64,000 nucleotides of DNA from Cordylochernes scorpioides (taxonomy: Eukaryota > Arthropoda > Arachnida > Pseudoscorpiones > Chernetidae): positions 41,721,008 to 41,785,007 of the forward strand of contig CP092879.1 in assembly GCA_030710605.1 (NCBI GenBank), read 5' to 3'. Position 1 is the first letter of the stretch. Each line of letters starts with the position of its first letter. Positions 1 through 64,000 of the stretch are shown here, one piece after another. A program made the translations under genes and the position numbers. The notes beneath the pieces were generated by a model. That model worked only from the letters and a program-made list of their open reading frames with translations. It was not told the DNA's origin and did not search any database.

Positions 1-576
1 TGTCCTCACAAAGATTGGTTGGATTGTTTTCTTCACATATTCATCTTTAATAAAATGGTATTTTCTATTAAAGTGTCGCGTTCGGGTATTCTGCTTTTGG
101 TTCTTTATCCAGTCTATAAGTGATTTGCTATCAGTCTTAATTGGTGTGGGCTCTTTAATCAGCTGCTTCATATTGAGTTCTTCCAATAGGCTGGTGTAGA
201 ACTTGATGTCACAAACTCCGTCACAAAATGACAGCAGTTCTGCCTCCATTGTAGACAAAGCGACAATCCTCTGTTTTCCACTCTTCCAATTCAGCAAATT
301 GTCTCCAATCTTTATGATGTGTCCTCCAAAGGATTTGGCATTTGCGGTGTTGTTCCAGCTAGCATCTGTAAATGCAGTTAAGTGTCCCATCTGTGATGTT
401 AATTTCAGACACACATTTCTAGTTCCTTTTACATATCTTAGAACTTTCTTCTGTGCTTTCCAGTGTATTTCATAAGGCTCCTTGCAGTATTGTGAAAGGT
501 TGCTTATAGCATAGGCTAAATCTGGTCTTGTACCTGTAGACAGATACATCAATGAGCCAATAGCTTCCTGATATAT
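1..576 (-). pseudogene. Copia RNase H domain, runs off left edge
   Basis: Translating the minus strand from about 576 gives an uninterrupted Copia connection and RNase H region. Recognisable motifs are GSLMYLSTGTRPD, then FTDASW (first catalytic Asp), STMEAEL (Glu), and KTDSKSL (Asp), followed by RTRHF. It is in a different frame from the reverse transcriptase, so one single-base indel separates them. No stop is seen to the window edge. This would degrade RNA in the RNA-cDNA hybrid. Confidence 0.85.
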
Positions 577-1490
577 TTTTGTGGATAAAATTTCTTGCTA
601 TCCTTGATGTCATCAAGGTTTTCTCCAACTGTTCCGGGTACAAATGAAGCGTTGCAATCACTCATCTTGAATTTGTCTAATATCTTATCGATGTAGATGT
701 ATTGAGACAATGTGATATCTTCATCTTTAACTAGAATCTCGATTCCTAGAAAAGTATTAGACGTCACTTTCCTTACGGTAAGGAATTTTGAGGTTTGAAT
801 TTGAAAATCATCAATCAATTGTTCTGAGGAAGCAATAACAATGATGTCATCCACATATATTCCTATGCATAAATATGCATCCCTTTCTTCCTTGAAATAT
901 ACACATGGATCACTTATTAATCTTTTCAAATTGATATTTTTCAGGATTTCATCAAATTTTTGATTCCAGCATCGACCTTATTGTGGAAGTCCATATATGA
1001 TTTTATTTACCAAAAGTACTTTGTCCTTCTCAGTAAATCCTGGTGGCATTTCCATGTAAATTGGTCTTTCCAGAGTTCCGTTTAAGTAAGCTGTTTTGAT
1101 GTCGAAGATTCTTATCTTGTATTTGTTAATAGTGGCCAATGACAAGAGTGTTCTAAATGTGCCCATTTTCATTACAGGACTAAAGCTTTCATCGTAGTCA
1201 AGTCCTTGCTTTTGATTGTAGCCAGCAGCAACAAGTCTTGCTTTATAAGTTGGTTCTACATTATCTGGTGTGTCCTTTATGGAGTATACCCAGTTACTCT
1301 TAATTATTTTCTGATATTTTGGTCCATCCACTATTTCCCAAACATTATGTACTCTCATTGAGCTTAGTTCATCAAGCATGGCTTGATACCAAAGATCTTT
1401 GTCGTTTGAATTAAGGGTTTCTTCATAATTATTTGGTATTTCCTCCTCATGTGCTTGATATACAATGTGGTCATTATACTTGATTGGCAT
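549..1490 (-). pseudogene. Copia reverse transcriptase
   Basis: Two open pieces in the same frame (1490-978 and 929-549) separated by a TAA at about 975-977. The first piece holds the family N-terminal block (WYQAMLDEL ... NVWEIVDGP), RLVAAGYNQ, and the first catalytic Asp region (IRIFDIKTAYLNG). The second holds the polymerase active site YVDDIIV and the following thumb motif (FLGIEI). All three catalytic aspartates are kept. A frameshift near 577-600 moves the reading into the RNase H frame. Function would be cDNA synthesis from the element RNA in the cytoplasmic particle. Confidence 0.92.
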
Positions 1491-1515
1491 TTTTCTTTCT
1501 CTAACTGGTCTTCTA

Positions 1516-2463
1516 TTATCTGGTGGTGTTTTTTTCTGGTAATGAACCTGTTTCTTCTCCTTGATTAATCATTAGGTTTTCTTCATTAGGGTAGTCTGAA
1601 TTATCTCCTTCAAAATGTTGTGGTGCAAATGTCATTTCTGGAGAATCAGTGATTTCAAAATCTAATGGTAGGTAGTCCAAATTGTCTGTCAAAGGTTCTA
1701 TACATCCATGTGATTCTTCTATACCCTTTTTGGATTCATCAAACTTTACATCTCTTGTCTCATGTAGTTGACACTGATTTGCATCATATATCCTATATGC
1801 CTTCCTTTCTCTCGAGTATCCAATGAAAATTCCTTTTGCTGCCTTGGGTTGTAATTTATGTCTTTGGTTGGCATTAACTTTATAAAAGGCTAAGCATCCA
1901 AATACTTTCAAGTGTTTTACAGTTGGTTTCTGGCCATTCCAAAGTTCCATTGGTGTTTCTTGCTTTTGAGTCTTGTTAGGAGTAATATTGTGAAGATATT
2001 CGGCTGTTGAAATTGCTTCTGCCCAAAATTGGACGGGCAAGCCTCCATCAGATAAGAGGGTTCTGGCTTTATCGAGCAATGTTCTGTTCGCTCTTTCTGC
2101 GATGCCATTACTTCTTGGTGAGTAATTACAAGTTTTCTCATGTTTTATTCCTATAGTTTTAAAATATTATTCTAATGATCTGTTGATAAATTCAAATCCA
2201 TTATCTGTTCTAATTCTTTTGACCTTTTTATCTAACTCACTTTCCATGCTATTGATCAGATCTTTCAATTTGTTAGATGCTTCATCCTTGAAACTCAAAA
2301 AGTTCACAAAATATTTTCTAGAATATTGATCAACAGCAACCATCATATATTTGTTTCCACTTAAGGATTCTTCTTTCATGGGGCCACATAGATCAACATG
2401 TAGGCATTCTAAAGTACCCTTTGCAGTTTCATCATAAGTTGCCTGAAAAGGTGTGCGAGGCAT
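1516..2463 (-). pseudogene. Copia integrase core and C-terminal region
   Basis: Continues the Gag-protease frame after one stop. The catalytic triad of a DDE integrase is visible: HVDLCGPM (first Asp), RTDNGFEF (second Asp), and SNGIAER (Glu). An in-frame TAA at about 2164-2166 interrupts the core between the second Asp and the Glu. The Copia-typical block that follows (FWAEAISTAEYLHN, then KVFGCLAFY and KGIFIGYS) is present. The frame is lost near 1530 in a run of seven A's on the minus strand, where one extra base explains the shift into the reverse transcriptase frame. Confidence 0.9.
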
Positions 2464-3831
2464 TTACCCTGTTATGCATGCTTGGCATATTCCGACTTCG
2501 CCTCTCAAGTCAGGGAGTCCTCGGACCATGCCATCCCTTTTCATTCTTGACATGTAATCGTCATTAATATGTCCCAATCTTTTATGCCATAAAATCCTAG
2601 AGTCCTTATCAATTTTAAAGCATTTTTCTTTTGAGTCATCCTGTCTAAGTTCATGGATTAAGCTGATGGTAAACATGTCTTCCTCAAATTCACCCTTACA
2701 GATTAATTGTCCATCTGGTGCATAAATGAAAGCACCCTCTTGGTTCAAGGTGACACTATTTCCTCTTTTCACCAGGCTTGGTACAGACATCAAATTGCCA
2801 TTTAGTTGGGGAACAAATAACACATCTTCTAATTTGACATTATTATGTTGTCCATCATCCAATTCAGTTACTGCTTTGATATGTCCCCTTGATATGGAGT
2901 TGATACTTCTACCAGTTTCAGCAAGATTAACTTGTCGTACCTCATCTTTCTCATTAATCATCCATGAGTTATCACATGACATGTTTGAGGTGCACGCTGA
3001 ATCAAGTTGCCATTCATTTACCATTTTTCTTTGTTCAATTCCAGCTGTTAAAGCAAATTCTTGTTTGTCTTTATTAGGGATATGTTCTTTAGTAATATTC
3101 GCTTTCTCTTCATGATTCTTAGTAAAATGCTTGGTTGGAAACTGTTTGGTTTTTTGATGGTCAACTTTGTTTCTATTTTTAAACCAACAGTCCTTTTGAA
3201 AATGTCCTGTTTTTCCGCAACAAAAACATGTTTTAACTTTGTTCTGGTTACTGGAGGTTTTATATACTTTGACATGTTCCTGTCTTCTTTCTGGATTTCT
3301 TTTTTCAAAGTCCAATAAATTTTGACGCATGCCATTAAAGTCCATATTTCTATTAGCGAGGATTGATGTAATCACATTGTTATATTTATCCGGTAATCCC
3401 TCGAGGATGTATCTAATTATTTCTTTATCTGTTATTGCTTTTCCCATTTTAATTAATTGTCTTGAAATCCCTTGACTTCTGGTCAAGTAACCTTCAATGC
3501 TTTCATCAGATTTCTTTTTTAGTCGAGTTAATTCAAGCATAAGATTCATAGATTTATCTTCAGCATCTCCTTCATATCTGAGTTTTATAGCATTCCATAA
3601 TTCTTGTGCATTTTTAATACCTTTGTAGGCGATAGCCTGATCAGATGACAAACTAAGAATAATTATTCCAAGAGCTTGTTTATTTTTCTTAGTCCATTCA
3701 TTAAAAGCGTCGCCATTTTTATCATCTTTTGTAAGCTTAGGATTATTAATAACATCATCAAAAATATCCCTTGAATCTAACAAGGCTTCTATTTTCATAC
3801 TCCAAATCGCATAAATACTATTTGTGAGCAA
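2464..3831 (-). pseudogene. Copia Gag-protease and integrase zinc-binding region
   Basis: A 455-codon open stretch. An N-terminal Gag (UBN2-type) domain spans about residues 10-180. A CCHC zinc knuckle (CFCCGKTGHFQKDC) is at about 202-215. An aspartic protease motif, LDSACT, is at about 276-281; the family usual is D-S-G, so the third position is changed to Ala. A GAG-pre-integrase/HHCC segment (LWHKRLGHIN ... CQAC) lies at about 413-453. In this element Gag would coat the RNA and the protease would cut the polyprotein. The frame runs into a TAA at 2464-2466 and then continues in the same frame as integrase, so the stop looks like a point mutation and not a designed Gag/Pol boundary. The ATG at 3831 lies about 90 bases inside the primer-binding site, a normal leader length. 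Confidence 0.9.
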
Positions 3832-3922
3832 TTCGATTTTTGGTGAAGCTAAAAAATCAATTTCTATTTCTTTAGTTTTATATATTTCTAAATATTTTAT
3901 TTACGTTTTATTTAATAGCCAC

Positions 3923-3934
3923 GCTCTGCTACCA
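3923..3934 (-). promoter_or_regulatory. Primer-binding site for initiator tRNA-Met
   Basis: On the minus strand the 12 bases TGGTAGCAGAGC are complementary to the 3' end of animal initiator methionine tRNA including CCA (GCTCTGCTACCA). The site lies three bases inside the LTR, where minus-strand DNA synthesis of the retroelement would be primed. Confidence 0.85.
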
Positions 3935-3937
3935 TAT

Positions 3938-4139
3938 TGTTGTCGAATCTATAAATGGCGTGTATTATTATTAAATAATACGATAAATTAAATGCACAAA
4001 TGATTATATTTATTAACTTACAAAACAAGGGGAGAGATATTTAACACATATTTTATATATGTTTAAATTTAAAGAAATATAATAAACAAAACAAACAGTT
4101 CTATATAAAAAAGTCTTCCAGACAAATCTAATAACAACA
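3938..4139 (-). repeat. 5' LTR of the Copia element
   Basis: The 202-bp segment begins TGTTG and ends CAACA on the plus strand, the inverted TG...CA termini expected of an LTR. Three bases (TAT) separate it from the primer-binding site. The segment is AT-rich. The partner LTR is outside the window, so identity between LTRs, and hence age, cannot be judged. Boundary at 4139 is inferred from the terminal pentamer match only. Confidence 0.7.
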
Positions 4140-4284
4140 ACCAACTCTGGTCAAAAATTAATAATTATATAAATATTTAAAATTTATATAATCTAAATAT
4201 CTATATATATATATTTTTAATTATAGTCCATCAATATACTTGAAAGGTTTTAAAAATAAAAATATATTTACAGCAAGATATATA

Positions 4285-4496
4285 GGTTTTTTAATTTTAA
4301 TTAGACAATTTTAATTTATATTTAGACATTTTTCATTTTAATATAGACACATGGACTTTTCTATAAAAATGTCTATATTATAATGAAAAATGTTTAAATT
4401 AAAGTGGAAAATGTCTAAATAAAAATGAAAGTATCTAAACTAAAATGAAAAATGTCCAAATATAAATTTCAAAGGGCTAATTAAAAGTTAAAAACC
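4285..4496. mobile_element. MITE with GGTTTTT termini and TA target duplication
   Basis: Left end GGTTTTTTAATTTTAATTAG and right end CTAATTAAAAGTTAAAAACC are inverted repeats flanked by TA on both sides (4283-4284 and 4497-4498). The interior is an imperfect palindrome made of repeated 'AAAAATGTCTAAA' words. No coding capacity. The TA duplication suggests mobilisation by a Tc1/mariner superfamily transposase. Confidence 0.6.
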
Positions 4497-4644
4497 TACA
4501 ATATAATTTGTAAATAAGTATTATATTGGAACGAGTGACAAAAAAATGCGCATTTACATATATTCTTTTACATAATATCCATTATAAATAATTAACGTAC
4601 TTATATATTTTTTAAAAATAAAGCAATTCTTAGATATAAAGGCA

Positions 4645-4775
4645 TATGTGATGCTGAGATTGTTGTTGACACACATTAATAAGTTATAATACCTTGATAA
4701 AGGTTGGTGTTCAGCCAACTGAAATATAAAAAAAAAATGATATTTTGATCCAATATATGTCTTTTAATTAAAGTA
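4645..4775 (+). repeat. Half copy of the GCCAACC/AATATTGG palindrome family
   Basis: Matches the right arm of the palindrome at 43840-44050: a GTTGTTGACACAC block, ACCTTGATAAAGGTTGG, CAGCCAACTGAAATAT, and the end CCAATATATG. Only one arm is present here. The TTGATAA and GAAA blocks flanking a hairpin resemble a decayed hammerhead core. Confidence 0.7.
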
Positions 4776-5523
4776 CTTGTATTCGTTTTACAAGTTTAAA
4801 AACACCTATATAGAATTTAATAATAGAGATTTCAAATATAATTTTTAAAATAAATCCCAAATATATAATTTGAAGAGAATATTGACTAAAAATGAATAAT
4901 ATATAAAACCTTTATAAAATAATATTTAAAAACTCAAACTATTAGAATATATTTTCAGATTATATATATATATTTATAAGCTGTGCTATTCCCAAGATAA
5001 TTATATTTTAATATTCGGTATTTTTCAACGTAAAATGCTTTATGCATATTTATGGAATCTAAATAAACAAAATAGCAAAAGATTCAAAGCATAAAAATAG
5101 TCTTTTGATATAAATGATAAAGAATATATTCTGTTTGATTGCATATTTAAATATCAGACGAACAGGGCTTGTAAAAGGAAATAATTTACCACAAACAGAA
5201 TATTTTACACATAATTCGAATGCAACGACGTTTTTAGGGGGATAAAGACCTGCGGAAAGAAATTACTCGTCCATTTTCATTACGAAAGAGTCTCATGGGT
5301 TTTTTTTTTTGCCCATGCTTTCTGTAGATAGCGAGTTGTTCTTTGTGTCCCTAGAGCCCATGTCTTTCCCGAGGCCCTATGGGAACGTTTTGGTGCCAAA
5401 CTCCTTATTTACCGGCCAATTAAATTATTTTATATCATCTTTATTTTTCTTTTGGAGAATTTAAAATAATATAGAAGAAAATTCTTATAAATCAATATAT
5501 CAAAAATTAAATAAAAGCTATTA

Positions 5524-5695
5524 CAGTCGAACTTGGATAATTCGAACCCCAAGGGACCATAAAAAAATTCGAATTATCCAAAAATTCGAATTAAAAACGG
5601 AAATTTTATTTATTTCAAATTCTAGGGACCAAGATAAATATTCGAATTAAAGAGGTTTTCGAATTAAAGAAGTTCGAATTATCCAAGTTCTACTG
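5524..5695. mobile_element. pogo/Tigger-like MITE
   Basis: A 172-bp element with terminal inverted repeats starting CAGTCGAACTTGGATAATTC, 23 bp with a single mismatch between the ends, and TA on both sides (5522-5523, 5696-5697). The CAGT-N-GAAC start is typical of pogo-group elements. The interior repeats 'ATTCGAATTA' words in both orientations. Confidence 0.85.
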
Positions 5696-6041
5696 TACTA
5701 TAACTCAATTTAAAATATGCACATATATATTAAACTATTGTTTAAATCATTTTAATTTATTTTCAAATGTATTAATAGATACATATATTTTTACATTTAT
5801 CCTTTAATGAATTATTGATGAATTATATTTATGTACAATCCAATATATATGCCTTTTTACTATCTAATATATTAAATTTTAATCCCAAATTTCTCAATAC
5901 CTATCATTAATAAATTAAATTTAAAATAATTATCTTCATATATTCAGTATTAGTTTAAATTTATATCAGGCATACTTTAGCCACGTTTTAAAAGTTAAAG
6001 AGAAAACGAAAATATAGCGTGGTGAGTTTCTTTTTATTAAA

Positions 6042-6080
6042 ATTACAAGCTTTCAAGCAAAATGCTTTTCATCAGGTAAT
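6042..6080 (-). ncRNA. Hammerhead-like ribozyme motif, left arm
   Basis: Minus strand: stem I ATTAC, core CTGATGA, hairpin AAGCA/TGCTT, GAAA, minimal stem III AGCT, then GTAAT, which pairs with ATTAC. The core is complete. Stem III is only one base pair with a two-base loop, so activity is doubtful. Confidence 0.5.
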
Positions 6081-6444
6081 CCAAAAAAAATGTGGAGAGG
6101 TAAATACATCCACCTAAGTAAGATTTGAAAATTAAAATTAAAGCGGAATTGCCACGAACAAGCACGCATCAACACACCCAGAGAGCGAGCGAGAAATTCA
6201 GTTTAAAATAAGTTTAAAACAAATAAAATATATACATAATTCGGGAAAACACTTGAGGTTAAACTTCCCTATGTGTTTTCCCGAATTATGTATATATTTT
6301 ATTTGTTTTAAACTTATTTTAAACTGAATTTCTCGCTCGCTCTCTGGGTGTGTTGATGCTTGCTTGTTCGTGGCAATTCCGCTTTAATTTTAATTTTCAA
6401 ATCTTACTTAGGTGGATGTATTTACCTCTCCACATTTTTTTTGG

Positions 6445-6483
6445 ATTACCTGATGAAAAGCATTTTGCTTGAAAGCTTGTAAT
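6445..6483 (+). ncRNA. Hammerhead-like ribozyme motif, right arm
   Basis: Mirror copy of the motif at 6042-6080: ATTAC (6445-6449), CTGATGA (6450-6456), stem II hairpin, GAAA (6471-6474), predicted cleavage after T6478, GTAAT (6479-6483). Confidence 0.5.
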
Positions 6484-7014
6484 TTCAATAAAAAGAAACT
6501 CACCACGCTATATTTTCGTTTTCTCTTTAAATTTATATGCCAACAATTTATATATAGGAATACTCGCAAATATTTACCAAAATATTAAAATGAAAATATA
6601 TTAATATATTTATAACCTTTTATTTTTATTGTTTTCAATAATGAGAACTTACCTAAATTATTTTATCTCTCTCTACAAGTATTTAAATATATTTATTATT
6701 CAAATCAGATATTGCTTTTATATAGAGTTAAAATGACCCAAAATTTAAAATCAATTAAGACATTTAATGAGTCATTACTCTAATAGGAAAACTCAATACT
6801 CTTAAAGATTTCAATTAAAATACTTTTAGAAGGTAATAAAATTTTAAGCTCAGCACGCATATATTTAAATGGTCATATAAATATTCTAAATGTAATCTAT
6901 ATAAGTGTTTCTGTTTATATTGAATATTGATAATATATTTATACAAAAAAATTATGTGTCATTTTTTATTACAAAATAATAATTAATACATTGTAATACA
7001 ATATAATATAATGC

Positions 7015-7205
7015 GGCTTGTGTAATAAAACGACATTTGAAAATTATCCCGCATGTTTTTCTTTTCAACGAAAAATAAAAATTTATTTTAAAGAGAAATA
7101 ATGATTATTTCTAACCTTATGGATGAGGTATGAAAGGATGAATTGTTAAGAGTAATGATAAACGGAAAAATAAAAGAATGATTTTAAAGAATTTTAAAGA
7201 ATGAT
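7015..7205 (+). repeat. Dispersed repeat shared with 12.84 and 55.6 kb
   Basis: Shares with 55560-55805 the words AACGAAAAAT, AAGAGAAATAATGATTATTTC, GATGAGGTATGAAAGGAT and AGAGTAATGATAAACGGAAAAATAAA. This copy lacks the tRNA-like T-arm word seen at 55.72 kb. No coding potential. Confidence 0.6.
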
Positions 7206-7663
7206 TTTTTAAGACTAATAAATTTGAATTTATCTTTTCGTTTGGTAAACTTCTTTGCTTTCGTCTGTTTAATCATTTAACCGAATTCGGTGTATTTAGA
7301 GTTAAAACAGATTGATCTAAGAGCTTATAAATATATACTGTGAAATATGCTTAAAACAAATATAAATCTCGTAATATTGTCTAATATTTCAAATTTATTT
7401 CTCATCCTATTGTATTTTATCCCTAATTATATATTTATATATCTTATATAAATAATAAATTTCAAACTTAACTAGCATAATGTAACTAATTAATAATGTA
7501 CATATATTGTTACTTTGTATCACGCATCTAATTATAGTTACTTAACTGTATTTATAAATATTTATACTATTTTGAAATATATCTAATTTAAAATACAAAA
7601 TGTGGTCTTTTTAATAATGCGTTCTTGCGCAAAACTATTGAAATATATTTATAAAGTTAATAT

Positions 7664-7808
7664 AAAGAACAGATGTGTAAATAAATCCCTTTTCAAACAA
7701 AGGCTCACGTGCACATGGGGAAAGGGAGAAAAAATACTGTATTATTTTGTTGTTGTATGGCGAATCCATACAGGGCAATGGGCCCTAATAAAATCCTTGT
7801 TGTTGTTA
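7664..7808 (+). mobile_element. 5'-truncated LINE tail with 15-bp target duplication
   Basis: TTATAAAGTTAATAT occurs on both sides (7649-7663 and 7809-7823). The 145-bp insert ends GGCGAATCC ... ACAGGGC ... CCCTAATAAAATCC(TTG)n. The same GGCGA-TCC/ACAGG/AATAAA/(TTG)n tail occurs at 46317 (minus strand) and 53.46 kb. This is a 3'-end-only retrotransposition product. Confidence 0.8.
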
Positions 7809-8117
7809 TTATAAAGTTAATATTTGAAAGATGGCCAAATTTAATTTTGAAGGATTTCGCTATATTCAAACTTGGTATAATAGTATATATAGTTAGATAA
7901 GTATAATAGATATAACCTTTTTTAGGTACCAGTTATGGTTCTGTATATATATTATATATATATATATATATTAAAAGTAAAGAAGGCATCTCCTGACCAC
8001 GAGCACATGTGCTTTTTAGATGGCAGAGCGCCATCTAGTGGAGCAAGAATAAACTAAACGTTTATTTAGCTTGCTCCGAGATATTTGGCCAACCCAATTT
8101 ATTGATAAATCAAGAAA

Positions 8118-8171
8118 AGCCATCCACGAACGCGTTTCGCGCTGTTGGCGCTCGTCAGCGTGGAGAAGGCT
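8118..8171 (-). ncRNA. Type I hammerhead ribozyme, family A, left arm
   Basis: Minus strand: outer stem I AGCC/GGCT, inner stem I TCCACG/CGTGGA, core CTGACGA, stem II GCGC-CAACA-GCGC, GAAA, two-base-pair stem III in ACGCGT, cleavage-site U. All conserved core residues are present. Confidence 0.75.
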
Positions 8172-8313
8172 GTAACCACTGCGACCAAAAAGATTTTTTT
8201 CTATTGTTTTTTCATGTGTTAAGCGTCTTTACGCAAATTTGGCCTTAAATACCCATTTCTTGATTTTTCGGAAAGCCATTGGGACCAAAAAATATTTTGG
8301 TCGCAGTGGTTAC

Positions 8314-8367
8314 AGTCTTCTCCACGCTGACGAGCGCCAACAGCGCGAAACGCGTTCGTGGATGGCT
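8314..8367 (+). ncRNA. Type I hammerhead ribozyme, family A, right arm
   Basis: CTGACGA at 8327-8333, stem II GCGC (8334-8337) with GCGC (8343-8346), GAAA 8347-8350, short stem III A8350-T8355, predicted cleavage after T8356. Stem I TCCACG (8321-8326) pairs with CGTGGA (8357-8362), and an outer AGTC/GGCT helix (one G-U) follows an internal loop. Compared with the left arm (AGCC/GGCT), a C to T change in the outer helix is still tolerated as a wobble pair. Confidence 0.75.
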
Positions 8368-8580
8368 TTTCTTGATTTATCAAAAAATTGGGTTGGCCAA
8401 ATATCTCGGAGCAAGCTAAATAAACGTTTAGTTTATTCTTGCTCCACTAGTGGGCGCTCTGCCATCTAAAAAGCACATGTGCTCGTGGTCAGGAGAAGCC
8501 TTCTTTACTTTTAATATCAACACCTGACCCACTTATCTTTTATTTTTTTCTATTGTTTTTTCATATATATATATATATAT

Positions 8581-9104
8581 AGATGAAAAATTTGCCGGGA
8601 GGACATTAATCCATAGAAGCAAAGGGCGCCTCTCCCGTCAAAATGAACGTCAAAAACTGACGCCATCTATTGACCGTCGCCGTTGTGGCTTTGTCACCGA
8701 CCCGAGGCCGCTAGTTGCGGCGACGGTCAATAGATGGCGTCAGTTTTTGACGTTCATTTTGACGGGAGAGGCGCCCTTTGCTTCTATGGATTAATGTCCT
8801 CCCGGCAAATTTTTCATCTATATTCTAGCCATAGATTTGGCCCAGCCACCTTGCCAGCAAAACACCTCTTTGGTAGATTGTGAAGATTCCATTAGATCCC
8901 GTGTGGATCTCATGGAATAAAGTCCGCCCTAGACTGACGAGGGCCATTAGCCCGAAACCATGGTCTCTAGGTGGACGCTTCTCAATTTGCCAAAGCTGGT
9001 GTTGTGGCTTTGTCACCGACCCGAGGGCCGCTAGTTGCGGCGACGGTCAATAGATGGCGTCAGTTTTTGACGTTCATTTTGACGGGAGAGGCGCCCTTTG
9101 CTTC

Positions 9105-9107
<3 letters not shown>
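8581..9107 (+). mobile_element. Hammerhead repeat family B: 319-bp unit, 1.3 tandem copies plus inverted piece
   Basis: The unit runs 8682-9000 and restarts at 9001 with GTTGTGGCTTTGTCACCGAC (same word at 8682), ending 9107. Bases 8581-8680 are an inverse copy of 8720-8820 (GGCGCCTCTCCCGTCAAAAT and partner). One complete hammerhead lies in the full unit. The element is flanked by (AT)n on both sides (8560-8580 and 9106-9118). GC content is clearly above the surroundings. Tandem units of about 300 bp with one type I hammerhead fit a metazoan retrozyme. Confidence 0.8.
8922..8976 (+). ncRNA. Complete type I hammerhead ribozyme, family B
   Basis: Outer stem I GTCC (8922-8925)/GGAC (8973-8976), internal loop GC/T, inner stem I CCTAGA (8928-8933)/TCTAGG (8966-8971), core CTGACGA (8934-8940), stem II GGGC-CATTA-GCCC (8941-8953), GAAA (8954-8957), stem III of three pairs with a two-base loop (ACC-AT-GGT), cleavage-site C at 8965 (GTC triplet). 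Every consensus position is met. The very short stem III is as described for Penelope-like and retrozyme hammerheads. Confidence 0.88.
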
Positions 9108-9136
<29 letters not shown>

Positions 9137-9154
9137 GAAGATTGAGCAATCCAT

Positions 9155-9490
9155 AATTAAAATTATATTCAACAAAGATGCATATATTGGGTTTATAATT
9201 ATTTTATTCTTCCAATATCTCTCACGTACAATGTGTGGACAAAATGATAATAATGGTGTTGATCTGTAATATTATATATAAATGTTAGCTGTATATATAC
9301 TGAATGTAATATTTAAATCAAAGATACAAATCTTTCATTGGCTTTGTAGAGAACGAGAATGGTGTACGCGTGCTCGCATGTTTTAGTCAAAACACAAACA
9401 TCCTCGATAAAGAGAAGCGAGTTGCCCCTCGAAATATTGGAACAATAAAATAATTATAAATCTAAAATATGCATCTTTGTTGAATATATA
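9155..9490. repeat. Degenerate palindromic copy, AATATTGG family
   Basis: Arms TTCAACAAAGATGCATATAT (9157) and its inverse ending 9490 enclose TTATAATTATTTTATT words in both orientations. The right arm has CTCGATAAAGAGAAGCGAG ... CCTCGAAATATTGG, the same layout as the 9602 and 43.8 kb palindromes. The centre is diverged. Confidence 0.65.
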
Positions 9491-9509
9491 TATATATATA
9501 TATTCCATA

Positions 9510-9595
9510 TATATATCTGTTCCACCAGATGGCGCTCTGCCTTCTGTGAAGCACATGTGCTCCTGGTCAGGATATGCCTTTTTTAATATATATAT
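9510..9595 (+). repeat. Fragment of hammerhead repeat family A
   Basis: TCTGTTCCACCAGATGGCGC, GCACATGTGCTCCTGGTCAG and GATATGCC match the end of the family A unit. The ribozyme part is absent. Bounded on both sides by (AT)n. Confidence 0.8.
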
Positions 9596-9601
9596 ATATA
9601 C

Positions 9602-9893
9602 TTTAGATAATAAAAGGCATATATTGGATTTAATAAAATATTTATTTTGCCAATATTTCGGCTGGCTGAACGCCAACCTTTATCGAGGCATTACATTTTG
9701 TATACACAAACTCAGCGCCGCATTATAATATGCGTGATAATAATGTGATATTATAACACTATGCGGCGCCGAGTTTGTGTATACAAAAATTTAATGCCTC
9801 GATAAAGGTTGGCGTTCAGCCAGCCGAAATATTGGCAAAATTAATATTTTATTAAATCCAATATATGCCTTTTATTATCTAATATATATATAT
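9602..9893. mobile_element. Palindromic element with decayed hammerhead-like hairpins
   Basis: Inverted arms of about 130 bp: AAAAGGCATATATTGGATTT ... CCAATATTTCGGCTGGC ... TATCGAGGCA, then GTATACAAA / TTTGTATAC at the centre. On the plus-strand right arm a TGCC / GGCA pair brackets TCGATAA, hairpin GGTTGGC-GTTC-A-GCCAGCC and GAAATATT. The 43.9 kb copy has ACC/GGT at the matching stem I position, a compensatory change relative to GCC/GGC here. Confidence 0.7.
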
Positions 9894-9894
9894 A

Positions 9895-11445
9895 TAGTGA
9901 AGAGTTCTTATCTATATATACCAATATATCATTTTTTATTTATTTCCCTAGTATAAAATATAATTGACTGCCTTGAAATATAATTTTTAAAGAATTACTT
10001 GCCATAATATGTCTTGCCTTAATTGAAAGCAATCTCCTACCCTCCCTTTCCATCTTTCTATCTATGATAGATTAATGGTGTATTTAAAAGATGACCAATG
10101 TACTAATACTTGAAAATTTCTGAATTAAAATTCTTCGTAGAAATTATAAAAGTATTTGATCAAATAGCTACAGCACTTATCAAAATTTTTATTTGCCTAC
10201 TTGCACTATCACATATTGCCCACAGACAAAAAGCTAATCTCAAAATATTTTTTTAAAATGTAATACTTACATTTTATATACATACGAAAAGCATATAAAG
10301 TAATTTTGATTGAGAGTGATTTTAAATAAAAATATTTTGTCTATTAAAACATTACACTATGAGCCTATTTTATATTATATATATATATAATTTTTTTTTT
10401 ATACACCATTTCAAATTACAATTTGTTTGCATAGGGAATTCTAGCTATCAGAAAATAATTATATATTATAGTTTTCGGTTTTGATAAAATATTCAAAAAT
10501 ATTTTTGAATATTTATATTATATATCCAAATTAAGCCTTATTTTTAAATATTTATATTATGGATGGCTCTATATTCAGAATATATAAATTAATAAAATAT
10601 ATTATTATTAGGTAAAAATAATTAAGGTGATAATAATAAAATAAAAAGGTTTAAAATGTACTAGAGCAAACATTAATTTCGCTTCTATTAAAATTATAAG
10701 TAATATCAACAATGTCGAACGAATATATTTTACAGCAGACGAATTTATTCATGGAATTTTCCAGGTTTTCAAATGCAATTTTAAAAAGATTTGAATTGTT
10801 TTCTTAAATTTATATAACTTTGAGGGATGCGTAATATTTTCTACGGTAATGTAAGGTATAAAGTCAATCATAAATTTGTCTGATATGTTATAAATTCCCG
10901 CCAAATTTCTTCATCTCTCTGTTCTAAGATCAAATTTAACAGAAGTCAGGCGTGGAATTTGTTGCCCGCACGGATCTATGGAAATATGTATCTCATCTGT
11001 GGGTAGAGGGCGAGCAAGTGTAAATATTTATACCACCAAAAGTGTATCAAAAGAAAAAGAAAATTTTACAGAAAAAATCCCCCCTGGAAAATTTAAATTG
11101 GATCTATACATGGTTAACCCTTTCCTATACTCTATCTTACCCCAATTTTACAAGAAATATCCACGTTTGAATATTTGAAATAAATACAATTCCCAAAATG
11201 CGTATATATTTATATAAATATTTTTCTATTCATAAAAATATAAATATATACAAGCCTATTTATAAAAATTCAAAAGGTATATTTTCATAATATAATTTTA
11301 ATCGTAATTTAAAAGCAACAATATTGATATTAAATTATTTTAGCTAATATTTAGTGGTAAAAATAATAAAATAAAAGATGATTCTTATTGTGTATAAAAT
11401 ATATATGACTATATTACTCTGTTTCTTTATATATATTTATTATAC
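9895..11445. other. AT-rich stretch without recognisable gene
   Basis: No coding signal. Scattered short ORFs look like chance. A fragment at about 10540-10585 (ATTATGGATGGCTCTATATTC) matches 44620-44640 next to a palindromic element. A slightly GC-richer spot at 10945-11030 is unassigned. Confidence 0.6.
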
Positions 11446-11446
11446 A

Positions 11447-11650
11447 GGGTGGCCAATAAATCCCGAACCCTTTTATTATTTATTAAAAATTAAAAGGCAA
11501 ACTAGAATAAAAAAACTATAAATATTTTATTTTAGCTAATAGATTAAAGCTTAATTTTTTTACATAAAATAAAATATATATTTTTATTCTAGTTTGCCTT
11601 TTAAATTTTAATAAAAATAAAGTTTTTAGGACTTATGGACTACTCTATAG
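11447..11650. mobile_element. Putative Tc1/mariner-type MITE
   Basis: Left end TACAGGGTGGCCAATAAATC and right end GGACTTATGGACTACTCTATA are imperfect inverted repeats. Inner inverted arms AAAGGCAAACTAGAATAAAAA / TTTTATTCTAGTTTGCCTTT (about 20 bp) flank an AT-rich middle. No coding potential. The ends are diverged, so the exact limits are uncertain. Confidence 0.5.
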
Positions 11651-11749
11651 ACAGAACCATTGTTCGATATTTTATAAAAGGTACCAAAATTAGAAAGAAT
11701 AAGTAACGATTAAAAATATAAAGAATTTTAAACTAGATACAGTTGAACC

Positions 11750-11915
11750 TGTCTATAGCGCCCCCTCTTGGGACTCACCAAAATAGGGTGCTATAGAGAA
11801 GGGGTGCTATAGACAGGTCACTTTAATGTAAATCGCATCGTACTACGTATTTAAAATCGGGCGCTATAGAGAGGGAGGCGCTATTTAGAGGGGGCGCTAT
11901 AGACAGGTTTAACTG
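11750..11915. mobile_element. pogo/Tigger-like MITE with GC-rich ends
   Basis: 166 bp with terminal inverted repeats CAGTTGAACCTGTCTATAGC... (about 26 bp, one mismatch), flanked by TA (11748-11749, 11916-11917). 'GGGCGCTATAG' words recur inside in both orientations. Confidence 0.85.
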
Positions 11916-12039
11916 TATTAATATTTGAACATTAAATGATGAACAATGTATATGTTTATCAATCTTATTTTCAAATTCCATTAACTTTTCTTAAAATTTT
12001 ATACAAAATGATAGTATTTCTGTGAAAAATAGACACTAC

Positions 12040-12110
12040 AGCCAATTAGAGGTTTTTTTATTTTTCTGAACGTTTCAACAAAATTCCTTTGTCTTTGTCA
12101 GGATAAATAA
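12040..12110 (-). repeat. Isolated hammerhead-like repeat end
   Basis: Minus strand: CTGACAAAGACAAAGGAATT, then TTTGTTGAAACGTTCAGAAA and AATAAAAAAACC. The layout (CTGAC.A, hairpin, GAAACGT, A-rich) is that of the other hammerhead families here. The conserved G8 is lost (CTGACAA), so it is probably dead. Confidence 0.45.
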
Positions 12111-12626
12111 ATAAAATCGGTAGTAATAAATATAAAAAAATTTAGAAAAACGCTTTGTTGAATATCTATGGTAAACTTTCATAGACCTATTCAACACCAT
12201 GAAATTCTGCATCATTGAGGGATAATTTCACAGATCTATACAATAAAAGAAAGAATAAATCGCCCATTCATTTATATATTTATTATATAAAATCAATATT
12301 TACTGTGAATCATTATATCCAATATGCTTAAAATGAACTCTGTCGATTAATATATGTAAATTTGTAAATATTTAATTATAAGTTTTAATTTGTTTTGTTA
12401 TTTTGTTTTCCTCTGTGATAGGCGCAAATATTTCAATATCGCGCGCCTGTTTGATTAATAAATAATTAAATAATATGCTTAAAATAAAATATATCACAAT
12501 AGAATGCTTTATTTAAGACATCTAATCTTCCTAAAGAAAAAGAAAATAGTTAAATAAAGAAGAATAATTGATGATATTGTTACGCAATTACCAGTTCATA
12601 ATTCGAATAGTTAATACTCGATTATC

Positions 12627-12814
12627 ACACACACACATATATAGAGCTTTATTAAGACCACCTGTCTAATACAGATTCACCACAGGAATGAAGCATAGAT
12701 GGAGCTCCTATACTCCAGGTAGCACAGAACCCAACAACAGCCTACAGGTACGACGTATTTTCAGTGACCACATAATCCACCATGCATAAGTTAGCGTATA
12801 TCACTGAAAAGGCG
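12627..12814 (-). mobile_element. Truncated retroposon tail with 13-bp target duplication
   Basis: ATACTCGATTATC flanks both sides (12614-12626 and 12815-12827). On the minus strand the insert ends AATAAAGCTCTATATATGTG(TG)n, a poly-A signal followed by a TG microsatellite tail. No protein motif is left. A 5'-truncated LINE or a SINE is the best reading; the family is not identified. Confidence 0.75.
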
Positions 12815-12837
12815 ATACTCGATTATCTATTTTTTAA

Positions 12838-13015
12838 AATTAAGCCAATTCCCATCCCTGGACACTTTATTTTTCCGTTCATAGTTGATCTTCACAATTC
12901 ATCCTTTCGCACTTCATCCCTAAGTATAGGAATAGTCGTTATTCCTTCTTAAAATAATTAAAATATCGATTTTTCGTTCTTTAAAAAGGAAGATTAACGG
13001 TAAAACTTGTTAAAC
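12838..13015 (-). repeat. Dispersed repeat, inverse copy of the 7.0/55.6 kb family
   Basis: CCCATCCCTGGACACTTTAT, CCGTTCAT, CTTCACAATTCATCCTTTCG and ACTTCATCCCTAAG match 55.6-55.75 kb in inverse orientation. Confidence 0.65.
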
Positions 13016-13378
13016 ATCGTTCCAAAAGGTCGTTTGTTTCAAGTTTGTTTTAGCTAAGGATTTCTCGGTGTTTATACAATTTAAAATCGAAATTGTAGCT
13101 GTGTGATGACCAATTTTAATAATTACTGATCAATTTGAAGTTTTGGTATCTATTAATTACCATCTAAAAAAAGAGCCATCTTAGGGTAAACGTTAAAATG
13201 GTGTGGGGTGCTATTCTACTTCATATATATATATATATAAAAAATGGCATATCCTGACCAGGAGCACATGTGCTTTACAGAAGGCAGAGCGCCATCTGGT
13301 GGAACAGAAATCAACTAAACATTGATTTAGCCTGTTCCCTGATATTTGGCCAACCCAATTTCTTGATAAATCAAGAAA

Positions 13379-13433
13379 AGCCATCCACGAACGCGTTTCG
13401 CGCTTTTTGGCGCTCGTCAGCGTGGAGTAGGCT
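13379..13433 (-). ncRNA. Type I hammerhead ribozyme, array unit 1
   Basis: Minus strand: outer stem I AGCC/GGCT, internal loop TAC/T, inner stem I TCCACG/CGTGGA, CTGACGA, stem II GCGC-CAAAAA-GCGC, GAAA, short stem III ACGCGT, cleavage-site U. All core positions fit. Differs from the 8.3 kb copy in the stem II loop. Confidence 0.85.
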
Positions 13434-13729
13434 GAACCATTGAGACCAAAAAAGATTTTTTGATCCCAATGGCCTCCTGAAAAACCAAGAAATGGGTATT
13501 TAAGGCCAAACTTGCGTAAATACGCTTAGCACATTAAAAAACGAAATAAAAAAAAAAAAGATAAAAAGATCAGGTGTTGAAATCAATATAAAAAATGGCA
13601 TATCCTGACCAGGAGCACATGTGCTTTACAGAAGGCAGAGCGCCATCTGGTGGAACAGAAATCAACTAAACATTGATTTAGCCTGTTCCCTGATATTTGG
13701 CCAACCCAATTTCTTGATAAATCAAGAAA

Positions 13730-13784
13730 AGCCATCCACGAACGCGTTTCGCGCTTTTTGGCGCTCGTCAGCGTGGAGTAGGCT
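13730..13784 (-). ncRNA. Type I hammerhead ribozyme, array unit 2
   Basis: Same sequence and structure as array unit 1, 351 bp away. Two ribozymes in direct repeat would excise one unit of RNA. Confidence 0.85.
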
Positions 13785-14080
13785 GAACCATTGAGACCAA
13801 AAAAGATTTTTTGATCCCAATGGCCTCCTGAAAAACCAAGAAATGGGTATTTAAGGCCAAACTTGCGTAAATACGCTTAGCACATTAAAAAACGAAATAA
13901 AAAAATAAAAGATAAAAAGATCAGGTGTTGAAATCAATATAAAAAATGGCATATCCTGACCAGGAGCACATGTGCTTTACAGAAGGCAGAGCGCCATCTG
14001 GTGGAACAGAAATCAACTAAACATTGATTTAGCCTGTTCCCTGATATTTGGCCAACCCAATTTCTTGATAAATCAAGAAA

Positions 14081-14135
14081 AGCCATCCACGAACGCGTTT
14101 CGCGCTTTTTGGCGCTCGTCAGCGTGGAGTAGGCT
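14081..14135 (-). ncRNA. Type I hammerhead ribozyme, array unit 3
   Basis: Same sequence and structure as units 1 and 2. It lies in the truncated third unit, close to its (AT)n end. Confidence 0.85.
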
Positions 14136-14449
14136 GAACCATTGAGACCAAAATATATATATATATATATGGTTTCATCAAAATCATTTCCTATAGGCTT
14201 CATAACGCTTACAAAAGCCAAAAGCCTTAAATTATTAAATTTTGTTGTGTGTCTTCATTTGTTCTAAAATTTTTTAAAATTTAATTTTTAGGTTATTTTT
14301 CAGAATTTTCCAAATGTGGTGCTGTTGCATGTTCTTTGATACGAATCCGCGAGTTCTAAGCAGAGAATATCAACAACATACATTGTTTTTCGGCTTTTAA
14401 AATGGAAGTAGCGATTTTGTCGCATATATAAAAATATATTTATAAAGCA

Positions 14450-14760
14450 AAATAGGGATATTCTGATCGTTCACTTGAGCATATTTGATGGCAGAGCGCC
14501 ATCTAGTGGAACAAAAATCAACTAAACGTTGACTAAACGTAAACGATATAACTTATTCCATGATATTTTAGCAACCCATTTTCTTCATTAATCAAGAAGG
14601 CCAATAACGAACGCGGTTTCAAGCTGTTGGCTATCGTTAGCGTGGTGCAGGTTGTATCTTATCGACCAAATATTCGGTCCTAGAGGCTTACTTAGAAATC
14701 AAGAAATGTGTATTAGAAGCCGAATTAACATGAATATGCTGTTCATGTGAAAAATATATG
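14450..14760 (-). repeat. Diverged single copy of hammerhead family A
   Basis: GATGGCAGAGCGCCATCTAG, TGGAACAAAAATCAACTAAA, GATATTTTAGCAACCCA and CTGTTGGCTATCGTTAGCG match the array but with many changes. The core reads CTAACGA and the GAAA block is altered, so the ribozyme is dead here. Confidence 0.75.
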
Positions 14761-14952
14761 TACATAATGTTCGTTAGATCAATACTAGGAATGAGAAAAA
14801 TGCGTGCGGTACACCGAACAATGCCTGCAGGAACCAAAGGCCCGCGGCCGCAAACACCAAACCAGTCTCCATCAATTTTATCTCTGAACGATTTATTACC
14901 TAGAGGCAGCGGGAAGATCTGTCGGCGATGACAGCCTGTCAATTACTGTCCA

Positions 14953-15605
14953 CCCTACATGGACACCGCCCTGGTTGGGATTTACTACTTCAGACCCAAC
15001 ATTTGGACTACCTTCCAGGGTCATTTCCCACTTTCAACATTCCAGGACAACCAATTACCGGCTAATCTAATATAACATATCTGAATATGTCATCCAATGC
15101 CTACTTATTGTAACACAACATTCCAGAATGGAATGGACAGCGCCTTTGATGGGATTTACTACTTCAGACCCAACATTTAGACTACCTTCCAGGGCCTTGC
15201 TACCCAATATTCCAGAACAACCAATTACCGGCTGATCTAGCATATCTGAATATAAAATACAATTGGACACCGCCCTTGCTGGTATTTACTACTTCAGACC
15301 CAACATTTGGACTACCTTCCAGGGTCTCACTACCCACTCTCAACATTCTAGAACAACCAATTACCGGCTAATCTAAGATATCTGAATATGACCTCCAATA
15401 ACTACTTAATCTAACGCAACATTCCAGAATGGAATGGACACCGCCCTTGCTGGGATTTACTACTTCAGACCCAACATTTGGACTACCTTCCCCGGTCTCA
15501 CTACCCAACATTCCAGAACAACCAATTACCGGCTGATCTAACATATCTGAATATAATATCTAATACCTACTTATTCCAACGACAACATTTCAGAATATAA
15601 AATAA
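14953..15605. repeat. Tandem satellite, period about 171-174 bp, four copies
   Basis: GGACACCGCCCT.GCTGGGATTTACTACTTCAGACC begins at about 14961, 15135, 15265 and 15436 (spacings 174, 130, 171). The third step lost about 42 bp. GC content is above the local background. No ORF is conserved. Confidence 0.85.
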
Positions 15606-15785
15606 GAATATAAACAGTAGCAATACATTTCTTTATTCGTGCAAAGTGCAAGCTTTGGGATCTTTATAGTCCTTCTACAGGCATAGCTATGCCTGTAGAA
15701 AGATTATAAAGATCCGAAAGCTTGTAATTTGCACGAAAAGAAACACAATTGCTACTGTTTATATTTTTTTATATTTTATAGCAAA
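15605..15785. mobile_element. Palindrome with hammerhead-like ends
   Basis: Arms GTGCAAAGTGCAAGCTTTGG.. and ..CCGAAAGCTTGTAATTTGCAC meet at AGGCATAGCTATGCCT, with outer ATAAACAGTAGCAAT / ATTGCTACTGTTTAT. The right arm reads CTGTAGAA, a hairpin ending GATCC, then GAAAGCTT, a decayed hammerhead core (CTGNNGA). Confidence 0.6.
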
Positions 15786-15789
15786 TTTG

Positions 15790-17150
15790 TCTTCTAATAA
15801 TTCCAGAATATAACATACGATAACCAGTTATTCCATCAGAACATACTTGAATGACACTCAATATTCGTAATTTTGTAGATATTTACAAATTTTTCTTAAT
15901 TCAATTTTCGTTGTACACATCTCATTGTTTGAGGTATTGAGGCGTTGTATGCTCCACACGCTTTTAAAGAAAATTTGACATTCAAAAAAGATTTATTGAT
16001 ATATTGTTAATTACACATATGTGCACAGTATTCGCAATTATTAGTACAATGATAGGATGATTCGAAAAATCAATTTATATATACTATGTACAATGATTAG
16101 GTACAAGGTAACTCTACCACTGATATAGAGTAAGATGGTATATCGCCAACGGGTCTCCAGCAACAGGGCACATTTCTTGATAGACGAAGTAAACTTAAAT
16201 CGCCTTTTATATATCAGATCAATCAGAATTTGCATGAAGATAAACATTAGCCAAATAATTTCTTGGAAAGGACGAAAGAGAGTAATAGAAATGTTGGAAG
16301 TAAAGTGTTAGAAAAAAGGTTGATGTAAAACATTACAACTCAAAACTCGATAATAAGTTAATTGATCACAGAGCATATATGAATAAAAACAACAACACTC
16401 ATTTAATATACCACAAACATTACAGAATACTCAAGTATATATCAATCAATAATAGTAATAGTTAATCTATTTATTTATTCCAACACAGAAACCGCGATTT
16501 TCCGACTAGAGATAATTGCGTCGATCTATATTTTTAAACAGGAGCAGTTATAAACATAAATCTATCAAACCTAAAAAAACATGGAGAACTATTGATGAAT
16601 TTGTACCTTTTAACATGTATATCGATATTGATACGATAATAACTCTGAAAGAGATTTGATATACAGTGATCTTTATTGAAGGCAAACGAGATAACCAAAT
16701 TTAAACAATATTGTCTTTTACTCTTTCAAAAAACAGTCGACCGGCGATATCAAAGACATTCCACTTACTTAAGTTTTGTCTATAAGTGTATAATGACCAA
16801 TAATCAATAAATCTACCAGAAGCTATCTAAATAACAAAACTTTCATTCTGCTCACAATGCATCAAAGAATGCCATCCAGCTGAATTCCATAACACTAGCT
16901 GAACTTGAGGAATTTTAACGATCGACTTGGATATTCCTAGAGGTAGTCTTTCATTAGAGGTTGTGTAAACTTAGGTCAAGTTATTGATAATTCGATACAG
17001 GTGGTTGGTTGTTCATCAGAGTTAGATGGTCGCTTATAAATTATTTCATTTTACTTCCAAATACAGTTTGTATTTTGTATTCCCTTATTCAAATTATTCC
17101 TATTCCAATTTCTATGTTACACTATCTTTGCAATTCAAATATTTGGTTTA
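15790..17150. other. AT-rich stretch without recognisable gene
   Basis: No supported coding region. Bases about 16640-16800 resemble 49440-49640 in the same orientation (CACGAGATAAC-like and CTTAAGTTT.GTC words), suggesting an old dispersed repeat. Confidence 0.5.
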
Positions 17151-17390
17151 TTACTATTGTAAAATGCTTCGTATTTAGTTATGTAAAATATTTTATTATT
17201 TCTCGATTTCTTTTTATAGTTAGGCAGTTGGCAACACTATACTTTCTTTCTTTTTTTTGTAATTTTCTATAAGTTTCAATTTGTTTATATATTATGGTTA
17301 ACCTTGTTGTTATTAAATTCAATATTAAAACACAAAGTATTGAAACTATCCCATATTTCTAAATAGGAAACGTTACAAATAGTATATATT
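17150..17390 (+). repeat. Dispersed repeat, inverse partner at 47.41-47.66 kb
   Basis: GTAAAATGCTTCGTATTTAG, TTTTTATAGTTAGGCAGTTGG, ATATTATGGTTAACCTTGTTG, ACAAAGTATTG and GGAAACGTTA all recur in inverse order and orientation at 47410-47665. No coding potential. Confidence 0.75.
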
Positions 17391-17680
17391 CTCACTTCAC
17401 ATATATTTACAACTATTTATATTACATTTAAATATTAGTTTAGAGCTTCTTAATTGAACGATTATTCTGTTTAGGATAAAAGTATCTGCACATAAATGTC
17501 TAAACATAAATGACATGACAGCGCTAAAAAGTTATATGATTATTTATTATATAATAAGGTAACCTAAAATAGTCGTAAAGATTTTGATTTTATTAACAAA
17601 TATCCAATTTGTGTGAACAGTGTACTTTTAAATAAGCTTGAAGTCTTTGTAAATATATATCTACATTAACAAATTTCCTA

Positions 17681-17835
17681 TATATTGCCACGTGGAAAAT
17701 TGGGGAATACAAACTTCAGGATGTACACAGCAGTTTAAGGCAAGAACAAACTATGAATGATAAACAATAAAGATAAGCACAGAGGTTAGTTTACAGAGTA
17801 GTATTTTATAAACATATAAATGTGTAGTATTTTAA
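17681..17835 (+). repeat. ATATTGCCACGTGG repeat, truncated copy
   Basis: Shares ATATTGCCACGTGGAAAATT, ACAAACTATGAATG and AAACATATAAA with full copies at 25787-26001 and 60654-60839. The right end is lost. Confidence 0.75.
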
Positions 17836-17839
17836 ATAA

Positions 17840-19220
17840 TTACAACTCTCTTTAAAGCAACAAAAGAATTATTTATTGCATTTAGCAAGACAAGAAATAA
17901 AAAAACAACGGGATGCCAAACAAAACCTTTTTAGGTTAATAAACCTGCAACCACCTACCGGTTAGTTTCTATTCAAAATCTAGCTTTCACACAGAGAATT
18001 TAAAAATAAAATACGACAAAATGATACTCTGTTAGTAAAATAATAAATATACTTCACTACTATATGATAAAGAATGAATGACTAAATATTGTATTGCCTG
18101 ATTATTCCCTTCACCTAACGATTTATTGATCTTTAGTAAGGTATTATTAAGATATTTATAAAAACAAAGTAGGAATTCCCAAATAAAAGATAGTTTAAAA
18201 TATTTGACATTCTTCTGGCCACTCCAAGAGATGGTTATTCATATGTGGTTGAATCTTAATAATCCATTTAATGAATAGCAACAGATTATATAGAGATAAA
18301 TATAATCAAATCTGATCAATTAATGAACAATTTTTGGCTTTATAAAAATGATAATATAGTCATTTGTGTAGGAAGTGAATAAACAATTTCGAAAAATCCA
18401 ATCGTGTTTATCTTCAAAAAGATATATATTTTAAATATCACTTCTTATAATATTATAAATAAATATTAGTGAAATATGTTTTTATACATTCAACTTCAAA
18501 TGTATTTCTTATAATACATACGGGAAACACAATTAAAACAGCAATACATTATAATTGCTATATATATTAGAGGATAGTGAATTTCTAAACCCATTTAGCC
18601 TTACGGTATTCATCAGGATAAAGTGTATTTCCAAGAAAGAACTGTAAATCTCAATACAAAGTGAAATAGTCTCATCCATAGCAGTAAATTCCCAACAAAC
18701 CTCCCTTTTTCTCCTGGTAATTTCAATGTGACGGACTGAGGAACATTATAGCGGTTCATTCCAGTAGTCCCCAATATTAGCTTCACCAACAAAATAATTC
18801 ATAGTTATGGAAAATCTTGGATATCCATTAAGAATTGAAAATATTAAAACATCTAAAAATATATTTAAGTGAATATTAAGCATATCCCATTGACATGAAA
18901 GTTGCATACCAATATTTCGGCTATCCACTATCACCGTTTCAATGTTTAAAAAAGCATTGAATATGGTTTACATATTCCTTTTATAGATATGAAGCAAAAC
19001 ACGCTGAACGTGAGTAGAGTTAATATTTGCATATAAATAAAATATAATAAAGAGTTATTTTTGTAATATACAAAGGATATTTTATAGCTGATATCAAATA
19101 TGTAATCTCCTCCTTTAATAATAACCCCATATATAATCTTCATACAAATAATTCTAAGCTTAAAAATATGATTGTTGGCTACAAAATTTGATTTATTTTA
19201 TGTTGCCTTTTATTTGATTT
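17840..19220. other. AT-rich stretch without recognisable gene
   Basis: Nothing coding is supported. At 18575-18625 the minus strand reads CCTGATGAATACCGTAAGGC followed by TAAAT, resembling a hammerhead core with GAAA mutated to TAAA. Confidence 0.45.
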
Positions 19221-19224
19221 ATTT

Positions 19225-19775
19225 TCTAAGAAGATTGATTGTAATTTTAAGGAGATTAGTATTTTTTTTTTTTTTGTTATTCGGAAAATTTGGTGATGTG
19301 AAAAAACTGAGGGCATAACTTGTAGCATGTCATATAATCTTCTTCTTAAGGTTCTTTTTCTAACTTGTTTTTCACAAAATGAAGATTAAGAAGACTAGTG
19401 TTTTGTTATTCGTAATATTTTGGTGGTATAACTGAGGGCACTATTCGCAACAGACTTATTGGATGACATTGTCGTATTTTAATGTCAAGGGAATGTACTA
19501 ATCTTTCTTATCTATCTAATTTCTTACATTCTATATAGAATCTTATTTTTCAGGTTCTGCTTTTCACATAATGGCAATTAAGAAGACTAATGCGTTTTGT
19601 TTTATTCGATGTATTTCAAAATATAAAAATACTTGTGGGCCTAACTCTTGTAACACGCTTTTGGATGACAATTATAAAAAAAAAATTCCGGGGACTGTTC
19701 TAATCCATTCGTATCTATATAATTTCTAGGATTCTATAGAATATTCTTCTTCAGGTTCTGTTTTTCACAATTTTT
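19225..19775. repeat. Degenerate tandem repeat, about 195-bp period, three copies
   Basis: GGTTCT.TTTTTCACA..AATG followed by ATTAAGAAGACTA and GTTTTGTTATTCG recurs at about 19350, 19550 and 19755. Copies are strongly diverged, so this is old. Confidence 0.65.
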
Positions 19776-20639
19776 CACACAATAGCTCTACTATTATTCA
19801 ACTTGATTTCCTTCCTTTATTTCTTCATTTTTTTCTTTCAATTCTGTGATCGAGTTCAAATTCTCCATCCTACCATTTTCTTTTCATTCTTTTCGCCCTT
19901 TAGAATATTTTACATCAATACAAATTTTCCCTAATATAAACATTCCATTTTTTTTTTATTTTCTAACGAATGTATAAGATAATTATTTATAATACTGATG
20001 TGGTCTGTAGTTTTAATTATTATCGGAAATAGATATAACTTCTTACACAAATACTAAGCGTTTTTAATTCAAAAATTAATTATGATGGATTTATCTGAAT
20101 TTTAAAATATGATTTAGTTTCTTATCAATATAAAAATATAAGGAACATGGAATATGCTTCATGAGTACCCTTTAAAAAATATACCATCTCATTGGGAAGA
20201 TTGAAACATTTCAAATAGTTAGTATTGATAAAGTAAAATCCACGACCATTTTTAAAAACTTATAAATTAAAAAACTACTTTACTAGATATATTTCAACTT
20301 TTGATAAAGGCCCTACTGATGCGTATTTCTCTTTTTATTCGATAAATCTTCAAAAAAATTGATATTATTATCACAAAATATTTTAGAATAAAACTTTTGA
20401 AAGTGTCTGAAGATGGAAACATTTGTACAATAGAGAATATATGTATATACGGTATTTGAAGTTGAATTGATTTGAAAGACTTGAGCTGTCACGTTGTGAA
20501 GGAAGTCCCAGAATGTGAGAATCTCACAACGCCATCTACATCAATAGCTAAGAATAATATTTGCATAAAATTTGGAGAGACGATTAGAGGTGGGTGTCTG
20601 GGGAGCGAGCGAGTGGCCGCGGGCTGTTTTCTGGAAATA

Positions 20640-21262
20640 TCTGGTGTGTTTTCTTGGCCTTCTTTCTTCTCATATATCTTTGTACCTTGTTGGATGTATT
20701 GATTGGGTTATATTGAGAGATAGATCTGGTGTGTTTTCTTGGTCTTCTTTCTTCTCATATATCTTTGTACCTTGTTAGATGTATTGATTGGGTTATAGTG
20801 AGAGATAGATCTGGTATGTCTTCTTTCTTCTCATATATCTTTGTACCTTGTTGGATGTATTGATTGGGTTATAGTGAGAGATAGATCTGGTATGTCTTCT
20901 TTCTTCTCATATATCTTTGTACCTTGTTGGATGTATTGATTGGGTTATAGTGGGAGATAGATCTGGTGTGTTTTCTTGGCCTTCTTTCTTCTCATATATC
21001 TTTGTACCATGTTGGAGGTATTGATTGGGTTATAGTGAAAGATAGATCTGGTGTGCTTTCTTGGTCTTCTTTCTTCTCATATATCTTTGTACCTTGTTGG
21101 AGGTATTGATTGGGTTATAATGAGAGATAGATCTGGTATGTCTTCTTTCTTCTCATATATCTTTGTACCTTGTTGGAGGTATTGATTGGGTTATAGTGAG
21201 AGATAGATCTAGTGTGGCTTCTTTCTTCTTATATATCTTTGTACCTTGTTGGAGGTATTAAC
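20640..21262. repeat. Minisatellite with two unit lengths, 76 and 85 bp, eight copies
   Basis: CATATATCTTTGTACC occurs at 20671, 20756, 20832, 20908, 20993, 21078, 21154 and (as TATATATC) 21230. Spacings are 85, 76, 76, 85, 85, 76, 76. The 9-bp difference lies in the GTGTTTTCTTGG part. Units include TTGTTGGATGTATTGATTGG and GAGAGATAGATCTGG. Confidence 0.95.
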
Positions 21263-21289
21263 TTATAGTGATAATTAATCTGGAGAGTT

Positions 21290-22290
21290 TTCCTGGTACT
21301 TTTGATATAATTTCGCAGTCAAAACAATTTTTACAATTACTTTAAGATATATTTTTAGATTTAAGATTGATTTCTAACGATAGATTGCGATATGATGAGG
21401 TAATTTCATACATGAAAAAGTTAGAACACGTTAAATAAATGAAAAATCTGTAACAATAAAATGTAAATAGATAGTCTCAAAAACAAAAGCAGCTATACCC
21501 TACAAAAGTTAACAAAACAGAGTTCTGCCTACTAAATATTCTAACTTCCATGATAAAATATTTATCAAATATATTATACACAGTTCCTATTTACCTTCAT
21601 CGGTATTTGAACAATGTAGCACCTGGGAAAGTTTTGAAAGTATTTTATAAAATAATTTTGAAGACCATCCCATCAATTATCTCAGAAATTCTCATCTCTC
21701 AACTTTTCCACCGAGTAATTTCTTAAACCCACCCCGCTAATCTCCAACGTTGCCGGATCGAGTTTGTTAGTTTAGTCTTGTTAGTAAGAAAACTATATTT
21801 TGATTAAATAACCATTCTTCTTAAGTATAACATTATAGTTAAGTATACTCTCCTATATAACAAATTATTAATTAGTTATTCTTATGAATATGTAAAAAAA
21901 TTCAAACTCTATATTAGCATTTTGTAGGATTGCTTCGGTATTAAAAACAATTTTCATCTGTTTTTCAATGTTAATTATCAAAAATAAACACTATATAACT
22001 ATTATGTATTAATTACTATCCACGTATTCATTTTTTTATTCCCATTATTTTTGCTAGATTTTAAAACCGAATTGTTTTCATATGTGCATATATTGAAACA
22101 ACAATTTATAGAAATAATAGAAATTGTTATATATTTATTTAATTGTTCAGTGTTAAAAAATACATTTCAAAATTTTATATACCAATCGAAGTCCCTCTTC
22201 TTCTAATTATGCATTAGAACAAATCATTATATGCATCACCCTGGAAAAGAAAATTGAGATAGTGAAAAGTAAGGAGCCATTACACTAGTT
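21290..22290. other. AT-rich stretch without recognisable gene
   Basis: No coding or RNA gene signal. A small less AT-rich patch at about 21690-21775 (ACCCACCCCGCTAATCTCC) is unassigned. Confidence 0.5.
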
Positions 22291-22316
22291 TTCTAATTTC
22301 AGACAAATATCCAACT

Positions 22317-22355
22317 TGTATACCATGGTTTCGAGCTATGGTCCTCATCAGTACA
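22317..22355 (-). ncRNA. Isolated hammerhead ribozyme motif
   Basis: Minus strand: stem I TGTA/TACA, core CTGATGA (22351-22345), GGACCATAGCTC, GAAA (22332-22329), stem III ACC-AT-GGT, cleavage-site A (GTA triplet). Core and stem III are complete and match family B in stem III. Stem II is weak (G-C plus a G-U pair), so activity is uncertain. Confidence 0.55.
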
Positions 22356-22359
22356 GGAG

Positions 22360-23965
22360 CGGCTTCAGAATAAGTCTGATTTATCTAAAATATGTTTAAG
22401 CTGGTAAAGTTACAGGGGCCGAATTTCAGGCAAGAATACACAATAAAGCTGGTATTCAGTTTGGCCTTTGTCATAATTTAGCAAACCTTTGTGGTTCATT
22501 CCTACAAATGTTAAAATAAATATTTAGAGAGATAATCAACATAATAATCAACAGAAATCCAAGCTTATAAATAGGCTTCTAGGGCCTCATACACTTGTGC
22601 AAGAAAAAAAGCTATATATATATTATGAGTATAATGTTTTTATTTTGGAATGATAAAATATTGGAAGAGCAGTCGTGAAAAAAGTAAAGATAGTTATTTA
22701 CTTACCAAGTAGTTTTTATTTTCAGTTACTTGAAAAGAATTACACATTAAATATTTTTCACAGTAATATAGATTATATAAAATGAATCCTACATTCGTGA
22801 ATTAAAAAAATAGGTAGGTTAACTATACATATTTAAAACAATATTCAAAGTGTTATGTTCTAAATCTATAGTCAAAAATAAAAGAATAGTCAATGATGAA
22901 AATAAAATATATGTTTTTAAAAAATCAAATATTTACATTTCAGATTATTTAAACTATATATATATTATAGATATATAATAATTAAAGATTAAGATTCGTT
23001 TTGTCATATGCGCCTGAAGAAGGGTTTATGATGTCTAAAGCTTGAGAGAATGTATAAATAAATTTTACAATACATTCAATTAAAATAATATTTAAAACAA
23101 GAAGTCGAACAATTCTAAATACGCTTCTTTATTTCCAAAATCTCCTTTAAGCCTTGAAAAAATAAAATTTTAAACAATTTTTCTAGTTTTAGGTAAAAAC
23201 AATTTAAAGGTAGCTTAGGCATATAAAGAAAGTCATTTTCTTTTTAAATTTAAAGTTATATCTCTAAATTAAGAAAGTTAAAGAAAGCTTTTTAAAAAAA
23301 TCGATAAGTAATTTGTTTTATATTCTTTTTTTTTCACAGAAAGAAATTGTAAAGTGAAATTAATTATTCAATTCATTTCATTTTTATATAACCATAACAA
23401 CCAAAATACTTTTCTAATTATGAAATATCCAACTATTAAATGTTTTCTTTCAAACAATTTAATAATTGCCAATTGTTAATTAGTAAAGATTTAGGTATTT
23501 AAAAAAAAATAAAGGAATAAATTATTTGAAGTTAGAAAATTGGACAAGTATGTTTAATTAATATTTTTCTATTTTTAGTGGACTAATTAACATTTGCACA
23601 CAAAAATGTCTAATTTAACAAAAAGTATTTTTTATATCAAAGCTCTAGGTGAAATCTATGTTTTATAAATCCTTTTTCTTTTGATGATTTTTTTTTTCAA
23701 TTCCTTTAAGGAAATGGATGTATATATATTTTTAATCAGAGATAGGTAATATTTTAGATTTATAATAAGGTTAACACTTTTATTTCTTTGATATATTCAG
23801 CATGATTAGATGTTCGTGTTGTGTGAATTACTAAAATATATTAATTGGAAAAATAGGTACACTACATTTTAAAACCTTTTATCATATCTATAAGCTAACA
23901 CCAAAAATATAATCAAATATTTATATTATAATGATATTGATATAAAATACTAATATAATCATACT
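22360..23965. other. AT-rich stretch without recognisable gene
   Basis: No coding signal. At 22985-23060 the plus strand has CTGAAGAAGGG ... CTAAAGCTTG followed by AATAAA, a decayed member of the hammerhead-type ends. Confidence 0.5.
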
Positions 23966-23967
23966 AA

Positions 23968-24215
23968 AATTATATATTTTGCAAAATATGATACTATTAT
24001 TTTAATTATTTTTAAAATAGCTTAACAATTAAAATGGGAGAAAATTATATATTTTTCAAAATATGATACTATTGTTTTATTATGATACTATTTTATTTAA
24101 AATAATTTAACAATAAAAAAAATGGGGGAAATTTATATATTTTGCAAAATATGATACTATTGTTTTAATTTTATTCAAAATAGCTCAACAATTTAAAATA
24201 TGGGGGATAAATTCT
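23968..24215. repeat. Degenerate AT-rich tandem repeat, three copies
   Basis: TATATATTTTGCAAAATATGATACTATT and AAAATAGCTTAACAATT.AAAATGGGGG-like words recur about every 75-90 bp. Confidence 0.75.
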
Positions 24216-24593
24216 ACGTTTTATTTTGATTTTCAAAAATATTTCACTAAAGCTTTATTATTAAAAGAAATTTCGCAAGTACTTAATATATTAACTTTTT
24301 CTAATATTTAATATCACAAGCCAATTTTTTTTTTAAATATTATTTAGCACACACATAAAATAAAAAAAAAGCTTTGAAAATATTAAGGTATAAAAATAAA
24401 TATAAGCTAAAATAAAGGTAAAAGTGGGTATTAAATTTCAGACGATGGAAGTGAAGTTGATGATGATCTTGGCGGGAATTTAATCCGGCGTCTCATCTAT
24501 CACAGAGTAGGACAGTTGTGTTGGTTAGGTCGAACTAATGACTAGACGATTGATGGCACAATCAACTAATTTCCTTTACTATCTACTTAACCT

Positions 24594-25175
24594 AACTTGG
24601 TAAAACAAGACAACTTATACCCGCTTCAATATTTTATCAACAAAACACAATTTCTATTTAATCACTTTTATAAACTTTTAATATATATTTATAAATAGAA
24701 CATTTGTGATATATGCATATATAAATAAATAAAATGATGAATCATATAAAATAAAAAGTATTTTATTTTTAAGCAAACGAAATAAATTTAAAAATTTATA
24801 TTTTTATCATTTTAATTTATATAATTCAAAAATAAACTAATAAAAATAATTGTTTCCGATGAATTTTAATTAGGTATTGCGATTATATATATAAATAATA
24901 ATATAACTTGGCAAAACAAGACAACTTATACGCTTCAATATTTTATAACAAAAGACTATTTTTATTTAATCACTTTTATAAACTTTTAATATACATTGAT
25001 TGAATTGAATATTTATGCTCTGCATGTATAAAATGATGAATAATATAAAGAAAGAAATTCATAATTTTTAATCAAACGAAAGAAATAAAAAATATAGATT
25101 TATTATTTTAATATATAAACAAAAGAACGTAATAAAAACAATTGTTTTCGATGAATTGTAATTAGGTATTACTAT
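24594..25175. repeat. Direct duplication, about 308-bp period
   Basis: TAACTTGG.AAAACAAGACAACTTATA, TTTAATCACTTTTATAAAC, AAAATGATGAAT and CGATGAATT.TAATTAGGTATT occur once in 24594-24885 and again, in the same order, in 24902-25175. Confidence 0.85.
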
Positions 25176-25179
25176 TTTT

Positions 25180-25780
25180 TTTTCAAGACAAAAAACAAAC
25201 ATATTCCAAATTAAGTGTGACATTTACAATAACAACAAAATATTTTGCGAGCAGAAGATAAATTCAGTGTTTCTTGCTTCATTTATTTTACTATTAAATT
25301 AAATAGAAGATATACTCGAGGAGAAATAGTTATATTTATTTATAGAAAGATGAGAGAGAGACTGAATAGTAATAATTTTGGAATAATTTAATTATTATTT
25401 TTATTGATGATACAATATATTTTCTTATATAGAGATTTATACATATATATAATAGTGTATTTAATTAAACTCTTATTATTGCGTTGTGTGTTTTTTCAAC
25501 TCTAATTTTTGAATTAAAACTATACTTCTATGAAAATATTATATTAATCACCAGGTATACATTGTTAGAATATTTATAAATATTTAAAAGCATGAAGAGC
25601 TTGAAGTCGAGAAAATAAAGAGATATAGGTGATACATTGTATAGTATGATGAAAGGACATCTCCTATTCCTACAATTGAATATAGCGTATTTCTCATCAC
25701 CATCTATTGGAAAATATATCAACTATCTGGTGATTCATTAATTTTTCCTAAGAATTGACCAATCGGGGGTGCTGTTTAAT
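25180..25780. other. AT-rich stretch without recognisable gene
   Basis: Only short chance ORFs; no repeat or RNA signal recognised. Confidence 0.5.
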
Positions 25781-25786
25781 TATATT

Positions 25787-26001
25787 GCCACGTGGAAAAT
25801 TAGGGAAGACAAAAACTTCAGGAGGGAACAGCAATTTATTTCAGGGAAGGACAAACTATGAATTGTAAACAAAAGATAAGCCACGAAGGAAATTTACAGA
25901 GTCGCAAGATATAAACATAAAAATGACCCCTCTGTTAAAAAAAATAATAAAATTAATAAATACTATGTTTTATAAATAAAATTAATAAATACTATGTTAC
26001 A
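25787..26001 (+). mobile_element. ATATTGCCACGTGG element, complete copy
   Basis: GCCACGTGGAAAATTAGGGA ... AATAAATACTATGTTACA, flanked by ATATT on both sides (25782-25786 and 26002-26006). A related copy at 60654-60839 has the same flanks. AATATTG/CAATATT could be either a short terminal inverted repeat or the target duplication. An internal tail is duplicated ('AAAATTAATAAATACTATGTT' twice). Non-coding. Confidence 0.65.
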
Positions 26002-26660
26002 ATATTATATATTTACTAGCCGAGTGACCCGGGCAACGCCCAGGGTTTACCCAAAGGGCCTGCAGAGACTTTAAAAGTATAGATATATATAGATATAAAT
26101 AGCCGAGTGACCCGGGCAACGACCCAGGTTTACCCGAAGGACCCGCAGGTGAGAAACTATAGAAGAAAAATTTTAACAAATCAGAAAATGAAAGTGCAAA
26201 CAACAGAACTACACTACTTTAAGGACATGAGAGCACATGCACAGTATCACCACACGTGTACCATTTTCAAAGACCCTGCTTAGGATTAAAACTTCTCAGA
26301 AGCATAACAATAGCACCAACCTAGAGTTTAACTGGTGTGGATGCATTCCTCTGGGAGTAAGACTTTTGAGAAATTCAGTAGGGAGTTATTTTGCTTCTCC
26401 GCATTCTAACACTCCAACTGTTAACACTGAGGAAACACTGACTCATGTTTGGTAAGCAATTTCATGGAAGAAACTATAGACATTGGATTAAATAAATTAT
26501 TAAATAAATTGGATTAAATAAAAATTATCAGATTTAAATAAATATTATTAGAGTGAAAAAAAAAAGAAAAAATTAACAAATTAGAAAATAAAATTTCGAA
26601 CAATACAACTATATTGCAGATAAGATAAAAGGACCTTTTTAAAAGATAAATAAACAAACT

Positions 26661-26745
26661 GCAATTCGACACTATCGATAATTCGACACTATCGATAATT
26701 CGACACTATCGATAATTCGACACTTTCGATAATTCGACCATTTTA
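26661..26745. repeat. 17-bp minisatellite ATTCGACACTATCGATA
   Basis: Four to five head-to-tail copies with the last ones changed to CACTTTCGATA. A second block sits in the other half of the duplication at 27220-27300. Confidence 0.9.
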
Positions 26746-26899
26746 AAAATCAAATTTTCAAGGTTGATTGTTGTTTAAATACAACTTTACCGGTAAAAAG
26801 GTATTACAGAGGCGAAGGCAGCCACTTTAAAATTAAACACAGGCTCTTGTAGGAAGAACCCAAATATTCAGAATGAATGGAAGTCTGAAGGACCAAAAG

Positions 26900-27105
26900 A
26901 TATGGGTCATCTTTACATGTATGCTATCCAATGTTCGCACACTTGAAAAAGCCACTTAAAGTTGTCCGTGCGTAAACACAGGTTCTTGTAGCCAAGGTTT
27001 GTCCTTGAGCCTTATTTATAGCCATAGCAAAAGCCAACCTTAGTGAAAACTAACGCCTCTCTAGAATGAAGCGAAGGTTGGTATCCGAAGGGGCCAAAGA
27101 TATTT
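26900..27105 (-). pseudogene. Helitron Pif1-like helicase C-terminal fragment, copy 1
   Basis: Minus-strand translation gives ISLAPSDTNLRFILERR, a stop, then LRLAFAMAINKAQGQTLA. This is the conserved block before the end of Helitron RepHel helicases (LAFAMTINKxQGQT), part of the Pif1/RecD-like ATPase. One in-frame TAG interrupts it and another follows shortly. Sequence on either side is no longer coding. Confidence 0.75.
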
Positions 27106-27464
27106 CAGACACTATACAGTGTGTTCAACTTTGGGCACTGTCAGTATATGTGCTTCGAACAATACAACTATATTGCAGATAAGATAAGAGGACCTTATTA
27201 AAAAATAAATAAACAAACTGCAATTCGACACTATCGATAATTCGACACTATCGATAATTCGACACTTTAGATAATTCGACACTTTCGATAATTCGACCAT
27301 TTTAAAAATCAAATTTTCAAGGTTGATTGTTGTTTAAATACAACTTTACCGGTAAAAAGGTATTACAGAGGCGAAGGCAGCCACTTTAAAATTAAACACA
27401 GGCTCTTGTAGGAAGAACCCAAATATTCAGAATGAATGGAAGTCTGAAATCTGAAGGACCAAAA

Positions 27465-27670
27465 GATATGGGTCATATTTACATGTATGCTATCCAATGT
27501 TCACACACTTGAAAAAGCCACTTAAAGTTGTCCGTGCGTAAACACAGGCTCTTGTAGCCAAGGTTTGTCCTTGAGCCTTATTTATAGTCATAGCAAAAGC
27601 CAACCTTAGTGAAAACTAATGCCTCTCTAGAATGAAGCGAAGGTTGGTATCCGAAGGGGCCAAAGATATT
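27465..27670 (-). pseudogene. Helitron Pif1-like helicase C-terminal fragment, copy 2
   Basis: Second copy about 560 bp away, with the same TAG, reading LRLAFAMTINKAQGQTLA, which fits the family consensus better than copy 1. The shared stop shows that the duplication happened after inactivation. Confidence 0.75.
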
Positions 27671-28215
27671 TCAGACACTATACAGTGTGTTCAACTTTGG
27701 GCACTGTCAGTATATGTGCTTCAAGGACATGAGAGCACATGCGCTGAAACACCATACGTGTTCCATCGCAAAGATCCTAAAGGCATTGGTGAAAGTCTAA
27801 ATAAATTTTTTGGAAATAAAAAAATATATAAATATATAAGAAAATAAATTGGAATATAAATTCACAAACTATATTTCAGAGTGGACACAAATATTTGAAA
27901 GGAAAAAAAAAAGAAAATTGCAAACAACACAACTATATTGCAGATATGACAACATAATAAAGGAATAAATTCATTTGAAAGACCTCATTAAAAATAACAA
28001 TTCTATATTTTTATATATACAATATAATCTAATTAAATCAACACACGATAATTCGACCATTTTTGATGTCTCGACCTACGGCCTATCATATGACAAACTA
28101 ATTCGACACTTTCGATAATTCAACTATTTTGAAATTCAAATTTCAACAGTTGATATTTGTCTAAAACCCCTATTAATAACAACATATCAGACTGCAGAGT
28201 GCAAAAATGTAGAAA

Positions 28216-28285
28216 ATTGTATGTATATAATTGTATGCATATATTTGTATGTATATAATTGTATGCAAATAATTGTATGTATAGA
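28216..28285. repeat. Short tandem repeat TTGTATGTATATAA
   Basis: About four to five imperfect copies of TTGTATG(T/C)ATATAA. Confidence 0.85.
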
Positions 28286-28310
28286 GCAATGAGTAAAATA
28301 TTTTTTTTTT

Positions 28311-28435
28311 TTGCTTATCCCTAGTACACGTGGTACAGGCCTTGATAATCATGGTGGGTAGAGTAGGCGACTGCTTTTACTGTAAGTACACCACATGTCT
28401 AAACATGTGAAAAGCAGTTCGACTTTGCATTTACA
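28311..28435. repeat. Dispersed repeat, second copy at 61.33-61.45 kb
   Basis: Shared words are ATCCCTAGTACA.GTGGTAC, ATAATCATGGTGG.TAGA, GGCGACTGCTTTTAC and ACATGTGAAAAGCAG. No coding potential. Confidence 0.8.
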
Positions 28436-28542
28436 AATGTGCCAGAGCCCCGTTTGATTACTTGCGCTTGCTGGTGGGGTTGGACTTTTGCAAGAATCGG
28501 AAGCCATTGGAGCATTTTTTTTTTATTTTTTGAGAAAAAAGT

Positions 28543-28616
28543 GCCCAATGCGGGAATCGAACCCGGGTCGTAGCGGTCGAAAACCAACGGCTTAGACCAT
28601 TCTTCCACCAACCCCC
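28543..28616 (-). pseudogene. tRNA-Glu-like sequence (pseudogene or SINE head)
   Basis: Minus strand: intact box B GGTTCGATTCC (28563-28553), a box A-like TGGTGGAAGAATGGTCTAAG, and a seven-base loop TTTTCGA placing anticodon TTC at 34-36. The CCTGGTTTTC...CCCGGGTTCGA-type layout resembles tRNA-Glu. The acceptor stem does not pair and the anticodon stem is partly broken, so this is not a working tRNA. A tRNA-derived SINE is an alternative. A further tRNA-like box A (GCCTAGCGGTTAGGGGAGTG) lies nearby at about 28780. Confidence 0.6.
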
Positions 28617-28791
28617 AGTAAAATAAGTGAATAAAAAGAAGACCAAAAATAATTGATAATAGTTTATTGAATAACAAATAAAATAAAAAATCTTGCAGGT
28701 GAAAAATTATAGGCATTGGTAAAAAAGTAAACAAGAGAAATAGCAATTGGGGTTTTGTTCCTGCGGCGAGTCATATTAGCACGCCTAGCGG

Positions 28792-29886
28792 TTAGGGGAG
28801 TGAGTCTTCCACGGCCTTTTCGACGCATGACAGAAGATGCTGAAAAAAAAAGGTAAAATAAGAACCAAGCAGAGGAAAACTATAAAACTGAAAGCCAGGA
28901 CAGACATAAAAAGAAAATTCCAAGCATGTGAGGAAACAATTGATGAAAAAAAAAAAAGGATTCCAAAAAAATACTGCAAAAAAGAAACCAGACACAAAAA
29001 GCAACAATTGAGTACACAAATACAGCATCAGCCTATTTATGAGAAGAAAAAAAACGACAGACACAAAAATGGAGCTAAATTCAAATGAAAAACTATAACA
29101 GATCAAGTAATCAAATCAGGCATTATGAAAGATACTGCAAAAAAGAAAATAAGACACAAAAATGGAGCTAAATATGTAAAAAAACATGTATACAAAAAAG
29201 CAAAGCCCAATTCCAAACCCAATTATTTTTTTTATGAGAAGAACATCAACATAATGCATGATTACGGCAGTCCATAGCTTCCCTGAAAAAAATTCATCAA
29301 AAAAGTTAAATATTCCAAAATATTTCTGTGTATATATTGCTAAATGTGTAAATAACATGTATATAAAAAAGCAAAGCTTAATTTTAAATTTCATTATCCT
29401 TTTCACAGAAAAAGCATCAAAATACTGCATAAGTACGGCACTTTTGCAGCCTTCCTGACAAAAATTCACTAAAAGAGTTAAGTATTCAAAAAAATATTTT
29501 GGTATATATATTGCTAAATGTGTAACAAACATGTATATATAAAAGCAAAGCTTAATTCTAAGTTTTAATATTTTTTTTATAAGAAAAGCTACAAAAGCAA
29601 ATAGGGAGAAGTGGGGCCATTTAGCCATTTTCAAAATTTGATTGTGAAAGAGTAAAAAAATGGGTAAATAAGAGCAAATATAAAGAAAAAGTATTGCTAA
29701 ATGTGTAATAAACATGTATATAAAAAAGCAAAGCTTAATTCTAAGTTTTAATATTTTTTTTATAAGAAAAGCTGCAAAAGCAAATAGGGAGAAGTGGAGC
29801 CATTTAGCCATTTTCAAAATTTGATTGTGAAAGAGTAAAAAAAAAGAATAAATAAGAACAAATATAAAGAAGAAATAATTAAGCAA
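28792..29886 (-). other. T-rich strand with long open frame over a tandem repeat
   Basis: The minus strand has a 256-codon ORF (29886-29116), one TGA, then the same frame stays open for over 100 codons to 28792. 29110-29880 is a degenerate tandem repeat with spacings of 171, 174 and 183 bp (CATGTATA at 29185, 29356, 29530, 29713), all multiples of three. The translation repeats a hydrophobic segment (CFFIYMF.THLAIY) four times. The plus strand is A-rich throughout (28.8-30.3 kb), and T-rich strands rarely contain stop codons, so a chance ORF is quite possible. I assign no function. Confidence 0.35.
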
Positions 29887-30289
29887 AAGAAAGACATAAA
29901 TAAATATTTCAATCTACAATTCGAAAAATAATATAACCTCAGCCTATTTATGAGAAAAAAAAACGTTGCCAAAGACATTAGGAAAGATAATGCAAATAAG
30001 AAACATACACAAAAATTGAGCTCTATTTAAATGAAAAACTATAACAAAGTACTTACAAATTATAATCATAATCAAATGAACCAGAAATTAGTAAAAATTA
30101 GTAAATAAGACTTAGTAAAAGGTAAACAAAAGAACGCATTTCAAAACAAAGGAATTGATGATGATAAATGCAAAAAATCTACGATTGTAAAATAGATTAA
30201 ATTAAAAAATAAAAATAACTGTTAACATTAGGAAAATAAAAACAGGCCTATCATACGCAGAAAAAAATAACGAAAATTTTGGTATATAG

Positions 30290-30750
30290 ATCGTTATGTG
30301 TAGTTCAGAATCTTCGGAGGAGATAGCTCAGGACTTTACAATGGAAAACTCTGTTACGGTATTATCTATATAGATAATTGCTACTTCTGCAATGCCGTCA
30401 TTCAAGGCAATTTGGTCCATTATCTATTCCAATGCCCATTTCTACAGGAAAAGAGACTGGGAATTCACAAAATATCGGGGCTAACTCGCTATAATGAACA
30501 ACATGTATATAAAATGTTTACTACTCTCCTGCTGGATAAAACAATTGTTTATAAATATTTTAAAAATTTTCAAAGCGATTGATAAAATGAGGGAAGAAGT
30601 GCTCAACTTCACAGACAATGGTTGATTGCTCCCCCCCCCCCCCCCCCCTCTAAATTGCTTTTCCTCCTCACTCATGTACATATATAACCTTTTAGGGGAA
30701 TCCCCTTGTAAGACAATAGTGTCTTAATGAAGGTTTTGTTGTTTTTGTAT
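30290..30750 (+). mobile_element. 5'-truncated LINE copy, Jockey/R1-like
   Basis: The zinc-finger coding remnant is followed by a 3' UTR with an 18-base poly-C run (30631-30648) and the tail GGGGAATCCCCTTGTAAGAC ... TAATGAAGG..TTGTTG. The tail resembles those at 7.7, 46.3 and 53.4 kb. I could not fix a convincing target duplication (GTATAT on both sides is weak). Confidence 0.65.
30304..30582 (+). pseudogene. LINE ORF2 C-terminal zinc-finger fragment
   Basis: Open for 92 codons without a start. Contains CYFCNAVIQGNLVHYLFQC, a C-X2-C-X9-H-X4-C finger of the same spacing as the LINE at 46.6 kb (CTFC...HYLFDC). Such fingers end the ORF2 protein of Jockey/R1-like non-LTR retrotransposons. Everything upstream (endonuclease, reverse transcriptase) is missing. 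Confidence 0.75.
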
Positions 30751-30754
30751 ATTT

Positions 30755-32500
30755 ATAACTCTGATATCGTTCTATTTCTCTACTTTCAAACTCTTTAAAA
30801 GCTAATTATAACATTTTTATGCACTTTCTGTTCTATAAATACTCATCTTTTCTGATTGGGGAAAAGATGCCACAAGCTCCTTTTGTGGAAGGCTTTCAAC
30901 TAACAGCCTTCACTACGCATATGAAGATTAGCAACCCGAAAATCAAATGCTGATGGTGTATTCTGATATTTCCAGAAAATGTATATTGACCAACCTTTCC
31001 GAAAAAAATCAAATGATGGTTGAAATTTGCTGATTGATAATAGTGATCCATCATCTTATTCAGTTGCAAACGATGCCCCCCTTTTCATAAAATCTATAAG
31101 TGGTTTAATACTTTTTTTTCGATAAACATATTTTATTATTAAATATATGTAACATTCATTTCTTCGAGCAATTTTCTAACGCTTAGGACATAAAATTGAT
31201 CGAATAAAACAACATGCTTTGCTCTCTCTCAAACCATTATTATGGTACAGCATTTGAAACTTCGTCCTGAAAGGCAAAAACCAGAAGATCAAACACCCCT
31301 ATTGCTGAAATATACTTACTTAACATGGATTTCATATAAACGGTTAACACTCGGAAATACATTAGCCTAAGGAAGATCCGTAGATTTGCAAAATTTGCTA
31401 GGGGCCAACAGAAAAGGGATATATGCTATCATGTAAATATGCAAATATTAATACCATTTCCAACCTTCGTTATGTAATAAAGATTAACTTTATTACTAAA
31501 CGTGAAGATGTTCTAAAAATAATAAACATTTATAGACGTGAGCAATCAACTAATGGATATATGAATATGATAACGAAATAGTAAATCTTCGAATATCCAA
31601 ACCTTCGATTGTTCTAATCGGCCAAAATGACTATTAACGCGTAAAAGAATTAAATATTTTTTCTATAAATTGCTTTTAGTTTCGTAAATACTTATTGTAA
31701 GATAAATAGATATTTGTATTATTTCATAAAGATACATCATGGGATATATTACTGTAAGAAAGTATTGGAAGGTATGATTGTTCATAAAAGAATGTGATGT
31801 AATTGATGTTATAAAACATACACAAGTTAGAGTCATAGGACGATCAAATAACAAGGTTGTTTAAATGTAATCTACAATAATTTGTAAATCAAATTTATTT
31901 TGAAATAAATTGATATAGAAAGAACAATCCCTCGAAATATTTTGAGAAATATTTTCTCTTTTTTTTTTTAACAGATTCAGGTACGCCTTTTTTATATAAA
32001 CGTACAAAAGTTCGTTGTTTAACTATTTATAACTATTTTTGTTCTTTTCGCATCTCTATAGCTATGGTTTGGCACCCCTCGGTCGATGGTAGCGTGCAAA
32101 ACACCATTAGGTCACAACCAAGGGCCCAAAAAAAAGACTAAAATTTAAAAGCGCCACTATCAATCTACTCCCAAGAACCATTATGGATCAAAAGGAGGTC
32201 AGATTCAAGGGTCATTTTATAACTTAAGGGAAATCTTGGAAAAAGAGAATCAATTGTGGGATGAAATAATGGGATATTTTTATCTCCATCGATTAACATT
32301 TATATATAAAGAGTGAAAATAAATCATTTAGAAAAAATTTGCATCTGTGTTTTTATTTTTAAATTCAATTGAATACAAGCTATCTTAAACGATAAGGGAT
32401 TTTTTAAATTGATATCAATAAATTTTGTAAGAACGTTTAGTAAAAGTATTGAAGATATGTGATTTCTCTTAAATCCAATTTTAGACTTGGTTCATTTTTT
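30755..32500. other. Stretch without recognisable gene
   Basis: No coding or RNA gene signal. 32040-32250 is less AT-rich (GGCACCCCTCGGTCGATGG) and may be an unidentified old repeat. Confidence 0.5.
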
Positions 32501-32516
32501 GAACGTATGTATGGCC

Positions 32517-32669
32517 TTAAATACAGGCAAAGTCAGACTTTCACCAAAGTGTGCCTGGATCATGGTGCCATGATCAACGAAAGCTGCACCCCTACACCTC
32601 ATTCCATAAGATCATGAACTCATGGAATTCGTGTAATATTTACACAAGGGGATAAGAAACAACAACAAC
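32517..32669 (+). mobile_element. Short retroposon (SINE or LINE tail) with 10-bp target duplication
   Basis: ATGTATGGCC occurs at 32507-32516 and 32670-32679. The 153-bp insert ends in (AAC)n. A short inverted pair GGATCATGGTGCCATGATC is inside. No pol III boxes recognised. The (ACA)n tail is like that of the LINE piece at 60.14 kb. Confidence 0.7.
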
Positions 32670-33099
32670 ATGTATGGCCATGGTATCAATTCAATCTTTG
32701 ATGTTTTAAAGTAATAACTTCACCATAATTTTCTAAAAATAAAATGGGAAATGTATCAAATAAACAAACATAAATCTTAATGAAGGGTACTGTCATCGTT
32801 AATAAGCAAATGGAATTATTTCATCCTCCTCTAAAAGAGTTATAATAACAAATCTTTATTTACATACACAAAGGTACAGAAATTATAATTTAATAGGTTT
32901 AAAGGATATATTTCCGAAATTATATTTTTCATTAAGAATTCTTGCAAAAATATACAGAGAAAGGCCCTGCTTAAAGTTGTCAAACTCACTCATTTTGTAG
33001 AAATGGAGTTAATTTTACACAATGCGAAAACTAACATATTATGCGAATATATAGAAGATTGTTTATAATTTTAAAATAAAACCATAATGAAAGTATATA

Positions 33100-34409
33100 C
33101 AAGGTATGTCCCATAGGTTCCCGGACTGGGTCCATAAAAAAAAAATAATAAATGAAAAATGTAAATAAATTTGACAGTTTATTATAGAAAAAATATCTGG
33201 CAACACGGTGGTACCAATATCGAGGCGGTACGTGCGCGTGCGCCAAAGTTATTCTAATTTATTTAAAGGTTACACCTTGCGCTGCGGCGATTTTACGATG
33301 GAACAAAAATTGAAGCAGAGGATTTGCATAGAAATTTGTGTGAAACTTCAAATATCAGCAACCGAAACTTTTAAAATGCCTAATAAAGCATTCCCCAATG
33401 ACCCCCCAAAAAGAACAACTGTTTCTGAATGACATTCTAGATTTAAAGCTGGCAGAATTTCTATTGAAGATGATCCTCGGCAAGAACGCCCAAAATGTGC
33501 AAAAAATCACCGATTTGATAAAAGAAAATCCTCGAACCACTTTGCTGGAGCTAGAGCAAGACACAGGCATCTCTAAAACAACGATTGGAAGGATCGTAAC
33601 CAAAGATTTGAAGCCCAAAAAGACTCCTGCAAAATTCATCCCAAGATTCCTCACTAATGAGCAAAAACTGTGTCGGCTTGCAACCTGTGAGAACATGTTG
33701 GAAATGACAAGAACGGATCCGGAATGGAAAGACAAGATAATCACAGGCGACGAGACATGGGTCTATGACTATGACCCTGAAACCCAGCGTCAATATGCCG
33801 AGTGGAGAGGTCAGGGTGAGCCTAGACCAAAAAAATCCAGGATATTGAAATCCAGAAACAAGGTGTTGCTGGTCGCTTTTTTGGATAACAAGGGCATTGT
33901 TCATCACGAGTATCTTCCTGCAGGCCAAACGGTTATTAAGGAAATGTATTTGGACATTCTTCGCCATCTAAGGGAAGCGATTCGAAAAAAATGCCAGAAA
34001 AATGGCCTAATGGTGACTGGATCCTACACCATAACAATGCCCGCCCTCACACAGCGCACTTGGTGACGAGTTCTTTTGGCTAAAAACGGGACAGAAATCC
34101 TACCTCAACCACCCTATTCCCCAGACATCGCACCAAATGACTTTTTCCTGTTCCCCAAACTTAAAGCAGTTCTAAAAGGAAGACATTTTGTCACCATGGA
34201 TGACATAATAGAAAAATCGCTGTTGGCATTGAAGAGCATTCCAAAAGAGCTCTATAAAAACTGTTTCGACAATTTGGGGAAACGATGGCGCTGGTGCGTT
34301 GAAGCAAGAGAGAGGGGGGATTAATTTAAAAAGTTTTAATAATTTAAAAAAAAAATATCTTACCTTTTTTTTTATGGACCCAGTCCGGGAACTTATGGGA
34401 CACACCTTG
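33100..34409 (+). mobile_element. Full-length mariner element, inactivated
   Basis: 1310 bp, flanked by TA (33098-33099, 34410-34411). Terminal inverted repeats begin CAAGGTATGTCCCATAGGTT and CAAGGTGTGTCCCATAAGTT and continue through GGACTGGGTCCATAAAAAA, over 40 bp with few differences. Contains a broken transposase. Confidence 0.95.
33298..34324 (+). pseudogene. Mariner transposase, broken
   Basis: Likely start at the ATG at 33298 (MEQKLKQRICIE). The N-terminal HTH frame meets a TGA at about 33429, where a Trp is usual in the family. The frame shifts near 33500 into the stretch with a second HTH (TTLLELEQDTGISKTTIGRI). It shifts again between about 34000 and 34076 (two frames needed for HHNNARPH and LAKNGTEI). 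Catalytic residues of the DD34D triad: GDETWVYDYDPE present; the second site reads HNNARPH, so the Asp is changed to Asn; SPDIAPNDFFLF present. So the enzyme is dead for several independent reasons. The family is mariner (Tc1/mariner superfamily, cut-and-paste, TA target). Confidence 0.93.
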
Positions 34410-34681
34410 TATTATCCAAATATTCCGAAATATCTATATATACCCAATGTCCAACAAACACAATATAAAATCAATATATAATGTAGTAAATATTGGCTGA
34501 CAAATTATCCTTTTAAAAAATCTCTCCTCAAATACTTTTTAAACATATATATAAACAGAAAAATATTTGTTTTTTTCATATCATGGAACCTATTTTTCAG
34601 AGAAAGTTATAGAAGACATAAAAAATCGATTAATTTCATATTTAAACATTGAAAAATAATTAACAAAGAAAACAAATATTA

Positions 34682-35420
34682 CGAGGGTGAGTAGAAAAGT
34701 AAGGTATCCTATTTTTTTCATAGAAAAACACATTTAATCACAACTTTTTATACATCATTGGAAAGGTTGGACACTTTGCTATTTTTCTACATAGTCGCCT
34801 TGATGTTCAATCACTTTTTTCATCCTGTCAACCAACTTTGTAATTCCGGTGTTGTTCCACTCTCCCGCCGCCTCTTTGACCCACCTGGCGGACACCTTTC
34901 TGTAGCCGAGGGTCTCAGACACAATCTTGTGCACGGAGAAGTGGCTGAAATCTTCATTCAGGTCATCCGCGATCTCGTCAAGGGTTATCCGCCGGTTTGC
35001 GCGCACCATTTCGTCGATTCGAACCAAGGTTGATTCCGGCAAACTCGGCCGCCCAGACCGCTGTTCATCGTGGACGTTTATCCGCCCTTCGTTAAACTCC
35101 CGGCACCATTTCCGCACATTTTTGATGTCCATGCACTTCTCACCATACACTTCCACTAACTGACGGTGAATTTCGACCGGAGAATTATTTTTCGCATTTA
35201 AAAAGCGTATAACTGAGCGCAACTCGCACTTGGCGGGAGAGCTAAGGGGAAGCTCCATCGCGAACGGCTGCTAGACAGCGACTGAGCGTCCCAAGATCAC
35301 CGGGAAGGTTCTAGACGGTAGAGGGGGAACCAAGGAAGGCAGCGGTGTTGTCGGATTTCACCTAGCAACGCGCGTTCGGAAATTATCTCGTAGAAGACCT
35401 TACTTTTCTACTCACCCTCG
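34682..35420 (-). mobile_element. Internally deleted mariner with perfect termini
   Basis: 739 bp, flanked by TA (34680-34681, 35421-35422). The two ends are identical for 24 bp, beginning CGAGGGTGAGTAGAAAAGTA. Length is about half that of a full mariner, and the missing part is the catalytic centre. Intact ends mean it could still be moved by a related transposase. Confidence 0.95.
34779..35258 (-). pseudogene. Mariner transposase with catalytic domain deleted in frame
   Basis: A 159-codon ORF from an ATG at 35258. Residues about 1-55 form the first HTH (SVIRFLNAKNNSPVEIHRQL, then KNVRKWCREFNEGR), and about 70-115 the second HTH (ITLDEIADDLN, HFSVHKIVSETLGYRKVSARWV). The ORF then jumps directly to the family C-terminus (EWNNTGITKLVDRMKKVIEHQ). 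All three catalytic aspartates lie in the missing part. The product would keep DNA binding but lack catalysis, and could in principle act as a repressor; that is inference. Confidence 0.9.
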
Positions 35421-36156
35421 TAATACCCGGGAATCATATATGAATAAAATAATAATATACAGAATATATTACTACGATCAATAATAGCTATAATTCATAT
35501 GAATTTATTATTTAACTTTATTAACATCCTATAACACGATATCCCAAACTCAGGAATATTTGCGTCAATACATTTCTAACATCATGACAAATTGGCTATA
35601 TACAAGGAGAAAAAAACAAACATACAAAACCAATTCTCTCAAAATTTCCTTCCCTATCTTTCCCAGTTCAAAATATAGTTCTATATATATTATATAATCT
35701 AAAAACTCAAATATTTCTATATTTAAAAAAATATATATTTTATTTTTATTCATTGATAATTCTACTTTTGTTATCATCGTTTTTAGAATGACTTTCAGTT
35801 TTGTTGTAAATATGCGTAGTTAACATATCTATCCTTTTGAATCACTAATATAGGATTAACTTTATGATTTCTATATAATGTGAAAATAACTAATGCGTAA
35901 TATTTCTTCAAGTAATTGAAAATAAAAGCTACTTGATGGTAAATAATTATCTTTTTCTTATCACAACCGCACCTTCAACCCATTATCTTATCGATCATTT
36001 GTCTTATCAACCCTTTATCTAACAACAAACAAATTAATTCATAACATATATATATCAACTTTTTTATTTTCAATATTAGGTAGGAATTAATATTTTCTAA
36101 GGAAATATGAATCAATGAGTTATCTACATAAGCACCTTGTAGATTAATCGATATAC

Positions 36157-37459
36157 AGGGTGTACCAGGTAAATTGGGACTAACTTTGACAGTCCATAAA
36201 ACAAAAACTACTTGAGATTAAAAACTTGTTTTTTTTTCATTACGTAGCCATATTCATGTAAAATGCAACAGTACATGTGTGCGCAGTGTAGTGATGAAGA
36301 GTAACCGAGAATTTGAAAATCGAGCTGCCATCATCGTTGCTCTGCGCGCCGGAAGGAGCCCCAAAGAGATAGTGGATTTTCTTAAGTTGCCCAAAACCAC
36401 TATTTATCGTGTCAAGAAGCAGTTTGATGAGGCCGACAGTAACAAAGAGGGGATAGCTACAAGGAAAAAGCACTCGCGTCGATCGGACAGGGTAAGAGAC
36501 GAAGAATTTGTCAAAAATGTCAAGGAGAAGATTGATGGAAACCCTGGGAAGAGCATGAGGGCCATAGCCAAGGAAATGGACGTTGGCTCTATGACAATTG
36601 TCAGAACTATCCATGAGGACCTTGGTCTCAAGTCTTATGCCCTTCGGAAAGGTCAGTTGCTGACTGAGAATATGAAGAATAACAGAAAAGGAAAGGCTGC
36701 TGCCCTCCTCAACAACCTGAAACACGACTCTTTTGGCATGCTAAGGTTCTTCTCTGACGAAAAGAACTTTGACGTGGACCAAAAGGTAAATCCCAGGAAT
36801 GATCGCTGGATCTGTAAAGACCCCTGAGAGATACCTGTCGTGATGCACACGAAATTTCCTGCCTCCGTAATGGTCCTTGGCGTTATCAGCAGTGAAGGTG
36901 ATGTCATGCCTCCCCATTTCTTTGAGAAGGGCCTTAGGATGAACGCTGACACCTACATCAATGTTCTGGAGACCGTTGTGAAGCCTTGGATGGACATGGT
37001 GGCCGCAGGAAGGAAGTATGTCTTCCAACAGGACTCAGCTCCAGCCCATAAGGCAAAAAAGACACAATCGTGGCTGACACTTAACGTCCCTAGTCACTGG
37101 GGTCCTGATATTTGGCCCCCTAATTCTCCAGATTGCAATCCCCTCGACTTCTATGTATGGGGCGTTGTTGAGAGAGATGTCAACAAAGCTCCTCATACCA
37201 CCATCCAGTCTGTCAAGAAAGCAGTTCACACGGTGATGACCCAAATGGACAAGGTCATCGTCGCCAAGGCCTGTGCTTCATTCCGCACTCGCCTCGAGTG
37301 CTGTTGTAGCTAATAATGGAAACTACATTGAATAAATAAAAACTATATCCTTTTATCTACTACTGTGTCAAATTTCATTCGGATATTTTAATTTTTACTT
37401 GCAAAAAATTTCAGTTAAAATACCATTGTTGAAATTCCCAATTTACCTGGTACACCGTG
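36157..37459 (+). mobile_element. Full-length maT-like (DD37D) transposon
   Basis: 1303 bp, flanked by TA (36155-36156, 37460-37461). Terminal inverted repeats start CAGGGTGTACCAGGTAAATT, 24 bp with one mismatch. Contains a transposase with a single stop. Elements of this style are abundant in marine invertebrates. Confidence 0.95.
36279..37313 (+). pseudogene. maT-like DD37D transposase, one stop codon
   Basis: 344 codons in one frame broken only by a TGA at 36825-36827. The N-terminal paired HTH part spans about residues 8-120 (RAAIIVALRAGRSPKEIVDF, then MRAIAKEMDVGSMTIVRTI). The catalytic triad is complete: FSDEKNF, QQDSAPAH and NPLDFYVW. There are 37 residues between the second and third Asp, the maT signature. 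The start may be the ATG at 36279 or the one at 36294. The stop lies just after the first catalytic Asp block, in a WICKDP/PVVMHTKFP segment. Apart from that, no break is visible, so inactivation is probably recent. Confidence 0.93.
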
Positions 37460-37469
37460 TATATATTCA

Positions 37470-39465
37470 TAATATTTGGGTTAGTTAGTTAATTTCAAAG
37501 GATATATGAAATAATGAATTAAAACTTAGGTTATTAAGAATACCAAGCTATTATTCGCCTTTTTAGTATACATTTTATATAATAATGATTGATGAGTTAG
37601 AGAACCATAAAAGATTTAGCAGAAAAATCAATTAATTGCACATAAAAATATCTAATAAACTGGATTTGTCAGTAATAACATCAAATACACAATGAATCAT
37701 TTTATATGCATATATAAATGCAATAATATAATGAATGATAAAGTATGGAATGTGTTGATATAGAATTTTATGACCTTAATAAACGATGGCTCTCTTCCAC
37801 GCATTAGATCTTACCCTTTAATATTCAAGCTGGCTAAATAGTTTGAATATTTTCTTAATACGGTTTTTATGAAAGACCTCATACGTATATAGCCTCAAAT
37901 CTATTTGACAAAGATGCAAAATATACTATAAAAATTTAAAATAATATAATTTTGAGAATACATGAAAAGTCAAAGTTCAAAAATATTTTTGAAATTTATG
38001 TAATTATTAAATCACGAGCTCTCCATAAGCGAATCTCTGTAAATTCAAATTGACTTGATCTGAAAAAACTCGTTTTTAAAAAAGAGAACACCTCCAGAAG
38101 CGACCAAACGGTATCCATGTGTTCTATAAGGTGTTTTATTAGCGGATCTAATACATTGGGCCAGAAACTATAGTTGTTAACGGAATAGAAAATAAATATT
38201 TTGAAAGCTTGCTTAATATTTTTTTGCTTATTGATTATTTAAAAGAATCAATAAAATATATTATTAATGAACCAAGAAAGGAGGAGCAATCTTTTAAAGT
38301 ATTTTTTATTCTTTCTTCAAATAGATTCTGCTTTATATATTATTCCTATATTTAATGGATTGTCAATATATTCTTACTATAGTGGTAAAAATCTTGATCA
38401 AATCCTATACTCACTTTTTCAGAAATGGAAGGAGATCCATTCGAAACTCCAAATATTTCCAATGCAGCACAAAGTGGTATACTTAATTTAAAAATTGGAA
38501 TAACATATTGCAATTTAGACAGAGACGTTCTAATATATCCCTCAAAAACTGATATGGGAAATATTTATATGTAAAATTTACTTTTAAACCCTTTATTTCT
38601 AAACCTAAATAATTATTCATAGTCGTCGAATATGATGGCGCAAAAAGAGCGATTAAAATGTAATGACTCTGCGCATGCGTCGTTGTCGTTACCGGCCAGA
38701 TAACAATAATGAGCAAAAGAGAACAAACGGCAAATATTGCAACATCGTATATGTACATATACCTATAAAACGATTCAAAACGTATATTATTGTTATTCAA
38801 CGACCGCAAAATTAGAAGATTTTATTATCTCTTTTAAAAATAATAAACAAAAGTGTTAAAAGATACTTTATATTCAATGGATGCCAAAACCAATTCTAAA
38901 TTGTATATTATAGAATTTACTTAATATATCAAGAGAGAAACCCTCTATTACAATCTTATAGAAGGAGTCAATTAGTTTTCAAGGAGGACAATGGATTTAT
39001 ATTGAAATTGAACAATTAACCAATTCTATTTAGTTATCTATTGTTATATTCCATTGTTGTATATATAATGCTTGCTTTCTATATCCTTGCATATATATAC
39101 GCAACATTTTCTTACCCATAAATTACAAGTATTTCGTAATTATTCTCAACCTAATCCTTCTTTTGTTGAAACTCTTCGAAGTAGCTCTTCCAAAAAGAAA
39201 ATATTAATTTATATTATGGATACATGTTTCAGAATACGGCTATTTTCAATTACATATATAACCAATTTACATAATAATAAACTGTATTGAAATATGGTTC
39301 TTATCAATATAATTCAACTTGTGAAATTGCCAATTCTAATATCAATCATTTGATATCATAAAGGTGGTAGAAGTCTTTATCTAATTTTTATAATGCATAA
39401 AGAGGTATCTAAATTTTGATATCTTCTCTGCGCGGAACGCATAGTTCCATAACATTAAATAAGCC
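37470..39465. other. AT-rich stretch without recognisable gene
   Basis: No coding signal. A GC-richer patch at about 38630-38700 (CTCTGCGCATGCGTCGTTG) is unassigned and does not match other repeats here. Confidence 0.5.
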
Positions 39466-39471
39466 ACAACA

Positions 39472-39560
39472 ATTTGATTGAATAAACACTGGATATGGAA
39501 TCAATCTATGATTTGATTGAATAAACACTGGATATGGAATCAATCTATAATTTGATTGAA
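39472..39560. repeat. 39-bp tandem duplication
   Basis: ATTTGATTGAATAAACACTGG ... TCAATCTAT occurs at 39472 and 39511, with a partial third at 39550. Confidence 0.9.
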
Positions 39561-39964
39561 CACAACATCAGCTTTCGTAGATTCGTTCAATTTCTTAATC
39601 CCTCTTGTATGATATTATAACCCCCTTTATAAGGCCATAGTCAGAAAAATAATCATTTATAGGTAGGCTTATTTTAGAATTTATTAGAGCGAATCGTGTC
39701 AACGATTTCGATCTTTGTGTTTTGCGCGAAGTAAAATCAAAATGTGCATTGATGAAAATTTATATAAAAAAATAAAGTTCGTTTAACCCGTAGATAGAGC
39801 TTAGTTTTATCGTCTATTTTGACAGAGAGGTGATCTTTATTTTTACATTATAAATTGTAAATATTGTAAAGGCCTGTGGCTCTGAAATGCTTGATAGTAA
39901 TAGATATAATAAAATAAACCTCTTTAGCAAGTTTTATATCAATATATCAATCAAGATTTGCAAT

Positions 39965-40165
39965 AAGGGTTTTTTATTAGTTCAAAATGGAAATTTTCAA
40001 AAGCGTCAGCTCAACAATATGATCAATTTGTAAATATTGTAAATATCTCATATCATATATCATATTGTATCAAATATCATATTGTAAATATTTGAGAATC
40101 AATTGGTCTGATGATAAGCTGACGCTTGAAAAAGCTTGTCATTTTAAAAACTAATAAACATATTA
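39965..40165. mobile_element. Palindrome with hammerhead core in right arm
   Basis: Inverted words AGCGTCAGCTCAAC.AATATGATCAATT and AATTGGTCTGATGATAAGCTGACGC. The right arm on the plus strand reads CTGATGA (40108-40114), hairpin AAGC-TGAC-GCTT, GAAA (40128-40131), AAGCTTG. The core is complete, but stem I does not pair. The left arm is degenerate. Confidence 0.55.
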
Positions 40166-40174
40166 CATATTTCA

Positions 40175-40335
40175 AAACTATTATAGACGCGTATGTTTCT
40201 TTAAAAAATAAACAATATTCTACTGCGCTTACTGTAATGATTATTTTTTTCATTTCAGTAAGGGCAGTAGAATTTTTTATTTTTTAAAAGAATCATACGC
40301 GCTTATAATAGTTTCGAATTTCATAACAGATGGTT
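40175..40335. repeat. Imperfect inverted repeat
   Basis: TTATAGACGCGTATG.TTCTTT / AAAGAATCATACGCGCTTATAA and TCTACTGCGCTTACTG / CAGTAAGGGCAGTAGA. The TTCTTTTA.ACATAAAAC.AACTTCTACTG.CCTTACTG word links it to the 371-bp repeat at 50.2 kb and to 42.62-42.72 kb. Confidence 0.65.
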
Positions 40336-40769
40336 CGTTAATGTATCATATTGCTAATATCCTGATTGATTAATTATATTCATACGTTAGTAACTATTCT
40401 AGAATCTTTAAGTAATATTCTATATGATTGAATATTCTTGTCATATTATCATTTGAAGACAAAAAACAAAGAAATCTTTTTATTTACATTTTCTTGTAAA
40501 AATTTGTGTTTTCTTTCATCTTTATTCTATTTTTTTTCCTTTTCTACCTCTTTTTGGACACTAAAATTGAACCTTCAATAGAGTCTATAAAATATGAGGA
40601 AAGCAATATAATTGTTATAAAATCTAATAATGCCAAAATGAATTGTCAGCTGAAATATCATCCCCCCCCCAACGTAGTAAATAAAACATCAGATAATCAG
40701 GTTGCATACCAGAAAACTTCCAAATATTTCAATTAGAGAGAAAAAAGAACCACAAAGATACATAGGGCA

Positions 40770-40935
40770 GCCTTTATATCAAACCTCCTGCAGGTAAATT
40801 GGGCTGTCGGGGCGGTCGTTTTGTCACCACGGGGGGCTTCATTAGGGCCGGACAACAGGCTTGGTGACAGATTTACGATACCGCAAGGCGGCACCACATG
40901 TCATACCAGTTTATTATGACCCTCCACCCTTTTAT
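40770..40935. other. GC-richer segment of unknown nature
   Basis: About 165 bp (GGCTGTCGGGGCGGTCGTTTT, CACCACGGGGGGCTTCATTA, CGATACCGCAAGGCGGCACC), standing out from an AT-rich background. No ORF of length and no match to other repeats in the window. Might be a retroposed RNA or LINE UTR. Confidence 0.35.
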
Positions 40936-42224
40936 AGAATAAATGTAAATTAACATATGAATCGGTAAATTGTCCACATATTCTCTCTTATACCATATTT
41001 ATATCTTCTAAAAAACACTTCTTTTCAATCTTGTATTTCCCTTGTAAATTATTCTTTTGTTTAGTATGTAATATATATAGACTAGCAAGTTATTTTTTTT
41101 CAAAGAGAAAATTAGGATTTATTTATGTGACGTTAATAATTAATAATGGTTTTAATTAAGGTTCTAATAATCTGCAGGTAAGGTCTTTTTGTATTAATAT
41201 ATTTCAAACAAATTTGCATATTACTTGTATGAACAATTTTGATTTTTCTTTATCTTTTCTAATAGTGGCTGCTTATATATAGAAAAATGTATTGGTATTG
41301 ATTTAGATATATGTATTTTATACGATATACGTTTGATACAAATTCAAAGAAGTTTGAAAGTTGATAATTGTTTGGGAAAACGATAATTAAACGCTTGATC
41401 AAAAGTTTGTTATATTTTGAAGTTAGACGCTTCACTTGCATAGAAATTAAAGCATATTTTGGATTATCCGAATTTTGGGTGATGAAGGCAAAATTTTCAA
41501 TTGAAACTTATTGAATATAAAGATTAGTATGTTGACGTATCAAATACAGGCTATATCAAACTGAATTTCAATCTTCTCTCAAGCAGAAATCATTTAAACC
41601 ATTCATATTGGCAGTATTAGCTTTTATAACAATTATATTGCGTTCCTCTCATTTTATAGACTCTATTGAAGGTTCAATATCAATTTAAAAAATAGAGGTA
41701 GAGAAGAAAAAAGAATGAAAGGGAGAAGAAAACGCAAATATTTACAAGAAAATGTAAATAAAAAGATTTCTTTGAAGACCTTGCTGACCTATGTCAGTTC
41801 TGAAACGTCTTCGTGATCACAAGATTAAGAAGGCTTTATTTCTTCTCTGGGTGCATTCCCCTATAACTTCTACGTGTATCATGATACTTATAGATCGGTC
41901 CTTCATGTAGGCTAATTCAATTTCTGCGTAGTTTCTCGAAAAGAATAAAACTCTGAGCCATGAGAATAAATATTAATAAGCATTTCTATTCGTCGGGATG
42001 AACAAATAAATGAAAATTTCATATTTGACAGGCTACATGTCAATCAACTTCTGGAATGTTTCTTTGTTTACAATGTTTTAATCAACCTTGTGATATCTTT
42101 ACGCTTAACGGCATTTAACGTGACCTTCAATAAGAATTATGTTGATATATTTTAATTTTAATTTATTATACACATACCTATATTGTTTGAAAAACATGCA
42201 GATATTTCAACTAATAATTATTTA

Positions 42225-42360
42225 TCTTGAAGATAGAGGCTGCCTGGCTGGCAATCATAGTTCTTGAAAATAAAAATAATTCGGCCAGTAAATCTTTTTA
42301 TTAGCTCGACGTTTCGACAAAATATTAAACTGGCCGAAGTATCTTTATTTTCAAGAACTA
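42225..42360. repeat. Short copy of the GGCCAG/GAAACGTC hammerhead-type family
   Basis: Ends TTCTTGAAAATAAA.ATA / TATCTTTATTTTCAAGAA. Minus strand has GTCGAAACGTCGAGCTAATA. The CTGANGA part is deleted, unlike in the copy at 63.53 kb. Confidence 0.7.
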
Positions 42361-43839
42361 ATATTTCTTTATTTTATTCCCAACGCTTCAGTTACTCTTA
42401 ATTACTCTCCTTAAGGAGAAGATGCTTATTTGATGAATAACCATTCCCATTAGAAAAAAATGACAGAGAGTCGTTGAATGTTCAGGCAGAAATTAAGGAA
42501 AGATTGGTTTATGTAACCGTATCTCTTTCAAGCAATCTCTAAACCAGCAAATGATGTTGAAAACAAACATATTGCTTGAAAACATATATTCAAACTATTT
42601 CTAAGGCGATTACATGCCATCTATATATAAGAAATGAAATCATTAAATTACGAATGTTTTTTTTTTTACTCATAGAACAAACTACTACCAACCTTACTGC
42701 GACAGAAGGACAGTAGAAGTCGTTTTTATTTGTAAAATAAACATTTGTTCTTTAATTCATCCAATTCTTATATCTAAAATATTGTTTAAATGATTTATGG
42801 TAGAATAATATTATTTTATACATTTGTTTATATAATTCATAGGATTTATCAAATGAGTTAGACTATCCTTTATTACTTACCATCACACACACAATCTCTT
42901 AAATCTCTAAAATCTCTTAAAAAACGGGAAATAAGGTGTAAAAGGTATTCTATACTTTTTCAGTGATATTACAATGATGCTTTGTTTACATTAAATAACA
43001 TGATTTGGCTTACATTTTCATAATGAATATTTGATCAATGAGAAATATTCATAATGTATCTTATAATTGCTATTGAGATTTTCAAATGTAAAAATTAAAT
43101 ACCTCTATTTCTACGGAAATCAGATATTACGAAAGATAGAATGCTTATTTTCTTAAAGGTTTTTAACTCATTTAAAATATTTATTTTATTAAATAACTCT
43201 ATATTCTTATACGCCTTCCTGACTTACAAATTAAAAACGAACTCTATGATTATATTTAAATAAATATACATAAATCTATATTAAGAATAACTAACTCCTT
43301 TTTAACAGACAAATAATAACATATTTTTTGAAATACATATGCAAATATTATTAGATTCTTTTATATCCAATATTATTTTTAAAATTCAATGCAGTGAAAT
43401 TAAAAGCAAATATAAAAAATAATATCTTATATCGAGTTCCGAATATTTGATAGAATTCATAGAAAAATATATAAATCAAGAGATACCTTATTTCTAAATT
43501 TATTAAATGGCGAAATATCAATAAAAATTGGAAAAGCAATTTTTTAAATTTTCATATAAATTGGATTGTTCTATTTATTTCTATCTAAACAAAAATTAAA
43601 TATAGTTTATTATCTATATGTTCTATAGATATTTTCTTTTTTATTCTAAGATTTTTTAAAATTCTAAAGAAAATTATATTTCACGAAATGCATTATGCTC
43701 TAAGCAATTGTTAAAATTCATACAGAGATTCATTTTAGTGTTTCGTGTTTATTTATTATTATTTCAGTTATATTTATATAATGAATTCTATTGTTTTGAA
43801 AATAGAGCAATCCATAAAAATATCTTTAATTAAAAAGGC

Positions 43840-44050
43840 ATATATTGGATCAAAATATCATTTATTTTACCAATGAACGCCAACCTTTATCAAGGTATTA
43901 TAACATTTTAAAGTGTGTCAACAACATGTGGCGCTGAGTTTGTTGTTGACACACTTTAAAATGTTATAACACCTTGATAAAGGTTGGCGTTCAGCCAACT
44001 GAAATATTGGTAAAATAAATGATATTTTGATCCAATATATGCCTTTTTAA
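43840..44050. mobile_element. Palindromic element, AATATTGG/GCCAACC family
   Basis: Arms of about 100 bp: AAAAAGGCATATATTGGATC / GATCCAATATATGCCTTTTT, with ACGCCAACCTTTATCAAGGT and GTGTGTCAACAAC inside. Same family as 9602-9893 and 4645-4775. Hairpin plus GAAATATTGGT resembles a decayed hammerhead pointing outward in each arm. Confidence 0.8.
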
Positions 44051-44382
44051 TTAAATGAACTCTATGTTTTTGCAGTTACTATATAACTGCATAACTGTAA
44101 TTATTCTGAAATCAATAATAATCATATAGATAATATAACATAACAAACGGTTGATGTTTTTTATATTGTTTCTCGCTTGTAATATAATATTAAATTGTTT
44201 GGCTGCTTATATATATATAAGAGATTGTGTTTGGCCTTTAAATAAATTAAAACACCAATTTAACATTACAATAACCTTTCGTTTTATGGCATATATGTAA
44301 ATTGGTTTAGAGCATATTGGATATATTTGGTACGAAGCTTACATATATTTAAATCACAAATAAATTAAGATGTTTGAAAATA

Positions 44383-44612
44383 AGACTTATTTTGGATTGT
44401 AATAAGATTATTTATTAATCCAATATTTCGATGGACCAATCGTCCATCTTTTTCGATTGTTTTTGTTATAAAGCACACAGCACACTTGAACAACGCGACC
44501 TGCTCTGTGCTTCATAACAAAAACCCTCGAAAAAGATGGAAGATTTGTCCATCGAAATATTGGATTAATAAATAATCTTATTACAATCCAAAATAAGTCT
44601 TGTTATTAAATA
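44383..44612. mobile_element. Palindromic element related to the AATATTGG family
   Basis: AATAAGACTTATTTTGGATTG / CAATCCAAAATAAGTCTTG with ATTAATCCAATATTTCGATGGAC / CATCGAAATATTGGATTAAT. The hairpin GATGGA...TCCATC followed by GAAATATTGG keeps the family layout with a different stem II. Confidence 0.8.
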
Positions 44613-44649
44613 TATTTATATTATGGATTGCTCTATATTCAAAATAAAG

Positions 44650-46300
44650 ATATATTCTTCATCAAACTATATAACGTTATTTCTAGAAACCAAACGATTT
44701 TCCTAACTATTTCAAAACATTTGAAAGCCAGTAATTAAGCAAGGAATTGATGCCCCGCAATTAAGCAATTCTCTCCAACTTGCTATTAATCACTTTGTTG
44801 AAGTACGTAATTGGATTGTAACTCGCCATCTTACTTCCTTCCATTGTTAGGAATCTTCTGCTTTACTTATTTTTTCCGCGTTCTTCTGACAAGGTAAATT
44901 TAACTCTAATTTATATTTATTATTATTATTATAACTATTCTGAATTATTTAAACCGAATATATTATTCTTTTCATTTATTTCACTTGCATTTTGATGTAT
45001 CTTTTAAATTACATTTGTCAAAAATATAAAACTTTAAAAATAAAAGAGTGTGCGTATCTTGGACTTCAGGAGCGTATCAAAGTTTTCACAATTATCCAGA
45101 ATAATAATAATAAGATAAACAGCATTAATTCATGATAATAAATTTAATATTTGAATCAGAATCTTAATTAAGGTCTTTGATTTTAAATATATTTTTCTAG
45201 AAATATAATTCAATCATTTTAAGCTATTGTTCTTTATTTTTCTTTCGATCTCAATATATCTCAGATAAATCAACATTATTTATAAGCATAATTTCAAAAT
45301 TATGCGATATTTTTCATAATAAAATTTCTTTTAAAATTTATCTAAAAAAAAATAAACCCATATTTATATAAATATTAATTATGATATATAGAAATATATC
45401 ACATTGATAAATATATTTTATTATAATTAATAAGTTTAAAACTCTGGATATTGAGGACATTTATTATATTTATTTAACTAGAAAGAAATATTTAACAATT
45501 TAAAAAGCATAAGCACCATTTCAAAAAAGGTTCATTTGATACAAATCACGTTTTACTTGTTTCAAAAATAATTCTATTTATATTCAGAAAGACAAATCAC
45601 CTACCTACACATTAAACATTCTTTGAAAAAGTGAATATATTTTAATCGTATTTGTTGGAAGATATATATATAAAATATATTCTTTTTTCGTTTTAGTAAG
45701 GAGATTCTGAATTCTTTTTAAGATATCTTTTGGTTACAATAAAAACATTTGTAATTTAATGAGAGGATATTTTTGATATTTGTGAAAAAATATATAAGGG
45801 TTTATTCTTTTATTATTACAAATTGAAAAAAAAAATCTTAAAAGGGATAGTTTTTAAAATAATATAAAAATTTAAAAGTAAAAAAAAAATGGTGATTTTC
45901 AAAATTTTATTAAAATAAATTTGGAGTTTTTAACAAAAACATTTTTAGCTTAATGTCGATGTTTAAAAGTTTTTAAACTAAAATTTAAAATTTATAATAA
46001 AAACACTATACAAATTTAAATATTTAGTGATAAATAAATGTATTTGGGAATATTTTGTATTATAATAATGTTTTTGATTTCATTTTCAATAAATATTTTA
46101 TTTTTCAATTTTCATTTTAAATAAAAAATTGGTAGAATTTATATCGAAACGATATTATATAAGTACCTATATTTGTATAATATTGTAACTTGTATGATAA
46201 ATATGTAAAAGATGTGTAAATTGTATAATATTAAGAAAAAGGCATCTCCTGCAAATAAAGTTGCTGATGGCTTGTGCAAGCTATTAATGTACCTTTTATA
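44650..46300. other. AT-rich stretch without recognisable gene
   Basis: No coding or RNA gene signal; composition is very AT-rich and simple. Confidence 0.5.
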
Positions 46301-46316
46301 ACCTCCTAAATTTATA

Positions 46317-47180
46317 CCAACAAACAACAACAACAACAAAGCCTTTATTTAGGGCCTCTCGCCCTATACAGGATTCGCCAGTTCACAAGGGATGGGGAGA
46401 ACACTGTGTGGACTTTTTCCGGGATATAATCCTGTGGAATCCAACTATCGCCACCGCTATATACCTATTCTTTGATATTTCATTAATTAGTGCCGGAAAT
46501 GAAGGACAAAGTTGCCCCGTTTTATCATTTAGTTTTCGTCTTTTTCTCAGACAGAGCAGCACAATCAAATAAGTAGTGCAACATCTCCATTGTTATTCCT
46601 GATTCACAGAAAGTGCATTTCAGGTCTTCACCCCTCATTAAAATCAGATGGTGTTCTCTGAAAAAAAATGAAAGGGTTCTAAATTGCGCGATTAATCTGG
46701 TGACAGGAAAAGGGAGTTCACTTAAGAAATATTCTTCGGTGGTAAACGTTGTATATATGTCTCTATAGTGGGAATAAAACTTTGATTGGGTTATTCTTGT
46801 TAAGTCATTTTATATTGTTTGCTCTATCGCAATTCTTAATATTCCTGGGATCTCATTCCTTAATGAATCAGGATCATTACAATAAGCAAGCCACGAGGAT
46901 CCGTTATTATTGAGTAAATTGCTTAATTGTTTTATAAACCCGATGGGCGCACCTGTAGCACAGGATATTTGTCTCATTCTATTTAAACATATTCGAGGCA
47001 ATCTATATGTATCCATACTCAGCACCCTCAGCCAGTATTTCAAGGTCAATTTCAGAGCTGTTATTATTAATGAGTCGCGGCCTGTTTCTGGCTTTATTAT
47101 GTATCCTGGTGTATATCTAGGCAAATTCAAAAACCTACGAATAAATGTATCTTGTATATGATCCAATAAGTCTTTATGCT
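46317..47180 (-). mobile_element. 5'-truncated LINE (Jockey/R1-like) with 14-bp target duplication
   Basis: CTCCTAAATTTATA occurs at 46303-46316 and 47181-47194. On the minus strand the 864-bp insert holds the end of ORF2, a 3' UTR, and the tail GGCGAATCCTGTATAGGGC ... CCCTAAATAAAGGCTT(TGTTG)n. Target duplication and simple-repeat tail prove target-primed reverse transcription. Confidence 0.92.
46440..47166 (-). pseudogene. LINE ORF2 C-terminal part
   Basis: A 118-codon open piece (47166-46810) with TFIRRFLNLPRYTPGYIIKP and ETGRDSLIITALKL, the region after reverse transcriptase in Jockey/R1-like ORF2. A broken continuation carries FREHHLILMRGE and the zinc finger CTFCESGITMEMLHYLFDC (C-X2-C-X9-H-X4-C). 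At least one frame change separates the two parts. Reverse transcriptase and endonuclease are missing by 5' truncation. Confidence 0.85.
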
Positions 47181-47310
47181 CTCCTAAATTTATATCAAAC
47201 TATTCATAAACAAAAACCTTTACCAATCAATTTATAAATAAATCAAAAGAATATTTGAATTAATAGATGTAAAGATAAATAGTTATAAATATATCAGACA
47301 AATATAACAC

Positions 47311-47393
47311 AGAATACCATGTTTTAAATCTCTCGTCGGATATAAAACGTTGTATACAGAAGAGAGATTTAAAACGTGGTATTCTGCGTTATA
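47311..47393. repeat. Short palindrome
   Basis: CAGAATACCATGTTTTAAATCTCTC / GAGAGATTTAAAACGTGGTATTCTG, 25-bp arms with one mismatch and a loop of about 30 bases. Confidence 0.85.
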
Positions 47394-47409
47394 TATGAAT
47401 ATATAGATA

Positions 47410-47665
47410 TTGTTGAATGGAAATAATAATGATATATTGTGTATTTTTAACGTTTCCTATTAATAAATAAGGTAATTGTCACAATACTTTGTATTTTACT
47501 ATTTAATCCCCATTACAACAAGGTTAACCATAATATATAAACCAAGAGATAATTTATGCCAAATTAAAGAAGAAAATAAAGTAGTGTTGCCGACCCCGCC
47601 TAACTATAAAGAAAAATCAAAGAACAATTAAATATTTTACATAAATAAATATAAAGCATGTTACA
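47410..47665 (-). repeat. Dispersed repeat, inverse partner of 17.15-17.39 kb
   Basis: Contains AACGTTTCC, ACAATACTTTGTATT, CAACAAGGTTAACCATAATATA and GCCTAACTATAAAGAAAAA, matching the 17.2 kb copy in inverse order. Confidence 0.75.
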
Positions 47666-48378
47666 ATTTTATACGCTATAATACAGTTTACCTATATATT
47701 ATATAGTTTATATGTATAATATAAAGAATGGCTATATGCCTATATTGCAATACATATCTCTAATTTAGAACAAAACCTCTCTATTGGCAGCAGAATGGCT
47801 CTCGGCATATCATACATTTATTCATATTTATTATTGAATTGCGTGGACACTGAAATGTGCTATTGAATAAAACATAAGGAACTTTAATATTAAAACTTGC
47901 CAGAGTTTGTAATTTTTATTCATGGGGGGATAGAAATTTTGGTCAAATACAGAAGGCTAAAATGTTACATACCAAAATTTCAAAATTTTTAGTTATTACA
48001 ATTTTTTTTTTTAATTTTTAATATTTTTTTATATAAAGCCCAGTAAAACGTAATGTTTTAAAAATATATATTTTTTTATAACTCTCTTCAAGTAATTTTT
48101 TATCATCTTGAAAATAATATTAAAAAAATAAGATATATTCTATTAAATTATTTAAGATGGTTCTCTATTTAGAATTTAAATTTTTTCTCTGTTACGTCTG
48201 ACATTATGTATATTAAAAAATAAAATATCGATTAAAAATAGTGTGAAATTTTTTAGAGCAATGTAGAATAGAGAATCAGCAAGCGCCTAGTCGAAATATT
48301 CTCAATTGTTACAATAAATCCCCTGTGTCTTGACATGCCATATATACTGATCATTCCTTCAATTTATTATAACCTATG

Positions 48379-48553
48379 CAGTAGAACCTCCCTTTAGCGG
48401 ACACCCCGCTAACGGACACTTTTCCACAAAGGACGGTTTTCATTTGCAAAATTACCATTTTTACTATATTACACATCTCCAGTAAGTGGACACCTCTACC
48501 TAAAGGACACTTTGGCTCTGCAATTAGCTATCCTTTACAGGGAGGTTATACTG
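48379..48553. mobile_element. pogo/Tigger-like MITE (GGACAC family), copy 1
   Basis: Ends CAGTAGAACCTCCCT and GGGAGGTTATACTG; TA present on the right only. The interior repeats GCGGACAC/GGACACTT words around AAATTACCATTTTTACTAT. Family mates at 52365 and 54229. Confidence 0.8.
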
Positions 48554-48688
48554 TACCATCATTATTCTCGAATCCATAGTAAGCAACAACGTTTAATTCT
48601 GGAAACCTTTTTAGCTTCCAAAAATACCAATCCATCAACAGATATTCAGAATTACCTAATACAAGAATCTTATTAAGACAACTAGCTT

Positions 48689-48727
48689 TTGGGCAAAGAG
48701 TTTATTTATTAAAAACTCTTTACCCAA
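48689..48727. repeat. Hairpin-forming inverted repeat
   Basis: TTGGGCAAAGAGTTTTTA-type arm and its inverse TAAAAACTCTTTACCCAA around a short loop. No T-run or gene context to call it a terminator. Confidence 0.7.
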
Positions 48728-49215
48728 AGGTTTGTTTTTCTTATTATAATAAATTCTGGGTTCTCATTGTTTGCACAAGAAACGTATTCCTAGATGCTAT
48801 TTATATCTCCAAACGATCATGTTTTCCCTTTTTTTTTTGTAAAAAATTATCAATTTAAATATAAAGGGCTGTATAATTAATAAATAAAATTGAGGTTTGT
48901 GAAGGTATATTTAACTGCTGGTATCGTTTGACACAATGCTAGGTTAGGCTACTGTGACTATAATGGTTTTAAGATCTCATCGTCTGATAAGGGCAAATTA
49001 CACTTAAAGAACTGTAGCCCATCTTTCTTATCAGTTGCTTCTTTTTGATTGGCTACCGATTGTTATAAATCCCCATCACGTTTTATATCATCATTATCAT
49101 TTTTGTCTTCTTGTTGATTGAGTCTAATAGGTGACGTGTTTACTACCTCATTAGAAGGCTCTATATTCTACATCAATTTGATATTCGTATTTATTTAAAT
49201 GTTAATCTGCTCACA

Positions 49216-49234
49216 TAGAGAGAGAGAGAGAGGT
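49216..49234. repeat. (GA)n microsatellite
   Basis: About eight GA units. Confidence 0.9.
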
Positions 49235-50178
49235 ATGTCCTTGCAAGGCCAACCATATATTTATCAAAAGAGAAAGTTGGACGTGAATGTAACAATGTAG
49301 ATTGTGGATATAGACGGAGACTATACTGTATATATTTTAATAATAAAATATTTTCAGGAATATTCATTGAAATTATATTAGAATATACACTTATAGACAA
49401 ATCTTAAGATAGTTGTAGCTTTTAGCATGCATCTCGGGATTCGGATAATCACTCTGAAAGATATCTTTCATTCATTTGATACACAGTAACCTTTATTGAA
49501 TACACACGAGATAACGGAGTGTGAACATAATTTTCTTTTTATTCTTAAAAGAAAAAACAGACAATCGGTGACAGAATATGAAACTTTCTTAAGTTTCGTC
49601 CATTGGTGTACTTTTTGGCGAGAAAATTATTTTTCCGGCTAAGAAGATTTACACTGTTCGTGGAATGAGACTTTCTTACAGTACCTATAGCAGTAGAGGT
49701 ATACCGATTTGAGTAAATCAATGCTCAAACAAATATTAGTATATTAATCCTTTAGAATTTATATGGTGTCTGCTTTAATGAGTAGAGCTCACCAAATAAT
49801 ATTTGACATCCATAATGATTGGGTGAATTAGAATGCATCTGTCTTTGTCGTCAAGACTGGGAGCACTATTCAGTAGCAGGCTACTGTCTTAACTCCAATA
49901 TGAAATGGCCGCATCTGATACCTGAATTTGGGATATGAAAAAAATGAGATTTTCAATTATTAATAATATAAAATATATTAATCAAAATCGAGTTTGTATA
50001 TATTTATCATTAAAAAATAAGAAGAATTATATAATTAATATGAGGTTAAAATAAACACTGATGAAGTGAGACCTGTCATTTAATAATTTCTATCATTGCA
50101 ATAAGGTTTGAATATATAATATTTGATAATATATTAGTATATTGCCAATAGAATTATAAAATTAATTGATAAATGGCT

Positions 50179-51611
50179 TAACACAAAGCAATAACGCGCC
50201 ATCTATACATATAAAAATAAAAGTACTTAAAAGCGCGAATGTTTCTTTTATACATAAAACAAACTTCTACTGTCCTTACTGCGATGAAAAATATATTGGG
50301 AGGGCTTGGCTCATCAGTGGTGAACCCTCCCAGCGGTTTCGCCAATTTAATCCACCAGACCGCTTCTCAGAGCTCTAATATTGTATTGGATCATTCTGCT
50401 TTTATATGCTACACTGAAGGATGGAATCTTAGAAATGGTTTTCAAGTAAACTATGGACATAAGCTTATAGGACAGTAGAATTATATTCAAATATTTGCTT
50501 CGAGCAATGCTCTTCAGCAAACTATAAATACAAGGTCATTAGGAATAAATTAACACAAAGCAATAACGCGCCATCTATACATATAAAATAAAAGGACTTA
50601 AAAGCGCGAATGTTTCTTTTATACATAAAACGAACTTCTACTGTCCTTACTGCGATGAAAAATATATTGGGAGGGCTTGGCTCATCAGTGGTGAACCCTC
50701 CCAGCGGTTTCGCCAATTTAATCCACCAGACCGCTTCTCAGAGCTCTAATATTGTATTGGATCATTCTGCTTTTATATGCTACACTGAAGGATGGAATCT
50801 TAGAAATGGTTTTCAAGTAAACTATGGACATAAGCTTATAGGACAGTAGAATTATATTCAAATATTTGCTTCGAGCAATGCTCTTCAGCAAACTATAAAT
50901 ACAAGGTCATTAGGAATAAACTAACACAAAGCAATAACGCGCCATCTATACATATAAAATAAAAGGACTTAAAAGCGCGAATGTTTCTTTTATACATAAA
51001 ACGAACTTCTACTGTCCTTACTGCGATGAAAAATATATTGGGAGGGCTTGGCTCATCAGTGGTGAACCCTCCCAGCGGTTTCGCCAATTTAATCCACCAG
51101 ACCGCTTCTCAGAGCTCTAATATTGTATTGGATCATTCTGCTTTTATATGCTACACTGAAGGATGGAATCTTAGAAATGGTTTTCAAGTAAACTATGGAC
51201 ATAAGCTTATAGGACAGTAGAATTATATTCAAATATTTGCTTCGAGCAATGCTCTTCAGCAAACTATAAATACAAGGTCATTAGGAATAAATTAACACAA
51301 AGCAATAACGCGCCATCTATACATATAAAATAAAAGGACTTAAAAGCGCGAATGTTTCTTTTATACATAAAACGAACTTCTACTGTCCTTACTGCGATGA
51401 AAAATATATTGGGAGGGCTTGGCTCATCAGTGGTGAACCCTCCCAGCGGTTTCGCCAATTTAATCCACCAGACCGCTTCTCAGAGCTCTAATATTGTATT
51501 GGATCATTCTGCTTTTATATGCCAATATATTTTTCATCGCAGTAAGGACAGTAGAAGTTCGTTTTATGTATAAAAGAAACATTCGCGCTTTTAAGTCCTT
51601 TTATTTTATAT
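50179..51611 (-). mobile_element. 371-bp tandem array with inverted end piece and 11-bp target duplication
   Basis: Units start at 50179, 50551, 50922 and 51293 (spacing 372, 371, 371). The fourth stops at about 51521 and is followed by an inverse copy of the unit start (51522-51611). GATAAATGGCT occurs immediately before (50168-50178) and after (51612-51622) the whole block. So the array, inverted piece included, was inserted as one event. Units look nearly identical. Repeated ORFs of 64-79 codons in the units show no domain and no sign of being genes. Each unit holds a candidate permuted hammerhead on the minus strand. Confidence 0.9.
50677..50716 (-). ncRNA. Candidate type II (permuted) hammerhead, repeat unit 2
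   Basis: Minus strand: TTGGC (50716-50712), GAAA (50711-50708), a minimal ACCGC, TGG ... CCA mini stem I, CTGATGA (50688-50682), GCCAA (50681-50677). TTGGC pairs perfectly with GCCAA as stem II exactly between the two core blocks. The A15.1-U16.1 pair is missing, and a 7-bp GGGAGGG/CCCTCCC hairpin competes. Identical copies at 50306-50345, 51048-51087 and 51419-51458. Confidence 0.35.
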
Positions 51612-51614
51612 GAT

Positions 51615-52360
51615 AAATGGCTATTGGAATTAAATTGTAATTTGCTAATTGTGATTTATATTTTTGATTAGAAATCGCCTATAAACATGGATACTCCTAG
51701 CCTCTCCTGAAATTGATCGTTCATAGGATATTAATGTTATCATTCTGTTTTGTTTTATAAAGGTGGTTGCTTTAGAGAAGAGAGAGTTTCAATGTAATAG
51801 AGAAATAGGACTATAAATTTATAGTTCAACTCAAGGATTAATTTAAGAATACATTACTTTCGGAGATTGTTATCAGTTATAAAAAGACAACGATCCAATA
51901 CATCTTGGCCTTTGGTCCAAAGTCAAAATACGACAACGTTCAGCAAATTAACATATTGATGCTTCCCTCAATGGCGACGAAGGCCATTCTTCTAAATAGA
52001 TTTAGGCTTCCTTATTGAATTCTCCACAATTTATGGCCGCTTAATCCCATTACCTATTTGTTGCTACCCCATCTACTTGTGCATTGTGTCACATAGTGTG
52101 CTAAATCTTTAATTCTTCTATGGTATTTATGTAAATTATGTCCATTTATAATGGAATATTTATTTTGAAAGAGATAGGATACATATATTGCCTATATATA
52201 TATATATAACTTTTAATATACACTCATGGACAAACCTTAATAAAGCTTCATATTTTAAGCATAAATAAGTACTTATTTGCTTATATACATCTAAAAAATT
52301 TCGAATATACTTTCATTCAAAATACATATATATACTATAATAATAATAAATATATATATA
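51615..52360. other. AT-rich stretch without recognisable gene
   Basis: Nothing coding recognised. Confidence 0.5.
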
Positions 52361-52364
52361 TATA

Positions 52365-52543
52365 CCATAGAACCACCAAGAGAGGACACTTCGGATTGAG
52401 GACAACGCTCTACAAAGGACAGTTTTTCATTGTCAAAATTACTATTTTTACTATTTAACAACACTCCGGTAAGAGGACACCTTTACATAAAGGACACTTT
52501 TGCTCTGTAATTAAGTGTATTTCACAGAGAGGTTTTACTGTAT
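52365..52543. mobile_element. pogo/Tigger-like MITE (GGACAC family), copy 2
   Basis: CCATAGAACCACCAAGAGAGG at the left, GAGAGGTTTTACTG then TA at the right. Interior AAAGGACAGTTTTTCATTG and AAAATTAC.ATTTTTACTAT match copy 1. Confidence 0.8.
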
Positions 52544-53088
52544 ATATATTTGCTGAAAGGTAAAACTTCCTCAAATTTTGACCATGGCTGTATATCAAAA
52601 ATGAGAATTAAAAAGAAACTATTAGCTTTATATTTTATGAATATTTATGCTAGAATGTAAGATTATAAATGAACTTTGTATTGAGCTCGTGAAAAGAGAT
52701 ATTATGTCTTTATTGCGAAAGTTCCAATGACTCAATAGGTGTCTTTATGAAGAAAAAAACAGCTCCTTAGACAAAACCCGATACAAAATCAATGAACTAT
52801 TTATTGATCAACTTTGCATTATCGACAACTCAGATCGATTATAAAGCCACAACAACAGATTGTGCAATTTCTAAATATCCACTTGAAAATCATGGTTTCT
52901 GATATGCCTATCATTAATTGTGACTGCTTCAATTTCCTGAGATCTAGAAGTAATTGGTCAAATCTTTCGAATTGACCGAAGAGTTGTTTAACTATTTAAG
53001 CATCTGAATAAATATTCGAGGGTTAGAATAGTTTCTGTGTAGAGGATAGATTCTCATTTGATATTCTCTCTGATCTTGTAAATATAAC

Positions 53089-53507
53089 GACTTTACTAAG
53101 AGAAAGTCACATTCAAATAATTAAAAGATGTAACTTTTAAATTCTACAAAACTGAAAGCATAGAAGAAATAACCCACTACATCTCTGAATCCACTATTGT
53201 TAACGAGGAACGGAGTAAGATCCAAGTCTATGTGAACCCAGTTCAGCTAATCAGAATAATGTCCGAGAAAAAATATATAGCGATAGAATTGTTTAATTTC
53301 ATAAAGCGTTAGAGAACAAGGTAATCTCTAAGAACTAAAATTACAGAACAATTTCCTTCCATAGTTAATTTGTATAGGTATGTTGAATACTTTGATTTCC
53401 TTTCATTTTCCCTTCTCTCCTTTGTTTATGTTTTTCCCCCTTTATTCATGAAAATGATGTATGGCGAGTCCTTACAGGACGGAGATATCGTAATAAAGAA
53501 GTTTTTG
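53089..53507 (+). mobile_element. 5'-truncated LINE with 13-bp target duplication
   Basis: TTGTAAATATAAC flanks both sides (53076-53088 and 53508-53520). The 419-bp insert ends ATGGCGAGTCCTTACAGGAC ... GTAATAAAGAAGTTTTTG, the tail type seen at 7.7 and 46.3 kb. Confidence 0.85.
53121..53312 (+). pseudogene. Probable end of a LINE ORF2
   Basis: Open for about 60 codons into TAG at 53310-53312, including EITHYISESTIVNEERSK and VYVNPVQLIRIMSEKK. I do not recognise a domain. Its position upstream of a LINE 3' tail within the same target-duplication-bounded insert makes it the ORF2 C-terminus. Confidence 0.45.
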
Positions 53508-54228
53508 TTGTAAATATAACACTATTAAGATTAACAATCCTATATTACACAAAAGGCAGTGATAAATTATCTTATACAAAGAGCCAAATAGATATGTACA
53601 GATCAAGATATTTACAAAAAAAAAAAGAGATAAAGAAAATTAGAGCGGATTTAGAACAATCCTAATATCCAGTTGGCTTCATAAATAAATGGATTATAAG
53701 ATATGAAATAGACCAAATTTGAATAAAACTACAGAAGGTTACAATAATATAATAATTCCATATATTAGACAAGTTGAGAGAGAATGAAACTTCATCTATC
53801 CTAAGTGTCTATTTTTTTACGAAATTGAATGCCGGCCAGAGGCAACCTCTATCTTCAAGATAATAAGACTACGTATAGTAAACCAGGAGAATTCCATAAT
53901 CAACCAAATTTAATAATATCATATTGAACTACCAATTCTGAAGGAGTGTATTGAGATTAAAACAGCTTTCTTAAAACATTTATATAATATTATATTTTAT
54001 AAAATAAATTTACTTTTAAAATATCGCGTGAAAAAGCGCATATACCATTAAATCCATTTGTAACGCCTTGTCAAAGTAGTTTTATTTTTAATTTTTCCCG
54101 ATGAGGACAAAAGATATTTGAGTCTAAACGTCAAAAAATAAAACCTTCTATAGCCGAAATGTCTAATTTATAATAGAATTATATATAAGGTCTAAATATA
54201 ATCTATATTATACCTTTAAAATAATATT

Positions 54229-54402
54229 CAGTAGAACCTTCATGAGTGGACACTCCAATTAGAAGATAGACACATTCTAGAAAGGACAATTTACAACTTC
54301 AAAATGACCATTTTTACTCTATAGCAACTCTAAGGTGAGAGGACACGTCTCACACTTTAGATCTCAAAATAGATGTTGTCCCTTCGAAGAGAAGTTCTAT
54401 GA
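54229..54402. mobile_element. pogo/Tigger-like MITE (GGACAC family), copy 3
   Basis: CAGTAGAACCTTCATGAGTGG at the left, GAGAAGTTCTATGA at the right. The interior has AAAGGACAATTT, AAAATGACCATTTTTACTCTA and GAGAGGACAC. More diverged than copies 1 and 2. Confidence 0.7.
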
Positions 54403-54419
54403 TAAATAAAATGATATAT

Positions 54420-54790
54420 ATATATGTTATATTAAACTATTATTTAATTTAAAATTATATTTCATTGATTCAAATATTCTGTTCATATCTACCACCAGAT
54501 GTCGGGACTTCCCCTATAAAAACTCATTGTTGTTGTTTCCCGATGGCCGGCTCAAACCATTTGTACATTATGTAAATAATCTTTTGTTTTCCTTGTTCTA
54601 CTCGCCTTAAGACAGGCATTACCTTTGTCAAATCATGTATTATATATATCCCATAAGCTCAATTAAAGCTATTTCTAATCTTCATTATTTTTATTATCAT
54701 AGTTTCAAGATTTTAACCACGACTGCATTAACATAGCATAATCCTCAAGAAACCCAAAATCAAGCAGAAAATATCTTTAGTTTTCATAAC
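54420..54790 (+). repeat. LTR-like dispersed repeat, copy 1
   Basis: Contains a TATA box in CCCCTATAAAAACTCATTG, ATGGCCGGCTCAAA, TGTACATTATGTAAATAA, CTCGCCTTAAG, CTCAATTAAAG near the end, and AACCACGACTGCATTAACAT. Promoter- and poly-A-like elements about 170 bp apart fit a solo LTR. No TG...CA limits are proven. Confidence 0.5.
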
Positions 54791-55559
54791 ATATATACTG
54801 AATATACAATGTCTACATACAGACCTTCTAGTGATGGTCTTATTAGAATAAGAAGCGTTAAATAGTGATAATAAATTGTTCAGTAAAATCTACTTTCGAA
54901 TTAAAGACGGTCCATTAAAAGATTATCTATTGCAGCCCAGACTAAATCCGTAGAGAGAACTTTGTCTCAGAGAAATAGATTATAAGATGAAATTAATATA
55001 CAGCCCAGGTTGTCTTAAACGATAACTTAGGGGATATCAGCAAAATGGTTCTGAATACCTCAAACTTACTCTTTAGACAACTAATTCTATATTTATGAAA
55101 TTTAAACATCATTTTATAGCGCGATGGTTTCTTCAAATTATACAATTTCAGAATATCCTTGCAATGAGAAAGCTCTGTCGAATCCACTAAGAGGTTTCAG
55201 CACTGTGATGAGCCAAACTCTCTCAAAACTTTGATCAAAATGAGGACAGCAAGAAGTTGCTATAATTCGTTTCTTTATCAAATTCAACCATTTTTTCGAT
55301 GACTATGTTAATTTAAGCTTTTTTGACTATATTTAAATATATTATTTACTTTATATGTTATTAGTATTTTCTTTTTTAATACTAGGAAATATATAGAAAA
55401 TCTCTCTGTATGCTATTAATTAATGATGAGAATCTTTCTTTAGATGTTAGCTAGTTCTGTTAAGTTTGCTTTACAGAAAGCTAGAGATCTCATGAAACTA
55501 ATTTTATATACTTTTAGATTGAATTGATACAAGATAAGATTGACATCAATAGAATCAAT

Positions 55560-55805
55560 CTGTAAAACGAAATTTGACAATTATACCGCAAAAGTTTCTT
55601 TTGAACGAAAAATCGAATTTTATTTTAAGGAGAAATAACGATTATTTCAAACCTTAGGGATGAAGTATTAAAGGATTAATTGTGAAGAGTAATGATAAAC
55701 GGAAAAATAAAGTGTCCAGGGATGAGAATCGAACCCACAGTTTTTCGTTCAAAAGAAACATTTGCGGTATAAATGTCGAATTTCGTTTCACAATCATAGG
55801 CCGCA
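55560..55805. repeat. Foldback repeat with tRNA-like T-arm word
   Basis: TTGACAATTATACCGCAAAAGTTTCTTTTGAACGAAAAA and its inverse at 55737-55800 bracket the family sequence seen at 7.0 and 12.84 kb. On the minus strand GTGGGTTCGATTCTCATCCC contains a near-perfect pol III box B. A tRNA-derived SINE origin is likely; the anticodon part is not recognisable. Confidence 0.6.
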
Positions 55806-56199
55806 TTATATTTTATTTTAAGAATCAAATTGATTAATCAAAATGTAATTTCAGAATATATCAAAGCAATAAAAGATTGAATGGTTAGACAGTCGGTCTC
55901 ACTATATGTGACATTTTACAGAGGGTCGCGACATGCGAGAAAAAATAAACACGTGAAATCATCATCACAAGACGGAGTTTTTATTATAATTGATAAAATA
56001 AATGAAGGAAATGATCATAGAGCGTATAATGGGGAGATAGAAGGAATTATGGGGTGAAGAGGAATGGTCTGAGATAAAGTAGAAGGAGTTCTGATAACAG
56101 AGTAATAAACAGGGAAAGGATTATGTTTATGGGCTCATTGCAATACAATAGCCCAGCGAAACCACATAACCCTTAGTATCTTCCACTCTTCTTTCTTTA

Positions 56200-56995
56200 C
56201 CACATCCCCATGGTAGTTTATTAATTGATCTCTACTAATCATTGTTTCCCCACCGATGCATTTTGTGAGCTTGAAAATCATATACTTTGTTTAGTAGTCC
56301 GTAAATTCATATTCTCTTTCTAACAATCGAATCAGGTTTAAACCATTATTATATAGGCATTCCTATAAATTTAACTTTTTTGGTGTAAAAAAGTGTATCA
56401 CGTTCAATTAGTCATGCGATATTGAAAAAATATATATATTGTTGACAAAAAAATTATATATTAGAAGAGAATGAAGCCTGATAATTACGAAAATCCTCTA
56501 TTCCTTAAAGCTATTTTTATAAATAATAAGGAAAGACAATGGTAGTTTATTAATAGATCTCTAATAATCATTGGTTCCCGCCCGATGCATTTTCTGGGCT
56601 CGAAAATCATATACTTTGATTAGTATCCTGTAAAACCTTTTTCTCTCTCAAACAATCGAATAGGTTGAATCCATTAATGTATAGGTATTCATATCAATTT
56701 CACGTTGTTGTTTTTTTTTTGTGTCAAAAAAACGCGTATCACTCGCAATTAGTCATGTAAAATTGTAAAAATATATAATGTTGGCAAAAAAAAAATATAT
56801 ATATATATATTCGTAGAAGAGATAAAGAAGGCTGATAATTACAAAGATCCTGAATTACTTTGTAATTATAAGCCTTCTTTATCTCTTCTACGAATATATA
56901 TATATGACTAATTGCGAGTGATACGCGTTTTTTTGACACAAAAAAACAACAACGTGAAATTGATACGAATACCTATACATTAATGGATTCAACCT
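56200..56995. repeat. Duplicated repeat ending in a large palindrome
   Basis: ATGGTAGTTTATTAAT.GATCTCTA.TAATCATTG ... TCGAAAATCATATACTTTG occurs at 56210 and 56540, a direct duplication of about 330 bp. From 56650 to 56995 the second copy folds back on itself: AATAGGTTGAATCCATTAATG, CACGTTGTTG, GCGTATCACTCGCAATTAGTCAT and TCGTAGAAGAGATAAAGAAGG all recur inverted, with a 40-base centre. Confidence 0.85.
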
Positions 56996-57233
56996 ATTCG
57001 ACCTATTACTTAAAGGTATTTATAAGCAATAAGGAAGGACGATAGATTAAAGAAATTAAACTTGACGAAATTATGTACATACCAGCAGCTGAGATATATA
57101 GGCTGAGATGCAATTAGCATAAACAATTTTACAAAAAAATAGTCTTCTTCTTTCTTATCTCCACTCAATCATATTAGGGTATCAAGTTGTGAACCTTGAT
57201 AGTGTCTGTTTGACAACCATCATGAAGGTGATA

Positions 57234-57302
57234 GCCTACAGTACCCGGTGTACCCAGGTGGTCACCCTCCCGGTGTTTTTTCAATGTGGTATGGCCGTAG
57301 GC
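57234..57302 (-). pseudogene. 5S rRNA pseudogene with internal deletion
   Basis: Minus strand starts GCCTACGGCCATACCACATTG (5S rRNA 5' end) and continues AAAAACACCGG, then jumps to GGGTGACCACCTGGGTACACC and GGGTACTGTAGGC (5S 3' end). Only 69 of about 120 nt remain; the middle with the main internal promoter boxes is deleted. The two ends still pair as helix I (GCCTAC/GTAGGC). Could be a retroposed copy or the head of a 5S-derived SINE. Confidence 0.85.
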
Positions 57303-58109
57303 TCACACAAAAAATAGTAAATCACAAGAGTATTATATCGTAAAAATATCCCGACAATGCCTCTCTTTCATCATTTATATTTTATTAAACAATTATTTAT
57401 TTTAAAATATAATTTCTAGAACAAACTCTGTAAAATCGATCGCCAGGTTTCGTGGCTTTTCTTAGATTAACAAAATTGCCTCTGTCTCCTTAAAAAAAAC
57501 ATATCACCAGCGAGATATTAAAGATTTGTAAACCTATATAAAAAGGTATTTGGCAAGTTTAGAGCTATTTGTATACAGATTTATAAAAATCACTACAAAT
57601 TCATCGTGTAAATAATTAAATATGTAAATAATTATAATATAGCACAATATTCTGATAGACTTCGTGCTTCTGTAATATTAAAATAAAAAAGTGTCTTGTC
57701 TATAACAATTATAGGTTGTTAAAAATAGTACAAATGAGTAATATTGTACTAGTATAGGGTGAATAAATTAAGAATAAAAACATCTTCTGATCGTACAACT
57801 AAAAATTGATAATGTCTTTCTCCATTTGTCAGAATCTAATCAACGATTAGTTGATATTTATTCTGACAGATGGCGCAAGCCATCAACAAATTTAAGTTGC
57901 GCGATTAGGAGAAGTCTTTTCACTTAATTTATAGGTTGATAAGGAGGTTCCGGGACATATTTCTATGTTGATTTCGAATCTCTCTGCGAGCAATAAATAT
58001 ATTCACAGATAATACTTTATTATAAATTTTATTTTTAATATACGAATCTTTCAAAAATATTTTATAATTTTATTCTGATATTCTGATGATCATTTTTAAA
58101 AAGGTTTAT

Positions 58110-58475
58110 ATATATATGTTATATATATAAAAATGTTTTCAAATATATTTCATAGATTAAATGACTCTGTTAAATTGACCGCCAGAGGTCGCTGTTTTCC
58201 CTATAAAAACTCATTGTTGTTGTTTCCCGTTGGCCGGCTCAAATCTTTTGTACATTATGTAAATAATCTTTTGTTTTCCTTGTTCTACTCGCCTTAAGCC
58301 AGGCAGTATTTTTACCAAATTATGTTTTCCATATATATTACTTAGCTCAAATAAAGAAATCACTGATCAAAACTCTTTTAAATATTTTTGCCACGGCTGC
58401 ATTACCATAATCCTCAACATGATCTAAATTCAAGCAGAAAATCTCTCTTTTCTTTTTTATAACATATATATTACC
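58110..58475 (+). repeat. LTR-like dispersed repeat, copy 2
   Basis: Same order of motifs as copy 1: GACCGCCAGAGGTC, CCCTATAAAAACTCATTGTTG, TTGGCCGGCTCAAATC, CTCAAATAAAG (poly-A signal), CCACGGCTGCATTACCATAA. Confidence 0.6.
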
Positions 58476-59139
58476 GTTAAGAGAATTTCAAAATTTATAA
58501 ATTTGTTATTTAATTCAAACATATAAGATTTGTTCTATATATATAATAAATAAGTAGACAATATATAATATTAAAAAATATTCTCTTAACGGTATTATTC
58601 GATACAGAATTAGCTTGCTGTTCTGTCTCAATGTTATATTTAAAATCTGTATTTCTTAATTTATTATATTTTACTTTACTCTTCTGTTCCAAATTCTTTT
58701 ACTTTTAATATATATATGTAGAATTGTATACATATTATATGATTATATGCTATACTGACATTATACATTCAATACATCATTTTTCTATAACTTTCTTTAA
58801 ATATTATAAAACTATTATATATTTATATTTGATAAAACACTTTTTTAAATACGAATATGAAATATTCATGTTGATCAAATATCATATTTGTGTTTTCCAC
58901 ATATTTAAATATCGAAATTTTAATAAAATTAGTGTCCTATGTTATAATCATAATAAGAGAAATATATAGTAAAAATAAAATAATATATTTGTGAAAGATA
59001 GAAAGTCAAACAGCAAAAGACGTCAACAAAATTGGAAATTCAATAAATATTTTATTAGAAGGGTCTACAGATCCTTTACCCACTATTTTTATTCTATACC
59101 TACATACTGTACACGATGCTTTAATTTATCTTATAAATA

Positions 59140-59520
59140 TATATATATGTTATATAAAATATATTAATTTATTTAAAATTATATTTCATTGATTCAAATA
59201 CTCTGTTAAATCGACCGCCAGAGGTCACACTTCCCCTATAAAAACTCATTGTTGTTGTTTCCTATGGCCGGCTCAAATCTTTTGTACATTATGTAAATAA
59301 GTTTTCCATTTTTTTTATTCTTACGCCTTAAGCCAGGCAGTACTTTAATCAAATTATGTCTTTTTATATATTCCATAAGTTCAATTACTAAAGAAATATC
59401 TGATCAAAACTATTTTTATTATTATTCTTTCAAGATTTTTAACCACGACTGCATTAACATAGTATAATCCTCAAGATGATAACAAATCAGCAAAAATCTA
59501 TTTTTTTCTTAATATAACAT
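59140..59520 (+). repeat. LTR-like dispersed repeat, copy 3
   Basis: CTCTGTTAAATCGACCGCCAG, CCCCTATAAAAACTCATTG, TATGGCCGGCTCAAATC, ACGCCTTAAGCCAGGCAGTA, AACCACGACTGCATTAACAT. Direct orientation with copies 1 and 2. A start-only fragment lies at 57410-57450. Confidence 0.6.
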
Positions 59521-59534
59521 TCTCTTATTCTTAT

Positions 59535-60056
59535 TATATTCTCTAGAACAATTTATGTGAAGTCGTCTGATAGATATCGCTGCTCTACATTATATAAATT
59601 CATTGTTGTTTTCTTTTTGTTGAAAGTGACAATTCCAGACGTTTCTACGATAGAATACTCTTGAGATTTGCATAACGTTCCAGTATTGTCTATGTTAATT
59701 GACCTCTCTGCCTATATAGCACAGCTTTGTTGGTTTGTTTAGTTGGCTAGTGGTTATTGGATAGGACAGGCCGGCGTGATCTGCTGATGTACATATAATT
59801 TTATCTCTTGTCCTTCTTTTATTATTTTATATCTTTGAGTAATAAAGGATCATTCTCTTCCTCTATGAATCAATAATTTTTTCCACAAATTTTGGTCGGC
59901 ACAAACCTTTTTGTAAATATGTAAATACGTAATCAAGTATTTTGTTTTCTTTTACTTCATTCACGTCTTAAAACAGATATTCCATCTTTTAATTATTTTA
60001 TCTGCTCAATTAAAGAAAATAGTGATTTAAAGTTGTTTTATTGTATTTTCAAAGAT
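59535..60056 (+). repeat. LTR-like repeat, diverged copy 4 with an insertion
   Basis: Shares TATATAAATTCATTGTTGTTT then, after about 265 bp of foreign sequence (about 59620-59888), GGTCGGCACAAACC, TGTAAATA.GTAAATA, CACGTCTTAAAACAG and CTCAATTAAAG. The inserted piece has its own TATATA and AGTAATAAAGGA signals and runs from TG to CA, so it may itself be a solo LTR. Confidence 0.4.
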
Positions 60057-60139
60057 GTCACGATTGCATAACAATAGCAAAATACTCGTGTATACAAAAC
60101 AAGCAAATAATTTATATCGAAAAAATATTATAATACATA

Positions 60140-60389
60140 AACACTATAAAGGAATGACAATACATCCAGATGGCACAAAAACCTATAGGACATGCAACAA
60201 CTGTCCTGATGTGAAACTAACACTTACCCACATATTCTCATGCCCAGCAATGGCCGCAGCCTTGCAGAAAATTGACATGGATCCAGAGCAGCAGCTTTAC
60301 ACACCCAAGATAGTGGACATTGCTGCTGCTGTGATAGAGATGTATGGAGACCTCTGAGGCTCTTCATTGGACATGACAACAACAACAAA
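60140..60389 (+). mobile_element. 5'-truncated LINE, second family, with 13-bp target duplication
   Basis: ATTATAATACATA occurs at 60127-60139 and 60390-60402. The 250-bp insert ends TGACAACAACAACAAA, an (ACA)n tail distinct from the (TTG)n family. Confidence 0.9.
60141..60357 (+). pseudogene. LINE ORF2 C-terminus with CCHC-type finger
   Basis: Open to TGA at 60355-60357. HPDGTKTYRTCNNCPDVKLT with THIFSC gives a C-X2-C-X8-H-X3-C finger, then PEQQLYTPKIVDIAAAVIEM. This is the end of a Jockey-like ORF2 as found in arthropods. Upstream codons to 60055 belong to the target site, not to the element. Everything N-terminal is missing. Confidence 0.8.
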
Positions 60390-60435
60390 ATTATAATACA
60401 TATCTTTGTTTTGAAGATCATTTGTTGGTTGGTTT

Positions 60436-60582
60436 GGGGAAAATATAGTTACATTAACCAATAATTTATTTAATTCTTGACGTTTCAGTAACTCGACAAA
60501 AGGGTGACATCAAGTCACTGAAACATCGATAATTGAATAAATTATTGGTTGATGTAACTATATTATTTCCAAATTAAGCATC
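60436..60582. mobile_element. Palindrome with hammerhead-type end
   Basis: GAAAATATAGTTACATTAACC / GTTGATGTAACTATATT and AATAATTTATTTAATT / AATTGAATAAATTATT. The plus-strand right arm has hairpin GTGAC-ATCAA-GTCAC followed by TGAAACATCG. The CTGANGA block falls at the lost centre. Confidence 0.65.
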
Positions 60583-60653
60583 GAGTACAGTATGTAAGTC
60601 AGAGGATAAAAATTTATGGGAAAAGGATCTGTAGACCCTTCTAATAAAATATT

Positions 60654-60839
60654 GCTACGTGGAAAATTAGGGAAGACAAAAACTTCAGGAGGAGACAACA
60701 ATTTATTTCAGGCAAGGACAAACTATGAATGGTAAACAAAATATAAGCAACGAGGGAAATCGTATGATTAGCAAATTATAAACATAAAAATGACCACTCT
60801 GTTAATAAAAATAATAAAATTAATAAATACTTTGTTACA
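60654..60839 (+). mobile_element. ATATTGCCACGTGG element inserted into an inverted-repeat arm
   Basis: 186 bp, GCTACGTGGAAAATTAGGGA ... AATAAATACTTTGTTACA, with ATATT on both sides (60649-60653, 60840-60844). The uninterrupted site is preserved in the left arm at 59041-59053, which proves the insertion and shows a single ATATT there. Confidence 0.85.
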
Positions 60840-61336
60840 ATATTTATTGAATTTCCAATTTTGTTGACATCTTTTCCTGTTTGACTTTCTATCTTTCACA
60901 AATATATTTTTAATAAAATTTCGATATATGTATAATTATGTGGAAAACATATAAATGATATTGGATTAAATATGAAATCAATAATAGATCAAATGAAAAA
61001 TACATTCCTCTTCAATTTGTGAAATCTGTATAGAATCATTTATATCTTCATTATATACAATGACCATACTATAACGAAAAAGAATGAATATAATCTTAGA
61101 ATTATATCTTCATACTATAGAATTTATTTTGAAGGAGCAAAAATATGTGCTCGTTATAGATAGCCTTTTTAAAAAATGGTTCTATTATTTATTATGGTTA
61201 ACCCAATTTCATGAAGTGTACACAAATATTATCAACTACTTCCAGGATTTACATTAAAGTTTTTCATCATTGATAGGTAGAATATTATTTGTTATAGAGA
61301 ATCTTGTTGTTTTAACAAATTTCATTGTTTTTTTTA

Positions 61337-61450
61337 AATGATTATTATCCCTAGTACAAGTGGTACTGGCTATAATAATCATGGTGGATAGAAGTTGGCG
61401 ACTGCTTTTACATAAGTTCACTACATGTCTACACATGTGAAAAGCAGAGT
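61337..61450. repeat. Dispersed repeat, second copy of 28.31-28.43 kb
   Basis: ATTATCCCTAGTACAAGTGG, AATAATCATGGTGGATAGA and ACACATGTGAAAAGCAG, same orientation as the first copy. Confidence 0.8.
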
Positions 61451-61459
61451 TTCATTGTA

Positions 61460-62160
61460 GAAAATTTTAATATAATAGATAAATGTGTTATTTATAAAGA
61501 TATCCGATTTCTTTACAAGTCTAGAAATTGATATCTTGAAAGAAAATTATGAACAAAAATTTCTTTTGCTTTTATGTAATGTTAAAATGGAGACTTTTAC
61601 TTTAGCAACAATGAAATGTAAAAGAGAATAGATTTTATTGTAAGCAAAAATGAAGTAAATAAAAAATATATTTTTATATATGAAAGGAAAACACACAATA
61701 TTTATTATATATAATATCTGATAAGTTTTAAGAAAATTAATGAGATATTTAAAATATAGTATATATAAAAGACAACATATAATATATATCAAGCCTTTAT
61801 AAAACTATTTAATATTGCCACAATATTTGTTGAAAAACATAGAATTTTAATGAGGTTTAGAATTGTGGAAAATAGTATGTATCTTGCTTGTGTTAAAAAC
61901 CTTTTTGGAAATAACTTATTTTTCAAATGTTTGGTTTTTGTATGGGGATTGTTTCCACATGCGAATGTGTTATTTTATTTTTAAAAATAAAATTCCAATT
62001 TACGTGGCAAATAATTGAGATTGAAAATTGTGAGTACGAATATGCTATTTCTTGACTGCGTATTCATAATATAAATAAAACATTTACTAAAGACCTATTA
62101 GAAATATTGCATATATAAAGATTATTTTTGGATAAACGTCATTTTTAATTATAATAAATC
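61460..62160. other. AT-rich stretch without recognisable gene
   Basis: No coding or RNA gene signal. Confidence 0.5.
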
Positions 62161-62174
62161 TACACTCATAGACA

Positions 62175-62471
62175 AGAATTGTCCTGGTGTGTGACTAACA
62201 CCTACTTACATATTCTCATGCCAGCAATGGCCGCAGTCTTGCAGAAAATTGACATGGTCAGCAGCTTTACACACCCAAGATAGAGGACATTGCGACTGCT
62301 GTGATAGAGATGCATGGAAACATTTGAGTCTCTTCATTGAACACAGCAACAACAGAAAATTGACATGTACCCAAAGCTTAGCTTTACACACCCAAGATAG
62401 AGGACATTGCGACTGTTGTGATAGAGATGCATGGGAGCATTTGAGACTCTTCATTGGACACAAGAACAACA
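62175..62471 (+). mobile_element. LINE tail of the second family, internally duplicated
   Basis: Flanked by ACTCAT.GACAA (62163-62174 and 62472-62483, one mismatch). Contains the 3' end of the same LINE as at 60.14 kb (CATATTCTCATGCCAGCAATGG, CAGAAAATTGACATG), with TTTACACACCCAAGATAGAGG ... GATAGAGATGCATGG present twice about 125 bp apart. Each copy ends with an (ACA/ACAAC) run. Confidence 0.75.
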
Positions 62472-63423
62472 ACTCATGGACAAAACATATCAAAATTATT
62501 CATAGATTCAACTTTTAACTATTCGCAAAAGTACATATATATAAAAACATGTTTTAAAATAAAACTACAACTTCAAATAAAAACATGTCACAAAAACTGA
62601 ATATTTAATATTGCCTAAAGAAAAAATAAAAAACATCCTATAGAATCCGTTGCTCCTATATTCATTATAGAAAATTCTATGGTTGATGCGCCTCTGAGAT
62701 AAGGAAACACTTCACTCTCATTGACTGATTAATGTCACATGAGAGTGAACAATCTATCATAGCCAAAGAAATCATTCACGTGACCATCACATCAGCCACA
62801 TCAGCCAATCAGAGCGCCAATAAAACAGATGTCATATAAATGTTAAGATCTATATTATAGGTGATTGCAAGGCTTAAGTTAAGCGATCGTTATAATAAAA
62901 TATGCGCTAAATTAGAAATGTACATTGAGATCTGTCAAAGCATAATTTTCTATTGGAGATCACACCTCCAAAAGAGAATATTAGTATCCATGTTTTAGAA
63001 CATGTAATAAGACAATCTACGATATTTTAACATAAATATTGAGAGGAAAAAATTAAGTCGCCTATAATATAAATTCATATATTTTTAGCTGAAAAACAAT
63101 GATTTTATAGTGAGAGAGTTGAAACATAATCTTTAAGAATATAATGAATCATTTTCAACAATTTCTAACTATATTTTAAAGATTAAATTAAAATTCGAGC
63201 GCAGAAGTGTAACTCAAAACATTGCCCCAATCTTAAAATACATTATATCTCCACATGAGATCCAACCTTGTTAAATGACCGAGAATATTTTGTATAATCA
63301 AAAAATGATTTTATCTGTCAAAATCCAACCTTCATTGAAATATCACATCCAGAAGCAAACAAGAGCATCACTAGTATTACATGAAGCGAATCAACTGAGA
63401 TGCTCTATTATAAAATAAATGAA

Positions 63424-63832
63424 GCTTCCAGGGTTAAGTTTCTCTTGAAACTTTTTATTTTCAAGCTTTCGGACTTGTCAGTTCTTAAACAGAAGTATCA
63501 CATTAAAAACTTAATAATAAATTTTGAAAATAAAGATACTTTGGCCAGTAAATCTTTTTATTACCTGGACGTTTCGACAAAAAGCTTTTGTCCTCGTCAG
63601 AAGCAAACAAAGTATTAGACTGAAGTATCTTTATTTTCAAGAACTATGAATGCCGGCCAGGCAGTCTATATCTTTACGATATTTATATATAACTTAATAA
63701 TAAATACCATTTTATATACACATTATTTTTATTTATTATTAAGTTGTTAACGTGATACTCTTGTTGAAGGACTGACAAAGTCCGAAAGCTTGAAAATAAA
63801 AGGTTGCACAAGAAACTTAACCCTGGAATATG
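63424..63832. mobile_element. Nested hammerhead-type repeats
   Basis: Outer arms 63424-63520 and 63711-63832 are inverse copies (GGGTTAAGTTTCTCTTG..., CAAGCTTTCGGACTTGTCAG / CTGACAAAGTCCGAAAGCTTG). Between them sits a different family (63525-63700) that starts GAAAATAAAGATACTTTGGCC and ends with GCCGGCCAGGCAG. The outer family core is CTGACAA...GAAAGCTT with G8 lost. Confidence 0.75.
63565..63605 (-). ncRNA. Hammerhead-like motif, GAAACGTC family
   Basis: Minus strand: CTGACGA (63600-63594), stem II GGACAAAAG/CTTTTTGTC, GAAA (63575-63572), minimal ACGT, cleavage-site C. The core is complete, but no stem I pairing (TTTGCTT against CAGGTAA) is seen, so probably inactive. Confidence 0.45.
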
Positions 63833-64000
63833 TCTGAGAGCAAGATGTACTGGCTTTAAATGAATGGAAAGACGCTTCAATGATCTAGGAGAAGTTAAAG
63901 AGCCGATTTACTAAGCCGAGCAAGCAGGCAAGGAGGATTTATAAGATTTACTCCAGCGCTGGAGGGGAATACTTGCTGGGCAATCTTCAAAGGAAATCTG

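Follow-up and report, generated by a model that had tools for sequence, protein, structure and literature searches.

Metazoan retrozymes are described as short, low-GC tandem units with a type I hammerhead in each unit and no long ORF, present in multiple dispersed copies flanked by duplications of >4 bp (PMC7229834). Penelope-like elements (PLEs) have been named "a strong candidate" for their mobilisation, with LINEs listed too as possible helpers (Cervera and de la Pena 2020, PMC7229834). In vitro, reverse transcription by an anole PLE starts at two internal sites bounding a tail, both DNA strands are cut and AT-rich targets are preferred, and hammerhead mutants had no effect on insertion in that assay (PMC11167929). 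Rotifer PLEs may or may not carry the tail on one of their inverted pLTRs, and several copies are flanked by duplications of 8-10 bp (PMC3846280). Stem III pairing between two hammerheads has been described for amphibian and PLE hammerheads (PMC7229834; PMC7761336). Lastly, the paper that describes type-SGC hammerheads reports no example from the genome of a known organism (Eckert et al. 2023, PMC10085705).

We analysed a 351-bp tandem array in a 64-kb window, i.e. the whole stretch of DNA under study (C17:41721008-41785007, from a 2.62-Gb genome in 24 contigs), and its copies elsewhere in the genome. The array shares with the retrozymes of PMC7229834 the traits listed above, unit architecture as well as dispersal with duplications; unlike them, the 351 family forms two-armed palindromes with outer ends of two kinds, B and E, in AT-microsatellite targets, an arrangement absent from the main text of that paper, where the palindrome mentioned is helix III. 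It resembles the anole and rotifer PLEs (PMC11167929, PMC3846280) in having two internal RT start sites that bound a tail, AT-rich targets, an apparent cutting of both strands, duplications like the 8-10 bp ones of several copies, inverted arms with the tail on one, as in pLTRs, and an upstream hammerhead. It differs from PLEs in lacking a long ORF and in arms made of many whole units, and from the anole PLE in that the start sites, used equally on both strands there, are found one per arm in 31 of 32 insertions here. Its hammerhead has a very short palindromic stem III, better formed by two molecules, as in newt and axolotl satellite and PLE dimeric hammerheads; an outer stem I and a full-length match to Rfam HH9 set it apart from the minimal PLE motif. 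What is new here is the insertion record of the 351-bp retrozyme, and a second element with a type-SGC hammerhead.

The features of the array are:
13223..13239, (AT)n target flank on the left, shared in part with the B end
13235..13585, minus strand, unit 1, 351 bp (the RNA has minus-strand sense; B end at 13235, the RT start without tail)
13586..13936, minus strand, unit 2, one difference from unit 1
13937..14153, minus strand, partial unit 3, halting at unit position 217 and passing directly into (TA)n, without opposite arm
13533..13585, minus strand, "tail" (unit positions 299-351), bounded by start sites B and E; in other copies it makes up the E end
14153..14170, right (AT)n target flank
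13379..13433, minus strand, type I hammerhead of unit 1, putative cut between 13390 and 13389
13730..13784, minus strand, type I hammerhead of unit 2, predicted cut 13741/13740
14081..14135, minus strand, type I hammerhead of unit 3, predicted cut 14092/14091
13568..13610, minus strand, putative priming stem-loop GGUCAGG[...AUUUUUUAUAU^UGAUUUCAACA]CCUGAUC at the unit 1/2 boundary, with start site B in the loop
13919..13961, minus strand, putative priming stem-loop at the unit 2/3 boundary

TRF reports a period of 351 over 13235-14153, with 2.6 copies and 99% matches; unit 2 differs from unit 1 by a single base, and partial unit 3 shows 0 differences over 217 bases. The original prediction had proposed just such a tandem, with one hammerhead per unit on the minus strand, and both points stand: a complete core is found at 13379-13433, 13730-13784 and 14081-14135. 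The unit length lies within the 150-450 bp of retrozymes, and the GC content of 39.6% (0.396) is under their 50% limit. No ORF ≥120 aa overlaps 13235-14153, and the RT and GIY-YIG coding that defines a PLE is missing from the array; lacking an encoded RT and GIY-YIG, the 351-bp element is non-autonomous at most. Note that the window copy has a single arm, without E end.

Each unit carries the minus-strand motif AGCC-UACU-CCACG CUGACGA GCGC-CAAAAA-GCGC GAAA CGCG UU^CGUGG-AU-GGCU, of which GUU^CGUGG is, on our best reading of the motif, the predicted cleavage site. No Rfam family reached its gathering score across the whole window. With an E-value threshold, a covariance-model search of 2.3 kb, of the kind proposed with the original prediction, did match Hammerhead_HH9 to all three units (E 1.7e-7), at 38 bits for a gathering score of 52; each unit thus has its type I hammerhead, though under the Rfam gathering score. 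A strict type I descriptor, composed after the motif was seen, finds six places on both strands of the window, the three array units plus 8158-, 8327+ and 8934+; when both strands of 200 random 64-kb sequences matched to the window in dinucleotide frequencies were scanned, it found one match. The two-base-pair stem III originally proposed has to be given up, as CGCG alone makes a loopless hairpin. Two-strand folding gives -43.1 kcal/mol for two hammerheads with a common palindromic stem III and -18.4 kcal/mol for a single hammerhead; twice the latter falls short of the former, and the dimeric hammerhead is therefore our preferred reading. In this folding model, two hammerheads more likely contribute to stem III together. 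RNA of the 351-bp unit is predicted to self-cleave and may yield 351-nt circles.

For the 351-nt RNA, the predicted fold has an energy of -118.8 kcal/mol (z -7.9). We compared this fold, with the hammerhead drawn in, among 12 diverged copies from the window and the fetched loci, of which win8194/win7973 and L040a/L040b are not independent because they are opposite arms at one place. In these copies, 86.9% of cells are paired, against 38-45% in slid versions, and two-sided changes occur at 14 pairs in 30 cells, against 3-8 cells in slid versions. One of the 12 sequences served to derive the fold, which biases the paired percentage in its favour, and more weight therefore belongs to the two-sided changes. 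Five measures were compared with 500 shuffles: no shuffle reached three of them, 6 shuffles reached the number of pairs with two-sided change, and 64 that of further pair types. The clearest two-sided changes lie in stem II and in the hairpin at columns 263-317, and neither part of stem I has any among the 12 copies.

As the original prediction expected, 351-bp units are present elsewhere in the genome, as dispersed copies on many contigs. Of 181 first-look candidates in the genome search with the unit, 40 were scored, and these gave at least 137 matches; all copy counts are therefore lower bounds. We fetched 39 places and mapped units, strand and phase; removal of matches <88% identity and clusters <300 bases left 42 clusters at the 39 places. 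In most places, whole units form head-to-head palindromes, plus-strand units followed by minus-strand units, whose outer ends lie at unit position 1-2 (B) or ~299-302 (E), about 52 nt apart. The tandem array foreseen as the form of the element describes the window copy; a typical insertion has two arms forming a palindrome, and the window copy corresponds to one of them. Both outer ends could be called in 32 of the 42 clusters: 31 have one B and one E, one has E/E and none has B/B, with the E end on the left side in 17 of the 32. The sole E/E insertion, L019, has ~150 foreign bases between its arms. The ten other clusters are the window copy (L009), the first cluster of L012, both halves of L015 (E left, B right, with other DNA in between), L021 (N gap), L039, the first cluster of L042, L043, L045 and L047. 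Arms exceed one unit in 49 of 62 cases, up to 16.7 units, and E-arm and B-arm lengths do not differ (medians 2.52 and 2.45 units; Wilcoxon p 0.24, 31 mixed insertions). The central junctions of the palindromes fall at scattered positions, with short overlaps or fillers. Of 68 inner arm ends, 6 lie within 3 nt of the hammerhead cut, where 1.36 were expected (binomial p 0.0024). We considered a cleavage footprint but rejected this reading: the inner ends give no sign of cleavage, because unit positions near 120 and 250 gather about as many or more.

Flanking (AT)5+ tracts are found on both sides of 22 of the 32 insertions, on one side of three and on neither side of seven. These seven are flanked by direct repeats of 7 to 14 letters, six of them of 11 or more, lengths that overstate the duplications because up to 3 element bases per side (up to six) can be counted in. 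Among 2000 random 21-mer pairs from the window, a direct repeat of at least 11 occurred in 0 and one of at least 7 in 67. Examples are CACATTAAT (L023), GATATATTT (L027) and CTTTAAA (L010); L015, not among the 32, has TTATACCTGTCG. The family thus combines dispersed copies with target-site duplications of >4 bp, and with their fixed ends these support what the original prediction had named it: the array is a metazoan (non-LTR) retrozyme, non-coding and recently mobile.

We then aligned the 202 full units of the fetched loci over 308 columns, with A-runs masked. Over these columns, units differ on average by 0.90 within an arm (0.47 without L015 and L021), by 0.43 between the arms of one insertion and by 2.15 between insertions. 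Among 35 insertions with at least two full units, 11 have variants, relative to the majority, that are fixed in all their units, and nine of these have full units on both arms. In six of the nine (L024, L028, L029, L031, L032 and L035), at least one such variant is private to the insertion; the fixed variants of L026, L030, L040 and L043 are common to another insertion as well. The other 24 insertions, having no fixed variant, carry no information on the template. Of 64 sites variable within insertions, 57 vary in a single unit, and five of the seven that are common to some units but not all are in L015 and L021. Variants present in all units of both arms point to a single kind of monomer template for each insertion, either circular or uniform. 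Repeated copying of one monomer predicts the fixed-variant pattern, and a uniform multimer would predict it likewise.

The 351 family behaves as a PLE does, with two start sites bounding a tail, AT targets and inverted arms, although the window copy has one arm. A search for GIY-YIG gave at least 146 matches among those scored, from 17015 first-look candidates, and five PLE loci (L048-L052) were taken from the 146. One of these, L049, codes for RT and GIY-YIG and has 2402-bp arms at 100% identity, one ending at ...AUUUUUUAUAUAAAU (B) and the other with a further 36-nt tail, and CAGGTA flanks both sides. Its start site lies in the loop of a 7-bp stem, CUGGCCG/CGGCCAG, and AUUUUUUAUAU is present in this loop as in that of the 351 unit (stem GGUCAGG/CCUGAUC). 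The stem-loop alone is modest evidence, because a 7-bp stem with at least 4 GC pairs is found at 2.9% of random positions (87/3000). Similar stems can be drawn for family 3 (CGGGAG/CUCCCG), the 371 unit (CGCGC/GCGCG) and fam2 (GGUCAGG/CCUGACC); for fam2 and the 371 unit, the longest stem found by script is another, GC-poor one and not the GC stem named here. L049 is similar to the 351-bp element in architecture only, not in end sequence: among the five PLE loci, likeness to the 351 unit is confined to short stretches in its A-rich part, and no autonomous PLE among them has ends matching it in sequence. The PLE loci fetched besides L049 do not show the both-ends arrangement. A PLE is the putative helper of the 351-bp element. 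Copying by a Penelope-type machine, as originally proposed, gains support from the dispersed copies with fixed ends and target duplications, the PLE-like pair of start sites, the putative priming stem-loop and the variants shared through whole insertions.

Relatives of the 351 unit are also found nearby in the window:
7971..8564, related palindromic retrozyme, 86-88% identical to the 351 unit, B end left and E end right, in (AT)n
8123-8166 (minus strand) and 8319-8362 (plus strand), hammerheads of this relative
14449..14754, minus strand, old diverged relative of the 351 unit, 68%, with a mutated hammerhead core (CTAACGA)

In addition, 9513-9600 is a solo B-end fragment of the 351 family (95%), ending in (AT)n. 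A third, unrelated palindromic element (8583-9104) shares the AT tract of the 7971-8564 copy; its hammerhead at 8928-8971 (plus strand) has the palindrome CCATGG as stem III, and we read its E end as left and its B end as right. The 351, 371 and third families, otherwise unrelated, have GCGCCATCT or GACGCCATCT near the start site (13290, 50195, 8661 and repeats), which we take to resemble a CTCF-like motif. Elsewhere in the window, 22315-22357 (minus strand) holds a hammerhead-like motif, CCUGUA CUGAUGA GGACCAUAGCUC GAAACCAUGGUA UACAAG, and 63522-63681 (minus strand) a small PLE palindrome with a minimal hammerhead (63564-63604) and a tail on one side only. Further tandem repeats lie at 20639-21259 (76/322 bp) and 14960-15556 (301 bp), in which whole-window Rfam (gathering score) and descriptor scans found no ribozyme. 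The genome contains TTAGG repeats (748 overlapping pattern matches) and no TTAGGG, a pattern consistent with an arthropod source.

The second retrozyme-like element of the window comprises:
50178..51522, minus strand, tandem of 371-bp units, 3.6 copies, E end at 50178
51523..51611, plus strand, opposite arm, within a stretch matching unit positions 22-122 at 98%, B end at 51611
50298..50364, minus strand, type-SGC (non-circularly permuted, pseudoknotted) hammerhead, also at 50669-50735, 51040-51106 and 51411-51477
50168..50177, 10-bp target-site duplication GATAAATGGC, again at 51612-51621

The minus strand of the 371 unit reads AGCGGU C^UGGUG..UUGGC GAAA CCGCU GGGAGGG..CACCA CUGAUGA GCCAA..CCCUCCC, with its blocks in the order S-G-C. 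It has what defines type-SGC hammerheads (PMC10085705), namely this order, CUGANGA and GAAA, stems I-III and a fourth helix; unlike those described there, it comes from the genome of an animal, where a tandem element and a PLE carry it. From its sequence, the 371-bp element is a carrier of a type-SGC hammerhead, whose cleavage is predicted. A literature search of open-licence PMC papers, which makes for a weak absence, found no later description of such hammerheads.

In the genome table of the 371 unit (at least 119 matches listed, from 40 scored of 277 candidates), palindromic clusters with both outer ends visible number seven among the matches listed, and all seven have one B and one E. One-strand clusters and cut ends were left out, and this count is weaker than that of the 351 family because the pieces seem clipped ~50 bases beyond the scored matches. 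A type-SGC descriptor, composed after the motif was seen, finds 11 places in the 326 kb examined, compared with 1 in 100 random windows: four in the window, one each in L012, L015, L016 and L033, and one further sequence in L048 (twice) and in L041. The L048 version keeps all 22 pairs, 12 of them changed on both sides relative to the 371 unit; that of L012 has lost one stem I pair. L048 is a PLE with GIY-YIG (E 9.8e-6) ahead of RT (E 1.1e-6, just under the curated cut-off), an order which is presumably that of permuted PLEs. We compared its 141-base ribozyme stretch itself with the genome and found at least 41 matches, 40 nearly full-length at 99-100% and one 76-base piece at 100% (40 scored of 1189 first-look candidates); this PLE, present in L048 and L041, looks recently active because the stretch is 99-100% identical among the listed copies. 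At L048 and L041 (C1:8983801-8995208), the ribozyme stretch is repeated ~5.3 kb apart, in tandem and head to head.

Overall, we think it quite probable that the 351-bp element is a recently mobile non-coding retrozyme, whose ribozyme-made monomers become circles that a PLE inserts in trans by two-ended priming at B and E. The minus strand would be transcribed, and the hammerhead, probably as a dimer, would cut the RNA to 351-nt monomers, which may then be ligated to circles. A PLE protein would bind the priming stem-loop in trans; the ends and duplications suggest that AT-rich DNA would receive a staggered cut with 3' overhangs, both 3' ends acting as primers. One cDNA would start at site B, in the loop of the stem-loop, and the other at site E, ~52 nt further 3' on the RNA. 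Each polymerase would circle the RNA, often more than once, giving tandem units per arm, and both cDNA arms would be joined head to head; the window copy would be a one-sided product begun at B.

The template could instead be linear multimeric transcripts, a PLE copying a tandem transcript for which the hammerhead is dispensable. The insertion of the anole PLE in spite of hammerhead mutations (PMC11167929) would fit with this, as would L015 and L021, where units differ within one array. However, a transcript of an old array would carry unit-to-unit differences along, and two findings therefore count against it: the distinguishing variants of 11 of 35 insertions occur in all their units, and 57 of 64 variable sites vary in one unit only; a very uniform array as the source of the transcript is not contradicted by the variants. 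We hold linear templates to be rather unlikely. It is very unlikely that a LINE, by twin priming, is the mobilising machine. Twin priming likewise yields inverted 5' parts, and LINEs do figure in the literature as possible helpers; yet both outer ends here correspond to PLE-like start sites on the RNA, one of them with a tail and the other without, the PLE L049 has the same arrangement, and GIY-YIG is abundant (at least 146 matches, in a search made on the PLE side). The mention of LINEs as helpers is that of Cervera and de la Pena 2020 (PMC7229834).

Near-identical units in tandem arrays could also be satellite DNA in which the hammerhead is a passenger, with unequal exchange or rolling circles at the DNA level as the means of spread, but the fixed outer ends, target duplications, differing central junctions and dispersal over many contigs make this highly improbable. 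Equally, we give next to no credit to the palindromes being assembly artefacts of inverted duplication: the L021 array does end in a run of N, but arm lengths and centres differ among insertions, and unique flanks with duplicated targets lie on both sides. We thus retain two-ended insertion of ribozyme-made circles by a PLE as the probable reading. Extended beyond this family, we would give an even chance to the proposal that insertion of animal retrozymes proceeds by rolling target-primed reverse transcription from two ends, with a single ribozyme-made circle as the RNA and a dimeric PLE protein holding it, that the start sites are obligately used one per target strand, which would explain the optional tail of Penelope, and that the second tandem element and a PLE family are the first genomic home of type-SGC hammerheads.

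The route by which animal retrozymes enter the genome had been an open question, which becomes testable in one species because young, near-identical insertions record ends, targets and something of the template. For PLE enzymology, the rule of one B and one E end makes a specific prediction, and the presence of type-SGC hammerheads in a PLE and in a tandem element suggests a genomic source for that ribozyme.
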